From Alphaproteobacteria bacterium (GTDB lineage Bacteria; Pseudomonadota; Alphaproteobacteria; Micavibrionales; Micavibrionaceae): 64,000 bases of DNA. Numbering within the stretch: position 1 is the stretch's first letter; each line of letters opens with the position of its first letter. This document shows positions 1-64,000 of the stretch, piece after piece. Both the position numbers and the translations under genes were made by a program. The stretch is from the NCBI GenBank assembly GCA_021776025.1, contig JAJFGR010000007.1:434001-498000 (forward strand). Direction: 5' to 3'. Under the pieces are notes generated by a model. It ran no database searches. It was not told the DNA's origin and saw only the letters and a list, made by a program, of their open reading frames with translations.

Positions 1-384
1 AAGCAGTCACAGAAATGGAACGCTATCGCGGCGTGTGACGTAGCGCTTGCCGCGTCGGGCACTGTAGGGCTGGAATTGGCTTATGCCGGAATTCCTCACA
101 TTATTGGGTATAAAACGCATCCAATCACGACCTTACTTCTTAAGGTACTTGTGAAGACTCCTTATGCACATCTGGCCAATATTTTGCTGGAGAAGGAAGT
201 TGTGCCGGAGTTCTTGCAAGGTAAGTGCAACGTTAACTATCTAACGCGTGGGATGATGCGCCTTATAGGCTATCCGGAAGAGCAGGCAAAGCAAAAAGCC
301 GCTTTTGCCGAGCTGGAAAGTCAGCTCAGGCTTGATAGTGATGAGACACCTTCCAAGCGCGCAGCGACCTTTATTTTAAGCTAA
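1..384 (+). CDS. lpxB: Lipid-A-disaccharide synthase, C-terminal part (cut by window edge)
   Basis: The open frame runs in from base 1 without a start, so only the last 127 residues are present. The segment CDVALAASGTVGLELAYAGIP followed by an IGYKTHP stretch matches the conserved C-terminal nucleotide-sugar binding part of LpxB, a GT-B glycosyltransferase. LpxB joins UDP-2,3-diacylglucosamine to lipid X to form the lipid A disaccharide at the inner face of the inner membrane. The later REGION around PEFLQGKCN fits the usual (V)PE(L)LQ motif. An internal ATG at 76 gives a shorter frame but lies inside the conserved block and is not the start. It converges on gltA with only 4 bases between the stops. 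The assignment is fairly secure despite truncation. Confidence 0.85.
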   Translation, partial: KQSQKWNAIAACDVALAASGTVGLELAYAGIPHIIGYKTHPITTLLLKVLVKTPYAHLANILLEKEVVPEFLQGKCNVNYLTRGMMRLIGYPEEQAKQKAAFAELESQLRLDSDETPSKRAATFILS

Positions 385-388
385 GTGT

Positions 389-1705
389 TTACTTGCGTTT
401 GTTCATTGGTACGTATGGACGTTGAGCGGGGCCCGTGTAAAGTTGACGCGGGCGGCCAATGCGCAATGTAGGTTCTTCGACCATTTCTTTCCATTGAGAT
501 ATCCAGCCGACGGTTCTGGCTACAGCGAAGAGCACTGTAAACATCGATGTTGGGAAACCCATAGCTTTCAGGATAATGCCGGAATAAAAATCAACATTAG
601 GGAACAGCTTTCGATCGACGAAATAAGGATCTTCAAGAGCAATGCGCTCCAGCTCCATAGCCAGTTCCAAACGCGGGTCATGAACACCTAAATCATCGAG
701 AACTTCATCACAGGCTTTTTTAAGAACGCCGGCACGCGGGTCGAAATTTTTGTAAACGCGGTGGCCAAAGCCCATAAGCAGGAACGGATCGTCCTTGTCC
801 TTTGCTTTTTCAAGGAATTCAGGGATGTTTTTCTTGTCACCTATTTCATCAAGCATCTCAAGGACAGCCTGGTTTGCGCCGCCGTGGCTTGGCCCCCAGA
901 GGGATGCTATCCCGGAGGAAATACAGGCGAATGGGTTGGCTTGTGATGATCCGGCAAGCCGGACTGTTGATGTTGATGCGTTTTGTTCGTGGTCCGCATG
1001 CAGGATCATGATTTTATCCATTGCGTTCGCAAGGATGGGGTTTACCTTATATGGCTCAGCGGGCAGGCCGAAACACATATACAGGAAATTTTCCGAGAAA
1101 TTGAGATCATTGCGCGGATACATGAACGGCTGACCAATCGTATATTTATAGGTCATTGCCGCCAGTGTAGGGATTTTTGCGATCAGGCGATGCGCGGAGA
1201 TTTCGCGTTGCTCCGGGTCATGAATGTCCAGTGAATCATGATAGAAAGCGGCCAGAGCACCAACAATCCCACACATGATGGCCATGGGGTGAGCATCGCG
1301 TCTAAACCCGCGGTAGAAGTAGTTTATTTGCTCATGCACCATGGTGTGATAGGTGATGTCGTGATCAAATTTTGTCATCTGCTCGCTGCTTGGCAAGTCA
1401 CCGTAAAGCAAGAGATAGGCAACCTCTAAAAAGCTACTATGTTCGGCCAGTTCTTCAATCGTATAGCCGCGGTGCATGAGAATGCCTTCTTCTCCATCAA
1501 TATAGGTCAGGCGTGATTTACAGCTTCCGGTAGCGGTAAAGCTGGGGTCAAAGGTGAAGTGCCCCGTTTGCGCGTAGAGTTTGCGAACATCGATGACGCT
1601 CGGGCCAACCGTGCCGTCTTGAACAGGGAGCTGTATGGATTCTCCTGTTTCATCATTTGTCAGGGTAAATGTTTTTTGATTCTGGTTTTGAGCTTCTTTA
1701 GCCAT
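389..1705 (-). CDS. gltA: Citrate synthase (type I/II)
   Basis: The 438-residue product condenses acetyl-CoA and oxaloacetate to citrate at entry to the TCA cycle in the cytoplasm. Length matches hexameric bacterial citrate synthases. Family signatures are plain: [11 protein letters not shown] near residue 72, the [10 protein letters not shown] block with a catalytic histidine, [11 protein letters not shown], and the GFGHRVYK segment with the second active-site histidine, followed by the DPRA element. The start at 1705 follows a purine-rich leader. It lies downstream of gltX on the same strand with a 91-base gap, so it may have its own promoter. The gltX-gltA adjacency is usual for Alphaproteobacteria. 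Confidence 0.97.
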
Positions 1706-1796
1706 GATATCCCCACACGCTTGAAGTGTATTCTTGATGTTGTAAATCGCAGGACGCGATCAGTGAATAATCATTCTAAAGAAGTTTTGAGATTGT

Positions 1797-3194
1797 TCAA
1801 GCGTGATCAATGGCCGCCTGAATGCGCGCGGATGTTTCCGCTTTTCCGAGAATTTCAGCGGCGTGGAATATGGAGGGGGAAACCGTTGTGCCGGTCAGGG
1901 CTGCGCGCAGGGGCATGGCGACTTTTCCGAGTTTGCCATCCATTTTTTCATCGGCAATATCTTTGCAAGTAGACTGAATATTTTCGGATGTAAAATCGTT
2001 CAGATTGCTCAGCGCTGTCTGGAGCGCTGATAAAATATTCTGATCTAAAAGGCCGGCGGCTTTTTCATCGTAATTAAATGGAACAGTTTTGGCATAAAAT
2101 GCTGATTCATCAGTAAATTGGAGTAAAGTCTTAGCACGTGACTTTAATTCGTCTGCGCTTTGCATGATACGCTTTTGGGCTTGCTCATCCGGGATGATGT
2201 CATGGCGCTGCTGATAAAAAGGCAGGCAAAGATCGATAAGGCGCTGCGGATCGGCTTCGTTGATATAATGGGCGTTAAGGTTTTCCAGCTTGTCGAAATC
2301 AAATCTGGCGGCGGCTTTGCCAATGCCTTTGAAATCAAACCATTCAATGGCTTTATCACGCGGGATAATCTCATCATCGCCATGGGACCAGCCAAGGCGC
2401 AGGATATAATTCAGCACTGCTTCGGGCAGATAGCCCGTATCGCGGTATTCTTCAACACTTGCGGCGCCATGGCGTTTAGACATTTTAGATCCATCAGGGC
2501 CGAGGATGAGCGGAATATGGGCGTATTGCGGTTTGTCCCAGCCCATCGCGTCATAAATTACGTTTTGGCGGAATGTATTGTTGAGGTGGTCATCGCCGCG
2601 GATAACGTGGGTAACCCCCATATCGTGGTCGTCGACAACAACGGCGAGCATATAGGTTGGGCTGCCATCACTGCGCAGGATGATAAAATCGTCAAGCTGT
2701 TCGCTTTGAATTGTGACATCATCCTGGACTTGATCTGCGACGGTGTTTGAACCTTCGAGAGGGGCTTTGATACGGATTACGGGCTCAACGCCTTCGGGCG
2801 GCGTGGCATCGCTATCGCGCCAGCGGCGGTCATAAAAGGTCGGTTTGCCCTCGGCCTTGGTCTTTGTCCGCATTTCATCCAGCTCTTCAGGCGTGCAAAA
2901 ACATTTATAGGCTTCGCCTTTTTCTAACAGCTCCTGGGCAACTTCAACATGTCGTGCCTGACTGGCAAATTGGGAGACTATATCTCCATTCCAATCTAGC
3001 TCCAGCCATTCCATGGAACGGATCAGGGCCTCTACCGCTTCTTCTGAGTGACGCTTGCGGTCCGTATCTTCAATTCGAAACAGCATTTTTCCGCCGTTAT
3101 GCTTGGCATAAAGCCAGTTAAACAGCGCCGTGCGGGCTGTGCCGATATGCATAAAGCCGGTGGGGGAAGGCGGGAAGCGGGTAACGACGGTCAT
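1797..3194 (-). CDS. gltX: Glutamyl-tRNA synthetase
   Basis: This 465-residue class I aminoacyl-tRNA synthetase charges tRNA-Glu with glutamate. In species without GlnRS the non-discriminating form also charges tRNA-Gln, but the window does not show which applies. The N-terminal TRFPPSPTGFMHIGTA segment holds the HIGH-type motif, and GSKMSKRHGA is the KMSKS-type ATP loop. The start codon gives MTVVTRFPPSP, the normal family start. A CxC pair (KCFC near residue 98) lies where zinc-binding variants have cysteines. It is divergent from the comEC remnant across a 72-base gap that must contain its promoter. Confidence 0.97.
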   Translation of the reverse strand: MTVVTRFPPSPTGFMHIGTARTALFNWLYAKHNGGKMLFRIEDTDRKRHSEEAVEALIRSMEWLELDWNGDIVSQFASQARHVEVAQELLEKGEAYKCFCTPEELDEMRTKTKAEGKPTFYDRRWRDSDATPPEGVEPVIRIKAPLEGSNTVADQVQDDVTIQSEQLDDFIILRSDGSPTYMLAVVVDDHDMGVTHVIRGDDHLNNTFRQNVIYDAMGWDKPQYAHIPLILGPDGSKMSKRHGAASVEEYRDTGYLPEAVLNYILRLGWSHGDDEIIPRDKAIEWFDFKGIGKAAARFDFDKLENLNAHYINEADPQRLIDLCLPFYQQRHDIIPDEQAQKRIMQSADELKSRAKTLLQFTDESAFYAKTVPFNYDEKAAGLLDQNILSALQTALSNLNDFTSENIQSTCKDIADEKMDGKLGKVAMPLRAALTGTTVSPSIFHAAEILGKAETSARIQAAIDHA

Positions 3195-3266
3195 GATTCT
3201 CCTTTGCTCAGCGCGGTTTTTTTACACTAAAACTGTTGCATCCGTCTTAATGCTCATCGGTTTGCC

Positions 3267-4034
3267 ATGCAAGTGTTTCATATAGGTTTAGACAGTAAAC
3301 TTTTTAAAAATCCGTTGGATTATAGAGTGCAGCTCCGTGATTTTTGGCCGGCGCTGAAGGATGCTTTGGCGCTGCAGCGTACGCAGCTTTTTTTATGGGT
3401 GCCGGTTTTTATAGCTGCGGGCATCGCGCTGTATTTTAATTTGCGTTTTGAGCCTTCTTCTTTCGTGGCCACGAGCTTGGTGGTTTTTCCCATCATTGGT
3501 TGGCTTTTTTTGAGCCATGACGAGCGGCTGCGGCCGATATTGCTGTTTGCATTATGTGTAGGCGTTGGTTTTATGGCTGGTAAGCTCCGCACTGAGCGGG
3601 TCTATACGCCGATTTTGTCGGATGAGGTTAATTTTGCGGATGTGTAAGGGACCGTCATTGGCCTCAAGCATTTTGCGGGAATGGCGGCATCTGTATTGTG
3701 CTTGAGGACGCTCTGATTGAAGATCTTGGGCGCGCAGAAATGGCCGAAAGAAGGGCAAGAGGGCGGATTGCTGTGCGGTGAGGAGGGCTGCCGTATGGAG
3801 GTCTATGAAACCAGCGTGGCGGTTTTAAGGGACCTTAAAAGTTTTAATGAAGAATGCGCGTGGGCGGATATTTTAATTGCTAGCGATCCGCTGCCTGATT
3901 GCGATGGTGCGCTCACGATTGACCGGTTCACAACAAAGCGCGGCGGCTATGCCCTCTCATTTAAGCGTGATGGCAGTTTTGATATAGAAACAAGCGTGGA
4001 AACTCGCGGACAAAGGCCGTGGGCTCCTCATTGA
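3267..4034 (+). pseudogene. comEC: comEC remnant: DNA-uptake channel gene with internal deletion, stop and frameshift
   Basis: The first frame (3267-3647, 126 residues) has the features of the ComEC N-terminal DUF4131 region: a lead segment, hydrophobic helices and a MAGKLRTERVYTP turn. It then stops at TAA 3645-3647 after NFADV, where the next codons still read GTVIGLKHF. From 3683 to 3778 the next reading frame resumes the same domain (CIVLEDALIEDLGRAEM). From about 3786 the frame of the first part encodes what looks like the ComEC C-terminus (EECAWADILIASDP, then IDRF and a terminal RGQRPWAP). The competence and beta-lactamase-like middle, about 450 residues in intact homologues, is gone. 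Position between gltX and lexA supports the call. It cannot make a DNA-translocation channel. Confidence 0.85.
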
Positions 4035-4043
4035 GAGTGAGCT

Positions 4044-4703
4044 TTAATTATAAGAGCGCATCAAGCTGACGAGCTTGCCCTGCACCTTCACGCGGTTTGG
4101 TTCTAAAATGCGTGGTTCGTAATCGTCATTTTCCGGTTCAAGGACAATTTTACCACCGGCGCGGCGAAGGCGTTTCAAGGTGGCTTCTTCATCATCAACA
4201 AGGGCAACAATGATGGTGCCGTTTTCGGCGCTATCGCAGCGCTGAATCACCACGATATCGGAATCATAAATACCGGCATTAATCATGGAATCACCTTCGA
4301 TGGTCAGGGCATAAAGCTCACCGGAGCCTCCGAAACCCGGAGGCACCTGAACAAATTCACCTTCATCGGCAATAGCGGCAATGGGTGTTCCGGCGGCGAT
4401 TTTGCCGTAAAGAGGGATTTGATCGAAATTGGGATTATCCTGATTTGCTGGGCTGGCGCTGCCTGCGTTCTGGTTGTCTTTTTTCATGCCTTCGGGCAGC
4501 CGTGTAATTTCAAGGGCGCGGGCGCGATGCGGGAGGCGCTGAATATAGCCGCGCTCTTCAAGGCCACTAATTAGACGGTGAATTCCTGATTTGGACTTAA
4601 GCCCCAAAGCGTCTTTCATTTCCTCGAAAGAAGGGGGGACATCATCTTCAGACAAGCGTTGATGGATAAAAACCAACAGGTCGCGTTGTTTTTTGGTCAG
4701 CAT
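4044..4703 (-). CDS. lexA: LexA, SOS-response repressor and autoprotease
   Basis: The 219-residue repressor has an N-terminal winged helix (MLTKKQRDLL, then SKSGIHRLISGLEERGYIQR) and a C-terminal S24 peptidase domain. The self-cleavage site is Ala104-Gly105 in KIAAGTPI. The catalytic pair is Ser139 (IEGDSMI) and Lys177 (EEATLKR). On DNA damage RecA filaments trigger cleavage and release SOS genes. An upstream in-frame ATG at 4742 would add 13 residues, but the start at 4703 matches the family and follows an AGAGGA ribosome site at good spacing. The gene is preceded by a GTTC-N7-GTTC operator, so it represses itself. It converges on the comEC remnant. Confidence 0.97.
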   Translation of the reverse strand: MLTKKQRDLLVFIHQRLSEDDVPPSFEEMKDALGLKSKSGIHRLISGLEERGYIQRLPHRARALEITRLPEGMKKDNQNAGSASPANQDNPNFDQIPLYGKIAAGTPIAAIADEGEFVQVPPGFGGSGELYALTIEGDSMINAGIYDSDIVVIQRCDSAENGTIIVALVDDEEATLKRLRRAGGKIVLEPENDDYEPRILEPNRVKVQGKLVSLMRSYN

Positions 4704-4783
4704 TATATGGTCCTCTTCACTGGGCCTTATTAACCGCCGCATAGCGGTAAATTGACTAAATTATTACGCAATATACACTTTTT

Positions 4784-4812
4784 GTTCTACTTTAGTTCAC
4801 GGTCTGTGTCAA
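4784..4812 (-). promoter_or_regulatory. lexA promoter with SOS operator GTTC-N7-GTTC
   Basis: On the minus strand a TTGACA box (4807-4812) and a TAGAAC -10-like box (4784-4789) are 17 bases apart. Between and over them lies GAAC-N7-GAAC (GTTC-N7-GTTC on the plus strand, 4784-4798), the LexA operator of Alphaproteobacteria. A bound repressor would cover the -10 and spacer. The -35 box abuts the trpC stop codon, so lexA can be transcribed independently of the trp genes. Confidence 0.85.
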
Positions 4813-5598
4813 TTATTTTCCTGATAATATTTTAAGAGCTCCGGCAACATTGTCCTCACGCATGAGGCTTTCACCGACTAAAAAGCCGCTGTAGCCTGCG
4901 TTTTGGAGTTTTGAAATTGTTTGTCGATCGCTCAACCCGCTCTCGGCAATTTTGGTTACGCCCGCAGGAATTTGATCCAACAAATCAAATGAAGTCTGCA
5001 CATCAACATCAAGTGTTTTGAGATTGCGGTTATTGACGCCGATCATCGCGGGGTTAAATGCTAATGCGCGGGTCAGCTCCTTTTTATCATGAATTTCGAC
5101 AAGCACATCCATGCCTAGTTTACCGGCCAACATATATAAATCTTCGGCCAGCGAATCATCTAGGGCGGCCATAATCAGCAAAACACAATCTGCGCCCATC
5201 GCGCGGGATTCATAAATCTGATAGGGGTCGATCATGAAATCTTTGCGGATAAGAGGTAGGGAGACTGCATTGCGCACGGCCTTAAAATGATCATCATGCC
5301 CTTGAAAATACGGCTCATCGGTCAGAACGGAAATGCACGCAGCCCCGCCAGCTTCATAAATTTTAGCGATGACGGCCGGATCAAAATCTTCACGAATAAC
5401 CCCTTTGCTGGGAGAGGCTTTTTTGACTTCAGTGATGAGGGCGGTGCCGTTTTGGACCACCGCATTTAGATTTTCGATGAAGCCTCTGGGCTTATCTTGC
5501 TCTCTGATCTGAGTTTCCAAATCAGAGAGGGGAACGGCGACTTTACGCTCCGCAACATGCTGGATTTTACGCTGACAAATTTCGTTTAGCACACTCAT
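4813..5598 (-). CDS. trpC: Indole-3-glycerol phosphate synthase
   Basis: The 261-residue (beta/alpha)8 barrel closes CdRP to indole-3-glycerol phosphate, the fourth step of tryptophan synthesis. Motifs include EVKKASPSKGVIREDFDP with the catalytic lysine, LIRKDFMIDPYQIYE, GVNNRNLKTLDVD and the phosphate-binding AESGL and GFLVGESLM loops near the C-terminus. It is monofunctional, without a TrpF domain. It follows trpD after 3 bases and is the last gene of trpG-trpD-trpC. In most relatives moaC-moeA come next; here lexA does. Confidence 0.96.
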   Translation of the reverse strand: MSVLNEICQRKIQHVAERKVAVPLSDLETQIREQDKPRGFIENLNAVVQNGTALITEVKKASPSKGVIREDFDPAVIAKIYEAGGAACISVLTDEPYFQGHDDHFKAVRNAVSLPLIRKDFMIDPYQIYESRAMGADCVLLIMAALDDSLAEDLYMLAGKLGMDVLVEIHDKKELTRALAFNPAMIGVNNRNLKTLDVDVQTSFDLLDQIPAGVTKIAESGLSDRQTISKLQNAGYSGFLVGESLMREDNVAGALKILSGK

Positions 5599-5601
5599 GT
5601 C

Positions 5602-6603
5602 TTAGGCTTCTCTCGATAATGTGATGTAGTCTTTTAAAGTTTGCTGCGTTAAGCCTTGGTCAAGCGCGTCTGCGGCTTGTTTTGCTCCGGCCTTTAGGTC
5701 TTCTGCATCACCATGGAGGACCAGCACAGCGGCTGTGTTGGCGATCACAATATCGCGATAGGCGCATTTTTGACCTTCCAGCACAGCGCGCAGGGCTTTG
5801 GCATTATCACCGGCCTCCCCGCCGAGCAATTTTTCAGGTTGTGCTACTTCCAATCCAAAATCTTCCGGTGTAATGGTTTTTTCCTCGATATGGCCTTCAT
5901 GATCCAGCGTGGCAATATGCGTCAGACCGGTGGTGGTGATTTCATCGAGCCCGTCTGAGCCATGGACAACCCAGGCAGTTTTGGTGCCGAGGTTTAGAAG
6001 CGTTTCAGCTATCGGCAGCACCCATTTTTTATCAAATACACCGAGTAACTGGTGGCGCGTTCCGGCCGGATTGGCCAGCGGGCCAAGGAGATTAAAGATG
6101 GTGCGTGTGCCCAGCGCTTTACGGACTGGGCCGACATGTTTCATTGCGCTGTGATGGTTGGGGGCCATCAAAAAAGCGAAATGCAGCGTTTCCAGCGCTT
6201 CTTCTAAACGTTCTTGCGGGGCATCAAGGTTTACGCCGAGAACTTCGAGAACATCGGCTGCCCCGGATTTCGAACTTGCCGCGCGATTGCCGTGCTTGGC
6301 CACAGGCACGCCGCAACTGGCTGCAACCAAAGCTACAGCCGTGGAGATATTATAGGTGCCGCTTTTATCGCCGCCGGTGCCGCAGCAATCAACAGCGCCG
6401 TAGGGGGCTTTGATATGGGCGGCTTTTTTACGCATGACCCGGGCTGCGCCGGTGAGTTCTTCCACGGTTTCGCCGCGCTCTGCCATGTTTACAAGAAAGG
6501 TTGAGAGCTGCTCATCGGAAACCTGAGCTTCCATGATCTGGGTCATAGCTTCGATCATCTGGTCTTCATTGAGAGAGATCTTACCGTCGAAAAAACTTTG
6601 CAT
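5602..6603 (-). CDS. trpD: Anthranilate phosphoribosyltransferase
   Basis: The 333-residue enzyme transfers phosphoribose from PRPP to anthranilate. The diagnostic CGTGGDKSGTYNISTA segment (PRPP-binding glycine loop) lies near residue 73, followed by KHGNRAASSKSGAADVLEVLG and the GPLANPAGTRHQLLGV block. Length equals the free-standing family form, with no fused glutaminase. It lies 9 bases downstream of trpG and 3 bases upstream of trpC, so the three are surely co-transcribed. No leader peptide or attenuator is visible at the head of the operon. Confidence 0.96.
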   Translation of the reverse strand: MQSFFDGKISLNEDQMIEAMTQIMEAQVSDEQLSTFLVNMAERGETVEELTGAARVMRKKAAHIKAPYGAVDCCGTGGDKSGTYNISTAVALVAASCGVPVAKHGNRAASSKSGAADVLEVLGVNLDAPQERLEEALETLHFAFLMAPNHHSAMKHVGPVRKALGTRTIFNLLGPLANPAGTRHQLLGVFDKKWVLPIAETLLNLGTKTAWVVHGSDGLDEITTTGLTHIATLDHEGHIEEKTITPEDFGLEVAQPEKLLGGEAGDNAKALRAVLEGQKCAYRDIVIANTAAVLVLHGDAEDLKAGAKQAADALDQGLTQQTLKDYITLSREA

Positions 6604-6612
6604 GAAATGAAC

Positions 6613-7179
6613 CTACAATAATTCGATGAAGTTTTTTAGCATCGCGTGTCCATGCTCGGTGGCGATACTTTCAGGGTGGAACTGTACGCCGTGTATGGGC
6701 AGGGTTTTATGTGCCACGCCCATGATAACGCCGTCGTTAGTCTGCGCTGTAACTTCTAGAGTATGAGGGCAGGTCTCTGCTTCAATGACCAAAGAATGAT
6801 AGCGTGTGACTTCGATGGGTGAAGGTAAGCCTTTGAACACGCTTTTGTTGTCATGGGTAATTGCGGACGTTTTGCCATGCAGGGGCGCGGTTTTGACAAT
6901 ATTACCGCCTAGGGCTTGGCCGATAGCCTGATGGCCAAGGCACACACCAAACAGTGGCGTTTCAGTCTCTACTGCCTTTTCTACCAATTTCAAACAAATG
7001 CCGGCATGATCGGGGTCGCTTGGTCCCGGCGAAATCGTCAGGCCTTTTGGCGAGAGCGCCAGCACGTCCTCAACGCTAATTTGGTCATTGCGAAACACTT
7101 TGGTTTCCACATCTAGGTCACCAAGATATTGCACGAGGTTGTAGGTAAAGCTATCGTAATTATCGATAAGTACAATCAT
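6613..7179 (-). CDS. trpG: Anthranilate synthase component II (glutamine amidotransferase)
   Basis: This 188-residue class I glutaminase supplies ammonia to TrpE. The nucleophile cysteine is in FGVCLGHQAIG and the His-Glu pair in QFHPESIATEHG. The N-terminal MIVLIDNYDSFTYNL is the standard TrpG/PabA start. Linkage to trpD-trpC favours TrpG over PabA, though one protein may serve both. Its partner trpE lies beyond an opposed gene instead of directly next door. Its start codon lies opposite an upstream ATG of the divergent deacetylase frame. Confidence 0.93.
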   Translation of the reverse strand: MIVLIDNYDSFTYNLVQYLGDLDVETKVFRNDQISVEDVLALSPKGLTISPGPSDPDHAGICLKLVEKAVETETPLFGVCLGHQAIGQALGGNIVKTAPLHGKTSAITHDNKSVFKGLPSPIEVTRYHSLVIEAETCPHTLEVTAQTNDGVIMGVAHKTLPIHGVQFHPESIATEHGHAMLKNFIELL

Positions 7180-7282
7180 GGCCGCATTTATCGCTTATCG
7201 CGGGGCACTATTGCAAGGGATAAAAATGTGGATGAACAGTGGATTCTTTACTGTGGTCTCAATTAAGGCTATGATGCTGGCT

Positions 7283-8434
7283 ATGAAACGCTACGTGAAT
7301 CCTCGTGGAACCCTCCTGTTTGTTGCTGTCGCCGTCACCTTAATGCTCATCATGTATTTTGTGACGAACGGCGCTATTTTTGTGCGCGCGCCAAAAGACA
7401 CCAATCTTTCGCAAAACATGCCCCCCGAACATTTTAAAACAACGATGCAATTTCAAGAGCGGGATATTGAAAAAATATATATGAGGCCTGAGGTTGATGA
7501 GAGCGAATTTGAAGAGATTATCGCGGCCTATAGTTATCCTGAACCCGGAAAGCGCGTTCATAAGCCCTCAAAGCCAAAGATAGTTAAGAAAGCGCCGGAA
7601 TATGAGCCAATACTGGCCACCGGCAAGCCAAAAATTGCTATCATTATCGATGATATGGGCGTGGATCGTAAACACAGTTTTGCAGCGATTGAGCTTGATG
7701 CGCCGCTGACTCTGGCGTTCCTGCCCTATGCCCCTGATTTAGAGGGGATTACAGGCGCAGCCAAAGATAACGAGCATGAGTTGATGATTCACATGCCGAT
7801 GCAAGCGATGACAAGTCCTGTGAGTCTTGGGCCAATTGCTCTTAAAGACGGGATGGACGAGAGCCAAGTGAAGGAAAATATGAAGGCCGCGTTTGAAAGT
7901 TTTGAGGGCTATGTTGGTGTTAATAACCATATGGGCAGCATGGTAACCCAAAACCCGGAAATTATGGATTGGGTGATGGAATCCCTTAAAGGTCGGGGGC
8001 TGTATTTTATTGATTCAAAAACCATTGGCAGTTCTGTAGGTGCTGAAACAGCGAGACTTAATGGATTGCCGACGGCCGTGCGCGATGTGTTTCTTGATCA
8101 TGAAGATACTCCTGAATTTGTAAGGCAGGCTTTGCGCAAAACAGAAGAAGCGGCCGTGCGGAAGGGCCATGCTATTGCCATCGGACATCCGAAAGAGGTT
8201 ACGATTAACGGGCTTAAGGCGTGGATTCCAGATGTACAGGCAAGGGGGTTTGAGATTGTCTATGCCAGCGCCCTTGTCGAAAGGCCTAAAATTAAAGTTG
8301 CTTCGAAAACCCGGCAAAACGCGCATAAGGTTCTAGCTAAGACAGAGCCGGCAGCCGGCAGCAAATCAAAAGATCCAAACAGTGCGGAAGCGCGCGCAGA
8401 AATTTTGAAGAAACTTTTCGGACAATCTGATTAA
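7283..8434 (+). CDS. Membrane-anchored divergent polysaccharide deacetylase
   Basis: The product belongs to the divergent polysaccharide deacetylase family (DUF610/YibQ type), a NodB-like barrel found in the envelope. With the start chosen here (383 residues) a single hydrophobic helix at about residues 10-27 anchors the protein, followed by a proline/lysine-rich linker and the catalytic domain. That begins at KIAIIIDDMGVD, with the paired aspartates; a histidine-containing LMIHMPMQA and NNHMGSMVTQ follow. The frame stays open to an ATG at 7178, opposite the trpG start; that would place 35 extra residues before the helix, and no start has a good ribosome site. Substrate unknown. It is the only plus-strand gene inside the split trp cluster. 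Confidence 0.85.
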   Translation: MKRYVNPRGTLLFVAVAVTLMLIMYFVTNGAIFVRAPKDTNLSQNMPPEHFKTTMQFQERDIEKIYMRPEVDESEFEEIIAAYSYPEPGKRVHKPSKPKIVKKAPEYEPILATGKPKIAIIIDDMGVDRKHSFAAIELDAPLTLAFLPYAPDLEGITGAAKDNEHELMIHMPMQAMTSPVSLGPIALKDGMDESQVKENMKAAFESFEGYVGVNNHMGSMVTQNPEIMDWVMESLKGRGLYFIDSKTIGSSVGAETARLNGLPTAVRDVFLDHEDTPEFVRQALRKTEEAAVRKGHAIAIGHPKEVTINGLKAWIPDVQARGFEIVYASALVERPKIKVASKTRQNAHKVLAKTEPAAGSKSKDPNSAEARAEILKKLFGQSD

Positions 8435-8436
8435 GG

Positions 8437-9948
8437 CTATTGTGCGTTTTTAAGGGCCAGCTCTGCGGCATGAAAAATAGCGCGAGATTTGTTGAGCGTT
8501 TCCTGATACTCGGCTTCCGGATCGCTATCGGTCACAACGCCGCCTCCGGCCTGACCATAGAGCTTACCATCTTTAATCATAGCGGTGCGCAGGGCGATGC
8601 AGGTATCCAAAGCGCCATTGCCTGAAAGATACCCGATACCACCAGCGTAAAAGCCGCGACGGCTGACCTCCAGTTCATCAATAATCTCCATAGCGCGGAC
8701 TTTTGGCGCACCGCTGACTGTGCCTGCTGGGAAGCCTGCGAAGAGGGCATCAACGATATCGCAGTCTTTTTTGAGCTTTCCGGTGACGTTCGAAACAATA
8801 TGCATCACATGGGAATAAAGCTCGACAAAGAAAGACTCTGTGACATTGACGCTGCCAAATTCAGCCACGCGGCCGACATCGTTGCGGCCTAAATCTAGCA
8901 GCATGAGATGTTCGGCGCGTTCTTTCTCGTCCGCCAGCAGCTCTGCTGCCAAAGCTTTGTCTTCAGCGGCATTGGCGCCGCGCTTACGCGTTCCGGCGAT
9001 GGGGCGCACAGTGATTTCATTATCACGCACACGGACCAGAATTTCCGGGCTGGCGCCGACAAGCTGAAAATCATCAAACGACACAAGAAACATGAAGGGT
9101 GATGGGTTGACATTGCGGAGAGAGCGATAAAGCTCAAAAGCCGGCAGATCAAAATCCGTTACAAATCTCTGGCTGGGGACAACCTGAAAAATATCACCTT
9201 CATAAGTATAGGCCACGGCCTTTTTAACAGCCCCATGATATTGCTCGCGGGTCATGTTGGATTTAACATCCAGCGGGGTTTTGATTTTTGATTCAATTTC
9301 CAGACGCCCCCGATCTACGTAGGTGAAAATCTGATCTAGCGTTTGGTTTAAAATGGTCGAGGCTTCTTCATAAACTTCTTTGGCGGTTTTATCACTGCTG
9401 TTTCCATGGGCATAAACGGGTGTAACCAATGTGATGACCTGCTTCACATTGTCGAAAATTACCAAAATTGTTGGCCGCATGAGGATGCTATCGGGGATGT
9501 TTAAATCATCCGGGTTGGTGTCGGGGATATTTTCAACCAACCGGATCATGTCATAGCCCAAATAGCCGAACAGCCCGGAAACGGCCATGGGTGGTAGGTC
9601 TTTGGGGATGGAATCAATATGACAGTTCTTCACATAGGTGCGCAGGGATTCAAGCGCGCTGCCAGCATTTTTAGGAACATCTGCGCCGCTTTTATTTTCA
9701 ACGCTGACTTCGCCATTTTTACAGCTCCATATCAGGTCCGGTTTCATGCCAATGATGGAATAGCGCCCTAAAACATTGCCGCCCTCTACCGATTCTAAGA
9801 GAAAAGAATAGGGCTCATCCATGCAGAGTTTAAGATATGTACCAACAGGCGTTTCAAGATCGCCGGAGAATTGATGATAGACAAGTTGTGACCTGCCAGC
9901 AGCGAAAGCGGTTTCGAAATCTGCATATTCAGGGGCGATAACGGGCAT
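8437..9948 (-). CDS. trpE: Anthranilate synthase component I
   Basis: The 503-residue chorismate-utilising enzyme makes anthranilate from chorismate using ammonia from TrpG. The N-terminal half carries the tryptophan feedback site region (LLESVEGG, with the ES element). The catalytic half shows GDIFQVVPSQRF, the PIAGTRKRG signature, HLMLLDLGRNDVGRV and FPAGTVSGAPKVRAMEIIDELE, ending in GQAGGGVVTDSDPEAEY. It lies 6 bases downstream of the foldase gene, so the two are probably one transcript. The converging deacetylase gene ends 2 bases away and separates it from trpG. Confidence 0.96.
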   Translation of the reverse strand: MPVIAPEYADFETAFAAGRSQLVYHQFSGDLETPVGTYLKLCMDEPYSFLLESVEGGNVLGRYSIIGMKPDLIWSCKNGEVSVENKSGADVPKNAGSALESLRTYVKNCHIDSIPKDLPPMAVSGLFGYLGYDMIRLVENIPDTNPDDLNIPDSILMRPTILVIFDNVKQVITLVTPVYAHGNSSDKTAKEVYEEASTILNQTLDQIFTYVDRGRLEIESKIKTPLDVKSNMTREQYHGAVKKAVAYTYEGDIFQVVPSQRFVTDFDLPAFELYRSLRNVNPSPFMFLVSFDDFQLVGASPEILVRVRDNEITVRPIAGTRKRGANAAEDKALAAELLADEKERAEHLMLLDLGRNDVGRVAEFGSVNVTESFFVELYSHVMHIVSNVTGKLKKDCDIVDALFAGFPAGTVSGAPKVRAMEIIDELEVSRRGFYAGGIGYLSGNGALDTCIALRTAMIKDGKLYGQAGGGVVTDSDPEAEYQETLNKSRAIFHAAELALKNAQ

Positions 9949-9954
9949 GCCTTA

Positions 9955-11859
9955 TTACTCTGTTCTCGCACCATAGACAGCGTTCAGCAGTTTGTCATTT
10001 ATTTTGACGCCATAACCTTTGTGCAGCTTGGAAACGTAAATTGTGTAAGCTTCGTTTTGCTGGGATTGCAGCAAGGTGTTTTCTGCGGCTTTCAAGCCGT
10101 CTTGTTTCGGCTTGTCAGGTATGGTTGATTTTTGCACAGCAACGATGGCTGCGCCGTCTTCCAGATCAATCACGAAAAGATCGTTTTCTGGGGCTTCAAA
10201 CACAGCCGTTAAAGCGGCAGCTGTCAGCGGCGCTTTTGGCTCATCGCTCCGTTTAAAGCCTGAGAGCGTTTGAGTCTGTTTGTTTTGGCTTTTGGCAAGC
10301 TCCTTAATTGGGGTGTTTGCGTTTCTGGCATCACTTAAAATGTGCAAAACACTCATTTTGTTTTGAACGCGGCGATTGTCATTCATCCAGCGCTTTTTCA
10401 AGCTGTCTTTCAGATCATCAAAGGGTTTGTAGGTCTTGTCCTGAATTTCGGTAACTACAAGCGCGGCCATGCGACCATCGGCCAGCTCCATAACGGGGGA
10501 GGCTTCGCCTTCGCCCAATTCGAACAGGCTTGTAGCCAGTGTTTGTGCATCCGGGCCAAAGGACGCCGTAAAGGTTGCTTTATTATCTTTGCCGAGGCCG
10601 AAGCTGTTGGTATAAGGCATGTCCTGAATTTTGACATTGAACTCGTCCTTGAGCGCGTCAATGTCATCACCGGCGGCAAGATAGTCATCGACCGTATTGG
10701 CAAGCTCATATTGCGCATCGAGCAGACGGGTTTCGCTAAGCTCTTCCTTAATGTCCTTTTTAACCTTGGTCAGCGGTGTGGTCGTGGGGGCAATGATTTT
10801 TTGCACAACAACAACGTGATAACCAAGACCAGATTCTGTAGGGCCAATCAAATCCTTTGTCTTTGCAGCAAAAACATCCTGACGAATTTCTTCAAGTAAC
10901 TCTTCTTTTGGGACATTCCGGGCAGGGAGGTAATCAGTTGTATTTCCTGTAACTGTTTGAACTGCATCTTTTAGGGCTTTGCCATCCTGGACAAGCTTAT
11001 GGACTTCCGCGGCTTGCTCTTCGTCGGTGAGGATAACCTGCTCAACCTTCCGTTTCTCTGGTTCGCTATATGAACTTATATTGCGCTCATAAATTTCTTT
11101 TATTTCTTCATTGGAAATTTCAAGGCTGTCTTTCAGCATATCTGTTTCGATGAGGATGATTTTACTTTTGCGCGTTTCGGGGATTGCATAAGCCTCTTTT
11201 GTGGCCTCATAAAACTCAAGGAGCTTTTCATCGGTCGGGGCTTCAATGGCTGTGAAATCTTTATTTTTAAAGCTGATATATTGGATAGCTCGCTGCTCAT
11301 CATTATAGCGGGCTAGATCACGGACCATCGGTTGAGAAACCCCCAGAAAGCCTGATTGGATGGCATTACCAAGGAGGTTGACCGTCATTTCCTGACGGAT
11401 TGAAGCTACAAGCTCGCCTTCGCTGATGCCCTGACTTGCGAGAAGCTGCTGCAGGACATCTTGCGGGCGTTGTCCGGGTTTGGTCATTGGCTGTATAAGT
11501 TTTTGGATGTTTCCAGCGACTTTCTTCACGTTTATGCGAACGCCGGTCTTTGCGGCTTGCTGCTGGAGCAGACTGACACGGATTTCATTATTGAGAAGTT
11601 CGTGGATATAACCGACCTTGTAAGCTTGCGCCGGGGTCATACCCAAACGGTTGAGAGTGTTGCGGGCGGCCCTGTCAAACTGGTTAATCGAAATTTTATG
11701 CTTACCGACCTTCGCGGCGTCTGTGCCAGTTACTCCACCGCGGAAAAATCCGCCAACGTCGGTGAAAACCAGCCCGCCGGCAGCGAGACACAGAATTCCT
11801 AACAGGAAATATTTGAGCATTCCACCTGAAGCACCATCACGTAAGGCCTGCATTGCCAT
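9955..11859 (-). CDS. PpiD/SurA-type periplasmic peptidyl-prolyl isomerase, membrane anchored
   Basis: The 634-residue protein has an N-terminal cytoplasmic lead, one transmembrane helix at about residues 15-33 (MLKYFLLGILCLAAGG), a SurA-N-like helical chaperone part, a parvulin-like region around residues 250-370, and a long C-terminal part. This is the layout of PpiD, which helps newly secreted proteins fold at the inner-membrane Sec exit. The parvulin part is divergent, as in many PpiD proteins, and may be chaperone only. Upstream of trpE, it is a common alphaproteobacterial neighbour of tpiA, which is divergent across a 76-base gap. Confidence 0.88.
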   Translation of the reverse strand: MAMQALRDGASGGMLKYFLLGILCLAAGGLVFTDVGGFFRGGVTGTDAAKVGKHKISINQFDRAARNTLNRLGMTPAQAYKVGYIHELLNNEIRVSLLQQQAAKTGVRINVKKVAGNIQKLIQPMTKPGQRPQDVLQQLLASQGISEGELVASIRQEMTVNLLGNAIQSGFLGVSQPMVRDLARYNDEQRAIQYISFKNKDFTAIEAPTDEKLLEFYEATKEAYAIPETRKSKIILIETDMLKDSLEISNEEIKEIYERNISSYSEPEKRKVEQVILTDEEQAAEVHKLVQDGKALKDAVQTVTGNTTDYLPARNVPKEELLEEIRQDVFAAKTKDLIGPTESGLGYHVVVVQKIIAPTTTPLTKVKKDIKEELSETRLLDAQYELANTVDDYLAAGDDIDALKDEFNVKIQDMPYTNSFGLGKDNKATFTASFGPDAQTLATSLFELGEGEASPVMELADGRMAALVVTEIQDKTYKPFDDLKDSLKKRWMNDNRRVQNKMSVLHILSDARNANTPIKELAKSQNKQTQTLSGFKRSDEPKAPLTAAALTAVFEAPENDLFVIDLEDGAAIVAVQKSTIPDKPKQDGLKAAENTLLQSQQNEAYTIYVSKLHKGYGVKINDKLLNAVYGARTE

Positions 11860-11935
11860 GTTTTTACCCTTTTAGTATTGTTTTTGCGATCATCGGCTTG
11901 CACTATAAGGGCGTGAGAAGGCAGGAGCAATAGCT

Positions 11936-12688
11936 ATGAAAAAACTTATCGCCGGAAATTGGAAGACGAATGGGAGCGTGGATGATGCCCGCGCTTTGGT
12001 TGCCGATATCATCAATAAATTAGAGCCGGATGAGGCAGTGCTTGAGAGCTGCGATATTCTGGTCTGTCCGCCATTTCTGCATATTCCTGCAGTGCGCCAT
12101 GCCACGCATGGGTACGTGGCTGTACAATTTGGGGCGCAGGATTGTAGCGCTTACGAAAGCGGTGCCTATACAGGCGATGTTTCAGCGGCGATGCTTAAAG
12201 ATTCCAGCTGTTCTTATGTGATTTTGGGACATTCCGAGCGACGGCAATATCACGGTGAAACGAACGCGGTTGTTCAGCAAAAAGCTGAGAGGGCGCTCGA
12301 GAGTGATTTAATCCCGATTATTTGCGTTGGTGAAACCGAGGAAGAGCGTGAGCAGGGCAAAGCCGAAGAAGTGGTGATTGCACAATTGCAGCATTCCTTG
12401 CCCCCGCTAAATGATTTCCATCAGATTGTAATTGCTTATGAGCCTGTCTGGGCGATTGGTACAGGGAAAACCGCTAGCGCCGAAGATGCGCGGCATATGC
12501 ACACCTTGATTCGTGGGGAGCTTGCTAAGCATACCAAAAATGCTGAAAAGGTGCGGATTCTCTATGGCGGGTCGATGAAACCTGATAATGCAGCTGAGCT
12601 TTTGGCCACAGAAAATGTCGATGGGGGCCTTATTGGAGGTGCATCATTGAAGGCCGATCAATTTCTTGCTATTGCAAGAGCGGCTTAA
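11936..12688 (+). CDS. tpiA: Triosephosphate isomerase
   Basis: The 250-residue barrel interconverts dihydroxyacetone phosphate and glyceraldehyde 3-phosphate. Catalytic residues are visible: Lys in AGNWKTNG, His in LGHSERR and Glu in AYEPVWAIGTGK. The phosphate loops appear as LYGGSMK and DGGLIGGASL. The start ATG follows an AGGAGCAATAGCT leader. It begins a plus-strand run tpiA-secG-pyrG with gaps of 20 and 1 bases, a conserved alphaproteobacterial arrangement. Confidence 0.97.
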   Translation: MKKLIAGNWKTNGSVDDARALVADIINKLEPDEAVLESCDILVCPPFLHIPAVRHATHGYVAVQFGAQDCSAYESGAYTGDVSAAMLKDSSCSYVILGHSERRQYHGETNAVVQQKAERALESDLIPIICVGETEEEREQGKAEEVVIAQLQHSLPPLNDFHQIVIAYEPVWAIGTGKTASAEDARHMHTLIRGELAKHTKNAEKVRILYGGSMKPDNAAELLATENVDGGLIGGASLKADQFLAIARAA

Positions 12689-12708
12689 ATCAATTAGAAA
12701 GCAAGTCC

Positions 12709-13044
12709 ATGGAAAGCGTACTTCTTGTCATACATCTATTTTTGGCTCTGGCCATTATCGGTCTCGTCCTTTTGCAACGTTCAGAAGGCGGCGGTCTCGG
12801 TATTGGCGGCGGCTCTGGCGGGCTTGGCGGTTTGGCATCACCGGAAGGTACGGCCAATTTATTAACCCGTGCGACAGCCTTTTGTGCGGCGGGTTTTTTC
12901 TGTACCAGTTTACTCTTGGGCATTTTAGCAGGGCGCAGTGCGCAGCCTGTTGGATTAATGGATGCCATTGAGAATGCGCCTGCGGCGATTGAAGCGCCTG
13001 TTGAAACACCTGCGGCACCTCCTGAGGTCCCGATAGCGGAATAA
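12709..13044 (+). CDS. secG: Preprotein translocase subunit SecG
   Basis: The 111-residue inner-membrane protein has two transmembrane helices (about residues 2-22 and 56-75) around the glycine-rich loop [19 protein letters not shown]. This loop and the ALIGLVLLQ-like first helix mark SecG, the non-essential subunit that supports SecYEG cycling during export. The C-terminal tail is an Ala/Pro/Glu-rich low-complexity stretch, as is common in Alphaproteobacteria. It is packed between tpiA and pyrG, with 1 base before the pyrG start, which suggests translational coupling. Confidence 0.93.
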
Positions 13045-13045
13045 C

Positions 13046-14674
13046 ATGACACGATACATATTTATCACTGGCGGCGTTGTTTCCTCACTCGGAAAAGGCC
13101 TCGGCTCCGCTGCGCTTGGCGCATTATTGCAGGCGCGGGGTTATAAAGTTCGCCTGTGTAAGCTTGACCCCTATCTAAACGTCGATCCTGGGACAATGAG
13201 CCCGTTCCAGCATGGTGAGGTTTACGTCACCGATGATGGCGCAGAGACGGACCTTGATCTGGGGCACTATGAACGTTTTACCGGCGTTCCGGCGCGCAAG
13301 AATGATAACATCACGACTGGGCAAGTTTATACCGAAGTGCTTTCGAAAGAGCGTAAAGGTGATTATCTTGGCGCGACCATTCAAGTTATCCCGCATATTA
13401 CGAATGAGATTAAAGATTTCATTCATGAAAAAGAAGGTACGGCTGATTTTGTGCTTTGTGAAATTGGCGGAACGGTTGGGGATATTGAGTCTCTGCCATT
13501 CCTTGAGGCTATTCGCCAGTTTGGTAACGAAGTTGGAGCTGATCGGGCGCTTTATATTCATGTGACGCTGCTGCCTTATATTCCTGCAGCCGGAGAGCTT
13601 AAAACCAAACCAACGCAGCACAGCGTGAAAGAACTTATGAGTTACGGCATTCGTCCGCAAATTCTGCTGTGCCGCGCTGATCGAGAGATTGCCCAAGACG
13701 AGCGCGATAAAATTGCGCTGTTTTGTAATATTGCAAAAGATAAGGTTATTCCGGCTCTAGATGTTTCGACGATCTATGAAGTTCCGCTATCTTATCATGG
13801 CGAAGGGCTGGATCACCAGGTGATGGACAGTTTCGGCATTAAAGATATTGCCAATCTTGACCTTTCAATTTGGGAGAGGATTGTCCGCCGGGTGAAGGAG
13901 CCGGAAGGCAAGGTGAAGATTGCGATTGTCGGGAAATACACCAATCTGGCTGACAGTTATAAATCGCTCAACGAAGCTCTCGTTCATGGCGGCATTGCCA
14001 ATAAAATTGAAGTTGAACTGAAGTTTTTTGAAGGGGAGGATTTTGAGGGTGATGTGGATTTAGCGCAGCATCTTCAGGGTGTACACGGCATACTTGTTCC
14101 CGGCGGATTTGGTAAACGCGGGACGGAGGGCAAGATTAAGGCTGTTCAATACGCGCGGGAAAAGAAAATACCGTATTTTGGAATTTGTCTGGGTATGCAA
14201 ATGGCAATCATTGAAGCAGCGCGCAATCTCTGTGGGATTGAAGATGCAACATCCAGTGAGCTAAATGATGGCGGTGAACATATTGTGGGTCTGATGACCG
14301 AGTGGGAGCAGGATGGCAAGAAGCAAGCCGGTACAGATAAAGATTTGGGCGGAACGATGCGTGTAGGGGCCTATCCAGCTAAGCTTACCGAAGGTTCGCG
14401 CATTGCTGAAATATATGGGTCTGCGGATATTAGCGAGCGTCATCGTCACCGCTATGAAGTGAATATTAATTATAAAGACAAGCTTGAGGAGCAGGGGTGT
14501 GTTTTCTCAGGGCTGTCTCCAGATGGTGAATTGCCTGAAACCATGGAGCGGATTGATCACCCGTGGTTTATCGGGGTTCAATATCACCCGGAACTCAAAT
14601 CAAAACCGTTTGATCCGCATCCGTTATTTGTGAGCTTTATTAAAGCGGCCGTGGAGCAGAGCCGGCTGGTTTAG
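13046..14674 (+). CDS. pyrG: CTP synthase
   Basis: The 542-residue enzyme aminates UTP to CTP using ATP and glutamine. The N-terminal synthase domain begins [18 protein letters not shown] with its P-loop, followed by [27 protein letters not shown] (split here: metal and UTP site). The C-terminal class I glutaminase has the nucleophile in GICLGMQMA and the His-Glu pair in [11 protein letters not shown]. Length is typical. The product also feeds CMP-sugar formation for KDO and pseudaminic acid, both represented in this window. Its 3' end overlaps the opposed small gene by 4 bases. Confidence 0.97.
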
Positions 14675-14940
14675 TTACTTTCCAATAAGCATTCTGTTTT
14701 TATATTATCACCAGAGCTACCCCAACCCCATTCTCCATGGGTTCTGTAAACAGCTTTTGTTTGAGGGGTTACCTGGGGAGCAAGCGACGTTGTACATGCC
14801 TCTTTGATCCGAGCGTTAGCTTTAATCTCCTCAATATTTTCTACGGTTGTGCTTGTTGTCCAAATCGTAACTAGCCCAAGTGCTCCAGCAATTCCGCTGA
14901 ATAAAATAGCTTTAGGTCCTATAGATTTATTTGCATTCAT
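14671..14940 (-). CDS. Small single-helix membrane protein of unknown function
   Basis: I do not recognise this 89-residue product. A short basic lead is followed by one hydrophobic helix at about residues 10-28 ([17 protein letters not shown]). The rest, with two cysteines, would be periplasmic if the helix acts as an uncleaved signal anchor. A GGAG ribosome site lies 7 bases before the ATG, which supports a real gene. It converges on pyrG with a 4-base overlap and is divergent from kdsA. Confidence 0.55.
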
Positions 14941-15031
14941 AAAAAGTCTCCATATTTTTTATGGTAAAGTACACCTTATGGAAAAAAAGTCATGCTTTTT
15001 ATTTGGTATAAAACAGGCTATATCCGTACCC

Positions 15032-15880
15032 ATGAAAACAGTTAAAATCCAATCTCTGGAAGTATCAAACGACAAGCCGTTTGTTTTGTTTGGCGGTCTA
15101 AATGTGCTTGAAGATGAAGCAATCACGCTGAAAGCGGTTGAGGTTTATAAAGCCATCACCGACAAGCTTGGTATTCCTTTTGTTTTTAAAGCCAGCTTTG
15201 ACAAGGCCAATCGTTCCAGTATCCACAGCTATCGCGGAGTAGGGATGGATAAGGGGCTGAAGATCTTTCAAAAGGTCAAAGCAGAGTTTGATAATGTGCC
15301 AATCATTACCGATGTGCATGAAATTGACCAGTGCCAGCCGGTTGCAGACGTGGTGGATGTGTTGCAGATTCCTGCATTTTTGGCGCGCCAAACCGACTTG
15401 GTTGAAGCAATGGCAAAAACTGGCGCGGTCATTAACATTAAAAAACCGCAATATATGTCCCCGTATCAGATTGCTAATATCGTCGATAAATTCGGTGAAT
15501 GCGGGAATGAGCAGACTATTGTTTGTGAACGTGGGCATGCAATGGGCTACGATAATCTGGTTGTTGATCCGATGGCTTTCGGGGTGATGAAAGAGGCTAC
15601 GGGCGGCTCGCCCATTATTTGCGACACCGTACATGCCTCACAAATGCGACTTCCGGGTAGCGAGGCTTCTGGAGGGCGGCGCGGCCTTGTTCCTGATTTA
15701 ACGCGGGCGGTTATCGCGATTGGTATTGCAGGATTATTTATTGAAGCCTATGAAGACCCGGATAAAGCTAAATGTGACGGGCCTTCTGCGTTGCCGTATA
15801 ACAAACTGGAAGAGTTTTTAGTGCAGGCGCAAGCTATTGATAGTCTTGTTAAATCTATGAATTTAGTGCAGATAGACTAA
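15032..15880 (+). CDS. kdsA: 3-deoxy-8-phosphooctulonate synthase (KDO-8-P synthase)
   Basis: The 282-residue barrel condenses phosphoenolpyruvate with arabinose 5-phosphate to KDO-8-phosphate for the LPS inner core. Signatures are [12 protein letters not shown] at residue 15, [23 protein letters not shown], and the C-terminal [12 protein letters not shown]. The frame stays open upstream to 14804, and a second ATG lies at 14978. The start at 15032 is preferred because it places PFVLFGG at the same distance from Met as in known KdsA proteins; its ribosome site is weak. Enolase two genes later makes the PEP substrate, a common linkage. Confidence 0.93.
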
Positions 15881-15996
15881 AATATGCGCTTGGTTGGCTA
15901 AAAATGCCTGTAAAACTCGACAAAATCGTTAAAAACAGCTAAAATAGAGTATTAAGGTAGTAAACCTTTGATTTTATAGAAGCAGGAGGCTTTTCG

Positions 15997-16437
15997 TTGG
16001 TTACCATTCCCGGAGCATCAGGATTTTTGAACGCGGCCACGCTTGCGAATAAGCAAGGTATTCCTGCCGGTCAAGCCACTGTGCTTGGTGACGGCGGGAT
16101 TGGCGGCGTTGATATTCTTGAGGCTGGGCGCGCTAATGCACCGGATAACGGTATTGGTCTTTCTTCGACCGCCAGATTTCTGAACAAACAGTTTCTGGAA
16201 TCCACAACAACTACTTTTAATGCGATTTTCTCGCTTGGCCTTGGCGCAACTGCTTCTGTTGAAGGGTTGCAACAGCAGATTCTTGCTTTGCGCGCAAGTC
16301 TTCCTGACAGCCAGCTTGCGCCGTCGCTGCGCGAAGTTGTGGTTAATGAAGATGGTGAGATTCTTAATGATGCCTCTATAGATGATGGCAGTGTTGCGCC
16401 TGCCGAAACTGGTCAGGAAGTTGATACCGAGGCATAA
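15997..16437 (+). CDS. Unknown 146-residue soluble protein with TTG start
   Basis: I do not recognise this protein. It is rich in Gly, Ala, Asn and Ser in the first half (GASGFLNAATLANKQGIPAG, DGGIGGVDIL), has a moderately hydrophobic middle (about residues 70-85) and an acidic C-terminal tail. A perfect AGGAGG (15984-15989) sits 7 bases before a TTG codon, a strong case for real translation from TTG; no ATG lies nearby in frame. No signal peptide or clear membrane helix is seen. It lies between kdsA and eno. Confidence 0.6.
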   Translation: MVTIPGASGFLNAATLANKQGIPAGQATVLGDGGIGGVDILEAGRANAPDNGIGLSSTARFLNKQFLESTTTTFNAIFSLGLGATASVEGLQQQILALRASLPDSQLAPSLREVVVNEDGEILNDASIDDGSVAPAETGQEVDTEA

Positions 16438-16493
16438 CTCGAACTTTCCCCTTTTACATTTCAGACAGATTCCTTTAAAACGTCATTGATTAA

Positions 16494-17831
<1,338 letters not shown>

Positions 17832-17860
17832 AGCTCAATTTTTTTAAAAGATAATTTAGT

Positions 17861-17963
17861 GAGTCATTTGAATCACTTACGGGTACTTGTTCTTGCTATG
17901 TACTCATTAAGCTATTGAATCAATTGATTTTTTGGGGTTGTCCACAGACTCCGAATATGATTC
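17861..17963. promoter_or_regulatory. Cluster of five GANTC sites upstream of ftsB, with palindrome and DnaA-box-like site
   Basis: GANTC occurs at 17861 (GAGTC), 17870 (GAATC), 17917 (GAATC), 17947 (GACTC) and 17959 (GATTC). GANTC is the site of the cell-cycle methyltransferase CcrM in Alphaproteobacteria. The third site overlaps the perfect 12-base palindrome AATCAATTGATT (17918-17929). A TTGTCCACA (17938-17946), one base from the DnaA box consensus, abuts the fourth. About 0.4 such sites would be expected by chance in this length. The role in ftsB expression is inferred. Confidence 0.55.
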
Positions 17964-17972
17964 AATACTCTC

Positions 17973-18284
17973 ATGAACAAGCTCATGTCTCATAGCCAGC
18001 TCTTCCGCGAAAATATCTTAGCCCTGACGGGGGTTTGTCTTTGTATTTACTTTTCTTATCATGCGGTTTTGGGTAATCGTTCGTTAGTGAGGTTGTATAC
18101 ATTAGAGAAGCAAATAGAGACATTGTCGCAGGAGCAGACTGCCAGCGCATTCATGAAAGATTCTTTGCAAAAGAAGGTTGTGATGATGCGCCCTGGGTCG
18201 GTTGATAAAGATTTGCTCGAGGAACAAGCAAGGCTGGTGCTGGGTTACAGGCAGACTGAGGAGATTGTTCTGCTGGGTAATTAA
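17973..18284 (+). CDS. ftsB: FtsB/DivIC-like septum formation initiator
   Basis: The 103-residue bitopic membrane protein has a short cytoplasmic lead, one helix at about residues 14-34, and a coiled-coil-forming segment (SLVRLYTLEKQIETLSQE). The C-terminal signature EEQARLVLGYRQTEEIVLL is typical of the septum formation initiator family. It should act in the divisome with FtsL and FtsQ. Position between eno and pdhA is the usual alphaproteobacterial place for this gene. A second in-frame ATG at 17985 is a possible start. A short hairpin with a T-run follows. Confidence 0.85.
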   Translation: MNKLMSHSQLFRENILALTGVCLCIYFSYHAVLGNRSLVRLYTLEKQIETLSQEQTASAFMKDSLQKKVVMMRPGSVDKDLLEEQARLVLGYRQTEEIVLLGN

Positions 18285-18328
18285 GTTTCAAATTTTTAGT
18301 TTTTCTCTTTTTTTTCAATATGTTGCGG

Positions 18329-18348
18329 CGCACAAACGTGCGTTTTTT
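18329..18348 (+). terminator. Rho-independent terminator after ftsB
   Basis: CGCAC and GTGCG (18329-18333, 18338-18342) form a 5-base-pair stem with an AAAC loop, followed directly by six T residues (18343-18348). It lies about 45 bases past the ftsB stop and 74 bases before pdhA, so it probably separates the eno/ftsB and pdh transcripts. The stem is short, so efficiency may be modest. Confidence 0.55.
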
Positions 18349-18421
18349 GCTGGAGTGCGGCCATAAAATCGTGTAGCCAATATATCTCTAGTTAAGCCTG
18401 TGATATACGGAGACTATAAGC

Positions 18422-19465
18422 ATGTCGGCCAAAAAGGCTAAAAAAAGTTCAGGTAAGAAAGCGACGAAAAAACCGGCGCTTAAACCCGTTTCAAATAGTG
18501 AATCCAATCCTACTGTAGAAGAGTTGCGGCGGCTGTATCGTGACATGCTGCTTATCCGTCGTTTTGAAGAAAAAGCCGGACAGCTTTACGGTATGGGGTT
18601 GATTGGCGGGTTTTGCCATTTGTACATCGGACAGGAAGCTGTAGTTACCGGCATTACATCTGTGCAAGAAAAGCAGGATACTGTTGTGACGTCTTACCGT
18701 GATCACGCGCATATGCTGGCGTGTGGGATGGATCCGAAAGGGATTATGGCGGAGCTTACAGGCCGCATTGATGGATATTCGCGCGGCAAAGGCGGTTCGA
18801 TGCATATGTTCTCGAAAGAGGAAAACTTCTTTGGCGGTCATGGGATTGTCGGCGCGGGCACCGCGATTGGAACAGGGCTTGGGTTTGCTCATAAATATAA
18901 GGGCGATAAAGGCGTGGCAGTTGCCTATATGGGTGATGGCGCGTCGAACCAGGGGCAGGTCGCTGAATGCTACAATATGGCGGCGCTGTGGGATTTGCCG
19001 GTGCTGTTTGTGATCGAGAATAACCAATATGGGATGGGAACGTCTGTTTCCCGTTCGTCAGCCGGACAGCTTTATAAGCGCGGCGAAGGTTACGGCATTC
19101 CGGGTGAGCAGGTTGATGGCATGGATGTGTTTGCGGTTCAGGCTGCGGCACGTCAGGCGCTTGATTATATTCGCACAGGCAACGGGCCGTATGTGCTGGA
19201 GGTTATGACCTATCGCTACCGTGGGCATTCAATGTCCGATCCGGCGAAATACCGGACGAAGGATGAGGTTAATAGCTTCAAGGAAGAGCGCGATCCTATT
19301 GCGCACGTCAAGGACATGATGGCGGATATGGGTATTGATGAAGCGGAGCTCAAAGCTGTTGATAAAGAGATTAAAGAGATTGTAAATGAAGCGGCGACAT
19401 TCTCTCAAAAAAGTCCGGAGCCGGATGAATTCGAACTTTGGACTGATGTTTTGGTGGAGACATAG
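18422..19465 (+). CDS. pdhA: Pyruvate dehydrogenase E1 component, alpha subunit
   Basis: The 347-residue subunit binds thiamine diphosphate with PdhB and decarboxylates pyruvate. After a basic Lys/Ala-rich lead of about 30 residues, motifs follow in order: YRDMLLIRRFEEKAGQLY, GFCHLYIGQEA, SYRDHAHML, and the TPP/Mg motif GDGASNQGQVAECYNMAALW ending in ENN. The loop RYRGHSMSDPAKYR is the mobile active-site loop. It starts the operon pdhA - GNAT gene - pdhB - pdhC - two SLOG genes - lpd - small gene - lipA. Its TAG stop overlaps the GTG start of the next gene by one base. Confidence 0.96.
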   Translation: MSAKKAKKSSGKKATKKPALKPVSNSESNPTVEELRRLYRDMLLIRRFEEKAGQLYGMGLIGGFCHLYIGQEAVVTGITSVQEKQDTVVTSYRDHAHMLACGMDPKGIMAELTGRIDGYSRGKGGSMHMFSKEENFFGGHGIVGAGTAIGTGLGFAHKYKGDKGVAVAYMGDGASNQGQVAECYNMAALWDLPVLFVIENNQYGMGTSVSRSSAGQLYKRGEGYGIPGEQVDGMDVFAVQAAARQALDYIRTGNGPYVLEVMTYRYRGHSMSDPAKYRTKDEVNSFKEERDPIAHVKDMMADMGIDEAELKAVDKEIKEIVNEAATFSQKSPEPDEFELWTDVLVET

Positions 19466-20484
19466 TGGATATTTTTGTTCCATTTCATTCGGTTTTTGAG
19501 AATACTCTTGCCGCTATTTTGGGAGGGGGTGCGAGTGCGTTTCTTATTTGGGGTATCAAACGAGTTATGGATTTGATGGAAGAGAGGCGATATTCCCTGA
19601 GCGGGGATTATAAGAGCTATTACGATGATCTTGTTGACGGGGATAGCGTTGTGCAGCGTGACGTCCTAAAGATCAAGCAGCGCGGGCTTAAGATTACGGG
19701 AGATGATCATAATGAGTCTAGTAATAGGGGCTGGAAGTTAAGCGGTGCCATAGATCGAGCCAGCGGGCATGTTTATGGTTTTTATAAAGCTAAAAGCCAT
19801 ACGGATTCAGGTTTGGGCGTTTTTATTTTTGAACAGAAAAGTGACGGTGTTTTGGAAGGGCTTTGGGCCGGTTACGATTCTCAGAACAAGAACATAGAGA
19901 GCGGAAAATATAGCCTTGTTAAAAACCTTCCTGTTCATATCCGCGGCGCTAAAGATAAGGACGCGGGCCGGATATTGCATTTGTCGTGTCAGGAGCTTGG
20001 TGAAGGGTATTTGAGCGCGGAAGATATTCAGAACAATATAGATAATTGTTTTGTCGCCGAACATGACGGAAAAGTTATTGGTTTTTCAATGGTGGAGTGT
20101 TTGAAAAAGAACGCTTTTCAAGGGTATTTAAAAGGACAGTCTTGGAAAGCTCCAGCTGATATAAGGCAGGCTGATGAAAGTGGAAAAATAGGGTATTTGA
20201 AGTCTGTGGCGGTGAGTGAAAATTTTCAGAAGATGGGCGCGGGGCGGCGGCTTGTAAGGAAATCTATTGAGGCGATTGAGAAATCTGGCGCGGATTTAAT
20301 TTTTTCTATTGGTTGGAAAACTGATACAGTTCACATTGCTCCAATCCTTTTGGCTAGTGACTTTATACAAAGAGTTTCTTTTAAGGAGTTCTGGAACAAA
20401 GAGAGTGTCGAAGAAGATTATTCCTGTCCAAATTGCGGTCATCCTTGCCATTGCGAGGCTTTTTTATTTACGAGAGTTATTTAA
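19465..20484 (+). CDS. Membrane-anchored protein with unknown beta domain, GNAT domain and Cys-rich tail
   Basis: The 339-residue protein starts at GTG overlapping the pdhA stop. Parts in order: one transmembrane helix (about residues 12-31), an unrecognised domain (about 45-155; alternating strand-like stretches such as YGFYKAKSHTDSGLGVFIFEQ and LEGLWAGYD), then a GNAT acetyltransferase domain (about 160-325) with AVSENFQKMGAGRRLVRKSIE as the acetyl-CoA loop. The end carries a CPNCGHPCHCE cluster that could hold a metal. An acetyl-CoA-using protein inside the operon that makes acetyl-CoA is suggestive, but the target is unknown. Orientation and tight spacing (12 bases to pdhB) imply co-expression. 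Confidence 0.7.
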   Translation: MDIFVPFHSVFENTLAAILGGGASAFLIWGIKRVMDLMEERRYSLSGDYKSYYDDLVDGDSVVQRDVLKIKQRGLKITGDDHNESSNRGWKLSGAIDRASGHVYGFYKAKSHTDSGLGVFIFEQKSDGVLEGLWAGYDSQNKNIESGKYSLVKNLPVHIRGAKDKDAGRILHLSCQELGEGYLSAEDIQNNIDNCFVAEHDGKVIGFSMVECLKKNAFQGYLKGQSWKAPADIRQADESGKIGYLKSVAVSENFQKMGAGRRLVRKSIEAIEKSGADLIFSIGWKTDTVHIAPILLASDFIQRVSFKEFWNKESVEEDYSCPNCGHPCHCEAFLFTRVI

Positions 20485-20496
20485 GGGAAAAGCTTT

Positions 20497-21918
20497 ATGC
20501 CAACGAATATTTTAATGCCGGCTTTATCGCCAACGATGACCGAGGGGAATTTGGCCAAATGGTTGAAGGCTGAGGGTGATGCTGTTGAAGCGGGTGATGT
20601 GATTGCGGAGATTGAAACCGACAAAGCCACCATGGAAGTTGAAGCGGTTGATGAGGGTGTGATTGGAAAGATTTTGATTGCCGAGGGCACCGAAGGCGTG
20701 GCGGTGAATAGCCCGATTGCTGTGCTTTTGGAAGATGGTGAAAGTGCGGATGATATTGGGGATGTTCCTAGTGCACCTGCGCCAGTGGCCGAAAGCGCTG
20801 CTGAGGCTCCTGTGAGTGTTTCTCCTTCTGAGGCAGCTCAGGTTGAAGGTAAGGCGATTGAGAACCGTGACATTCTTTACGCGCAGGGCGCTGTGCTAGA
20901 GCCACCCCCATTTGATGAAGCTTCTTTTACAGATATGGCTGAAATTACAGTTCGCGAAGCGCTTCGTGATGCGATGGCCGAGGAAATGCGCAGCGATAAA
21001 ACAGTTTATCTCATGGGTGAAGAGGTCGCTGAATATCAAGGCGCCTATAAAGTTTCACAAGGGCTCTTGGGTGAGTTTGGCGACAAGCGCGTGATTGATA
21101 CGCCAATTACTGAGCATGGTTTTGCCGGAATTGCGGTTGGCAGCGCGATGAACGGGCTCAAGCCTATTGTTGAATTTATGACCTGGAATTTCGGGATGCA
21201 GGCGATGGATCATATTATCAACTCTGCAGCCAAGACGCTGTATATGGCAGGTGGAAAGCTTGGTTGTCCGATTGTGTTCCGCGGCCCGAATGGCGCGGCT
21301 TCCCGTGTGGGCGCGCAGCATTCGCAATGTTACGCCTCATGGTATGGGCATATTCCGGGGCTGAAGGTTGTTGCGCCTTGGTCTGGCGCGGATGCAAAAG
21401 GACTGATGAAGGCTGCTATTCGTGACCCAAACCCGATTATATTTTTAGAAAATGAGATGCTCTATGGAGAGACACATAGCGTTCCGACAAGCGAAGATTT
21501 TGCTATTCCTTTGGGGCGGGCAAAGATTGAACGTGAAGGTTCTGACGTAACGATTGTGGCGTTCTCGATCATGGTCGGGAAGGCTTTGCAGGCGGCTGAG
21601 AAGTTGGCGGAGCAGGGAATTGATGCGGAAGTTATTAACCTTCGCACCATTCGTCCGCTTGATCGTTATACAATTCTGGAGAGTGTGAAGAAAACCAACC
21701 GCATCGTGACATGCGAAGAAGGTTGGGCATTTTCAGGGATTGGTGCGGAGATTGCCGCACTTATCGGTGAGCATGCGTTTGATTATTTAGATGCACCATT
21801 GGTGCGCGTGGCGGCGGCGGATGTGCCGATGCCCTATGCGGCAAACTTAGAGGCTCTAGCCTTGCCGCAGATGGATGAAATTGTTCATGCGGCAAGGAAG
21901 GTTTGCTATGCCGATTAA
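20497..21918 (+). CDS. pdhB: Pyruvate dehydrogenase E1 component, beta subunit, with N-terminal lipoyl domain
   Basis: The 473-residue protein joins a lipoyl domain (about residues 1-80, lipoyl lysine Lys43 in [10 protein letters not shown]) through an Ala/Pro/Ser linker to the E1-beta transketolase domain (about 145-473). That domain shows [34 protein letters not shown], and [14 protein letters not shown] lipoylated E1-beta is a hallmark of alphaproteobacterial PDH. Its lipoyl domain is almost the same as that of PdhC. The gene overlaps the pdhC start by 11 bases. It is separated from pdhA by the GNAT gene. Confidence 0.96.
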
Positions 21919-23179
21919 CGTAACCATGCCGGCCTTATCGCCAACAATGACTGACGGGACTTTAGCCAAATGGCTGAAGGCCGAAGGGGATGCCGTTGAG
22001 GCTGGGGATGTGATTGCGGAAATTGAAACCGACAAAGCGACGATGGAGGTTGAGGCCGTTGACGAAGGTGTTATAGGGAAGATTCTTGTGGCTGAAGGCA
22101 CGGAGAACGTGCCGGTGAATGATGTGATTGCGGTTTTGCTGGAAGATGGTGAGAGCGCGGATGACATTGGTGATGTGAGCGTGGCCCCAGCTCCAAAGCC
22201 TGCTGCTGTTAAAGTTGAGGCTCCGAAGGCTATGGCACCAAAGACTGCCCCAACACCCAAAGCTGCAGTGCAAACGCAATTACCAAAAGGTGGCCGTGTG
22301 TTTGCTTCCCCTTTGGCTAAGCGGATTGCGGCAGATAAGGGTGTTGAGCTTGCTGGACTTCAGGGTTCGGGCCCGGGTGGTCGTATCGTCAAAGCCGATG
22401 TTGAAGGTCCCAAAGCTGGCGGAACCCCTGCTGCGGTTCCAAGCGCTTCGACTCAAGCCCTGCCTGCGGATGCCAAGGTGAATGTCTACGGCATGGCCTA
22501 TAGCGAAATTCCGAATAACAATATCAAGAAAATTACAGCCAAGCGCCTGTTGGAATCGAAGCAGACGGTACCACATTTCTACCTCACAATCGAATGTGTG
22601 CTTGATAGCTTGATGGCCGCCCGTAAAGAGATTAATGAAAAAGCCAATGGTGAGTACAAGCTTTCGGTCAATGATTTCATCATTAAAGCGTCGGCCATGG
22701 CGCTAAAGGCCTATCCAGAAGCGAATGTGAGCTGGACAGATGAAGCTATTCATCAATATTTTGCGTCTGATATATCTGTTGCTGTGGCGACGCCAAGCGG
22801 CCTTATTACGCCGATTATAAAGAATGCCGAGAATAAGGGGCTACGAGAGATTTCTGATGAAATGAAAGAGCTGGCGGGCCGTGCCCGTGAAGGTAAATTG
22901 AAGCCGGAAGAATTTCAGGGCGGGTGTTTCTCAATTTCCAACCTCGGGATGTTCGGCATAAAAGAATTTTCAGCGATTATTAACCCGCCGCAAAGCTGCA
23001 TTCTAGCTGTCGGTGCGGGCGAAGAAATGCCCAGAGTGATAAACGGTGAAGTAAAAATTCAAAATGTTATGCGCGTTACGCTTTCGACAGACCATCGTAG
23101 TGTGGATGGCGTTGTGGGTGCGCAATGGTTACAATATTTTAAGCAATATATTGAGAATCCCGTCAGCATGCTTCTTTAA
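21908..23179 (+). CDS. pdhC: Dihydrolipoamide acetyltransferase (PDH E2)
   Basis: The 423-residue core subunit has one lipoyl domain (residues 1-80, Lys43 in [10 protein letters not shown]), an Ala/Pro/Lys linker, a peripheral subunit-binding domain ([14 protein letters not shown] to [12 protein letters not shown]) and the catalytic domain with the C-terminal STDHRSVDG histidine motif. It moves the acetyl group from lipoamide to CoA. The frame is open to 21875, but ATG 21908 gives the standard [14 protein letters not shown] start and has a GGAAGG ribosome site. It starts inside the end of pdhB, so translation is likely coupled. Confidence 0.96.
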
Positions 23180-23194
23180 GAAAGGCCGCAAATT

Positions 23195-23725
23195 ATGATT
23201 AAAAGACAGCCAATTATAGGCGTCATGGGTTCAAGTACAGAGCCGTGGACGGATTATGCTCGTCCCGTGGGGGAGTTGATTGCGCAGCGCGGCTATCATT
23301 TGCTAACTGGCGCCGGCGCTGGTGTTATGAGCGAGGTCTGTAAAGCTTTTCAAAGCGTTGAAGAACGCAAAGGGGTTGCGATTGGGATTCGCCCTGCGGT
23401 GGATTACAAAGGTGAAGAGCTCTCAAAAGAAGAGTTTCCGAATACCTATATTGATTTGCCGATTATTACCCCGCTTAGCACTAAGGCGCAAAATGATGCT
23501 ATGCCGTTTAGCCGCAATCTGGTGAATGTCATGAGTAGTAAAGCCTTGATTGTACTTCCGGGTTCACACGGAACGCGGAATGAGGTTTCCTTGGCGCTTA
23601 TGTATGACAAGCCTATGATTATGTTTGGCCCTGACAGTGCGTTTGAGAAATTCCCGGAAGACCCATTTCGTGCGGATGATATCTCCCATGTTGAGCAATT
23701 TTTAGATGATGTATTTGGTGCATAA
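23195..23725 (+). CDS. SLOG/LOG-like Rossmann nucleotide-binding protein (first copy)
   Basis: The 176-residue protein has the fold signature of the SLOG superfamily: IGVMGSS at the N-terminus, GYHLLTGAGAGVMSEVCKAF, then LIVLPGSHGTRNEVSLALMYDKP. Canonical LOG (phosphoribohydrolase) proteins have PGGxGTxxE; here it is PGSHGTRNE, with Gly to Ser, as in MoCo-carrier-like or DprA-like SLOG proteins. A nucleotide or nucleotide-derived ligand is likely, but the reaction cannot be named. It follows pdhC by 15 bases and overlaps its own paralogue by one base (TAATG). Confidence 0.7.
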   Translation: MIKRQPIIGVMGSSTEPWTDYARPVGELIAQRGYHLLTGAGAGVMSEVCKAFQSVEERKGVAIGIRPAVDYKGEELSKEEFPNTYIDLPIITPLSTKAQNDAMPFSRNLVNVMSSKALIVLPGSHGTRNEVSLALMYDKPMIMFGPDSAFEKFPEDPFRADDISHVEQFLDDVFGA

Positions 23726-24267
23726 TGAGCGACAATGACCACAAACCCGTTGTCGGTGTTATGGGCTCGCATGAAGAGAGCTGGACAGAGTTTGCTTTGC
23801 CCTTAGGGTTGCTGATTGCTGAATATGGTTATCACCTATTGACAGGATGCGGGGGCGGCGTGATGAGCGAAGTTGCCAAAGGCTATTCGCAATATCCTGA
23901 TGAAAGAGGAGTTATACTGGGCATTAAACCCGTAGCCGATTATAAGAAAGAGGTAAATTCCCGGAGTGAATTTCCCAATCCTTATATTGATATCCCAATC
24001 GTCACCCATCTGGAACAAAAAGCGAAGAATGACTCTATGCCCTATAGCCGGAATTTGGTCAACATCATGACATCGGATGTTTTGGTGGTTCTGCCTGGCT
24101 CTCACGGTACACAGAATGAGGCATCTTTAGGACTCTTATATGAAAAACCACTGGTTTTGTTCGGACCTGAAGAAGCCTTTGATCGTTTTCCTGAGGACAC
24201 GACATTTACGGATGATATTAAAGAAGTTGCCGGTTTCTTTACGCAGAAACTGGGGAGGAAAGAATGA
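23725..24267 (+). CDS. SLOG/LOG-like Rossmann nucleotide-binding protein (second copy)
   Basis: This 180-residue protein is a clear paralogue of its upstream neighbour: VGVMGSHEESWTEFALPLG, YGYHLLTGCGGGVMSEVAKGY, MPYSRNLVNIM and VVLPGSHGTQNEASLGLLYEKP align end to end without large gaps. Both keep PGSHGTxNE and the FP(N)xYIDxPI stretch, so the fold and probably the ligand are shared. A tandem pair suggests a heterodimer or two related specificities. The start overlaps the first copy's stop by one base, and its stop overlaps the lpd start by four, so it is expressed with PDH. Confidence 0.7.
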   Translation: MSDNDHKPVVGVMGSHEESWTEFALPLGLLIAEYGYHLLTGCGGGVMSEVAKGYSQYPDERGVILGIKPVADYKKEVNSRSEFPNPYIDIPIVTHLEQKAKNDSMPYSRNLVNIMTSDVLVVLPGSHGTQNEASLGLLYEKPLVLFGPEEAFDRFPEDTTFTDDIKEVAGFFTQKLGRKE

Positions 24268-25649
24268 TTGATAAAAATTTCGATGTGATCATCATTGGTG
24301 GCGGGCCGGGGGGGTATGTCGCGGCTATCCGCGCCGCACAATTGAAAATGAAGGTTGCCGTTATTGAGGCCAATCATCTCGGCGGCATCTGTTTGAACTG
24401 GGGATGCATCCCGACAAAGGCGCTTCTACGGTCCAGTGAGGTGTATCACCTTATCAATCATGCAGATGAATTTGGTATAGAAGTCAAAGATGTAAGCTTT
24501 GATCTTAAGAAAGTCGTTGAGCGGTCCAGAAGAGTCGCAAAACAGCTTTCCGGCGGGATTGGGCATTTGCTGAAGAAGAATAAGGTCACAGTGATTGATG
24601 GTTTTGGCAAATTGCAGGGTAAAGGCAAGGTTGCCGTGGGTAAGGATGTTTATTCGGCCAAGCACATTATTGTGGCTACGGGCGCTCGGGCGCGGGTTTT
24701 GCCGGGCTTAGAGCCGGACGGAAAACAGGTTTGGACGTATAAAGAAGCCATGGTGCCAGAAAAGATGCCGAAGTCACTTTTGGTTGTAGGCTCCGGGGCG
24801 ATTGGCATTGAGTTTGCCAGCTTCTATAAAACTATGGGGGCGGATGTCACTGTGGTGGAGGTGATGGACCGAGTTCTACCTGTGGAAGATGAGGAAATTT
24901 CAGCGCTTGCACGGAAGAGCTTTGAAAAACAAGGCATGAAGATTATCACTGGCGGTATGGTCAAAAAGCTAGATAAAGCCAAAGACGGCGTCACTGTGCA
25001 TGTTGAGGTCAAAGGCAAGATTGAAAAGATCAAAGTTGAAACGGTTATTAGCGCCGTTGGTATTGCCGGCAATGTCAAGGATATCGGCCTAGAAAAAACC
25101 AAGGCCAAAGTCGATCGCGGGCATATTGAAACAAATGAATGGCTACAAACTGGTGAACCGAATGTATATGCAATTGGCGATGTGACGGGGCCGCCATGGC
25201 TGGCGCATAAGGCGTCGCATGAAGGGGTCATTTGCATTGAAAAGATCGCCGGATCAAAAGACGCACACCCAATGAATAAATCAAATATTCCGGGCTGCAC
25301 CTATTGTCACCCGCAAGTCGCGAGCGTTGGTATGACCGAGGCGGCAGCGAAAGAGGCGGGGCATAAGGTTAAGGTCGGGCGCTTTCCGTTTATGGGCAAT
25401 GGCAAAGCGATTGCGCTGGGTGAATCGGAAGGGCTGATTAAGACGGTCTTTGATGAAAAAACCGGTGAATTGCTCGGTGCGCATATGATTGGCGCGGAAG
25501 TGACGGAGCTTATTCAAGGATATGTTGTTGGGAAAACAGCGGAGCTAACCGAGGCCGAGTTCATGCATACTATCTTCCCGCACCCAACGCTCAGCGAGAT
25601 GATGCATGAGAGCGTTTTAGATGCCTATGGTAAAGCGATACATTTTTAA
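24264..25649 (+). CDS. lpd: Dihydrolipoamide dehydrogenase (E3)
   Basis: The 461-residue flavoprotein reoxidises dihydrolipoamide with NAD+. The FAD site is DVIIIGGGPGGYVAAIRAAQ, the redox disulfide GGICLNWGCIPTKALL, the NAD site VVGSGAIGIEFASFY, and the dimer-interface histidine is in FPHPTLSEMMHESV. It is the E3 of the linked pyruvate dehydrogenase and probably also serves 2-oxoglutarate dehydrogenase, if there is no second copy. It overlaps the SLOG gene by four bases (ATGA). Confidence 0.97.
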   Translation: MIDKNFDVIIIGGGPGGYVAAIRAAQLKMKVAVIEANHLGGICLNWGCIPTKALLRSSEVYHLINHADEFGIEVKDVSFDLKKVVERSRRVAKQLSGGIGHLLKKNKVTVIDGFGKLQGKGKVAVGKDVYSAKHIIVATGARARVLPGLEPDGKQVWTYKEAMVPEKMPKSLLVVGSGAIGIEFASFYKTMGADVTVVEVMDRVLPVEDEEISALARKSFEKQGMKIITGGMVKKLDKAKDGVTVHVEVKGKIEKIKVETVISAVGIAGNVKDIGLEKTKAKVDRGHIETNEWLQTGEPNVYAIGDVTGPPWLAHKASHEGVICIEKIAGSKDAHPMNKSNIPGCTYCHPQVASVGMTEAAAKEAGHKVKVGRFPFMGNGKAIALGESEGLIKTVFDEKTGELLGAHMIGAEVTELIQGYVVGKTAELTEAEFMHTIFPHPTLSEMMHESVLDAYGKAIHF

Positions 25650-25651
25650 AT

Positions 25652-25828
25652 ATGAGCAAATCAGATATTCCAAAAAATGTTTTTATAAAACTTCTCGAAT
25701 ATGGTGAGGAGGATGGGATACAAGGCTCTGATTTTGAAGATGTCAAAAAACGCGCCATAAATGATGGTGTATTAGATGAAAATTCTTTAAAAAGAATTGA
25801 AAAAGCGTTGAATGAGCTAAATAACTAG
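25652..25828 (+). CDS. Small charged protein between lpd and lipA
   Basis: A complete 58-codon frame starts with ATG 2 bases after the lpd stop and ends 2 bases before lipA. The product reads [20 protein letters not shown] onward, with Lys, Glu, Asp and Asn dominating and helical propensity throughout. It ends [13 protein letters not shown] do not recognise a family. Exact fit between two operon genes in frame without waste supports a real gene, although composition is more AT-rich than its neighbours. No strong ribosome site is seen; coupling to lpd termination is likely. Confidence 0.55.
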
Positions 25829-25830
25829 AT

Positions 25831-26796
25831 ATGACCTATAACCCAAAATTATTAGATAAAGCCAAGCGGCATCCGGAAAAGCAAAAGAACCCGGATCGTC
25901 CTGCCGGGCGAAAGCCGGACTGGATTCGTGTGCCTGCGCCGCAGGGGAAGCTCTATGCGGAAACCAAAGACATTGTCCGTAAACATAAGCTGACCACCGT
26001 GTGTGAAGAGGCGGGGTGCCCGAATATCGGCGAATGCTGGCAACAGAAACATGCGACCTTCATGATTATGGGCGAGGTGTGTACGCGCGCCTGCGCTTTT
26101 TGTAATGTGGCTACAGGCAAGCCCGAAGCGCTTGATAAGCTAGAGCCTTTGCGTGTTGGTGTGGCGACGAAGCAGATGGGTCTTAAACATGTTGTGGTCA
26201 CGTCTGTCGACCGGGACGATTTGCCCGATAGCGGCGCGGATCATTTTGTGAAGACGATTCAAGGCATTCGCATGAAGAGCCCTGAAACGACCGTTGAGAT
26301 TCTGCCCGGTGATTTCCGCGGCAACCAGAGTGATTGGGATATGGTGATCCATGCGCGGCCGGATGTGTTTAATCACAATCTTGAAACTGTGCCACGGCTG
26401 TATCCGACTATTCGCCCCGGTGCACGTTATTTCCGTTCTTTGAGCCTTTTGGCCCGTGTGAAGGCTGTTGATCCGTCAATGTTTACCAAATCCGGCCTGA
26501 TGGTTGGTCTGGGCGAGACAAAGGAAGAGGTGGGGCAGGTGATGGATGATATGCGCGCTGCCGGAATTGATTTCATTACGATCGGGCAATATCTTCAGCC
26601 CACGCCAAAGCATGCGCGGGTGATGAAGTGGTGGACACCGGAAGAATTTGAGCAACTAACCAAGATGGCCAAAAACAAGGGATTTTTGATGGTTTCCGCG
26701 ACGCCTTTGACGCGATCATCGCATCACGCAGGTGATGATTTTGCCAAGCTTAAAGCCGCACGTGATGAGCTGCTTGCTAAACAAGCCGCGGAATAA
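25831..26796 (+). CDS. lipA: Lipoyl synthase
   Basis: The 321-residue radical-SAM enzyme inserts two sulfur atoms into protein-bound octanoyl groups to make lipoyl, needed here by the PdhB and PdhC domains. The auxiliary cluster motif is [13 protein letters not shown] (Cx4Cx5C) and the radical-SAM motif is [15 protein letters not shown]. The C-terminal RSSHHAGD serine is the auxiliary cluster ligand region. Linkage to the PDH genes matches function. The partner octanoyltransferase lipB is not in the window. Confidence 0.97.
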
Positions 26797-26798
26797 AA

Positions 26799-27287
26799 AT
26801 GCTTACTCACATTGAACAAAAACGCCTGCCATACACGCCGGAGCAAATGTTTGCGTTGGTGGCAGGTGTTGAAAAATATCATGAATTCTTGCCGTGGTGC
26901 GTGGCCAGCCGGATTAATAGCCGCGAGAGTGACACTCTTTTTTATGCTGATCTTATTGTGGGTTATAAAATGATCCGGGAGCGGTTCTCTTCGAAAGTCA
27001 TGCTGGAAGAGCCAGATCACATTTACATTGAGTATTTAAAAGGCCCGCTTAAGCATCTAAAGAACCATTGGCGGTTCATTCGCGAACCGGATGGGTCATG
27101 CATGATAGACTTCAGCGTTGAATTTGAATTTAAAAACAAAGCATTACAAGGTTTATCTCAACTATTTTTTAAAGAAGTCATTCATCGCATGGTTAGCGCT
27201 TTTGAAGGCCGCGCACTTGATGTTTACGGTAAAAAGGGGGCTCAGGCGGCGGAGGAAACAGATGCCGGGAGGGCGTCAATCTCCTGA
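26799..27287 (+). CDS. COQ10/RatA-like START-domain protein
   Basis: The 162-residue protein belongs to the polyketide-cyclase/START family that includes ubiquinone-binding COQ10 and RatA. Signatures: the N-terminal PYTPEQMFALVAGVEKYHEFLPWC, the middle RERFSSKV and HLKNHWRF, and the C-terminal FKEVIHRMVSAFEGRA helix. In Alphaproteobacteria the lipA-adjacent member is the COQ10-type, thought to chaperone ubiquinone in respiration. It begins 2 bases after lipA. The last 46 bases overlap the opposed glycosyltransferase gene, so the extreme C-terminus (after about residue 148) is likely dispensable. Confidence 0.85.
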   Translation: MLTHIEQKRLPYTPEQMFALVAGVEKYHEFLPWCVASRINSRESDTLFYADLIVGYKMIRERFSSKVMLEEPDHIYIEYLKGPLKHLKNHWRFIREPDGSCMIDFSVEFEFKNKALQGLSQLFFKEVIHRMVSAFEGRALDVYGKKGAQAAEETDAGRASIS

Positions 27288-28192
27288 TCCGTTTCGCCGT
27301 CATAAAACGGATAGCGATAGGTATAATTGATGATTTTACCATCGGTTGTTTTGAAATCCGTTGTCTGGGCGCGATCTAGACGCATTTCATCAAAGCCGGA
27401 GATATGCAGAACGCCAAGCTCTTCATGTGGCAAATGCGGCTCCACAAAAAGGTTTTTATCGTTATCCCAAAGCGGTTTGAATTCACAGAGCCAGTGGGCA
27501 TAAGCGGGTAGCGTTTCATATCCAAAATTTTCGAGGTAGCACATCTTTCCGAGGCAAAGCTGCTCAGCTGTGAAAACCTTGCCCTTTGTCATTGTTGTTT
27601 TTACAAGCTCTTGCCAACGTGGCCAATGGGGGGCGTCAGCGCGCAGAGCGAACATGCCGGCAAGTAAAACATGATAGGGCAGCAAGGCTTTTGCGGTTTT
27701 GAAGCCAAAGGGCTTTAAAGCATTTGAAAAGTAAAATCCCCGAATTTTGATAGGAAATTGTCCTAGCCATTTAACCCGGGCGCCGCCTCTGGGGTAGCTG
27801 CGGTCAACTTGCGCGGTGAGCGTGATTTTTCTTTTTTGAGCACCTTGAAGGAACATTTCGACATGGTTCCAGTTTTGCACCCAAGTATCGGCATCCATCC
27901 AGATATAGGTTTCGTAACCGGGGAAAATCTGTGGAAGAAACGGACGACATACGCACGCCTTCAGATATTCCCCTTTAATTTTATGTTTTGGGAGATCAAC
28001 AGGCCACTGCGGGTTTACGATGGTTTTCACGTGCGGTTTCAAGCGTTCAATTTGCTCAGGCTTTAGGCCGGCATCGAGAATGCAAATATCGATGTCTTTG
28101 CTCTGGGAAAAACGACGGACCGAATGGAGCCATTCTAATAGCAATGGGAAATAGTTAGAGTCACAGCCGGAGACCAGTACAGTTTTACTCAT
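27242..28192 (-). CDS. Glycosyltransferase with DxD motif
   Basis: The 316-residue cytoplasmic protein has a GT-A-like layout: an N-terminal Rossmann-like half (SKTVLVSGCDSNYFPLLLEWLHS, DICILDAG), a metal-binding DxD in YIWMDADTWVQN, then an acceptor half with LLAGMFALRADAPHW. This resembles GT8/GT2-type hexosyltransferases, but the exact family and sugar are not clear. No transmembrane helix is seen. It is the last gene of ispDF-pgpA-pncC and overlaps pncC by 8 bases. Its 3' end overlaps the COQ10-like gene by 46 bases on the opposite strand. Relatives usually lack this gene here. Confidence 0.7.
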   Translation of the reverse strand: MSKTVLVSGCDSNYFPLLLEWLHSVRRFSQSKDIDICILDAGLKPEQIERLKPHVKTIVNPQWPVDLPKHKIKGEYLKACVCRPFLPQIFPGYETYIWMDADTWVQNWNHVEMFLQGAQKRKITLTAQVDRSYPRGGARVKWLGQFPIKIRGFYFSNALKPFGFKTAKALLPYHVLLAGMFALRADAPHWPRWQELVKTTMTKGKVFTAEQLCLGKMCYLENFGYETLPAYAHWLCEFKPLWDNDKNLFVEPHLPHEELGVLHISGFDEMRLDRAQTTDFKTTDGKIINYTYRYPFYDGETDQEIDALPASVSSAA

Positions 28193-28670
28193 TCGGGCGT
28201 TCCAGAACAGTGATGAGGTGCTTAATAGCTGTGGTCACGGCTGCACCCTGTATTTGCGGGCGAGAACCTTCAAATTTATATTCAACACTGCCGGCAGAGC
28301 CCCCTTTCAGCGCATAACCAAAATAGACCAGTCCAACGGGCTTTTTGGCTGTCCCGCCATCGGGGCCTGCTACTCCTGTTATGGAGACGGCCAACCCTGC
28401 GGTGCTGTTTTTTAGGGCGCCTTTGGCCATTGCTTCGGCTATTTCGGCGCTGACGGCGCCAAATGAAGAAAGGGGAACTTCCTGAATTTCCAGCATATCC
28501 ATCTTCGCTTGATTGGAATATGTGATAAATCCACGATCAAAAAAGGCGCTGGCACCCGCTTTGTGAGTCAGGGTGGCGGCCAACAATCCGCCAGTGCAGG
28601 ATTCAGCCGTGACTAGCGTCATTGCTTTTTCTTTCAGTAAACCAAAGAGTTTTTCAACTAAATCCTGCAT
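28185..28670 (-). CDS. pncC: Nicotinamide-nucleotide amidase (CinA C-terminal domain)
   Basis: The 161-residue protein is the stand-alone CinA C-terminal domain, which deamidates NMN to nicotinate mononucleotide in NAD salvage. Motifs are TAESCTGGLLAATLT, FFDRGFITYSNQAKM, FGAVSAEIAEAMAKGAL and the SITGVAGPDGGTAKKPVG loop. The N-terminal CinA COG1058 domain is absent, as is usual in this class. It overlaps pgpA by 17 bases. The old name cinA reflects competence linkage in Gram-positives and says nothing about DNA uptake here. Confidence 0.93.
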   Translation of the reverse strand: MQDLVEKLFGLLKEKAMTLVTAESCTGGLLAATLTHKAGASAFFDRGFITYSNQAKMDMLEIQEVPLSSFGAVSAEIAEAMAKGALKNSTAGLAVSITGVAGPDGGTAKKPVGLVYFGYALKGGSAGSVEYKFEGSRPQIQGAAVTTAIKHLITVLERPNE

Positions 28671-29151
28671 AAATTAATCCTATCAGACACCCGGCGGCAA
28701 ACAACCCGGCAATTATATCATCGCCCATGACGCCCAAAGCGCCAGGGAGCTCTTTATCAAAATAAGAAGCGGGCCAAGGCTTGGTAATGTCAAAAAATCT
28801 GAACAAACCAAAAGCCAAAACAATATAGACGAAATTTAGGCCCATAAAATGGAGAACAGGGAGTAGGGCGATCCATTGCCCGGCAACTTCATCAATGACG
28901 ATCATTTTACTATCGTGGGTTCCTGTTGCCTTTTCAAACTGCTCTGAAGCCCAATAACCAATAAGGGAGACAAGGACGATGCCCAAAATGAAGCCCCATA
29001 AGCCTGTAACGCCGAATAAAATAATGCCAAAGGGCAGGGCGCCAAGACTGCCCCATGTTCCTGGGGCGGGCTTCATAAAGCCGCAGCCGAACCACGTGGC
29101 AAGCCAGATATAGGGTTGTTTGAGGTCTAGTTTTGGTGGAATTTCGTTCAT
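28654..29151 (-). CDS. pgpA: Phosphatidylglycerophosphatase A
   Basis: The 165-residue inner-membrane enzyme dephosphorylates phosphatidylglycerophosphate to phosphatidylglycerol. Three or four hydrophobic helices are visible. The conserved GFMKPAPGTWGSLGALP motif near residue 24, HDSKMIVIDEVAGQWIAL, and the FRFFDITKPWPA and GALGVMGDDIIAGL segments are diagnostic of PgpA. It overlaps ispDF by 4 bases and pncC by 17, so the three are tightly co-translated. Confidence 0.94.
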   Translation of the reverse strand: MNEIPPKLDLKQPYIWLATWFGCGFMKPAPGTWGSLGALPFGIILFGVTGLWGFILGIVLVSLIGYWASEQFEKATGTHDSKMIVIDEVAGQWIALLPVLHFMGLNFVYIVLAFGLFRFFDITKPWPASYFDKELPGALGVMGDDIIAGLFAAGCLIGLIYAGFS

Positions 29152-30362
29152 GATGTTTCGCTTGGCATGGTTATTGTGGCAAGAGCTTGGGCCGCGATGC
29201 CTTCTTTGCGACCGGTGAAGCCAAGCCCTTCCGTTGTTGTGGCTTTGATGTTAATCACGCCTTCATCGAGGCTCAGAATTTCAGATACGCGCGCGCGCAT
29301 GGCCGGCGCATGGGGGCCTATTTTAGGTTCTTCGCATATCACGGTGAGGTCAATATTGTTAATTTGACCGTTCTTTGCTGTGAGCATCTCTAGCGCTTTT
29401 TTTAGGAATATTGCGCTATCCATATCTTTAAACTCAGAATTTGAGGGGGGGAAATGCTGGCCGATGTCTCCTTCGCCCATTGCACCGAGCAGGGCATCTG
29501 TTATGGCGTGCAGACCAACATCGGCATCTGAATGACCTTTAAGGGCACGGTTGTGCTCAATGTCGATGCCGCAGATACGTACGGGGCCGGGGGCGCTTGT
29601 ATCAAAAGCATGAACATCAAAGCCGGAGCCGCTTCGGCTTGTTTGCTGAGGTTGCAACAGTTTTTCAGCCATTATTAAATCCTGCTGGTGGGTTATTTTT
29701 ATGTTTGTTTGTGAGCCTTTGACGAGCTTTACCGGAAGGTTTAACGCGGAGACCAGAGCGGTGTCATCTGTGTAGTTTTTTTCAGGGTCGGCTTGTTCAT
29801 GGGCTTTTAAGAGGTCTCCATAACGGAAGCCCTGCGGGGTTTGCATAGCCCAAAGATGCTTGCGATCGACCAGTTTATCGGCGTTATTATCATCATTTGC
29901 GTATCTTAAGGTTGAAGAGGCCGGAACGGCGAGGCTTGCGGCGGCATCCGCTTTGAGAGCTGAGAGCAAGTTGGAAATGTCATTTTTTGATATGAGGGGG
30001 CGGGCACCATCATGAACCAGTATAATGTCTTGATCTTTTAGATAAGACAAAGATTTTAATCCATTGCTTATACTTAACTTTCTTTCTTTGTCTCCTGTGA
30101 CATGCTCCGATAAATCAAGCCCCATGACCGCGTCATGATACAAATTTGCGTCATCTGGGTTAATAATGACCCGTATGGAGAGGCATTCAGGCATTGTCAA
30201 AAAGGCCTCAACGCCCCACCTAAGAACAGTTTTGCCGTGAATTTTGAGATATTGTTTGGGTATTTCGGCGCCCATACGCTGGCCTGATCCTGCCGCGGCA
30301 ATTAAAACGTGGAATTTTGGTAATTCATCGTAATCAGAATGTTTTGTTTCAGTCTTGGTCAA
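29148..30362 (-). CDS. ispDF: Bifunctional MEP cytidylyltransferase / MECDP synthase
   Basis: The 404-residue fusion catalyses steps 3 and 5 of the non-mevalonate isoprenoid pathway. IspD (about residues 15-235) shows LIAAAGSGQRMGAEIPKQYL and VHDGARPLI. IspF (about 245-404) begins SRSGSGFDVHAFD and has GHSDADVGLHAITDALLGA with the zinc ligands. The fusion is usual in Alphaproteobacteria. The only upstream initiation codon in frame before the conserved start is TTG at 30362, with an AAGGA 11 bases upstream on the minus strand; a TATAAT lies just before it. Confidence 0.95.
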   Translation of the reverse strand: MTKTETKHSDYDELPKFHVLIAAAGSGQRMGAEIPKQYLKIHGKTVLRWGVEAFLTMPECLSIRVIINPDDANLYHDAVMGLDLSEHVTGDKERKLSISNGLKSLSYLKDQDIILVHDGARPLISKNDISNLLSALKADAAASLAVPASSTLRYANDDNNADKLVDRKHLWAMQTPQGFRYGDLLKAHEQADPEKNYTDDTALVSALNLPVKLVKGSQTNIKITHQQDLIMAEKLLQPQQTSRSGSGFDVHAFDTSAPGPVRICGIDIEHNRALKGHSDADVGLHAITDALLGAMGEGDIGQHFPPSNSEFKDMDSAIFLKKALEMLTAKNGQINNIDLTVICEEPKIGPHAPAMRARVSEILSLDEGVINIKATTTEGLGFTGRKEGIAAQALATITMPSETS

Positions 30363-30501
30363 AATCGTTAATATCCTTGATTATAAAGGCGTAGAGCGGT
30401 ATGAATGGGGTAATTTAGCAGGTTCGGTAACAGACACAAGTCATAAGGAATATGTGATCGAGAATTTTTCATAGCCTCTTCTTGATTATAATCACAGCGC
30501 C
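30363..30501. promoter_or_regulatory. Divergent ispDF / ntrY promoter region with repeated CTTGATTATAA
   Basis: The 139-base gap holds two direct copies of CTTGATTATAA (30376-30386 and 30481-30491). Read on the minus strand the first copy contains TATAAT just before ispDF; read on the plus strand the second gives TATAAT (30487-30492) just before ntrY. Each could be a -10 box for its flanking gene. No convincing -35 boxes are seen. If the plus-strand box is used, transcription would begin within a few bases of the ntrY ATG. Confidence 0.4.
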
Positions 30502-32826
30502 ATGTTCAACCAGTCTTTTGAAATTTCTTCGTTTTTTCAGCGTTTCGGGTTTACGCTGAGCAATGCTGACGAAGCTGCGCAAGGCCATAAGCTCAGGCAG
30601 GCCAAGCGTTGGCAAAATCCGTTGGCATTTGTCCTCATTCTTGCATCCACCATTAGCGGCCTAGCAACATATGCGGCACTTACTGAAACGCCGCCATTTG
30701 GGAATGATCCTAAAACGGTGATTTGGTTATTAAATGTTGATCTCATTTTGCTTCTGGCTTTGGTGGGCCTTATTGCCCGGCGGCTTGTCGGGGTGTGGAG
30801 TGGACGAAAGAGGGGCCTTGCTGGTTCGCACCTGCATGTACGTCTGGTTTATATTTTTAGTATTTTGGCGGCTACCCCTGCGATTATCATGACAATCTTC
30901 TCGGCTGTGTTTTTTCATTACGGGGTACAAAGCTGGTTTAGTGAGCAGGTGAGCACAGCGGTCAATGAATCTCAGGCCGTCGCGGAAGCTTATTTGAAAG
31001 AGCATACACAGATCATTCGCGCCGATACATTAGCGATGGCCAATGACTTAAACCGCGAGGCGGGAATGTTGCTGCTTAACGAGCAGGCCTTTAGTCAGGT
31101 TATGGACACCCATTCGATGCTTCGGGATCTGTCTGAAGCTATCATTTTCAATGAGAAGGGCCGTGTTTTGGCACGCTCGGGGCTGACGTTTTCTCTGGAG
31201 TTCGAGGATATCCCTTATTATGCGCTGAATGCGGCGAATGAGGGTGAAGTGGTGTTAATGACCGGGGGGAATGAAGACCGGGTCAGGGCGCTGGTGAAGC
31301 TTGATAATTTTGCTGATGCCTATCTGTTTGTGGGACGCATGATTGACCCGCAAGTGCTCTCACACCTTGCGGCAACAAAGCAGGCGACGGAAGAGTATGC
31401 AACCTTGCAGGATCGTTCATCAGGCCTTCAGGTTACCCTTACGCTTATTTTCGTGGTTGTTGGATTACTGTTATTGATGAGCGCGATCTGGTTTGGGCTG
31501 GTGCTCGCTCGTCAATTGGTCAGTCCGATTAGTATTTTGATCACCACGGCTGATCGCGTGCGGGCAGGAGACCTCTCTGCGCGGGTGCCGGAGCAAAAAA
31601 CATTGCAGGAATTTGACTATCTGGCGCAGTCTTTTAATCGGATGACTAGCCGTATTCAGGAACAGCAAAATGAGCTAATCGAGGCAAACCGCCAGATGGA
31701 TCGTCGCCGTCATTTTACCGAAACAGTTTTGGCGGGAGTTACTTCCGGCGTCATTGGGCTTGACCAGAGCGGAATTGTAACAGTTTCAAATAATTCAGCG
31801 TCTGAATTACTTGGGCTTGATAAAGATAGTTTGAGCGGGCAAAAAATAATTAAAATCATACCCGAAATAAAAGATTTACTCGATCGAGCGCACCGCTTTC
31901 CTGATAAAATTACACAGGGTGAGATTCCTCTTGTATTAGATGAGGTGAGACGTTTTTTCCTAGTCCGTATTGCTGTAGAGCGAGTTGGCGAAGAAGAAAT
32001 GGGGATTATTCTGACGTTTGACGATATTACTGAGCTACAATCTGCCCAAAGAAAGGCGGCCTGGGCGGACGTCGCGCGACGAATTGCCCATGAAATCAAG
32101 AACCCATTAACACCTATCCAGCTCTCTGCGGAGCGTTTGAACAAGCGCTATTTAAAACAAATTCATGATGATCCTGAGACATTTACAAACTGCATTGAAA
32201 CGATTATCCGCCATGTCGGCGATATAGGCCATATGGTGAACGAGTTTTCTTCTTTTGCAAGAATGCCCGAACCGGTTCTTAAATCTGAAAATATGAACAA
32301 ACAAATCCAAGAAGCGCTTGTGTTGCACAGGCAGGCCCATAGCGATATTCAGGTTGAGCTTAAAGGACTGGAAGAGGCTGTTTACTTTGCCGATGTGGAT
32401 GCGCAGCAAATTCGTCAGGCTGTTAATAATCTTGTTCAGAATGCTGTTGATTCAATAATAGCGTGGGAGGATAAGCCTAAAAAATATAAGGCGCATATTT
32501 CCGTGCTGATTGGCGCGAAAAATGAAGATGAGTTTTTTGTGGCGGTGAGTGATAATGGCCCGGGGTTTCCTAAAGATGAGGAGGTCTCTCGTTTGACAGA
32601 GCCGTATGTTACGCATAAACAAAAAGGAACGGGGTTGGGGCTGGCGATTGTTAAAAAAATTATGGAAGATCACGATGGACGCATTATTTTGAAGGCGCCG
32701 GCATGGATTAAAAGCAATCATGGGTGGCAAGACTTGGACGGTGCGACGGCAATTCTTGTGTTGCCGCTAGAATCCATGATGTCTGAAGGAAAATCACCAG
32801 ATCAACCCAAAAGAGCAAACGGTTAG
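30502..32826 (+). CDS. ntrY: NtrY-type membrane sensor histidine kinase
   Basis: The 774-residue kinase has three N-terminal helices in the first 140 residues, a periplasmic or extended sensor part, another helix near residues 315-340, a HAMP domain (ARQLVSPISILITTADRVRAGDLSARVP), a PAS domain (about 405-515), and the kinase core. The phosphoacceptor is His530 in RRIAHEIKNPLTPIQLSAERL; ATP-binding motifs are VNNLVQNAVDSI, VSDNGPGF and GTGLGLAIVKKI. It should phosphorylate NtrX, encoded 10 bases on, in nitrogen/redox and envelope control. No ribosome site precedes its ATG. NtrB-NtrC are not upstream. Confidence 0.95.
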   Translation: MFNQSFEISSFFQRFGFTLSNADEAAQGHKLRQAKRWQNPLAFVLILASTISGLATYAALTETPPFGNDPKTVIWLLNVDLILLLALVGLIARRLVGVWSGRKRGLAGSHLHVRLVYIFSILAATPAIIMTIFSAVFFHYGVQSWFSEQVSTAVNESQAVAEAYLKEHTQIIRADTLAMANDLNREAGMLLLNEQAFSQVMDTHSMLRDLSEAIIFNEKGRVLARSGLTFSLEFEDIPYYALNAANEGEVVLMTGGNEDRVRALVKLDNFADAYLFVGRMIDPQVLSHLAATKQATEEYATLQDRSSGLQVTLTLIFVVVGLLLLMSAIWFGLVLARQLVSPISILITTADRVRAGDLSARVPEQKTLQEFDYLAQSFNRMTSRIQEQQNELIEANRQMDRRRHFTETVLAGVTSGVIGLDQSGIVTVSNNSASELLGLDKDSLSGQKIIKIIPEIKDLLDRAHRFPDKITQGEIPLVLDEVRRFFLVRIAVERVGEEEMGIILTFDDITELQSAQRKAAWADVARRIAHEIKNPLTPIQLSAERLNKRYLKQIHDDPETFTNCIETIIRHVGDIGHMVNEFSSFARMPEPVLKSENMNKQIQEALVLHRQAHSDIQVELKGLEEAVYFADVDAQQIRQAVNNLVQNAVDSIIAWEDKPKKYKAHISVLIGAKNEDEFFVAVSDNGPGFPKDEEVSRLTEPYVTHKQKGTGLGLAIVKKIMEDHDGRIILKAPAWIKSNHGWQDLDGATAILVLPLESMMSEGKSPDQPKRANG

Positions 32827-32836
32827 AGCCTGTCAA

Positions 32837-34279
32837 ATGAGCGCAGATATTTTAATTGTAGATGATGAAGCTGATATACGCAGCCTGATACGCGGTATTT
32901 TGGACGATGAGGGCTATGAAACGCGTGAAGCGGGAAACTCTACGGCGGCCTTTGCGGAGGTGGAGAAGAAGGTCCCTGATCTGATTGTTCTGGATATATG
33001 GCTGCAGGGAAGTGACAAGGACGGGCTGGAAATTTTAAAGGCCCTAAAAGAGCAGCATGGGGCATTGCCGTTTGTGATGATTAGCGGGCATGGCACGATT
33101 GAAACAGCGGTATCAGCGATTAAGGACGGGGCTTATGATTTTATTGAGAAGCCGTTTAAGTCTGATCGTTTGCTGATGTTAATTTCCCGGGCGCTTGAAA
33201 CAGCTGCTCTGCGACGAGAAAATGCGGCTTTGAAGAAAAGGTCATTTGGGGAAGCAGACCAGCTGATAGGGAAATCTCCTGTTATCCAAAATATCCAGCA
33301 GCTTATTGAACGCGCCGCGCCCACAAACAGCCGCATTCTGATTACGGGTGAGGCTGGCACTGGTAAAGATATAGTAGCGCGCCTTATTCACAAGAATTCT
33401 GAACGGGCAGAAGAAGGCTTTATGGTGCTTAACTGTGCAACATTGCGGCCGGAGCGCCTTGAGATTGAGCTTTTTGGTGAGGAAGCAGGTCTACAAGGTG
33501 ATGGCGGGCATATAGGCATATTAGAACAAGCGAATGGCGGAACACTTCTTTTGGATGAAATTGCTGATATGCCGCTGGAAACACAAGGTAAGATTGTTCG
33601 GGTGCTACAGGAGCAGCGATTCCATAAAATCGGCGGGCAAAAGGACATTGAATCAGATGTGCGGGTCATAGCTACAACGAATAAGGATCTTGAAGCCTTG
33701 ATTGAGAATGGCGACTTTAGAGAGGACCTCTATTATCGTTTGAATGTTATTCAGATCCAAATTCCTTCTTTAAGGAAGCGCACTGAGGATATTCCAGAGC
33801 TTACAAATGCTTTTATGGCCGATATGCTGAAGCAATTAGGCTTTGAAGAGCAAACATTAACAAATGCGGCTCTTAACATATTTAAATCCTATGGCTGGCC
33901 GGGGAATATCAGGCAGCTTAAGAACGTTATTGAATGGGTTTGTATTATGCATGGCGGCGACAATAAAGGGAGTTTGGGCCCAGAGGACCTGCCCCCAGAA
34001 ATTTCCGGGGGGAAATGTGCAGCCATAGGGGCCGATTTACAGTCTGGCTTTGACGATAATTTTATGGAACTACCGTTGCGCGATGCGCGGGAAGAATTTG
34101 AGCGTAAGTATTTGCTAGCGCAGGTTGCGCGCTTTGATGGGAATATCTCTAAAACAGCGGAATTTGTTGGGATGGAGAGATCGGCGTTGCATAGAAAGTT
34201 AAAATCATTACAGATACATCAAGAAAAAACTCAAGATCATGATAAAACTGTGAGTGATATAAGCAGAAAGAGGGCTTAA
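32837..34279 (+). CDS. ntrX: NtrX-type response regulator with AAA+ domain
   Basis: The 480-residue regulator has a receiver domain (phosphorylation at Asp53 in LIVLDIWLQ), a central AAA+ domain (about 140-370; Walker A TGEAGTGKD, Walker B GGTLLLDEIADMP) and a C-terminal Fis-type helix-turn-helix (DGNISKTAEFVGMERSALHRKLK). Between ELFGEE and the GGTLLLDE motif the sequence reads EAGLQGDGGHIGILEQAN, with no GAFTGA sigma-54 contact loop. Lack of that loop is known for NtrX of several Alphaproteobacteria and suggests action without sigma-54. Partner of ntrY. Confidence 0.95.
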   Translation: MSADILIVDDEADIRSLIRGILDDEGYETREAGNSTAAFAEVEKKVPDLIVLDIWLQGSDKDGLEILKALKEQHGALPFVMISGHGTIETAVSAIKDGAYDFIEKPFKSDRLLMLISRALETAALRRENAALKKRSFGEADQLIGKSPVIQNIQQLIERAAPTNSRILITGEAGTGKDIVARLIHKNSERAEEGFMVLNCATLRPERLEIELFGEEAGLQGDGGHIGILEQANGGTLLLDEIADMPLETQGKIVRVLQEQRFHKIGGQKDIESDVRVIATTNKDLEALIENGDFREDLYYRLNVIQIQIPSLRKRTEDIPELTNAFMADMLKQLGFEEQTLTNAALNIFKSYGWPGNIRQLKNVIEWVCIMHGGDNKGSLGPEDLPPEISGGKCAAIGADLQSGFDDNFMELPLRDAREEFERKYLLAQVARFDGNISKTAEFVGMERSALHRKLKSLQIHQEKTQDHDKTVSDISRKRA

Positions 34280-34283
34280 TCCA

Positions 34284-35660
34284 ATGAGAGTGATTATTTG
34301 TGGGGCCGGGCAGGTTGGTTATAACATTGCCGAATATCTCGCCAGAGAAGAGAACGACGTCACAGTTGTGGACCTAAGCCGTGAGCTTATTGCACGTATT
34401 AATGACGAACTTGATGTGAATGCTATTTACGGGCATGCCTCAAATCCCGATGTTTTAAAAGCAGCGGGGGCGAATGATGCAGATATGATTGTGGCGGTGA
34501 CGCAATCTGATGAAGTGAATATGGTGGCGTGTCAGATTGGTCACTCCTTATTCGGCATTCCTAAAAAAATTGCACGTGTGCGTGAGCAAGCTTATTTACA
34601 GCCTGAATGGTCAAATCTGTTTAGCCGCGCTCACATGCCAATTGACGTGATTATCTCGCCTGAGGTGATTGTCGCAAAGGATATCTATCAACGTTTGGCC
34701 GTACCGGGCACAACATTTGTGAATATCGTTGCGGATGGCTTGGCGCATATGATTGGCGTCGTGTGTGAGGAAGATTGCCCGGTGGTGAATACTCCGCTTA
34801 GCCAGCTTCACAATCTTTTCCCTGATTTGTCTTTTCAAGTTTTAGCTATCTTACGGAAAAATAAACCCATTATTCCTGATGAAACAGACCAGCTTGAAGT
34901 GGGGGATGAGGTATATTTCATTGTTGACACCAACCATATGAAACGGGTGATGACGGCGTTTGGACACGAGGAAAAAGAAGCGCGTAAAATTATTATTGCC
35001 GGAGGAGGCAGTATTGGGCTGACACTTGCCAATCTTATTCGTCAACGTTCAAAAAGCGTTCAAATTAAGCTTATAGAGCAAGATAAGGAGCGGGCTGAGT
35101 TTTTAAGCGAGCAGCTCGAAAATCTTATTATTCTTAACGGGAGCTCACTTGATAAAGACATTCTTGAAGAGGCGGCTATTGAAAATGTAGAGACCTTGGT
35201 CGCCGTGACCAATGATGATGAGAGCAATATTCTGGGTTCATTGCTGGCCAAACAATATGGCTGTGAGCGTGCAATTACTCTGGTGAATAATGAGGCTTAT
35301 TATCCGCTTGTTGGGCCGCTTGGTGTTGATGCTATGGTTTCCCCACGCTCTATTATTGTGGCGAATATCATGCAACATGTTCGCAGAGGGCGCATTAAGG
35401 GCCTCTATAACATTCGTGATGGGTTTGCCGAGGTGATTGAGGCAGAAGTGTCGGAGACATCCTCTATCGTCAATACGACGATTGAAGAGCTCAATTTACC
35501 CCACGAGGTGATTGTGGGCGGCGTTATTCGTGATGGTGAATTCATAATGCCAGAGCTGACATTTACCATTCGTGCGGGAGATGATGTGATCATTCTAGCC
35601 TCAAGAGCGCAGGCCCAAAATGTAGAGAAAATGTTCTCCGTTCAAGTCGATTTATTTTGA
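34284..35660 (+). CDS. trkA: Trk potassium uptake regulator TrkA
   Basis: The 458-residue peripheral membrane protein gates TrkH/TrkG channels. It consists of two similar halves, each an RCK_N NAD-binding domain followed by an RCK_C domain: MRVIICGAGQVGYNIAEYLA at the start and KIIIAGGGSIGLTLANLI near residue 233. Each half has the acidic strand-end expected for NAD(H) binding. It begins 4 bases after ntrX, the standard alphaproteobacterial linkage. The membrane partner TrkH is not in the window. Confidence 0.95.
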   Translation: MRVIICGAGQVGYNIAEYLAREENDVTVVDLSRELIARINDELDVNAIYGHASNPDVLKAAGANDADMIVAVTQSDEVNMVACQIGHSLFGIPKKIARVREQAYLQPEWSNLFSRAHMPIDVIISPEVIVAKDIYQRLAVPGTTFVNIVADGLAHMIGVVCEEDCPVVNTPLSQLHNLFPDLSFQVLAILRKNKPIIPDETDQLEVGDEVYFIVDTNHMKRVMTAFGHEEKEARKIIIAGGGSIGLTLANLIRQRSKSVQIKLIEQDKERAEFLSEQLENLIILNGSSLDKDILEEAAIENVETLVAVTNDDESNILGSLLAKQYGCERAITLVNNEAYYPLVGPLGVDAMVSPRSIIVANIMQHVRRGRIKGLYNIRDGFAEVIEAEVSETSSIVNTTIEELNLPHEVIVGGVIRDGEFIMPELTFTIRAGDDVIILASRAQAQNVEKMFSVQVDLF

Positions 35661-35668
35661 GTGAAGCA

Positions 35669-36475
35669 ATGAAGCTTGGTGTTTTTGATTCAGGTCTGGG
35701 CGGCATTATGATTGCCAAGGCAATACGCGACCTTCTCCCAAATATAGATATAGTTTGCCTCGGTGACACGATGCATATGCCATACGGTAATCGTTCTGAA
35801 GGCGCTATTTACACGCATACAAAAGCAGCAATGGAATATTTGTTTGCAGATCAGGATTGTCAGCTCATCGTGATGGCTTGTAATACGGCCAGCGCCTCTG
35901 CGCTCCGCAAGCTCCAGCAAGAATATCTACCGCAAGCTAATCCTGGGCGCCGGATACTTGGTGTGGTGGTGCCGACGATCGAATATGCTCTAGATCAGGG
36001 ACATAAGCGGATTGGTTTGATTGGTACAAACTATACGGTGAATTCCAATGTCTATGAGGAAGAGCTGCAGAAGATCAATCCGGATATAGAGATATTCCAA
36101 GTTAATACGCCGCTGCTTGTTCCTCTCATTGAAAATGATGGCATGGAGTGGGTTGAAGGGGTGCTTGATCGTTATATCAAACCGCTTTTAGATAAGAACA
36201 TTGAAACACTTATTTTAAGCTGTACGCATTATGCGTGCCTTAAAGACCTTATTCGTCAGCGTTATGATATTGACGTGATATCGCAAGATGAGATTATTCC
36301 AATAAAGCTGCAAGATTATCTAAATAGACATCCGGAAAGCATGGATTTGTTGTCTCAAAATAGCGCCGAAGAGTTCTATGTTACTGACTTAACTGACAGC
36401 TATGTAAGAAAAGCAGCCTCATTTTTTGATAAGGGCATTCAACTCAGTCATGTTTCGACAGATAAGGCAGCATGA
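35669..36475 (+). CDS. murI: Glutamate racemase
   Basis: The 268-residue enzyme makes D-glutamate for peptidoglycan. The family start KLGVFDSGLGGIMIAKAI, DTMHMPYGNRS, the first catalytic cysteine in VMACNTASASAL and the second in LILSCTHYACL are all present. An in-frame TTG at 35657, overlapping the trkA stop, would add four residues; ATG 35669 fits the family start better, though its ribosome site is weak. It lies between trkA and hfq, not its common place. It overlaps the HAD gene by four bases. Confidence 0.93.
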   Translation: MKLGVFDSGLGGIMIAKAIRDLLPNIDIVCLGDTMHMPYGNRSEGAIYTHTKAAMEYLFADQDCQLIVMACNTASASALRKLQQEYLPQANPGRRILGVVVPTIEYALDQGHKRIGLIGTNYTVNSNVYEEELQKINPDIEIFQVNTPLLVPLIENDGMEWVEGVLDRYIKPLLDKNIETLILSCTHYACLKDLIRQRYDIDVISQDEIIPIKLQDYLNRHPESMDLLSQNSAEEFYVTDLTDSYVRKAASFFDKGIQLSHVSTDKAA

Positions 36476-37161
36476 TGGAAGTGGTTCTCGATCAACCGAA
36501 GGCTGTGTTTTTTGATTGGGATGGGACGCTTGTCGATAGTTTTGCGTTTCTTCATGCCGCACACAATCATACGCGGGCGCAATTTGGGATGGAGCCGTTT
36601 GAGCTTGAGGTTTTTGAAGGGTATTTCGGGCAGCCACGTGAGAAGCTGTATGCCGAAATTTATGGGCCGGAAAATATTGAGGCGGCTAAGGGGCATTTTG
36701 AAGCTTTTGTGTATGCCAATCATGCAGACGGGGTGAAACCTATAGACGGTAGCGCGGATATACTTAAAACACTTAAACAGCTCGGTATTCCTTGCGGCGT
36801 AGTTACAAACAAGAAGCAGGAACTGGTATCCGCTGAAATTAAGAATTTTGGTTGGCAAGATCACTTTGTGAGTGTTGTTGGGGCAGGGGAAGCAGAGGCT
36901 GATAAACCATCACCCGCACCGCTTTTGTTGGCGATAGAAAGAGCAGATCTTAATTTGCCGGCGAATGATATATGGTATGTCGGGGATACTGACAATGATT
37001 TGGTTTGTAGCAATGAAGCAGGCGTTAAAACAATCTTGATTGCGCCTCAGCCGCAGACCGCAGATTTATTAGCAAATCATAAAGTAGATCTGCATAAAAA
37101 TAATTGTTCGGAATTTGCAGAATTTTTGTTGCAATATGAGGTAAAGCGACTAAAAAAGTAA
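36472..37161 (+). CDS. HAD-family phosphatase (Gph/PGP-like)
   Basis: The 229-residue HAD hydrolase has motif I FFDWDGTLVDS with the nucleophile aspartate, motif II in GVVTNKKQ, the lysine of motif III near ADKPSPAP, and motif IV YVGDTDNDLVCS. A helical cap (about residues 25-95) follows motif I. This pattern fits phosphoglycolate phosphatase or a related sugar-phosphate phosphatase; substrate cannot be decided. The start overlaps the murI stop (ATGA). It ends 37 bases before hfq. Confidence 0.85.
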   Translation: MMEVVLDQPKAVFFDWDGTLVDSFAFLHAAHNHTRAQFGMEPFELEVFEGYFGQPREKLYAEIYGPENIEAAKGHFEAFVYANHADGVKPIDGSADILKTLKQLGIPCGVVTNKKQELVSAEIKNFGWQDHFVSVVGAGEAEADKPSPAPLLLAIERADLNLPANDIWYVGDTDNDLVCSNEAGVKTILIAPQPQTADLLANHKVDLHKNNCSEFAEFLLQYEVKRLKK

Positions 37162-37198
37162 GCTTAAGACTTAAAAATAAAGAAGATAGGCAAAAACA

Positions 37199-37492
37199 AT
37201 GGGTGAAAAATTTCAACAGGTTCAGGACATATTCCTGAACAAAATCCGTAAAGAAAAAATGGCTGTGACCGTCTTTTTGGTCAATGGTGTGAAGCTCCAG
37301 GGGGTTGTAACTTGGTTTGACAATTTCAGCCTGCTCCTTCGTAGAGAAACGCACATACAGCTGGTTTATAAGCATGCTATTTCCACAATCATGCCAAGTG
37401 GTCCTTTAAATCTTCATGATGATGATGATGATGAAGATGAGGGGAGCGCAGCTGAGGCACCTGAAGAAGCGGCCAAGGCGAGTGAAGAGTAA
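37199..37492 (+). CDS. hfq: RNA chaperone Hfq with long acidic tail
   Basis: The 97-residue protein has a clear Sm core (residues 1-67): [35 protein letters not shown] (given as the Sm1 region), then [21 protein letters not shown] with the Sm2 YKHAIST motif. It forms a hexamer that matches small RNAs with mRNAs. The tail after residue 68 is unusual: [11 protein letters not shown] followed by Glu/Ala-rich sequence. Acidic tips of Hfq tails are known to mimic RNA and drive release, but this tail is unusually dense in Asp. Position before hflX is conserved. Confidence 0.96.
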
Positions 37493-37509
37493 CAGCTCTC
37501 ACAGCATTT

Positions 37510-38835
37510 ATGCCCTCTAAATCTTCAAAGAAAAATAATGCTCCGTTTACGACGGAAGTTTCTCCTGAGCGCTGCCTTATTATCCATCCTATAGTTTCAA
37601 ACACTAAACAAAGCCGGACGCTTGAAGAGCAACTTGGTGAAATAGCGGGTCTTGCGGCGGCAATTAGCCTAGATGTTGTTAAAGTAACGTCCCTCAATGT
37701 CTCACGGCTCCAGGCTGGGCATTTTTTGGGAAAAGGCCAGCGTGAGAATATTGGGCGGGATGTTGAAGACTTAGAGCCCGATATTATTGTTTTTAATCAT
37801 AGTTTATCACCCGTACAGCAGCGCAATCTTGAGCGGGACTGGAACGTTAAGGTCATCGACCGGACTGGTTTAATCCTTGAGATTTTCGGGGCGAGGGCGC
37901 AAACGCGGGAGGGGCGGCTGCAGGTAGAGCTTGCCGCGCTTGAATATCAGCGCTCCCGCTTGGTTCGATCTTGGACACACCTTGAGCGGCAGCGCGGCGG
38001 TGCCGGCTTTATGGGCGGACCAGGGGAAACACAGATTGAGATTGACCGGCGATTGATTAATGACCGTCTGGTGAGGCTTAAAAAGGAGCTGGATGATGTG
38101 AAGCGTACGCGTGGGTTGGGGCGTAAAGCGCGGGAGAGAGTACCTTTTCCTGTTGTTGCGCTTGTTGGTTATACCAACGCCGGGAAATCGACACTTTTTA
38201 ACACGCTAACGGGCGCGGATATATTTGCTAAAGACTTACTGTTTGCGACGCTTGACCCAACATTGCGCAAGATTGAGCTTCCGAATGATCAAACTGTTAT
38301 TCTTTCTGACACTGTTGGGTTTATTTCTGATCTGCCAACCAACCTTATTGCCGCGTTTAGAGCGACGCTTGAGCAAACGCTGCACGCGGATGTGATTTTG
38401 CACGTTATTGATGCCTCACAATCAGACTCTGGAGCGCAAAAAGAGGATGTCATTCAGATTTTGGAGGATTTGGGCATAGAGTATGAAACAGATAAGCGCA
38501 TTATTGAGGTTTACAATAAGCAGGATAAACTTGACTCAGAAACGATTACTGATTTAAAGCGGCAGGCGAAATTTGGGGCGAACATAGCTCTTATTTCAGC
38601 GCTCAAAAAGCATGGTGTTGATGAGCTGTTAGGGAAGGTAGCTGCGGTTACAGCGGCAGAGCAGGCCGAGGTGGAGCTGAAGATTCCCTATAGTGACGGG
38701 AAGGCGCTTTCCTGGCTTTATGATCATGCGCAAGTACTGGAGCGAAATGATGGGGATGAGCTCGTGAAATGCCGTGTACGTATCAATAAAGCGGACCTCA
38801 GCAAGTTTGAAAATTATTACGGAGGGGCATCTTAA
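37510..38835 (+). CDS. hflX: GTPase HflX
   Basis: The 441-residue GTPase has an N-terminal HflX domain (nucleotide-binding-like, with GAGFMGGPGETQIEIDRR at its end) and a TRAFAC G domain: G1 VGYTNAGKSTLF, G3 DTVGFI, G4 NKQD. It splits or rescues stalled 70S ribosomes, notably after heat stress. It lies 17 bases downstream of hfq, as in most Proteobacteria. Its last four bases overlap the opposed mazG gene. Confidence 0.95.
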   Translation: MPSKSSKKNNAPFTTEVSPERCLIIHPIVSNTKQSRTLEEQLGEIAGLAAAISLDVVKVTSLNVSRLQAGHFLGKGQRENIGRDVEDLEPDIIVFNHSLSPVQQRNLERDWNVKVIDRTGLILEIFGARAQTREGRLQVELAALEYQRSRLVRSWTHLERQRGGAGFMGGPGETQIEIDRRLINDRLVRLKKELDDVKRTRGLGRKARERVPFPVVALVGYTNAGKSTLFNTLTGADIFAKDLLFATLDPTLRKIELPNDQTVILSDTVGFISDLPTNLIAAFRATLEQTLHADVILHVIDASQSDSGAQKEDVIQILEDLGIEYETDKRIIEVYNKQDKLDSETITDLKRQAKFGANIALISALKKHGVDELLGKVAAVTAAEQAEVELKIPYSDGKALSWLYDHAQVLERNDGDELVKCRVRINKADLSKFENYYGGAS

Positions 38836-39650
38836 GCAGCGTCACTGCGCTCTTTTTGCTTTTGGATAACCCATTCCTGCTCCATCTGCTCCAAAGATGC
38901 GTCTTTGAGTTCTATAGATTTAGCTTTAAGATCGCTCTCTAACCCCTTGAATCTTCGTTCAAATTTGTTATTTCCATCTCTTAGGGCTGTTTCGGGATTT
39001 ATACCGAGCATGCGCCCTAAATTTGCTAAAACGAACAGCAGATCGCCCAATTCGTCGGTTTTTTGTTCCAAAGTGCCTTTTTCCAGCGCTTCACGCATTT
39101 CGGCCAGCTCTTCTTCGAGTTTATCGAGAACTTGGGCCGGACCGGGCCATTCAAAACCGACTTTAGCGGCTTTTTTCTGGAGTTTTTCGGCTCTTAATAG
39201 AGCAGGAAGGCCTTTTGTCACACCATCTAGGGCACTTTTGTCCTTCTGACCGCCCTTTTCAGCTTTTTCTTGTTCTTTCTTGGCATCCCAGATTTTATCA
39301 ACATCTTCGGCGCTTTGGGCGTCCTGATCACCAAAAACGTGCGGATGGCGGGAAATCATCTTCTGCGTGACGTCTTTTATAACGTCTTCTATAGTGAAGT
39401 GGGCTGCTTCTGAAGCCATTTGTGCGTGATAGATAGGCTGCAGCAAGAGATCGCCCAGCTCTTCACGAAGATCTTTCATGTCGTCGCGCTCAATGGCGTC
39501 TGCAACTTCGTATGCTTCTTCGATTGTATAAGGCGCTATCGATTTAAAGTTCTGTTCTAAATCCCACGGGCAACCACCATCCGGATTGCGCAGTGCAGCC
39601 ATAACGGCAATGAGATTTTCTATAGGATGTTTGTTGGGGGGCTGGACCAT
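38832..39650 (-). CDS. mazG: Nucleoside triphosphate pyrophosphohydrolase MazG
   Basis: The 272-residue enzyme hydrolyses (d)NTPs and in some bacteria lowers ppGpp. Two MazG domains are seen, with the first containing RNPDGGCPWDLEQNFKSIAPYTIEEAYEV and the EExxE metal motif (DLREELGDLLLQ); the second has EELAEMREAL and ELGDLLFVLANLGRML. It is convergent with hflX, which is its usual neighbour but normally on the same strand or nearby; here the two share four bases. The gap to cysNC is only 51 bases. Confidence 0.93.
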   Translation of the reverse strand: MVQPPNKHPIENLIAVMAALRNPDGGCPWDLEQNFKSIAPYTIEEAYEVADAIERDDMKDLREELGDLLLQPIYHAQMASEAAHFTIEDVIKDVTQKMISRHPHVFGDQDAQSAEDVDKIWDAKKEQEKAEKGGQKDKSALDGVTKGLPALLRAEKLQKKAAKVGFEWPGPAQVLDKLEEELAEMREALEKGTLEQKTDELGDLLFVLANLGRMLGINPETALRDGNNKFERRFKGLESDLKAKSIELKDASLEQMEQEWVIQKQKERSDAA

Positions 39651-39701
39651 TGCGCTATAATCTATGCTGTAATGATGTGATAATATATATTATGGTAATT
39701 A

Positions 39702-41576
39702 TTATGTTTTAACCACATTCATAATATAATCCACAATCTGCTTTACGCATACCTCTACATTATTATCTTTGGTGTTTATAACAAGCTCTGGTGCCTCTGG
39801 TGGCTCATATGGTGATCCAATCCCGGTAAAGTCTTTGATCTTTCCGGTCCGTGCCTTTTTATAGAGGCCTTTGGGGTCACGGTTTTCACAAGTTTCTAAA
39901 TCTGCATCTACATAGATTTCGTGAAACGATTCTGGTGCCAATGCGCGGGCTCTCTGACGATCTTCTCTATATGGGGATATAAAGGATGTAATCACGATTA
40001 GGCCTGAATCCTTCAGCAAGTTGGCCACTTCGCCAATACGCCTGATGTTTTCGGCCCGATCTTCGGGAGAAAAGCCTAGATCGGAGTTAAGTCCGTATCT
40101 GACATTGTCTCCATCTAAGACGTATGTGTGCATAGTCCGTTCATACAAAGCCTGCTCCACAGCGATTGCCAGTGTTGATTTTCCTGAACCCGAAAGCCCT
40201 GTAAGCCAGAAAATACCGCTTTTGTGCTCAAATTGTTTGGCGCGCATATCCGGATTAATTAAGGCTTTAACGGCTGTAATGTTGGTCGATTTTGGTTTAC
40301 CGAGGGTGCGTTGGTCCGGGTAGCCCTCAGTAAGAATGGACCCGCCGCCTGCGATGTCGTATTTTTCATATATTACCATACGGCCAAGGCGCGGATTATC
40401 TGCAAAAGAATCTACGGCTAGGTGGTTTTTGGTGCGCAGGGTGATTTCAGCTATTTCGTTACGACATACCTCGGTTTCAGCCCCTTCGCGCTCTACATTT
40501 TCATTATCAAACACCCGATCAATTGACTGGACGTTCATGGACGCTTCTGTAGTACCATAGCGAATCCTATAGGTATTTCCGACCTTTAAAGGCGTTGAGG
40601 ACAACCAGAAAATATTGGCGCGAAACACATTTGTGAGCATTGGCAGAGATTTTGTGTGGCTTGCTAATTCCCCACGCTCAACAAAAATAGATTTATCAAT
40701 TGTAAGGCCGATGCACTCCCCTGCTTCCGCCTTCTTGATTGGTTTTTTGGGTTCAGGCCAGCCTTCAATGGTTTGAATGGTGGCGGTTTCGTCTGAAGGG
40801 GAAAAAACAAGCTTATCACCGACGGACAAAGAGCCGGTTTCCACACGGCCGACGAGAATACGCTTTTCGTCGTGTCTATAGACATCCTGAATGGGGAAGC
40901 GCAAAGGGAGTCTAGAATAAGAGGCGCCGACGTCGAATGAGTCCAAGACCTCTAACAAGGTTCCTTTTTTATGCCATGAAAAGTTGTCACTACGGGTGGC
41001 GATCATGTCTCCATTACGCGCTGAAACAGGAACTATATGTGGAACTTTTAACCCGATTGAGGTCAGGTAATCGGTGACTTGCTTAGAAAGCGTTTTGAAT
41101 TTTTTCTGATCATAATCTATGAGGTCAATTTTGTTTATAACAACAAGGATTTGTCTTATTCCCAGCAGTGAGAGCAGATTTGCGTGCATGCAAGTTTGTT
41201 CGAGCATACCTTCTTGTGCATCCACAACCAGTATGGCGGCATCGGCTTGCGATGCGCCGGAAATCATATTCTTTAGAAATTGCTTGTGCCCGGGCGCATC
41301 AATCAAAGTGTAATTGCGCGCTTCCGTGGCAAAACGTATTTGGGTTGTGTCAATCGTTACAGCCTGATCTCGCTCTGCTTGAAAAGCATCCAAAACAAAA
41401 GACCATTCTAGAACCTCGGTTCCGCGATCTTCACAGATTTTTTTCAATTCCTCATGCTTCCCTTCGGGAAGGGAATCCGTGTCATGGAGCAGCCGACCAA
41501 TCAAAGTCGACTTACCATGGTCGACATGTCCGACAATGACAATATTGAGTGTTTCTAAATTTTTAGTTTTTTTCAT
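39702..41576 (-). CDS. cysNC: Sulfate adenylyltransferase large subunit fused to APS kinase
   Basis: The 624-residue fusion makes PAPS from sulfate. The N-terminal CysN part is an EF-Tu-like GTPase (GHVDHGKST at residues 16-24, [12 protein letters not shown]) that powers APS formation with CysD. The C-terminal part (from about 450) is APS kinase, with its P-loop GLSGSGKST at about 460-468 and [15 protein letters not shown]. CysNC fusions of the NodQ type feed PAPS to reduction or sulfotransferases. No PAPS reductase or sulfotransferase is in the window. It lies 14 bases after cysD. Confidence 0.95.
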
Positions 41577-41590
41577 GGGATTACTTTTAT

Positions 41591-42406
41591 CTACATATAG
41601 CCTGCGGCTCTTAATCTTTCGAAGCTGTCTTCCGTTTCCTGATCCATTGTCCGCCCTGAGCGTTCTGAAACTTTTGTGCTTTCAAGCTCGGTAATAACTT
41701 CATCGATGTTTGAGGCTTCACTCTTCACAGGCTTGGTAATGTTTTTTTCACCTAAAGAGCGGTAGCGCATCATTTCGCCGGTTTCAGCGTCTTTTCTGGC
41801 GAAATATAGGTCGCAGCACGGTATGCCTTCTTTTTTGGTGTAGCGCCAGATATCCAGTTCCGACCATTGCAGGAGGGGGTGCATTCGCAAATGCGTCCCC
41901 TCTTCAAACTCTGTTTTGTATTGATCCCAAAACTCAGGCGGCTGGTCTTTGAAATCCCAACTGCCATCGATGCTTCGCGGAGAAAAAACCCGTTCTTTGG
42001 CGCGAAGCCCCTGCTCATCACGACGTATACCTGCAAAGATGCCTTTGAATTTATGTTCATCCAATAGTGATTTTAAGCCTTCAGCTTTTCGCATGGCTGC
42101 GCGCGTGTCTGGAGGTAAGGTCTGATCCATCTCTTCTTCAGGTGGGCACATGTGATTAATGCAGTCCAGATCCCATTCTTTGACATATTTGTCACGGAAG
42201 GCATAAACCTCGTCTAATTCCATACTGGTGTCCAAGAGTATCAAAGGAAAAGGTACACGGCCGAAAAATGCTTTGCGGATAAGCCAGAGAAGCGCTGTGG
42301 AGTCTTTTCCTATTGACCATAGCATGCCGAGCGGCGTAACGCGTTGGTAGGCCTCACGTATGATATAGATTGATTGTGCTTCGAGTTTATCGAGGTAGGG
42401 GTACAT
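41591..42406 (-). CDS. cysD: Sulfate adenylyltransferase small subunit
   Basis: The 271-residue PP-loop enzyme transfers AMP to sulfate with CysN. The PP-loop reads SIGKDS (residues 31-36) where many CysD proteins have SGGKDS; the SIGKDS form is known in one CysD branch. Other support: [20 protein letters not shown], the [14 protein letters not shown] block, and the C-terminal RSGRTMDQE motif with Arg needed for nucleotide contact. It heads the cysD-cysNC pair, with a candidate promoter upstream. Confidence 0.94.
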
Positions 42407-42449
42407 AGATATAAATACTTGCGTTTATGGTGTGTAATTTTACGTCGAT

Positions 42450-42479
42450 CATATACACATACTCTGGGTATTTTGACAA
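42450..42479 (-). promoter_or_regulatory. Candidate sigma-70-like promoter of cysD-cysNC
   Basis: On the minus strand TTGTCA (42474-42479) and TATATG (42450-42455) lie 18 bases apart, about 45 bases before the cysD start, in a 116-base AT-rich gap. The match is fair on both boxes. No CysB-like operator was recognised. Confidence 0.4.
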
Positions 42480-42522
42480 AGTGTTTTTTATGTTTTTACT
42501 GGCCTTTTACACCTTAATTCAT

Positions 42523-43311
42523 TCAAATTTGGCAGTTGAGCCTTAGGCCATCGTGGGCTGGTTTATAGCCTTCAGGCAACTCTTCGCAGAGAGTTTTGTA
42601 ATCCATTGCTAGTGATAAGCTTGTTAAGTAGACCTGTTCGGCGCCAATTTGCTCGTTTAGTCTATAGATTGTTTTTAAATTAGCGTGCGCGACATAGTCT
42701 TCTTTATGATAGCCACAGCCATCAACGATCCAAGTCTTGATGCCTTTCAGGGCATTTACGGCTACTTCATCCAGATCGAGAATATCGGTTGAGTAGCCAA
42801 AATCACCAAAACGATAGCCGACTGAGCTGCATGAGTCGTGATCTTGTTCAAAGCACAAAAATTCAAGATCACCGATTTGGTAGTTTTGGCCGTATTCCAG
42901 CTTGTTGGGCGCGAGAACCGGCGGGTAAATATCCAGATTACCGCCATCAAATAAAAAACCGAAGCGGCTATGCAGCGCATCTAAAGTAGGTTGGTCGGCA
43001 TATATCGGTGTGAGCGCCTTATTTCTGAAGGTAAAGGCGCGGAGCTCGTGGATACCGTTGACGTGGTCTTCGTGGAAATGTGTATAAAAAGCGGCGTCTA
43101 AATTGGTTATATTTTCACGGTTCATTTGCTGGCGAAAATCCGGCCCAGTATCTATGATGAGCGTCGTTTGATCGGTTTGAATGGCAACTGACGAACGTGT
43201 ACGTATGTTTTTGGGTTCATTTGGATTGCAGACACCCCAGTAATTGCCAATAGCCGGTACGCCGGTTGAGTTTCCGCAGCCTAAAACGGTTATAGTTGCT
43301 GCCTTGCTCAT
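42523..43311 (-). CDS. MBL-fold metallohydrolase (PhnP-like), C-terminal ligand lost
   Basis: The 262-residue protein is a beta-lactamase-fold phosphodiesterase of the PhnP-like group often linked to metG-tatD. The metal motif THFHEDH (His78, His80, Asp82, His83) is intact, followed by QDHDSC and DGCGYHKED. In homologues a histidine occurs near the C-terminus in a TNMHxDLDY or THISHQFD element; here residues 230-238 read TSLSLAMDY with no histidine. It may still fold and bind metal with altered chemistry. Substrate unknown. Its start overlaps the tatD stop by four bases. Confidence 0.8.
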   Translation of the reverse strand: MSKAATITVLGCGNSTGVPAIGNYWGVCNPNEPKNIRTRSSVAIQTDQTTLIIDTGPDFRQQMNRENITNLDAAFYTHFHEDHVNGIHELRAFTFRNKALTPIYADQPTLDALHSRFGFLFDGGNLDIYPPVLAPNKLEYGQNYQIGDLEFLCFEQDHDSCSSVGYRFGDFGYSTDILDLDEVAVNALKGIKTWIVDGCGYHKEDYVAHANLKTIYRLNEQIGAEQVYLTSLSLAMDYKTLCEELPEGYKPAHDGLRLNCQI

Positions 43312-44099
43312 CTCGGGACCTTATCAAAGAGAGCGTAGAAATTATCCGTTGTTTGCTTTGCAAACTTAGCAACCTCGACATCGCGTAGGTTTGCGAGAAA
43401 TTCACCAGTATGCTGGACGTATCCCGGATTGTTTATTTTACCACGATGAGGAACGGGCGCGAGAAATGGCGCATCGGTTTCAACTAAAATGCGATCGCTT
43501 GGCGCTTCTTTGGCTATATCCTGTAATTCTGTTGCATTTTTAAAGGTCACAATGCCAGAGAAGGACAAATAGAAACCTATATCCAGCGCCGCTTCGGCTA
43601 AACCACGGCCAGAGCTGAAACAATGCATAACGCCCTTCATCTTCGCCCCGGCCCCCTCTTCTCTCAATATGGCCGCAATATCTTCATCGGCATCGCGAGC
43701 GTGCACGATTAAAGGCAGCTTTGTTTCGATGCAGGCGCGGATATGTTTGCGGAAGCTCTCGGCTTGCGCATCTCTTGGTGAATTATCGTAATAATAATCG
43801 AGGCCGCTTTCGCCGATACCGACAATGTTGGGATCAGAGTTTGCCAGCTCGACTAACCTTTCAAGTATAATGGCCTGCTCATCGGTGTTTCCCGCATCGT
43901 GCGGATGGGTGCCAATGGTGCACGAGACATTTTCATGCTTGCGGGCTATCTCAAGAATTTCAGGGAACTCATCATGAATGAGGCAGTTGATCGTGACCAT
44001 ATGGTCTACGCCTTGCTCAACCGCTTCGTCAGCGATTTGCATGGGGTCAGCGCCTTCGAAACGGCTGTGGTTCAGGTGACAATGGGAATCGATCCACAT
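43308..44099 (-). CDS. tatD: TatD-family metal-dependent DNase
   Basis: The 263-residue TIM barrel has the TatD ligands: DSHCHLNHSRF at the N-terminus, GESGLDYYYD with the catalytic Glu, PLIVHARDADEDI, a downstream HCFSSG and the ETDAPFLAPVPHRG signature. Family members are Mg-dependent 3'-5' exonucleases or deoxyribonucleases. It is encoded in the common series metG-tatD-MBL hydrolase, touching metG by one base and the MBL gene by four. Confidence 0.93.
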   Translation of the reverse strand: MWIDSHCHLNHSRFEGADPMQIADEAVEQGVDHMVTINCLIHDEFPEILEIARKHENVSCTIGTHPHDAGNTDEQAIILERLVELANSDPNIVGIGESGLDYYYDNSPRDAQAESFRKHIRACIETKLPLIVHARDADEDIAAILREEGAGAKMKGVMHCFSSGRGLAEAALDIGFYLSFSGIVTFKNATELQDIAKEAPSDRILVETDAPFLAPVPHRGKINNPGYVQHTGEFLANLRDVEVAKFAKQTTDNFYALFDKVPR

Positions 44100-45679
44100 T
44101 ATCCGGCGGCTCTTCCAGGTTCATTTTCCTCAACTATGCGCGGGAAAATGCCTTCAGGCTTGTCAATTACTGTGCCGGGTTTGAGCGCATAATCAGCAGA
44201 GATATGGGCAAAATCACGCTCATCTGCGGGAACTTTTAATTGATCGAGCATTTTTCCAGCACCTTCGGGCGTGACTGGCTGAACAGATATAGCTAGGCAT
44301 CTGATTATATCGGCAAGAACATACAGCACAGTGTTCATGCGCTCAGGGTTTTCCTTTTTTAGTTTCCAAGGCGCTGAGTTATCTATGTAAGCATCGCACA
44401 TCGAAACGGTTTCCCATATTCCTGCTAGGTACTCATTAAATCTAAATACTTCTACATATGGTTTTAGGCTTTCGACTAAGTTGTTGTATACGCCATTTAG
44501 AAATTCTTGTTCACTTTTTTCTAAAGCTGTTGGCTCAGGAATTTTTGCGTCACAATTCTTATGAATCATGGATAATGTACGCTGCGCGAGATTGCCGATA
44601 CCATTGGCTAAATCAGCATTAATGCGTGTTATGGCCTGTTCATGGGAAAAACTTCCATCCTGCCCGTGTGGAATTTCCCGCATTAGAAAATAACGAATTT
44701 GATCGAGCCCGTACGTCTCAACCAACCCATCAGGCGAGAGTACATTGCCGATAGATTTAGACATCTTTGCGCCCTGCACATTGATAAAGCCATGGGCGAA
44801 GACTGTTTCCGGCAAGGACAATTCTGCCGACATTAAAAATGCCGGCCAATAGATACAGTGGAAACGGGTGATGTCCTTGCCGATCACGTGATACTGCGCA
44901 GGCCAGTATTTTTTATATTGATCGCTTTCAACATCCGGGTACCCTGCTCCCGTTATATAATTTGTGAGAGCATCGAGCCATACATACATCACATGGTCTT
45001 CATCGCCGGGCACGGGAATGCCCCATTTAAGGCGATCTTTATGGCGGGAAATGGATAGATCCTTAAGCCCGCCTTCTTGTTTCACAAAAGACATGATCTC
45101 ATTGCGGCGTGATTCAGGCTGGATGAATTTAAAATGCTCCTCGTAATATTCGAGCAGCTTGTCGGTATAGTTGGATAGCTTAAAGAAATAGCTGTTTTCC
45201 TCGACCCACTTGACCGGCTTGCCGTCTGCTGTGAATTTTTCACCGTCTTCACTGGTGCGCAGCTCATCTTCGGTAAAATAGGCTTCGTCACCAACGGAAT
45301 ACCAGCCTTCATATTTACCGAGGTAAATATCACCATTTTCCTTAAGTTTCTTCCAAATGGTCTGCACGGATTTGTAATGGCGCTCTTCCGAAGTGCGAAT
45401 AAAATCATCGTTGGAGATATTGAGTGTATCAGTCATTCTGATGAATTCGGCGGCATTTTGATCGGCGAATTCTTTCGGGCTTACGCCGTGCTCTTCTGCG
45501 GTTTTTGCCACCTTTTCACCATGCTCATCCGTGCCGGTGAGGAACATGACGTCAAAGCCATCTAAACGCTTAAAACGGGCCATGACATCAGTCAAAATAA
45601 CCTCATAAGCATGCCCCAAATGCGGCACACCATTGACGTATGAAATGGCGGTAGTGATATAAAACGGCGTTTTGGCCAT
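44099..45679 (-). CDS. metG: Methionyl-tRNA synthetase
   Basis: The 526-residue class I synthetase charges initiator and elongator tRNA-Met. The HIGH-type motif is VPHLGHAYEV, and the KMSKS loop is GAKMSKSIGNVLSP. The usual RFHCIYWPAF block and WLDALTNYIT (methionine pocket) are seen. Length indicates the short form without the C-terminal Trbp111-like dimer domain, usual in Alphaproteobacteria. The zinc-knuckle Cys residues of the long form are absent. It lies 29 bases downstream of holB. Confidence 0.96.
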   Translation of the reverse strand: MAKTPFYITTAISYVNGVPHLGHAYEVILTDVMARFKRLDGFDVMFLTGTDEHGEKVAKTAEEHGVSPKEFADQNAAEFIRMTDTLNISNDDFIRTSEERHYKSVQTIWKKLKENGDIYLGKYEGWYSVGDEAYFTEDELRTSEDGEKFTADGKPVKWVEENSYFFKLSNYTDKLLEYYEEHFKFIQPESRRNEIMSFVKQEGGLKDLSISRHKDRLKWGIPVPGDEDHVMYVWLDALTNYITGAGYPDVESDQYKKYWPAQYHVIGKDITRFHCIYWPAFLMSAELSLPETVFAHGFINVQGAKMSKSIGNVLSPDGLVETYGLDQIRYFLMREIPHGQDGSFSHEQAITRINADLANGIGNLAQRTLSMIHKNCDAKIPEPTALEKSEQEFLNGVYNNLVESLKPYVEVFRFNEYLAGIWETVSMCDAYIDNSAPWKLKKENPERMNTVLYVLADIIRCLAISVQPVTPEGAGKMLDQLKVPADERDFAHISADYALKPGTVIDKPEGIFPRIVEENEPGRAAG

Positions 45680-45708
45680 GGTAGTCCCTTGCTCTTATAA
45701 TACTCAGC

Positions 45709-46869
45709 TTAAGCCGCAATAATTGAGAACGCACCCAATACGGCTTGCCGCTTATCCAGATTGCTGCGTTCAACGCGGCTAAAGTGGCCTTTAAGGTTCT
45801 CACAGATTTCGAGCAGGGATTCAAGAGAAGATTGTTTATGCAGAGTTTCTATGGAGCGGATGTGCAGAGCGGCAGAGGCTATCCCCTGCCCCCGGGCTTT
45901 GGCCATAATCATTTGGGAAAACACCCAAGGCAGCAACATTGCAAAGCTTTCATAGGAGCTGTCACGACCATTGCGAGCAAGCTGGTCAGCAAGACTATGG
46001 ATCTCGGGCCATGCCCATTTCGGGTAGTTTTCGAATACGCCAAGGATTTGATCCAGCGTATCTAGGCCGCCTTGCTCTATATTCTCAAGGGCTGCGCCAA
46101 TACTACCTTCTGAAAGGTGGTAAAGCGTATCCAGTTGCGCCTGTTCAAGGTTATGACCTTGGATTTGCAGGAGCTGCTCAAAAATATCTTTTGGCAGGGG
46201 CTGAAAGCTAAAGCTTTGTGTGCGGGAGCGGATTGTTGGGATCATAGCGCCAAGGCGGTGACATATAAGGATGATGGCCGTATGGGCCGGCGGTTCTTCC
46301 AAAATTTTAAGCAAAGCATTTTGGGCATTGCGGTTCATAGTATCGGCGTCATCAATGATTACGACGCGCCAGCCATCATCATATGAAGCGGTCATACGCA
46401 GGAAAGGATTGACCTTACGGACATCATCGACCGCTACGCCTCCTTTATATTCGTCTTTGGCAGCGTCATAGGCTCTTTCAATGGTGAGAAGATCAGCGTG
46501 CCCGCCTGAGGCGACTTGGCGAAACACAGGGGCTTCCCGAGAAGTGTCCATGGTTGTGAGCGCAGGGGCTTCTTCTGCGAACAAAGCATCCTGATTAGGG
46601 TCAGCAGCTTGCTGTTTTAACAAAAATCTTGCAAGGCGATAGGCAAAGGTGGCTTTTCCTATGCCTTTTGGTCCAGAAAGGATGATGCCGTGAGGCATGC
46701 GCCCGGCTTGGAATTGCTCCAAGAGTGCAGTTTCGTTGGCTTGATGGCCGAAACAGCGTTCTGAGAGGCGCGGAAGCATGAGCCCTTCTGGCTCGTCTGC
46801 GATTGCCTCAACAATTTCATCGGGCTCTTCGGGCGGTTCAGGCGCATCTGGTTCACCAAATAAATCCAT
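45709..46869 (-). CDS. holB: DNA polymerase III subunit delta'
   Basis: The 386-residue clamp-loader subunit has an N-terminal AAA+-like domain with SGPKGIGKATFAYRLA (a P-loop), IIDDADTMNRNAQNALLKILEEPP (Walker B/sensor region of delta'), and a helical collar at the C-terminus. Together with delta, tau/gamma it opens the beta clamp. The first 30 residues are acidic and extra relative to E. coli. It begins 2 bases after the tmk stop, the standard linkage. Confidence 0.94.
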   Translation of the reverse strand: MDLFGEPDAPEPPEEPDEIVEAIADEPEGLMLPRLSERCFGHQANETALLEQFQAGRMPHGIILSGPKGIGKATFAYRLARFLLKQQAADPNQDALFAEEAPALTTMDTSREAPVFRQVASGGHADLLTIERAYDAAKDEYKGGVAVDDVRKVNPFLRMTASYDDGWRVVIIDDADTMNRNAQNALLKILEEPPAHTAIILICHRLGAMIPTIRSRTQSFSFQPLPKDIFEQLLQIQGHNLEQAQLDTLYHLSEGSIGAALENIEQGGLDTLDQILGVFENYPKWAWPEIHSLADQLARNGRDSSYESFAMLLPWVFSQMIMAKARGQGIASAALHIRSIETLHKQSSLESLLEICENLKGHFSRVERSNLDKRQAVLGAFSIIAA

Positions 46870-46871
46870 CG

Positions 46872-47531
46872 CTAATCTGTAGCCCCTACTGCTTTGCTGA
46901 CAATATCCGCGACCTGGCCTGATATCGCGTCTATATCTTGGGTCGCATCAATAACATGGCAACGCTCCGGCTCCTTTGCGGCGATATCCAAAAAACCCTG
47001 GCGCAGACGTTTGTGGAATTCGATATCAAGCTGCTCATAACGGTCCTCACGCTGTTTGACCTGAAACTGCTCGGCGGCAAGGCGTCGGTCAGAGCGCTCT
47101 AGTCCTTCTTTTGGGTCAATATCGAGGATAATGGTGATATCCGGCTTGAAACCATCCAGCGTTAAAGTGCTCAGTTGTTTAATGGTTTCGAGGTCAACGC
47201 CGTGTCCATAGCCTTGGTAGGCTACAGTCGAATCTGAAAAACGATCACAAATCACTATTTTAGTGTCATCAAGGGCGGGTTTTATAATTTTACTTACAAG
47301 CTCAAGCCGTGCGGCAAAAAAGAGCAATACTTCAGCCAGCGGTGTCCATGTTCCTGCATCACGCTGCACAACCATATCCCTAATAGCCTCTGCTTCCGGT
47401 GTGCCGCCTGGCTCACGGGTTGTGATAACTTTGTGACCAGTTTGGGTAAGAGCCTGGGCAAGACGGTTGATCTGCGTGGTCTTCCCGGTTCCCTCCCCGC
47501 CTTCGAATGTAATAAACAAACCTTTACGCAT
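46872..47531 (-). CDS. tmk: Thymidylate kinase
   Basis: The 219-residue kinase converts dTMP to dTDP. P-loop FEGGEGTGKTTQI, the thymidine-binding REPGGTPEAEAIR, the DRF motif CDRFSDSTVAYQGYG and the lid region RRLAAEQFQVKQREDR are all visible. It is co-transcribed with dacA upstream (7-base gap) and holB downstream (2 bases). Confidence 0.96.
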   Translation of the reverse strand: MRKGLFITFEGGEGTGKTTQINRLAQALTQTGHKVITTREPGGTPEAEAIRDMVVQRDAGTWTPLAEVLLFFAARLELVSKIIKPALDDTKIVICDRFSDSTVAYQGYGHGVDLETIKQLSTLTLDGFKPDITIILDIDPKEGLERSDRRLAAEQFQVKQREDRYEQLDIEFHKRLRQGFLDIAAKEPERCHVIDATQDIDAISGQVADIVSKAVGATD

Positions 47532-47538
47532 TAAAAAT

Positions 47539-48675
47539 TTACCTTCCGGCTATAAGCAGTTTTGCCTTTGCTACGGTTTTTGCAAAAAGCCCCAACCCAG
47601 CAACATCTTGGGCAGCGAATACCGGCTGGGAAATTGTCTCCATACCCGGAATAATGATTTCAAGCATGCCGATTTCCTGACCTTGCTTAATAGGGGCGAT
47701 TACCGGACCATCATATTTGATTTGCATCTGAATATTGGCCCCCGACATTTTGGGAACGGTTAAACGCAGGTCTTCTTTTACAGCTAAGCCCACGGTCTGG
47801 CTTTTGCCCATGATAACCTCAGCGTCTTCGATAGTCTCCCCGGCTTTCACCAAGGTTTTGTTTTCAAAGCGCTTCAGGCCCCACTCCAACAATTTTGCAG
47901 ATTCTTCGGCCCGGGCACGCTCATCTTCAAGACCGTTAAGGACTACCACAACACGGCGACCATTTTCTGTGCCGGAACCTATAAGCCCATAACCTGCGGC
48001 CTCTGTATGGCCGGTTTTAATGCCGTCGGCACCAATGCCGCGATAAAGCAGCGGATTGCGGTTGGCCTGTTTAATGTTGTTAAAGGTGAATTCTTTTTCA
48101 GCATAATATTTGTACAGGTCAGGGAAATCGCTAATCATAGCCTGGCCAAGGGATGCTAAATCCCGTGCTGTTGAATAATGATCTGGATCAGGCCAGCCGC
48201 TGGCGTTGGCAAAATGGGAGTTTCCCATGCCAAGTTCTTTGGCTTTGCTATTCAACATCTCTGCAAATGAACCTTCCGTACCGGCAACACCTTCAGCCAA
48301 AACAACGGTTGCGTCATTGCCGGATTGAACAATCACACCGCGGACAAGGTCTTCAACCTTTACGCGCTTATCAACTTCGACAAACATTTTAGAGCCGCCC
48401 ATGCGCCAAGCTTTTTCGCTAACGGGCAGTGTATCACCAAGAGCAAAGCTGCCGTTTTTTAGAGCCTCAAACACCACGTACATGGTTATAACCTTGCTCA
48501 TCGAAGAGGTTGGCATTTTCTCATCAGCGTTTTTGGACATCAAAATAATGCCTGTTTCACTATCAACGACGATGGCCTGCTTTGCCGATGTTTCAATCTG
48601 TGCGTGGGCGATTGATGGGATCAGGAGTAAAAAAAGGCTGGCGAGAGCCAAAAAAGAACAGATTATTTTATGCAT
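47539..48675 (-). CDS. dacA: D-alanyl-D-alanine carboxypeptidase (penicillin-binding protein 5/6 type)
   Basis: The serine carboxypeptidase trims the fifth D-Ala from peptidoglycan stems in the periplasm. From the start chosen here (378 residues) a signal peptide MHKIICSFLALASLFLLLIP ends at AHA-Q. Active-site motifs: SMSK (SxxK), SGN, and KTGHT. The C-terminal PBP5 domain follows, ending with a probable amphipathic anchor. The frame also has ATGs at 48711 and 48687; 48675 is chosen for the clean signal peptide and an AAGGA site 11 bases upstream, with moderate certainty. Confidence 0.9.
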   Translation of the reverse strand: MHKIICSFLALASLFLLLIPSIAHAQIETSAKQAIVVDSETGIILMSKNADEKMPTSSMSKVITMYVVFEALKNGSFALGDTLPVSEKAWRMGGSKMFVEVDKRVKVEDLVRGVIVQSGNDATVVLAEGVAGTEGSFAEMLNSKAKELGMGNSHFANASGWPDPDHYSTARDLASLGQAMISDFPDLYKYYAEKEFTFNNIKQANRNPLLYRGIGADGIKTGHTEAAGYGLIGSGTENGRRVVVVLNGLEDERARAEESAKLLEWGLKRFENKTLVKAGETIEDAEVIMGKSQTVGLAVKEDLRLTVPKMSGANIQMQIKYDGPVIAPIKQGQEIGMLEIIIPGMETISQPVFAAQDVAGLGLFAKTVAKAKLLIAGR

Positions 48676-48744
48676 TGCGGCATTCATCCTTAATAACAGA
48701 GATGTTTTCATGAAACTCTATATAGAATTTAGGATTCGCGGGCG

Positions 48745-49725
48745 TTAATCAACCACTACTATCGCATCATCACGGCCAATTAAGGCTAAGCGCTCCAAAA
48801 CACCGTCGGCTTCCGGCACATTCTGTAGTGGGCCGATACGCACGCGATAGTAGTTACGCCCGTTGACAATAGCCGGCTGGACATGGGCATTACCGACATT
48901 TCGAAGAGTGCTGGCAAATTGTTCTGCTCTAGCCGGACTCCCAAATGACGCGGCCTGAACAAATAGACGCGTTGAGCGCACGGCTTGCTGCTGGACAACC
49001 GGATCGGGGTAGAACCTACCTTGCGTAACATGGCCGGGAACGGATGTTTGAATATCAGCAACTTCGACAGCTGGCACAGAGGCCTTTTGTGCTACAGCCG
49101 GCCGTGGAGCGGGCCTGGCAGCAGCAGGGTGTTTAGGTCTATGAGAAATAGGCCGGTAGCCCCGCTGATTCATGGCAACTTCAGTACCCCTTGTATCTTG
49201 TCCACTCTTGGCGGCTTCGGCAATCTGGCGGCTTTCATTTGATAAGACCTGAAGCTTAACCCTAGCTGTGCCCTGATTTTTAAAGTCTAAAAGCTCTGCC
49301 CCACGTTTCGAAAGATCAAGGACACGGCCCTTTGAAAAAGGTCCGCGATCATTAATACGCACAATAATTGAACGACCATTTCCGAGATTTGTTACGCGTA
49401 CGAGCGATGGAATTTGCAGGGTTTTGTGCGCTGCGGTTAACTCATACATGTCGAACGTTTCGCCGTTGGCGGTTTTCTTGCCATGAAAATTTGGACCATA
49501 CCAAGATGCAATACCTGTTTGTTCAAAATTGTAGGTTTCTTGTGGTGTGTAGCGTTTTCCTGCCACCTTGTAAGGCTTACCAACCTTGAAGTTACCTTTG
49601 CTTTTACTGCTAGCCGGTATTGGGGATTGTTTGGCTACATGAGAAGCAAGCTCCATCTCGGTGCAGCCGGATAAGAGAGCCAAGGAACATAAACATATTA
49701 TAAATAAGGAAAGGTGCTTTTTCAT
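48745..49725 (-). CDS. rlpA: RlpA-type septal lipoprotein with SPOR domain
   Basis: The product (326 residues) has a lipoprotein signal with lipobox LLSGC (Cys about residue 20), a double-psi beta-barrel (GIASWYGPNFHGKKTANGE, then VRITNDRGPF-like IVRINDRGPFSKGRVLDLS), an Ala/Pro-rich linker and a C-terminal SPOR domain (about 250-326) that binds denuded septal glycan. RlpA is a lytic transglycosylase in some species and a structural factor in others; the barrel retains the Asp in NDRGPF. TTG at 49731 could add two residues. It sits directly downstream of mltB. Confidence 0.93.
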   Translation of the reverse strand: MKKHLSLFIICLCSLALLSGCTEMELASHVAKQSPIPASSKSKGNFKVGKPYKVAGKRYTPQETYNFEQTGIASWYGPNFHGKKTANGETFDMYELTAAHKTLQIPSLVRVTNLGNGRSIIVRINDRGPFSKGRVLDLSKRGAELLDFKNQGTARVKLQVLSNESRQIAEAAKSGQDTRGTEVAMNQRGYRPISHRPKHPAAARPAPRPAVAQKASVPAVEVADIQTSVPGHVTQGRFYPDPVVQQQAVRSTRLFVQAASFGSPARAEQFASTLRNVGNAHVQPAIVNGRNYYRVRIGPLQNVPEADGVLERLALIGRDDAIVVVD

Positions 49726-49740
49726 ACTCAATCTACTTGG

Positions 49741-50712
49741 TTAGCGGGCTATTTGATCGGCTAGAAGGCCAACGGAGGTCGCGAAATACGTGGATTTGTT
49801 CCATTTCATAATCACACGGTAATTATCATAAACTAAAAAGGTTCGGCCCGCCAGTCCGTCCGGGGCAACGACAGAGGCTTTTAGCCCTGTGGCTGTTGGT
49901 AGGGCACTGCCAGATGGGAGGGAAATACCCATATTTGCCCACTCTTGAGTACTTTTTTTGGTTTCTAAACCAGTTAAGCTTTTTGGGAAGCCTTGGGGGA
50001 GTTTAACTTCCCTACCCCAGCGTTCATCTTCTTTCCAGCCGCTTTTACTGAGATAATTAGCGGTTGAGGCAAACACGTCGTATAGTGACGTCCAAATATC
50101 GCGCTTGCCATCATTGTTGCCATCTACAGCAAAGGCATGAAAACTGGAGGGCATAAACTGGTTTTGGCCCATTGCGCCGGCCCAAGACCCTTTCATATTA
50201 GCTGGGGAAATATGCCCTGCATCAAGGATTTTCAGAGCATTCAGCAACTCTGCTCTAAAAAACTCTGAACGGCGGCCATCATGAGCCAATGTTGCCAGTG
50301 ACGGGACGACCTTAAAGCCGCCCGTATTGCTACCGTAATTTGTTTCAATGCCCCACAAAGCCACTATATAGTGTGCTGGAACCCCGTATTTTTTAGCTGC
50401 GCCCTCGAGCTGTGAACGGTGTTGGCGGTACCTTTTTCGGCCTTCGTTGATCCGCTGCTGATTGATAACTTTCGTATAATATTCACCGAAGGTCATGCGT
50501 CCTTCGGGTTGTTTACGATCTAATTCTATAACGCGAGGGATTGGCTTTATATCGTTCAGGGCTGCATTTACGGTTTGCTGGGAGATTCCTTTGCGAAGAG
50601 CTTCCTGCTTTAAACTGTTTAACCATTGATCAAAAGGTTGCGATGCATAAGCGGCAAGAGGAAATAACAAAGCTAAAACAAATAGGTATGCTATTTTTTT
50701 AATGTACACCAT
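49741..50712 (-). CDS. mltB: Lytic murein transglycosylase (MltB type)
   Basis: The 323-residue periplasmic enzyme cleaves glycan strands with formation of 1,6-anhydroMurNAc. A signal peptide (MVYIKKIAYLFVLALLFP, AYA-S) is followed by the SLT_2 catalytic domain with the catalytic Glu in ALWGIETNYGSNTGG near residue 120, and GSWAGAMGQNQFMPSSFHAFAVDGN. The frame is open to 50841, but those codons lie in the upstream channel gene; ATG 50712 overlaps that gene's TAA in a TAATG, giving coupling. Linked to rlpA and dacA, it belongs to a wall-remodelling set. Confidence 0.93.
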   Translation of the reverse strand: MVYIKKIAYLFVLALLFPLAAYASQPFDQWLNSLKQEALRKGISQQTVNAALNDIKPIPRVIELDRKQPEGRMTFGEYYTKVINQQRINEGRKRYRQHRSQLEGAAKKYGVPAHYIVALWGIETNYGSNTGGFKVVPSLATLAHDGRRSEFFRAELLNALKILDAGHISPANMKGSWAGAMGQNQFMPSSFHAFAVDGNNDGKRDIWTSLYDVFASTANYLSKSGWKEDERWGREVKLPQGFPKSLTGLETKKSTQEWANMGISLPSGSALPTATGLKASVVAPDGLAGRTFLVYDNYRVIMKWNKSTYFATSVGLLADQIAR

Positions 50713-51155
50713 TAAGGTTTTCCTGATCTTTTTAAAGTATCGTCCCGATAAAGCTTGGACATGACTTCGAAGATAAAGGCGGTGCTCCAGCCAAACAAGA
50801 TAAAACCGTTGGCGGATTGAAAAGAACTCACAAGCCTCCATTTTTCATTGAGAATAATATCCCCGAACCCTACGGTCGTGAAGGTTGAGGTGGAAAAGTA
50901 CAGAGCCTCTTCGAGTTCAGGAAGTGCGCCGACAGCCATATAAAAAACCGCCCATATCCAGATTTGTACAATATGAGCGCAGAAAACGCCCAGAACGGCA
51001 ATTGCCAAAACGGCGGCCTTCCAAAATAAATGGAAAGTGTGGAAAATGGCACTCCCTTTTCTTTCTAAAAATTTTATAAGCCAGTCGAGCACGAGGGCGT
51101 GAATAACCACCGTCAGGCCAATAAGAACCGCGCCAATGAGGAGCTGTATGAACAA
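50712..51155 (-). CDS. Two-helix potassium channel (Ion_trans_2 type)
   Basis: The 147-residue membrane protein has two to three hydrophobic segments in the first 80 residues, then the pore helix and filter STSTFTTVGFGDIIL, with TVGFGD the K+ selectivity signature, and a second pore-lining helix (GFILFGWSTAFIFEV). It lacks an RCK or voltage-sensor domain, so it should be a simple tetrameric K+ leak-type channel. It is translationally coupled to mltB. The start follows an AGGGAAGG-rich leader. Confidence 0.85.
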   Translation of the reverse strand: MFIQLLIGAVLIGLTVVIHALVLDWLIKFLERKGSAIFHTFHLFWKAAVLAIAVLGVFCAHIVQIWIWAVFYMAVGALPELEEALYFSTSTFTTVGFGDIILNEKWRLVSSFQSANGFILFGWSTAFIFEVMSKLYRDDTLKRSGKP

Positions 51156-51248
51156 GTTTGTGCCTTCCCTAACATTTACTCTGGACAGATGGTTATAAAT
51201 ATCGCTAAAAACTGTAACGCTTACAACCTTGTTGTTTCAGGTTTGGAT

Positions 51249-51338
51249 GGAGAGATGGCAGAGCGGTTGAATGCACTAGTCTTGAAAACTAGCAAGGGTT
51301 TACGCCCTTCCAGGGTTCGAATCCCTGTCTCTCCGCCA
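51249..51338 (+). tRNA. tRNA-Ser (UGA anticodon)
   Basis: The acceptor stem GGAGAGA (51249-51255) pairs with TCTCTCC (51328-51334), followed by discriminator G and an encoded CCA (51336-51338). The anticodon stem CTAGT/ACTAG encloses the loop CTTGAAA, anticodon TGA at 51283-51285. A long variable arm (class II) and the GGTTCGAAT T-loop identify tRNA-Ser reading UCA codons. It lies immediately before the pseudaminic acid operon. Confidence 0.97.
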
Positions 51339-51382
51339 TATTCTTCCACCTACTCCAAATATATGTTTTCAGAACAATGCTA

Positions 51383-51412
51383 TTGATAATGCCCTTATGC
51401 CCCGTCTATGAT
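51383..51412 (+). promoter_or_regulatory. Candidate promoter of the pseudaminic acid operon
   Basis: TTGATA (51383-51388) and TATGAT (51407-51412) are 18 bases apart, 30 bases before the pseB ATG; an AAAGGAA ribosome site follows at about 51431. Both boxes are good sigma-70-like matches. All genes to 63871 lie on the same strand with overlaps or gaps of no more than about 25 bases, so this may drive the whole set. Confidence 0.5.
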
Positions 51413-51441
51413 GCGGCTCTAAAGAGTTAAAAGGAATTTGA

Positions 51442-53623
<2,182 letters not shown>

Positions 53624-54325
53624 ATGGACGCTTTTGCAATCATTCCAGCCCGCGGCGGCTCAAAAAGGTTTCCTCGCAAAAACATTGCGGATCTAGACGG
53701 TCAGCCGCTTTTGACCTATCCGCTTAAAGCGGCTCAGGATAGCGCGGTTTTTTCGCGGGTGTTTATCAGCACAGAAGATAAAGAAATCACTGAAATCGCG
53801 CAGAAGGCTGGGGCTGAGACGCATCGGCGTAAGGATGAGTTCGCGACAGATACGGCGCATGAGCTTGATGCTTGCCTTAATCTTCTCGATGATTTAGCGG
53901 AAAATGGCGAAGCCACCCCTGAATATATTTGCGTGATATACCCCACAGCCGTTCTCGTTCAGCCGGATGATTTTGTGCAATCCAAGGCCGTTCTTGAGGA
54001 AAATTCTGATACTCATGTGATTATGTGTGTTTCGGGCTTTAATTATCATCCTTATAAGGCTTTGGTTACAAATGATGCCGGTTATCTTGAGATGCTTTAC
54101 CCGAAAGAAGGCAGAGAGCGCTCGCAGACCTACCCGCACATGGTCGCCAGCAATGGCACATTTTACTGGTTACACGTTGAAACTTTACAAAATAACCGAC
54201 ATAAGGGGTATTATCAGGATAATTTAAAGTCTTATGAAATCCCCTATCAGCGCGCCGTTGATATAGATTACCCGAAAGATTTAGATTATGCTGCTTTGAT
54301 GATGAAGATGAAGGAACAAGAATGA
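53624..54325 (+). CDS. pseF: CMP-pseudaminic acid synthetase, PseF
   Basis: The 233-residue cytidylyltransferase activates pseudaminic acid with CTP, the last step before transfer. The N-terminal AIIPARGGSKRFPRKNI is the CTP-binding signature of CMP-nonulosonate synthetases; ISTEDKEITEIAQKAG, and YPTAVLVQPDDF follow. It starts one base after the pseC stop and overlaps the methylase gene by four bases. Confidence 0.93.
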   Translation: MDAFAIIPARGGSKRFPRKNIADLDGQPLLTYPLKAAQDSAVFSRVFISTEDKEITEIAQKAGAETHRRKDEFATDTAHELDACLNLLDDLAENGEATPEYICVIYPTAVLVQPDDFVQSKAVLEENSDTHVIMCVSGFNYHPYKALVTNDAGYLEMLYPKEGRERSQTYPHMVASNGTFYWLHVETLQNNRHKGYYQDNLKSYEIPYQRAVDIDYPKDLDYAALMMKMKEQE

Positions 54326-54945
54326 GTGCTTCTTACAAGACCGAACAAGAGAATTTCTGGGCCACAGAATTTGGTGATGACTATATTGGCCGCAATACGG
54401 TTGAAGACAACCTGCCTGCCCGGTTGAAGTTATTTTCACGAATTCTTGAGCGCACGTACGGCGTTGATGAGGTTTTTGAGTTTGGCGCCAATATTGGTAA
54501 CAATCTACATGCCTTGCGGATGTTGCTGCCGGAAGCCAAGCTCAAAGCTTTGGAGATTAATGACAAAGCCGTTGAAACGCTTAAATCTTATTCATGGTTG
54601 AATGAGGTTCATCAGGGGTCCCTCCTTGATGATGTGTTTGAGAATAGTGCTGATTTGACTTTCACAAGCGGTGTGTTGATCCATATCAATCCAGACGGCC
54701 TGCAAAGCGCTTATGAGCAGCTTTACAAATCCAGCCGTAAATACGTGATGGTGTGCGAATATTACAACCCTGCCCCAGTTACCATTCCTTATCGCGGGCA
54801 TAATGACCGCTTGTTCAAAAGAGATTTCGCCGGTGAGATGATGGATAAATATCCTGATCTTAAACTTATTGATTATGGGTTTGCCTATCACCGCGATACA
54901 TCTTTTCCTATGGATGACCTCAATTGGTTCTTGATGGAAAAATAA
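54322..54945 (+). CDS. Pseudaminic acid biosynthesis-associated methylase
   Basis: The 207-residue SAM methyltransferase resembles the family annotated as pseudaminic-acid-associated methylase: YKTEQENFWATEFGDDYIGRN at the start, the SAM loop VFEFGANIGNNLHAL, and the later YNPAPVTIPYRGHNDRLFKRDF. It may methylate the sugar or an intermediate, but the product has not been proven for most members. It lies inside the Pse operon, four bases overlapping pseF. Confidence 0.85.
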   Translation: MSASYKTEQENFWATEFGDDYIGRNTVEDNLPARLKLFSRILERTYGVDEVFEFGANIGNNLHALRMLLPEAKLKALEINDKAVETLKSYSWLNEVHQGSLLDDVFENSADLTFTSGVLIHINPDGLQSAYEQLYKSSRKYVMVCEYYNPAPVTIPYRGHNDRLFKRDFAGEMMDKYPDLKLIDYGFAYHRDTSFPMDDLNWFLMEK

Positions 54946-54969
54946 GCCTTTTATTCTGACGGTAAAAAC

Positions 54970-56625
54970 ATGAAAAAAGAACATAGCGATACAACGGCTT
55001 TTCACGTACATGCGCATGAGTTAAAGCTTGACCATAACGGTATAGAAAATTTTTTTTGGCCGCTTAATCATAACGAAATTCGAGATTTTGCATCAGAGCT
55101 AATGGTCAATTTAAGCTCCTTTCTTGTTCAATTTGACGGTGATAAGGCTGATGCTGATATTTACAGGCTTGGCCTTAAATATTTCACCTCAGATGCCTGT
55201 GGCTTATACCAATCAGCGTTGTTAAAAAAACGATTTGAGCAACATAATCTAAGGGCTATAGCTCCTGAAGATTGGCCCAACTATGCCAAAGTGTTTGCGG
55301 GGCAAGCTCCGGATTCTCCACTGTTTTTAAGTAAGATGCGCACACCCCATAAAAAACATAGCTTTTTTAATCGCTTAAAATTTTCGAAAAGAAAAATTGG
55401 GCTCATCAAACAACTGTGCACTCAGAGCGTCGCGGCTAAGGGACAGTTAAATATTGATGGTTTGCTTGTAAAGCCAATAACAAAAAGCGTTTTGGAAAAA
55501 AATATTATTTCGACGCAAAGAACTGAACTTATTAAGAAGCATGCCAAACTTGAAGATAACGATGTTGTATATTGCAGTTCATTAAAATGGTTTGAGAATA
55601 TCGATAAGGCAGAATATGCAGCGGTAAAAAAAGAAACTAAAATAAAGCAATTTTTTATGGAGACTCTAGAAAAGCTTTTTTTAGAAAAAGGCGTTGATTT
55701 TCCTCAGAATTACAAAGATTTTTTTTCTTCCTATCTAGATCAACTATTTGGTGTTTTATACATACATTACAATCGCTTATTTCAAAAAGATTTACCTCAA
55801 AAAATATGGACCGGAACAGGCGGAAATATATGGGATATGATGTTACGCTTGGCTGTCATGAAACAGGGTGGATCAGCAACGGGGTATGATCATGGTGGGG
55901 GTACCGGACACGTGAATCTGGAAATGCTCGGTATAGTAGAAATGTGGGGCTGCGATAAATTTATCACTTTCAACCAAACACAAGCTACCAAGCTGACGGC
56001 GGGACTAGATATTTGGCCTTTATTAACAAATTCACCGCCGATAATAGAGGGCGTATCAACGAAAAAGAATTGTCAGCCCATTGCAACATTCTCAAAATTT
56101 GAGAATGCTGGAGAAAAAATTAATAATATTATTTTAGCGAGCACTATTTACGATTGTGACACAGGTCGGATTTTAACATTATATTCGGATATTATGTACA
56201 CAGATTGGCAAGCTCGCCTTATCGGAAAACTTAAGGGCTGGAAGTTTGATGTATTCTTTAAACCTCATCCAGAAAGCAGAATATTGCCCCATCCGGCTCT
56301 GGGAAAAGAATTAGAGGTAAAAACAATTCATGAACGTTTTGAAGACATAGTTGAACAGGGTGATCTTTTAATTTTAGATTATACATTTACTTCGATTTTT
56401 TTATCCGCTCTCAAAACGAATATCCCAATTGTTATTATTGACTTTGATGGGCTGGAATGGTTCCCAGGAACCCGTGAGCTTGCGGAAAAAAGATGTAGCA
56501 TTGTTGAAGCTATAATTGATGAGGATAACAGGGTTAATGTTAACTGGGATAAGGTTTTTCGAGCGATAGAGGAAGCACAACAAAAATCAAATAATCATGA
56601 TTTTGTTAAAACTTTTTACTTATAG
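54970..56625 (+). CDS. Unknown 551-residue protein, candidate GT-B-like pseudaminic acid transferase
   Basis: I cannot name this protein with certainty. It lacks a signal peptide or clear membrane helix. A basic middle (about residues 120-190) precedes a block with GTGGNIWDMMLR, GYDHGGGTGHVN and a C-terminal region with FFKPHPESR (431-436 for KPHPES) and GDLLILDYTFTSIFLSALKTNIP. A KPHP-type motif and a late Asp-Thr/Ser-rich strand are features of GT-B capsule, CDP-glycerol and nonulosonate transferases. Codon use is AT-richer than its neighbours. Place between the methylase and PseG-H suggests it hands Pse to its acceptor. Inference only. Confidence 0.5.
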   Translation: MKKEHSDTTAFHVHAHELKLDHNGIENFFWPLNHNEIRDFASELMVNLSSFLVQFDGDKADADIYRLGLKYFTSDACGLYQSALLKKRFEQHNLRAIAPEDWPNYAKVFAGQAPDSPLFLSKMRTPHKKHSFFNRLKFSKRKIGLIKQLCTQSVAAKGQLNIDGLLVKPITKSVLEKNIISTQRTELIKKHAKLEDNDVVYCSSLKWFENIDKAEYAAVKKETKIKQFFMETLEKLFLEKGVDFPQNYKDFFSSYLDQLFGVLYIHYNRLFQKDLPQKIWTGTGGNIWDMMLRLAVMKQGGSATGYDHGGGTGHVNLEMLGIVEMWGCDKFITFNQTQATKLTAGLDIWPLLTNSPPIIEGVSTKKNCQPIATFSKFENAGEKINNIILASTIYDCDTGRILTLYSDIMYTDWQARLIGKLKGWKFDVFFKPHPESRILPHPALGKELEVKTIHERFEDIVEQGDLLILDYTFTSIFLSALKTNIPIVIIDFDGLEWFPGTRELAEKRCSIVEAIIDEDNRVNVNWDKVFRAIEEAQQKSNNHDFVKTFYL

Positions 56626-56645
56626 CGAAGGTACTCATTAAAATC

Positions 56646-58100
56646 ATGAACGCGCTTTTTCATTGTGAAGCATCGTCAGCAATTGGAACAGGACATGTAT
56701 TTCGCTGCCTCACACTAGCCAATGCTTTGGCGGAAAAGGGCTGGGTTTGTGCGTTTTTTTGCAGCGAAGAAACGCTTGAAACCGTCCCTGCCCTACAAAG
56801 TTCAGGGCTTGAGATTCATCATTCCCGAGACTCTATAGAGGCTTTTTATGACATTATTGTGATTGATAATTACGATATAGCTGCGGCGACAGAGCAGACA
56901 TTCCGCGGCATTTGCACAAAAATTGTTGTGATTGATGACCTGGCCAACAGGATGCATGCTTGTGACGTTCTCTTAGACCAAACATTAGACTGTGAAGCTT
57001 CGCATTATTCAGCTTTTGTCCCTTCTGTCTGTAACATCCTGGCCGGCGTGCCTTACGCCCTTTTGAGGCCTGAATTCATAGAATTAAGAGGAGAGGCGAT
57101 GCAAAGAAGAGAAGAAAATGCAGGCCGCGTGAAATCATTATTTGTGACAATGGGTGGAACCGATCCCCATAACGTTACATCGTTAGTTCTAAGCTCTCTT
57201 GATTACGTTGATAGTGATTTGAAGGTTGATGTGATTTTGAGTCAATCGGCGCCGCACAAGGATAAGATTGCTCAACAATGTGTCCTTCTGCGCGACAAAG
57301 GTTTTGAAATAGACTTACATTTCAGTATCTCAGATATGGGCCGTATGATGATGGAGGCCGACCTCGCCATAGGTGCGGGCGGGACCACAAGTTGGGAGCG
57401 ATGCTGCCTCAGTCTGCCTACCCTAATGGTTGAAATTGCAGATAATCAAGCTTTTGTCGCTAAAGCCTTGCATAACTCTGGGGCTGTCGTAAATTTGGGC
57501 AAGGCTGCGCAGCTTAAGGCAGAAGATGTAGCTGAAGGAATAAACAGCCTTCTGAATAGCCCAAAAGATGTTCAAAAGATGGGCATCAAAGCTGCCGGAA
57601 TCTGTGACGGTTTTGGCATCCACAGGCTCATTCCCTATCTGATTGATCAAGACCAGCTTTGGCTTCGCCGTATGGAAGAGGATGATATGCGTACGCTTTT
57701 TGAGTGGCAGCAACTGGAATCCACGCGAAAACACGCAAGAAACCCAAAACCGCCTGTTTGGGAGGAGCATGAAGAATGGTTTATGAAACAAATAAGCGAT
57801 CCACGGTCGCAGCTTTATATGATTGTCTATAAGGGTGACAACGCCGGTATGTTGAGGCTGGATAGTTATCAACATGAAGCTGAGAGCAGCCGATCCTTTG
57901 AGATATCGATATTGCTGGACCCAAAATATTACAAAAAAGGCGTGGCTTCAGACACTTTAAAACTTGTGCGTAAAATTGAACCAATCGCTGATCTGTACGC
58001 TGAAATTCTGTCGGAAAATAAAGCTTCACGAAAACTCTTTCAACGCTTAGACTATCGCCCCGTGACGGACACTTTATTTGTTCAAAAAGCTGCAAAATAA
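56646..58100 (+). CDS. pseG: PseG-PseH fusion: UDP-sugar hydrolase plus N-acetyltransferase
   Basis: The 484-residue protein joins two Pse enzymes. The N-terminal GT-B-like PseG part (about 1-330) starts HCEASSAIGTGHVFRCLTLANAL, with GTGHxxR as signature, and has MGGTDPHN and GAGGTTSWERC; it removes UDP from the diaminosugar. The C-terminal GNAT domain (about 335-484; LWLRRMEEDDMRTLFEWQ, then KKGVASDTLKLVR) matches PseH, which acetylates C4-amine. In most operons the two are separate genes. By pathway PseH acts before PseG, so the fusion could channel the intermediate. Confidence 0.9.
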   Translation: MNALFHCEASSAIGTGHVFRCLTLANALAEKGWVCAFFCSEETLETVPALQSSGLEIHHSRDSIEAFYDIIVIDNYDIAAATEQTFRGICTKIVVIDDLANRMHACDVLLDQTLDCEASHYSAFVPSVCNILAGVPYALLRPEFIELRGEAMQRREENAGRVKSLFVTMGGTDPHNVTSLVLSSLDYVDSDLKVDVILSQSAPHKDKIAQQCVLLRDKGFEIDLHFSISDMGRMMMEADLAIGAGGTTSWERCCLSLPTLMVEIADNQAFVAKALHNSGAVVNLGKAAQLKAEDVAEGINSLLNSPKDVQKMGIKAAGICDGFGIHRLIPYLIDQDQLWLRRMEEDDMRTLFEWQQLESTRKHARNPKPPVWEEHEEWFMKQISDPRSQLYMIVYKGDNAGMLRLDSYQHEAESSRSFEISILLDPKYYKKGVASDTLKLVRKIEPIADLYAEILSENKASRKLFQRLDYRPVTDTLFVQKAAK

Positions 58101-58109
58101 TAATTAAAT

Positions 58110-59291
58110 ATGAAAACATTTAAAATCGCAGATCGTGAAATTGGGGGCGACCAGCCAGCCTATATTATCGCGGAAATCTCCTGTAATCACGAAGGTGATT
58201 TTGATGAGGCGCAGAAAATTATTAAGGCTGCGGCTGAGGCTGGAGCGGATGCTGTTAAAATTCAGACCTACAAAGCCGACACGATCACCCGAAATTTTGG
58301 GACGCGCCCGAAGGGCACGATTTGGGAAGATTTAGACCTTTATAAGCTCTATGACAAAGCTCACACCCCTTGGGAATGGACGAAAGATTTAAAGGATACC
58401 GCCGATGAGCATGGCCTGCATTTTTTCTCTTCACCCTTTGATGAAACAGCCGTCGATTTCCTTGTTGATATTGGAGTCCCAGTATTGAAAATTGCGAGCT
58501 TTGAGGTGGTGGATATCAAGCTTCTTGAGCATATGGCTGCTACCGGCCTGCCTATTATCATGTCCAACGGTATGACAGATTATCTGGAGATGGATGAAGC
58601 TGTCCGAACACTGCGCGCTCATGGCTGCAGTGATCTTGCGCTTTTGCATTGTAATAGTGGTTATCCAGCCGCTTTTGATGAAGCCAATCTTCTGACCATC
58701 CCGGCGATTGAGGATATGTTTGATGCGGTAACCGGGCTTTCTGATCACACGTTGTTTGTTGAAAATGACACGTACAGCACGCCAATGGCGCATATAACAC
58801 CGGTTGAGGCTGTACGGCTTGGTGCCAAGATTGTAGAGCTTCACCTGACTCTTGACCGCGATCATGCCCGCAGCCTGTTTGAAAAGAATAAAGGCGGTTT
58901 TGACTGGCCGTTTTCCCGCAATCCTGATGAACTCAAAAAGATGACAGACATGATCCGTCATTTTGAAAAAACTGGAGAAGTTACTTATGAGAGTGAGCTT
59001 GAAAGAGACGTAGCCGCGCGGACACACGGCTCCGTTTGTTTTCAGCCGACTGAAAAAGAGATGAAAAGCCGTGAAGTGCGCCCTACTCTCTGGGTGGTTG
59101 AGGATATGAAGCAAGGCGATGTTTTCAAATGCGCCGCCAAAACGCGTGAAGGGAATTTTGATTCCATTCGCCCCGGCGGCGGCCTACATATCCGTTTCAC
59201 CGATTTTGTTGAAGGGCGCAAGGCCAGCCGCGATATGCAAGCTGGTGAGCCACTCAGTTGGGATATGTTACAAAGCGCGGGTAAAGAATAG
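58110..59291 (+). CDS. pseI: Pseudaminic acid synthase, PseI
   Basis: The 393-residue NeuB-family enzyme condenses PEP with 6-deoxy-AltdiNAc to pseudaminic acid. The barrel starts YIIAEISCNHEGDFDEAQKII, and carries KIQTYKADTIT, FSSPFDETAVDFL and GLSDHT; the late VELHLTLDRDHAR carries the conserved histidine of the EKHxTLDR element. A C-terminal SAF (antifreeze-like) domain covers about 325-393. It is about 45 residues longer than typical PseI, mainly around the barrel end. It lies 10 bases after pseG-H. Confidence 0.92.
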   Translation: MKTFKIADREIGGDQPAYIIAEISCNHEGDFDEAQKIIKAAAEAGADAVKIQTYKADTITRNFGTRPKGTIWEDLDLYKLYDKAHTPWEWTKDLKDTADEHGLHFFSSPFDETAVDFLVDIGVPVLKIASFEVVDIKLLEHMAATGLPIIMSNGMTDYLEMDEAVRTLRAHGCSDLALLHCNSGYPAAFDEANLLTIPAIEDMFDAVTGLSDHTLFVENDTYSTPMAHITPVEAVRLGAKIVELHLTLDRDHARSLFEKNKGGFDWPFSRNPDELKKMTDMIRHFEKTGEVTYESELERDVAARTHGSVCFQPTEKEMKSREVRPTLWVVEDMKQGDVFKCAAKTREGNFDSIRPGGGLHIRFTDFVEGRKASRDMQAGEPLSWDMLQSAGKE

Positions 59292-59293
59292 TC

Positions 59294-60997
59294 ATGCCTA
59301 TTATTGCCAAAAGCTCGCTTAATTTATTTGCTTATTTCTTTAAGCATTATCGTTGGCAGACCACTACGGTGGTCTTTGCCCTTATGATAGCGGGCTTTGC
59401 TGAAACGCTAGGAATTGGGGCGTTACTTCCTCTTATCTCACTGGTGATTGATGGCCAAAGCAGTGGACCAGATAGCAGTTTTCAAAGCTTTATCGTGCGA
59501 TGCCTTTCCTTGATCGGGCTGCAGCCTGATCTTGGAACATTGCTCAGCATTATTGTTGTCATGATAGTAGCCAAAGCGACGATTATCTTTTTTGCACTGC
59601 GCTATGCCGGGTTTGTTGCGGCTGATATGGCCAGAGATTTTCAGTTACGATTGATTAGGGCCCTGATGGGCGCACAATGGCAGTATTTTTCAGACCTTCC
59701 CTTAGGAATCGTTTCAAACTCAATTGCCGCGGAATCGCAGCGTGCAGGTCACAGCTATATGCTTGCCGGGCGCACACTGACCGCGCTTATACAGGTTGTT
59801 ATTTACTTATCGATTGCGTTCTTTGTCATGTGGAAGCTCAGTGTACTGGCCATAATTTTAGGCGGGGTTTTGGGTTTTGCCGTTAAGCGAGTGATGCGTA
59901 TGGCGCGCGGCGCGGGTTCTGACCTAACAACAACGATGGATACGCTGCTCGCACGTTTGAACGACTCCCTATCTGGTGCAAAACCGCTTAAAGCTATGGG
60001 GCAAGAAGAGCGTTTTTGCGCTCAGCTGAAAAAAGAGGCCGAAGACGTCGTAGACGCAAGGAAGAAGCAATATGTGTCCAATTTGCTGATTAATATTATC
60101 TACGAACCCTCCTTGGTTATCTGTCTGGCGATTGCGCTTTATTACATACTGAGTTTCACAACGACCCCTATTTCAGAAGTTTTATTGCTCGCCTTTCTGT
60201 TCCATCGCTTGATGGGGCATGTGAATAGTACGCAAAGCTTTTATCAAAATATGATCCAAAATGAAAATGCAGTGTGGTCTTTGCAAAAACAAATTGAAGA
60301 CGCCCAAGGCTATGAAGAATCTTTACATGGGGGCAAAGCGCCGGTGTTAAAAAAGCAGATTAGCCTTGAAAATGTGAACATCGCGTACAAAGACGGCACG
60401 TCTGTTTTTACGGATTTCAGCGCAACAATTCCGGCCCAAAAAGTAACCGTTATTTTCGGCCCTTCCGGCATTGGGAAAACAACGCTGACAGATGCTTTAC
60501 TTGGCCTTTTGCCGTTGCAATCGGGCATTATAAAAATTGATGATGATAACCTTGATGACATTGATTTGCGCGCTTGGCGTCATTCGATTGGTTATGTGCC
60601 GCAAGACACGTTTTTGTTTCATGACACCATTCGACAAAATGTCACTTTGGGCGATGCCTTTACCGATGAAAAAATTAAAACAGCTTTGGAAAAAGCGGCT
60701 GTTTTTGATTTTGTTGAGAGCACAGAGTGCGGCATTGAAACCATTGCGGGAGAGCGCGGCGGCAAGCTTTCAGGCGGTCAGCGCCAACGTATTGCGCTTG
60801 CACGGGCGCTTATCCGCAAACCAACCTTGCTGATTTTGGATGAGCCGACAAGCGCCCTTGATAGAAATAGCGAAGCACAGATTTTAGAAACCCTGCAAGG
60901 GCTATCAAAGGAAGTTGCCATTATTATAATTTCACACAATGAAAGTGTGTTGAAGATTGCGGATAACAAGATCAATTTGGGGCAAAAAGATGACTAA
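59294..60997 (+). CDS. ABC exporter with fused membrane and nucleotide-binding domains
   Basis: The 567-residue half-transporter has six helices in the first ~310 residues and a C-terminal ATPase: Walker A GPSGIGKTTL near 389, signature LSGGQRQRIALARAL near 491, Walker B LLILDEPTSALD. This is the MsbA/PglK-type half-ABC layout that works as a homodimer to flip lipid-linked glycans or export lipids. Context suggests export of the Pse-containing glycan or a lipid-linked precursor. The N-terminal GFAETLGIGALLPLIS resembles PglK-like flippases. It begins 2 bases after pseI and overlaps the next gene by 8. Confidence 0.85.
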   Translation: MPIIAKSSLNLFAYFFKHYRWQTTTVVFALMIAGFAETLGIGALLPLISLVIDGQSSGPDSSFQSFIVRCLSLIGLQPDLGTLLSIIVVMIVAKATIIFFALRYAGFVAADMARDFQLRLIRALMGAQWQYFSDLPLGIVSNSIAAESQRAGHSYMLAGRTLTALIQVVIYLSIAFFVMWKLSVLAIILGGVLGFAVKRVMRMARGAGSDLTTTMDTLLARLNDSLSGAKPLKAMGQEERFCAQLKKEAEDVVDARKKQYVSNLLINIIYEPSLVICLAIALYYILSFTTTPISEVLLLAFLFHRLMGHVNSTQSFYQNMIQNENAVWSLQKQIEDAQGYEESLHGGKAPVLKKQISLENVNIAYKDGTSVFTDFSATIPAQKVTVIFGPSGIGKTTLTDALLGLLPLQSGIIKIDDDNLDDIDLRAWRHSIGYVPQDTFLFHDTIRQNVTLGDAFTDEKIKTALEKAAVFDFVESTECGIETIAGERGGKLSGGQRQRIALARALIRKPTLLILDEPTSALDRNSEAQILETLQGLSKEVAIIIISHNESVLKIADNKINLGQKDD

Positions 60998-62636
60998 TTC
61001 AGCCTCCGCCATAGAGCCCGCACGCCCCTATTCCGTTGATATGTCAGATCATTCATCAGATGGCGTCCGGTGCACATACAAAGGTGATCCGGTCATAGCG
61101 AAGGCGCTTATAGAGCAGTTGAGTGCTGAGGATGTATTGGCCGGCATTGAGAAAACCCTTAAAGCTCAAAAACACTATACTGGCGGCATTATTGAGACAG
61201 AGCGCTTTACCTTCGGCTGGGCTGACCACATCAGAAGCTTTCCAATATCTTACGCTCAAAATGAAGATGAATTCTTAATATCTCCTCAAGCACTGGACGT
61301 TGTTAATCAGGCAAAGCTCACGAAACAAGATGAAGCGTCTGTCATTGAGTTTGCTATGTCCGGTTATGCTACGGGGCCCTATACGCTTTATGAAGGCTTG
61401 TATGCCTTACAACCCGGGGAGTGCGTGTTGTGGGATAAGGCAAAAAAAAAGCGTTCTAACCTGCGTTATTATCGCTACTTACCTCAACCAGCCAAGCCTG
61501 ACTGGGATGCTAATGAGCGTCAACTTGCAGACATTATGGACGAGCTGACCAAAGGTATGATTGAACGCGCTGATGGGCGTAGAATCTGGGTTCCGCTAAG
61601 TGCCGGGCTGGATTCCCGGATTATTCTGTGCAAGTTACACGAACAGGGCTACAGAAATATTGAAGCCTTCACTTACGGCCCCCGTTATAATTTTGAGTTG
61701 CTGCATGCCAAAAAAATTGCTCGCGCATTAGGCGTTCCCTGGCGGCATATCACGTTAAGCGGCAAGCAGCTCCGACGTTACTTTAAAGAAGACCGCCGTA
61801 AAAATTATTGGGCTTATGCGGGGCAGTATAAAACTATTGCGAGTATGCGTGAATATAGTGCACTTGCTTATATGCATGACAGTGGTGTGGCTCAACCCGG
61901 AGATGTGTTTATTAACGGTCAATCGGGTGATTACATTACCGGTGGCCATATATTTCCCGGGTATTTCACCAAGGGTAAAACAGATCTAAAAGGCTTCTTC
62001 GAGAATATTTTTGATAAGCATTATTCGCTTTGGCGATGTTTATTAACGTATGAATTTAAGGCGATTATTTCAAAGCGCGTTGCCACGATTATAGGTGATG
62101 AGCACCTACAAGGCGAAAGCAATGCTGAGCGAGCTGTTCAGGAAGAAATCTGGGAATATGATGCGCGGCAAATTTGCCTGGTTGCCAATGGACAGCGTTC
62201 GTATGAATTTTTCGGTTATGATTGGGAAATGCCGCTGTGGGATAAAGCCTTATGTGATTTTTACGAACATATATCGCTTGAGGAAAAGCAAGGACAGGCT
62301 CTGTATAAGCGCTATCTACAAAATTACAATTACAAGGGGTTGTTCCCTGCCAAAGAACCTAAAATATGGCGCTGGCCGGTTTATATGCTTTGGGTTTTAC
62401 CTGTGGCGCAATTTATCAAACTCGCTCAGGGTAATGATGCTAAAAACGACTTCTATGCTCTTATGAAATATCACGGACATTATTCTAATCAATATGGCTT
62501 TATTTCTTGGGAAGAGCATAAGTCCACCCACAAGACCGCGCGCAATGTCATGAGCTTATATGTACGTAGATTTTTAGTTGAGAATGGATTTAACCTCCCT
62601 CCTCTTACATCTGAGGAAAGTACTCATGTGGGTTGA
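60990..62636 (+). CDS. Asparagine-synthetase-like protein without glutaminase cysteine
   Basis: The 548-residue protein has a C-terminal PP-loop amidotransferase domain: VPLSAGLDSRIIL (SAGLDSR at 204-210), then EAFTYGPRYNFELLHAKKIARALGVPWRHI. The N-terminal half resembles an AsnB glutaminase fold (YEGLYALQPGECVLWD) but the protein begins Met-Thr-Asn, so the catalytic Cys2 is missing. It could use free ammonia or another amine to amidate, or adenylate a glycan-linked carboxylate. ATG 60990 is preferred over an upstream frame start because it overlaps the ABC stop with a GGGG-rich leader. Family function is inferred. Confidence 0.7.
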   Translation: MTNSASAIEPARPYSVDMSDHSSDGVRCTYKGDPVIAKALIEQLSAEDVLAGIEKTLKAQKHYTGGIIETERFTFGWADHIRSFPISYAQNEDEFLISPQALDVVNQAKLTKQDEASVIEFAMSGYATGPYTLYEGLYALQPGECVLWDKAKKKRSNLRYYRYLPQPAKPDWDANERQLADIMDELTKGMIERADGRRIWVPLSAGLDSRIILCKLHEQGYRNIEAFTYGPRYNFELLHAKKIARALGVPWRHITLSGKQLRRYFKEDRRKNYWAYAGQYKTIASMREYSALAYMHDSGVAQPGDVFINGQSGDYITGGHIFPGYFTKGKTDLKGFFENIFDKHYSLWRCLLTYEFKAIISKRVATIIGDEHLQGESNAERAVQEEIWEYDARQICLVANGQRSYEFFGYDWEMPLWDKALCDFYEHISLEEKQGQALYKRYLQNYNYKGLFPAKEPKIWRWPVYMLWVLPVAQFIKLAQGNDAKNDFYALMKYHGHYSNQYGFISWEEHKSTHKTARNVMSLYVRRFLVENGFNLPPLTSEESTHVG

Positions 62637-63204
62637 AATGGTGGGGCTGCCGGGCGCAGGCAAAACGACATTGATCAATAATAACCTTGATCATGTTTCA
62701 AAGCATTTTGAAATTACTGAATCCAAGCATGCATCTATCCTTCAAAAAATTTACGCTAAGACGCTTTATTACTTATTTATTGCTCCAAAGCTTGATGACA
62801 AAAAACTAGCGAAAAAGCTTTCCTACCGTTTAGCCTTCAGGCTTTTCAAACCGCGCAGCGCTACCGTTTTCTTTTTTGATTCCGGCGTCGCCCAGCTCAT
62901 TTTAGAAAATTTGCTAGAAACTAACTTTAAGGACAAGCAGGCCAAATTGGAGCTTTTGCAGAAGTTTGGCTTATCCGACACCGTCATAATTGTCAGCGAT
63001 GGTATAAGCGCGGTTATTAAGCGTGAACTCACACGCACAGATCGACGTTTTCAGTTTGATGAGGCCCAACTTCAAAAACTTTATAAAAACGCCGAAGAAA
63101 GCATCGAGAATGATTTTAGGCCTTTGTTTAAGCACGCACATATTGTAAAACCCGACGATTATAAAGGCTTTAAGGATATACTCACCAATGCGCAATCACA
63201 TTAA
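62626..63204 (+). CDS. P-loop kinase-like protein of unknown substrate
   Basis: The 192-residue protein begins MWVEMVGLPGAGKTTLINN with a Walker A at residues 7-14, followed by helices and a SDTVIIVSD strand-like Walker B region near residue 122. No lid motif identifies a specific kinase. Similar small P-loop proteins occur in capsule and LPS clusters as putative sugar or adenylyl kinases. Start chosen at ATG 62626 because of GAGGAAA six bases upstream; it overlaps the previous stop and the following start by 17 bases. Confidence 0.6.
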   Translation: MWVEMVGLPGAGKTTLINNNLDHVSKHFEITESKHASILQKIYAKTLYYLFIAPKLDDKKLAKKLSYRLAFRLFKPRSATVFFFDSGVAQLILENLLETNFKDKQAKLELLQKFGLSDTVIIVSDGISAVIKRELTRTDRRFQFDEAQLQKLYKNAEESIENDFRPLFKHAHIVKPDDYKGFKDILTNAQSH

Positions 63205-63871
63205 AAAACTCTACGCAGGCCTCTTTACCCTCGCTTACCACTTGGTTTATTGGTGTGAAGCGACGCTGCCGTTTTTTAAGCTTTATCAGCCGATCTACGG
63301 ATCAGATATGGATGATAAAAGCGTGCGTGGGTGTGAAGACCGCTGGAAAGCAATGGAGCCACATTTAAGTGGAAAAGGCGCCCTGCTCGACATTGGCTGT
63401 AATATTGGCTATTTCAGTTTTAAAGCTGCGGAAAAAGGGCATTCATCCTTTGGCGTTGAAGCAGACCCTATATATTTCTCAACATGTCAGGCGATTAAAT
63501 CCGTCCATAGCGCGGAAAATGCACATTTTATTAAAGGCTGGGTTGATGAGGATTTTCTCAATCATGCTCCGTCATTTAATACAGTCATTAATCTTTCGGT
63601 ATTCCACCACTGGGTGAAAAACTTTGGCCCTGAAAAAGCGCAAGATATGATGCGCACACTGGCGGGTAAGTGCGACAATATTGTGTTTGAAACTGGTCAG
63701 TCGAACGAGCTCACAAGTTGGGCTGATAAACTTAGCTTTATGGGGGATGACCCTAAAAAATGGATTACAGATTTTCTGAAAGACATTGGCTTTAAGAAAG
63801 TCGAAGTGATTGGGACATATCTGACCGGCTTGTCTGCTGTTCAGCGCTATATGTTTTTTGCCAGTAAGTAA
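63188..63871 (+). CDS. Class I SAM-dependent methyltransferase
   Basis: The 227-residue protein carries the SAM motif LLDIGCNIGYFSFKAAEKG near residue 66 and a following acidic strand (FGVEADP). An N-terminal hydrophobic stretch (about residues 8-22) may associate it with the membrane. FETGQSNELTSWADKL and a SVFHHW element suggest a small-molecule or glycan methyltransferase, possibly acting on the same surface sugar. Overlaps the P-loop gene by 17 bases, so it is the last gene of the visible operon. Confidence 0.75.
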   Translation: MRNHIKKLYAGLFTLAYHLVYWCEATLPFFKLYQPIYGSDMDDKSVRGCEDRWKAMEPHLSGKGALLDIGCNIGYFSFKAAEKGHSSFGVEADPIYFSTCQAIKSVHSAENAHFIKGWVDEDFLNHAPSFNTVINLSVFHHWVKNFGPEKAQDMMRTLAGKCDNIVFETGQSNELTSWADKLSFMGDDPKKWITDFLKDIGFKKVEVIGTYLTGLSAVQRYMFFASK

Positions 63872-63874
63872 GGC

Positions 63875-64000
63875 TTAGCGCGTGAAAATTTCATCATAAT
63901 GACGGGCTTTATCGAGCCCAATCTCGGCTTTAAAACCGGCACCTTCAAGACGTTGATAAACATCACTCTGTGCATTGCTGCCAAATATATCGAGATTTTT
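63875..64000 (-). CDS. C-terminal end of an unrecognised minus-strand gene
   Basis: A minus-strand frame open from the window edge ends at TAA (63875-63877). The last 41 residues include IFGSNAQSDVYQRLEGAGFK and end ARHYDEIFTR. No start or family signature is present in the window, so no function is proposed. It converges on the methyltransferase with 3 bases between stops and probably marks the end of the pseudaminic acid transcript. Confidence 0.5.
   Translation of the reverse strand, partial: KNLDIFGSNAQSDVYQRLEGAGFKAEIGLDKARHYDEIFTR

Follow-up and report, generated by a model that had tools for sequence, protein, structure and literature searches.

Exploring the operon for pseudaminic acid (Pse), a sugar resembling sialic acid, in a 64,000-nucleotide window (the whole stretch of DNA that was analysed), we found a gene for a 551-residue protein (54970..56625, + strand; here P0001) that is likely to be a soluble, cytoplasmic transferase of GT-B fold, using CMP-Pse as donor and placing Pse onto a glycan acceptor. 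The family of P0001 is probably a family of nonulosonate (NulO) transferases. Many bacteria carry genes for the synthesis of pseudaminic and legionaminic acids; to our knowledge, few of the enzymes that attach these sugars have been identified. If P0001 is a NulO transferase, its family, tracking NulO loci across a class, offers a defined group of enzymes for assays, and its recognition would allow annotators to name the genes and may supply catalysts for Pse-containing glycans. The wider proposal, which we rate somewhat above an even chance, is that these proteins represent a new CMP-nonulosonate transferase family at the CAZy level across Alphaproteobacteria, combining a TagF-like two-histidine layout with the HP motif of sialyltransferases, in a role possibly filled by KpsS- or FlmG-like proteins in relatives.

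The reading frame and its operon

The ORF is real. It runs uninterrupted from the ATG at 54970 to the stop at 56625 and lies, as the first-pass annotation had described, between the gene of a Pse-associated methylase (54322..54945, +; TIGR03587 over cut-off) and a pseG-pseH fusion (56646..58100, +; TIGR03590 over cut-off, TIGR03585 for PseH under it at 29 vs 93). Stops are abundant in the one frame read of the opposite strand, and the only minus-strand ORFs of at least 60 residues overlapping the gene are of 141 residues (54592-55017) and 60 residues (56401-56583). The highest 19-residue Kyte-Doolittle mean of P0001 is 1.53 vs 2.64 in the neighbouring ABC transporter, indicating no evident membrane segment, again as annotated. 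The AT-rich codon use remarked upon earlier was also borne out: GC3 of the gene is 0.318, the lowest among 54 non-overlapping, mechanically called window ORFs of at least 150 residues (mean 0.470, sd 0.041). This low GC3 suggests a separate origin, and the gene may thus be a recent arrival in the pse operon.

Upstream are pseB (51442..52467, +; TIGR03589 over cut-off), pseC (52457..53623, +; TIGR03588 over cut-off) and the gene of a PseF-like CMP-Pse synthetase (53624..54325, +; TIGR03584 at 179 bits, under its cut-off of 205.7). The fusion gene is followed by pseI (58110..59291, +; PF03102 over cut-off, TIGR03586 at 335 with a cut-off of 340) and, 3' of it, by an ABC transporter, the proposed flippase (59294..60997, +; HepA, MsbA and PglK models all under cut-off), an asparagine-synthase-like (AsnB-like) protein (60957-62636, +), and a small protein whose P-loop matches are weak together with a methyltransferase (62578-63871, +). 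The latter pair adjoins again at two other loci (L017 and L177), and at L017 it lies next to AsnB- and ABC-like genes. A putative asnB also occurs in the pse glycosylation cluster of Tannerella forsythia, where one ORF is putatively tied to Pse amidination, according to excerpts of PMC6120980. Beyond the window, on the opposite strand, are genes for an FkbM methyltransferase, a UDP-sugar dehydrogenase and three GT4 glycosyltransferases (L114:876-6416, -), which makes the pse genes neighbours of a larger gene cluster for surface glycans.

The family and its linkage to nonulosonate genes

P0001 scored over no Pfam cut-off and over no NCBIfam cut-off, the single NCBIfam match being TIGR04331 (LIC12162 family transferase) at 21.1 bits vs 225; the protein thus stays as unrecognised as it had been called. 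Pfam matches to DUF4325 and CsoSCA_C were rejected, both being under cut-off and each found in one of ten members. None of nine further relatives reached an NCBIfam cut-off either; their one Pfam match at E <= 0.01 was to PF04464, by L081, a very distant relative. A sequence search of the PDB, single and by profile, gave no match at E <= 10. Nothing recognisable as the family was seen in open-licence literature, which for a nameless family is no proof of absence from print; the family is not described in the libraries searched.

With the own genome counted throughout, 10 of the 104 genomes of its taxonomic family contain a homologue, as do the same 10 of 142 at order level; a ten-member profile detected one in 26 of the 385 genomes sampled from the class. 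Plasmid records searched with P0001 and one far relative, viral contigs searched with the family profile and genome contigs searched with the P0001 sequence alone gave no match, while the family profile found six loci in the genome contigs, five of them on contigs that, judged by length, were already represented among the loci. Six contigs bearing relatives are from metagenome-assembled Alphaproteobacteria, one labelled Micavibrio sp.

We fetched up to 20 kb around each of 38 relative loci, the window excluded, and compared their ORFs with the pse proteins of the window. An ORF resembling PseI/NeuB or PseF was present at 31/38 loci vs 1/20 control stretches, and a PseI-like ORF alone at 25/38 vs 1/20, the controls being taken from four of the same genomes at round coordinates, not at random. 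The 38 loci include L080, whose ORF is under the profile threshold (30/37 without it), and count L018 and L021 separately, though they are the two ends of one gene in one genome. Some PseF-like matches are possibly other cytidylyltransferases, because PseF also matches KdsB models. Of the seven loci without such an ORF, two lie on short contigs (L063 and L069) yet carry PseB- and PseC-like genes, and at two more (L071 and L077) PseI- and PseF-like genes occur at a greater distance; no NulO gene was seen at L020, L073 and L082. The wider look covered four of the seven (L071, L073, L077 and L082), L020, L063 and L069 being whole contigs already. L020 has no NulO gene on its 10.8-kb contig. L073 (L073:9389-10882, -; G397:C10), a clear member, shows none over the roughly 60 kb covered of its 72-kb contig; it is a true exception to the linkage, and the substrate of this member may differ. 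Counted by genome, the 10 with a homologue (own genome included) all fall within the 49 of 104 family genomes that carry NeuB (Fisher p 3e-4, relatedness uncorrected). Genomic linkage to CMP-NulO synthesis genes, as expected of a NulO transferase, is thus a property of the family.

A homologue is lacking in 39 of the family genomes that carry NeuB; we read 11 of these 39 and scanned twelve proteins from them. The NulO clusters of three (L169:8389-9972, -; L170:8270-9931, +; L173:433-2094, -) encode KpsS-like PF05159 proteins over the Pfam cut-off, L173 barely so (20.7, cut-off 20), and these proteins are candidates for other Pse transferases. In L167 and L176, PF05159-like proteins are just under the cut-off, and in L175 a TPR protein reminiscent of FlmG (L175:2728-4236, -) adjoins a pseI-like gene. 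Some of these candidate genes sit several genes from pseI. The proteins scanned in the fetched NulO clusters of the other five genomes included no transferase candidate. The data suggest that different transferase families substitute for one another in NulO clusters.

Invariant residues, predicted fold and competing activities

An alignment of P0001 with 34 relatives (L018 and L069 partial; L021, L081 and L082 left out) shows that only four residues are identical in 35/35 sequences: H308, H433, P434 and R508. H308, the proposed catalytic histidine, is in a DHG motif (residues 307-309; 55888..55896, +) that hhalign places onto the HG/HA segment of PF04464 proteins. H433 and P434, 125 residues from H308 in P0001 when counted from H433, form the HP motif within KPHPES (residues 431-436; 56260..56277, +), followed by GDLLILDYTFTSIF (residues 464-477; 56359..56400, +), in which D465 is kept in 29/35 and D470 in 28/35 sequences; both of these segments had been pointed out in the first-pass annotation and are present. 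R508 is encoded at 56491..56493 (+). Near the N-terminus, an FFWP motif (residues 28-31; 55051..55062, +) retains W30 in 31/32 and P31 in 30/32 covering sequences. Given that divergent homologues retain the same residues, the group is a real protein family.

The AlphaFold2 model of P0001, built from seven sequences (P0001 and six relatives), has a pLDDT of 82.1 and a pTM of 0.81; a single-sequence model with a pLDDT of 34 was discarded. In the model, a helical N-terminal region precedes two Rossmann-like halves, the first at about residues 173-345 (55486..56004, +; approximate boundary from the secondary structure of the model) and the second, the proposed donor-binding half, at about residues 383-540 (56116..56589, +). 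Foldseek matched the model to eight PDB chains at E <= 0.001, namely UrdGT2, TarL with CDP-ribitol (two chains), an LPS glycosyltransferase, CalG3, a LanGT2 chimera and NeuC (two chains), all of which we take to be GT-B or GT-B-like folds; the superpositions were poor (TMq ~0.3), that of TarL extending over 501 columns at an rmsd of 16.3. VIA-align aligned mostly residues 173-551, the 50 rows listed having Z values of 10.7 down to 9.1; these rows are tied and include UDP-GlcNAc 2-epimerases as well as the CMP N-glycosidase MilB, which matched the C-terminal half only. Among the Foldseek and VIA-align matches listed no CMP-NulO enzyme stands out, and known sialyltransferase and KpsC structures are absent among the 50 VIA-align rows listed, which excludes nothing. 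Searching a viral structure library with the model gave only generic glycosyltransferase-type matches. A fold unrelated to glycosyltransferases, looked for as evidence against the transferase proposal, was not what emerged: two facing Rossmann-like domains are predicted, albeit with low TM-scores, and the modelled fold class is clearly GT-B-like, with no nearest specific enzyme singled out. The predicted fold, the NulO linkage (31/38 vs 1/20) and the invariant HP, histidine and arginine residues together uphold P0001 as a candidate nonulosonate transferase.

We infer the donor, the acceptor, the stereochemistry, the residue roles and the flippase step of the following scheme. The surrounding pse genes would make CMP-Pse, perhaps methylated or otherwise modified, and P0001, working on the cytoplasmic side, would use that CMP-sugar to transfer Pse, or its modified form, onto a glycan acceptor. 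H433-P434 would hold the donor phosphate and carboxylate, and H308 would serve as catalytic base. The acceptor would probably be a lipid-linked oligosaccharide, which the adjoining ABC transporter could then flip.

Profile-profile comparison (hhalign) of the P0001 family with PF04464 proteins gave probabilities of 88-95% in all but one of six runs, the exception being at 34% (seven proteins in the comparison set, six in a repeat without L105); hhalign E-values apply to individual comparisons. The corresponding values were 4-92% with TIGR04331-like proteins, 1-37% with PseG and <3% with PseI, PseB, PseC and PseF as unrelated controls. The PF04464 link bears on the main rival explanation, that P0001 is a TagF-like phosphotransferase whose CDP- or UDP-activated donor supplies glycerol-, ribitol- or hexose-phosphate, instead of Pse, to a Pse-containing glycan. 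It is favored further by the two-histidine signature (cf. PMC5974469) and by TarL with CDP-ribitol among the top Foldseek matches, despite the rmsd over those columns. We consider this activity unlikely: the family follows NulO genes, P0001 and nine relatives have no match to the PF04464 model at E <= 1 while the distant L081 ORF passes, and in the own genome no CDP-glycerol cytidylyltransferase was over cut-off (best 32 bits vs 165, in a 519-residue frame), in a search whose control was positive in 12 genomes, over cut-off in two, and which is silent on UDP-sugar donors.

Other glycosyltransferases in or near the window, the three of GT4 and one GT8-like, are a point against assigning Pse transfer to P0001. 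The GT8-like protein (27242-28192, -; PF01501 at 29 bits vs a cut-off of 24.3) is distant from the pse cluster; it is the one protein scanned from positions 1-48000, which were searched for other transferases by eye, and the remaining window genes look housekeeping-like by eye. Ten other cluster ORFs of the window had no glycosyltransferase family match except PseG (GT28-like fold). It is conceivable, though improbable enough to rank below the phosphotransferase, that P0001 adds a neutral sugar beside Pse from another sugar nucleotide and that the Pse transferase is encoded elsewhere. Many UDP- and dTDP-sugar enzymes among the listed fold matches, and homologues in clusters whose NulO gene content varies, are consistent with such an activity; the invariance of the HP motif and the position of the gene inside the pse operon argue against it. 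So does the search for another Pse transferase: neither PF01973 nor PF20157 picks out the Maf-type enzyme that was looked for in the genome, an absence that is not proven given that the PF01973 control gave a signal in archaea alone and that of PF20157 gave none, and PF05159 has no match in the genome, with a control positive in E. coli and B. subtilis. Very unlikely is a NulO-modifying enzyme (acyl, glyceryl or other transfer, before or after activation) or a non-catalytic protein with a GT-B-like fold, which would suit a cluster with probable modifying genes (Pse methylase, AsnB-like protein), since the two invariant histidines and the invariant arginine suggest catalysis and none of the 50 PDB matches listed carries an acyltransferase name.

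Comparison with known transferases

The reading of P0001 as a CMP-Pse-dependent transferase can be set beside several known systems. FlmG, the flagellin glycosyltransferase of Caulobacter, uses Pse. As described in parts of PMC7591256, it is cytoplasmic, with a GT-B-like domain and N-terminal TPR; by this description both proteins are alphaproteobacterial and GT-B-like, and the TPR of FlmG contrasts with no TPR match in P0001. KpsS1, the founder of GT118, is a retaining Pse transferase related to KpsS, with kin of modified GT-B fold and the glutamate of a YE motif proposed as catalytic base (excerpts of PMC12887879). By description, it resembles P0001 in the Pse transferase role and in GT-B kin. 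Kinship of P0001 with PF05159 (KpsC/KpsS) was rejected: there was no match at E <= 1, and hhalign gave <1% with six alphaproteobacterial PF05159 proteins. The Maf models PF01973 and PF20157 also had no match to P0001 at E <= 1. The LIC12162 family (TIGR04331) weakly matches the C-terminal half (E 1e-4; 21 bits vs 225), and L111, a TIGR04331-like protein, has HG and acidic-S/T segments in common with P0001 but is without the HP motif.

In T. forsythia, GtfS is a GT-B Pse transferase of the pse cluster whose deletion leads to loss of terminal Pse (PMC6120980). Both GtfS and P0001 are thus GT-B or GT-B-like proteins of a pse cluster, of 445 and 551 residues, respectively, as compared by description and not by sequence. 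Passages of PMC7439481 present two T. forsythia TagB-domain enzymes, one of which is presumably GtfS, as plausible Pse and Leg transferases, so that the idea of a TagB-like NulO transferase is, as far as those passages go, already known. The same passages describe a TagB-domain protein encoded in a legionaminic acid operon of Bacillus subtilis, SpsB, which has HP motifs, as dispensable for Leg transfer; this is a warning against the transferase reading of P0001.

The TagF/TagB-like transferases of PF04464, TarL included, use cytidine-nucleotide donors. P0001 resembles them in having two key histidines about 130 residues apart and an HP followed by a D-x-S/T segment, H308 and H433 corresponding to the two-histidine pattern of PF04464; it differs in its longer, helical N-terminus and in the position of its gene with NulO genes. 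In TagF-like domains two histidines are catalytically important, those of Cps7D being H612 and H743, 131 apart (PMC5974469, in part). With the sialyl- and polysialyltransferases of GT38, GT52 and GT80, P0001 shares the HP motif, whereas their D/E-D/E-G motif is absent from the P0001 sequence, and a PF07388 match occurs in one of ten family members scanned, at an E of only 0.038. According to portions of PMC2169525, the HP motif takes part in CMP-Neu5Ac binding in a polysialyltransferase and in PmST1, where its histidine is in contact with both the phosphate of CMP and the carboxylate of sialic acid. With this His/HP arrangement in common, an evolutionary link between teichoic-acid-type and sialyl-type transferases becomes testable.
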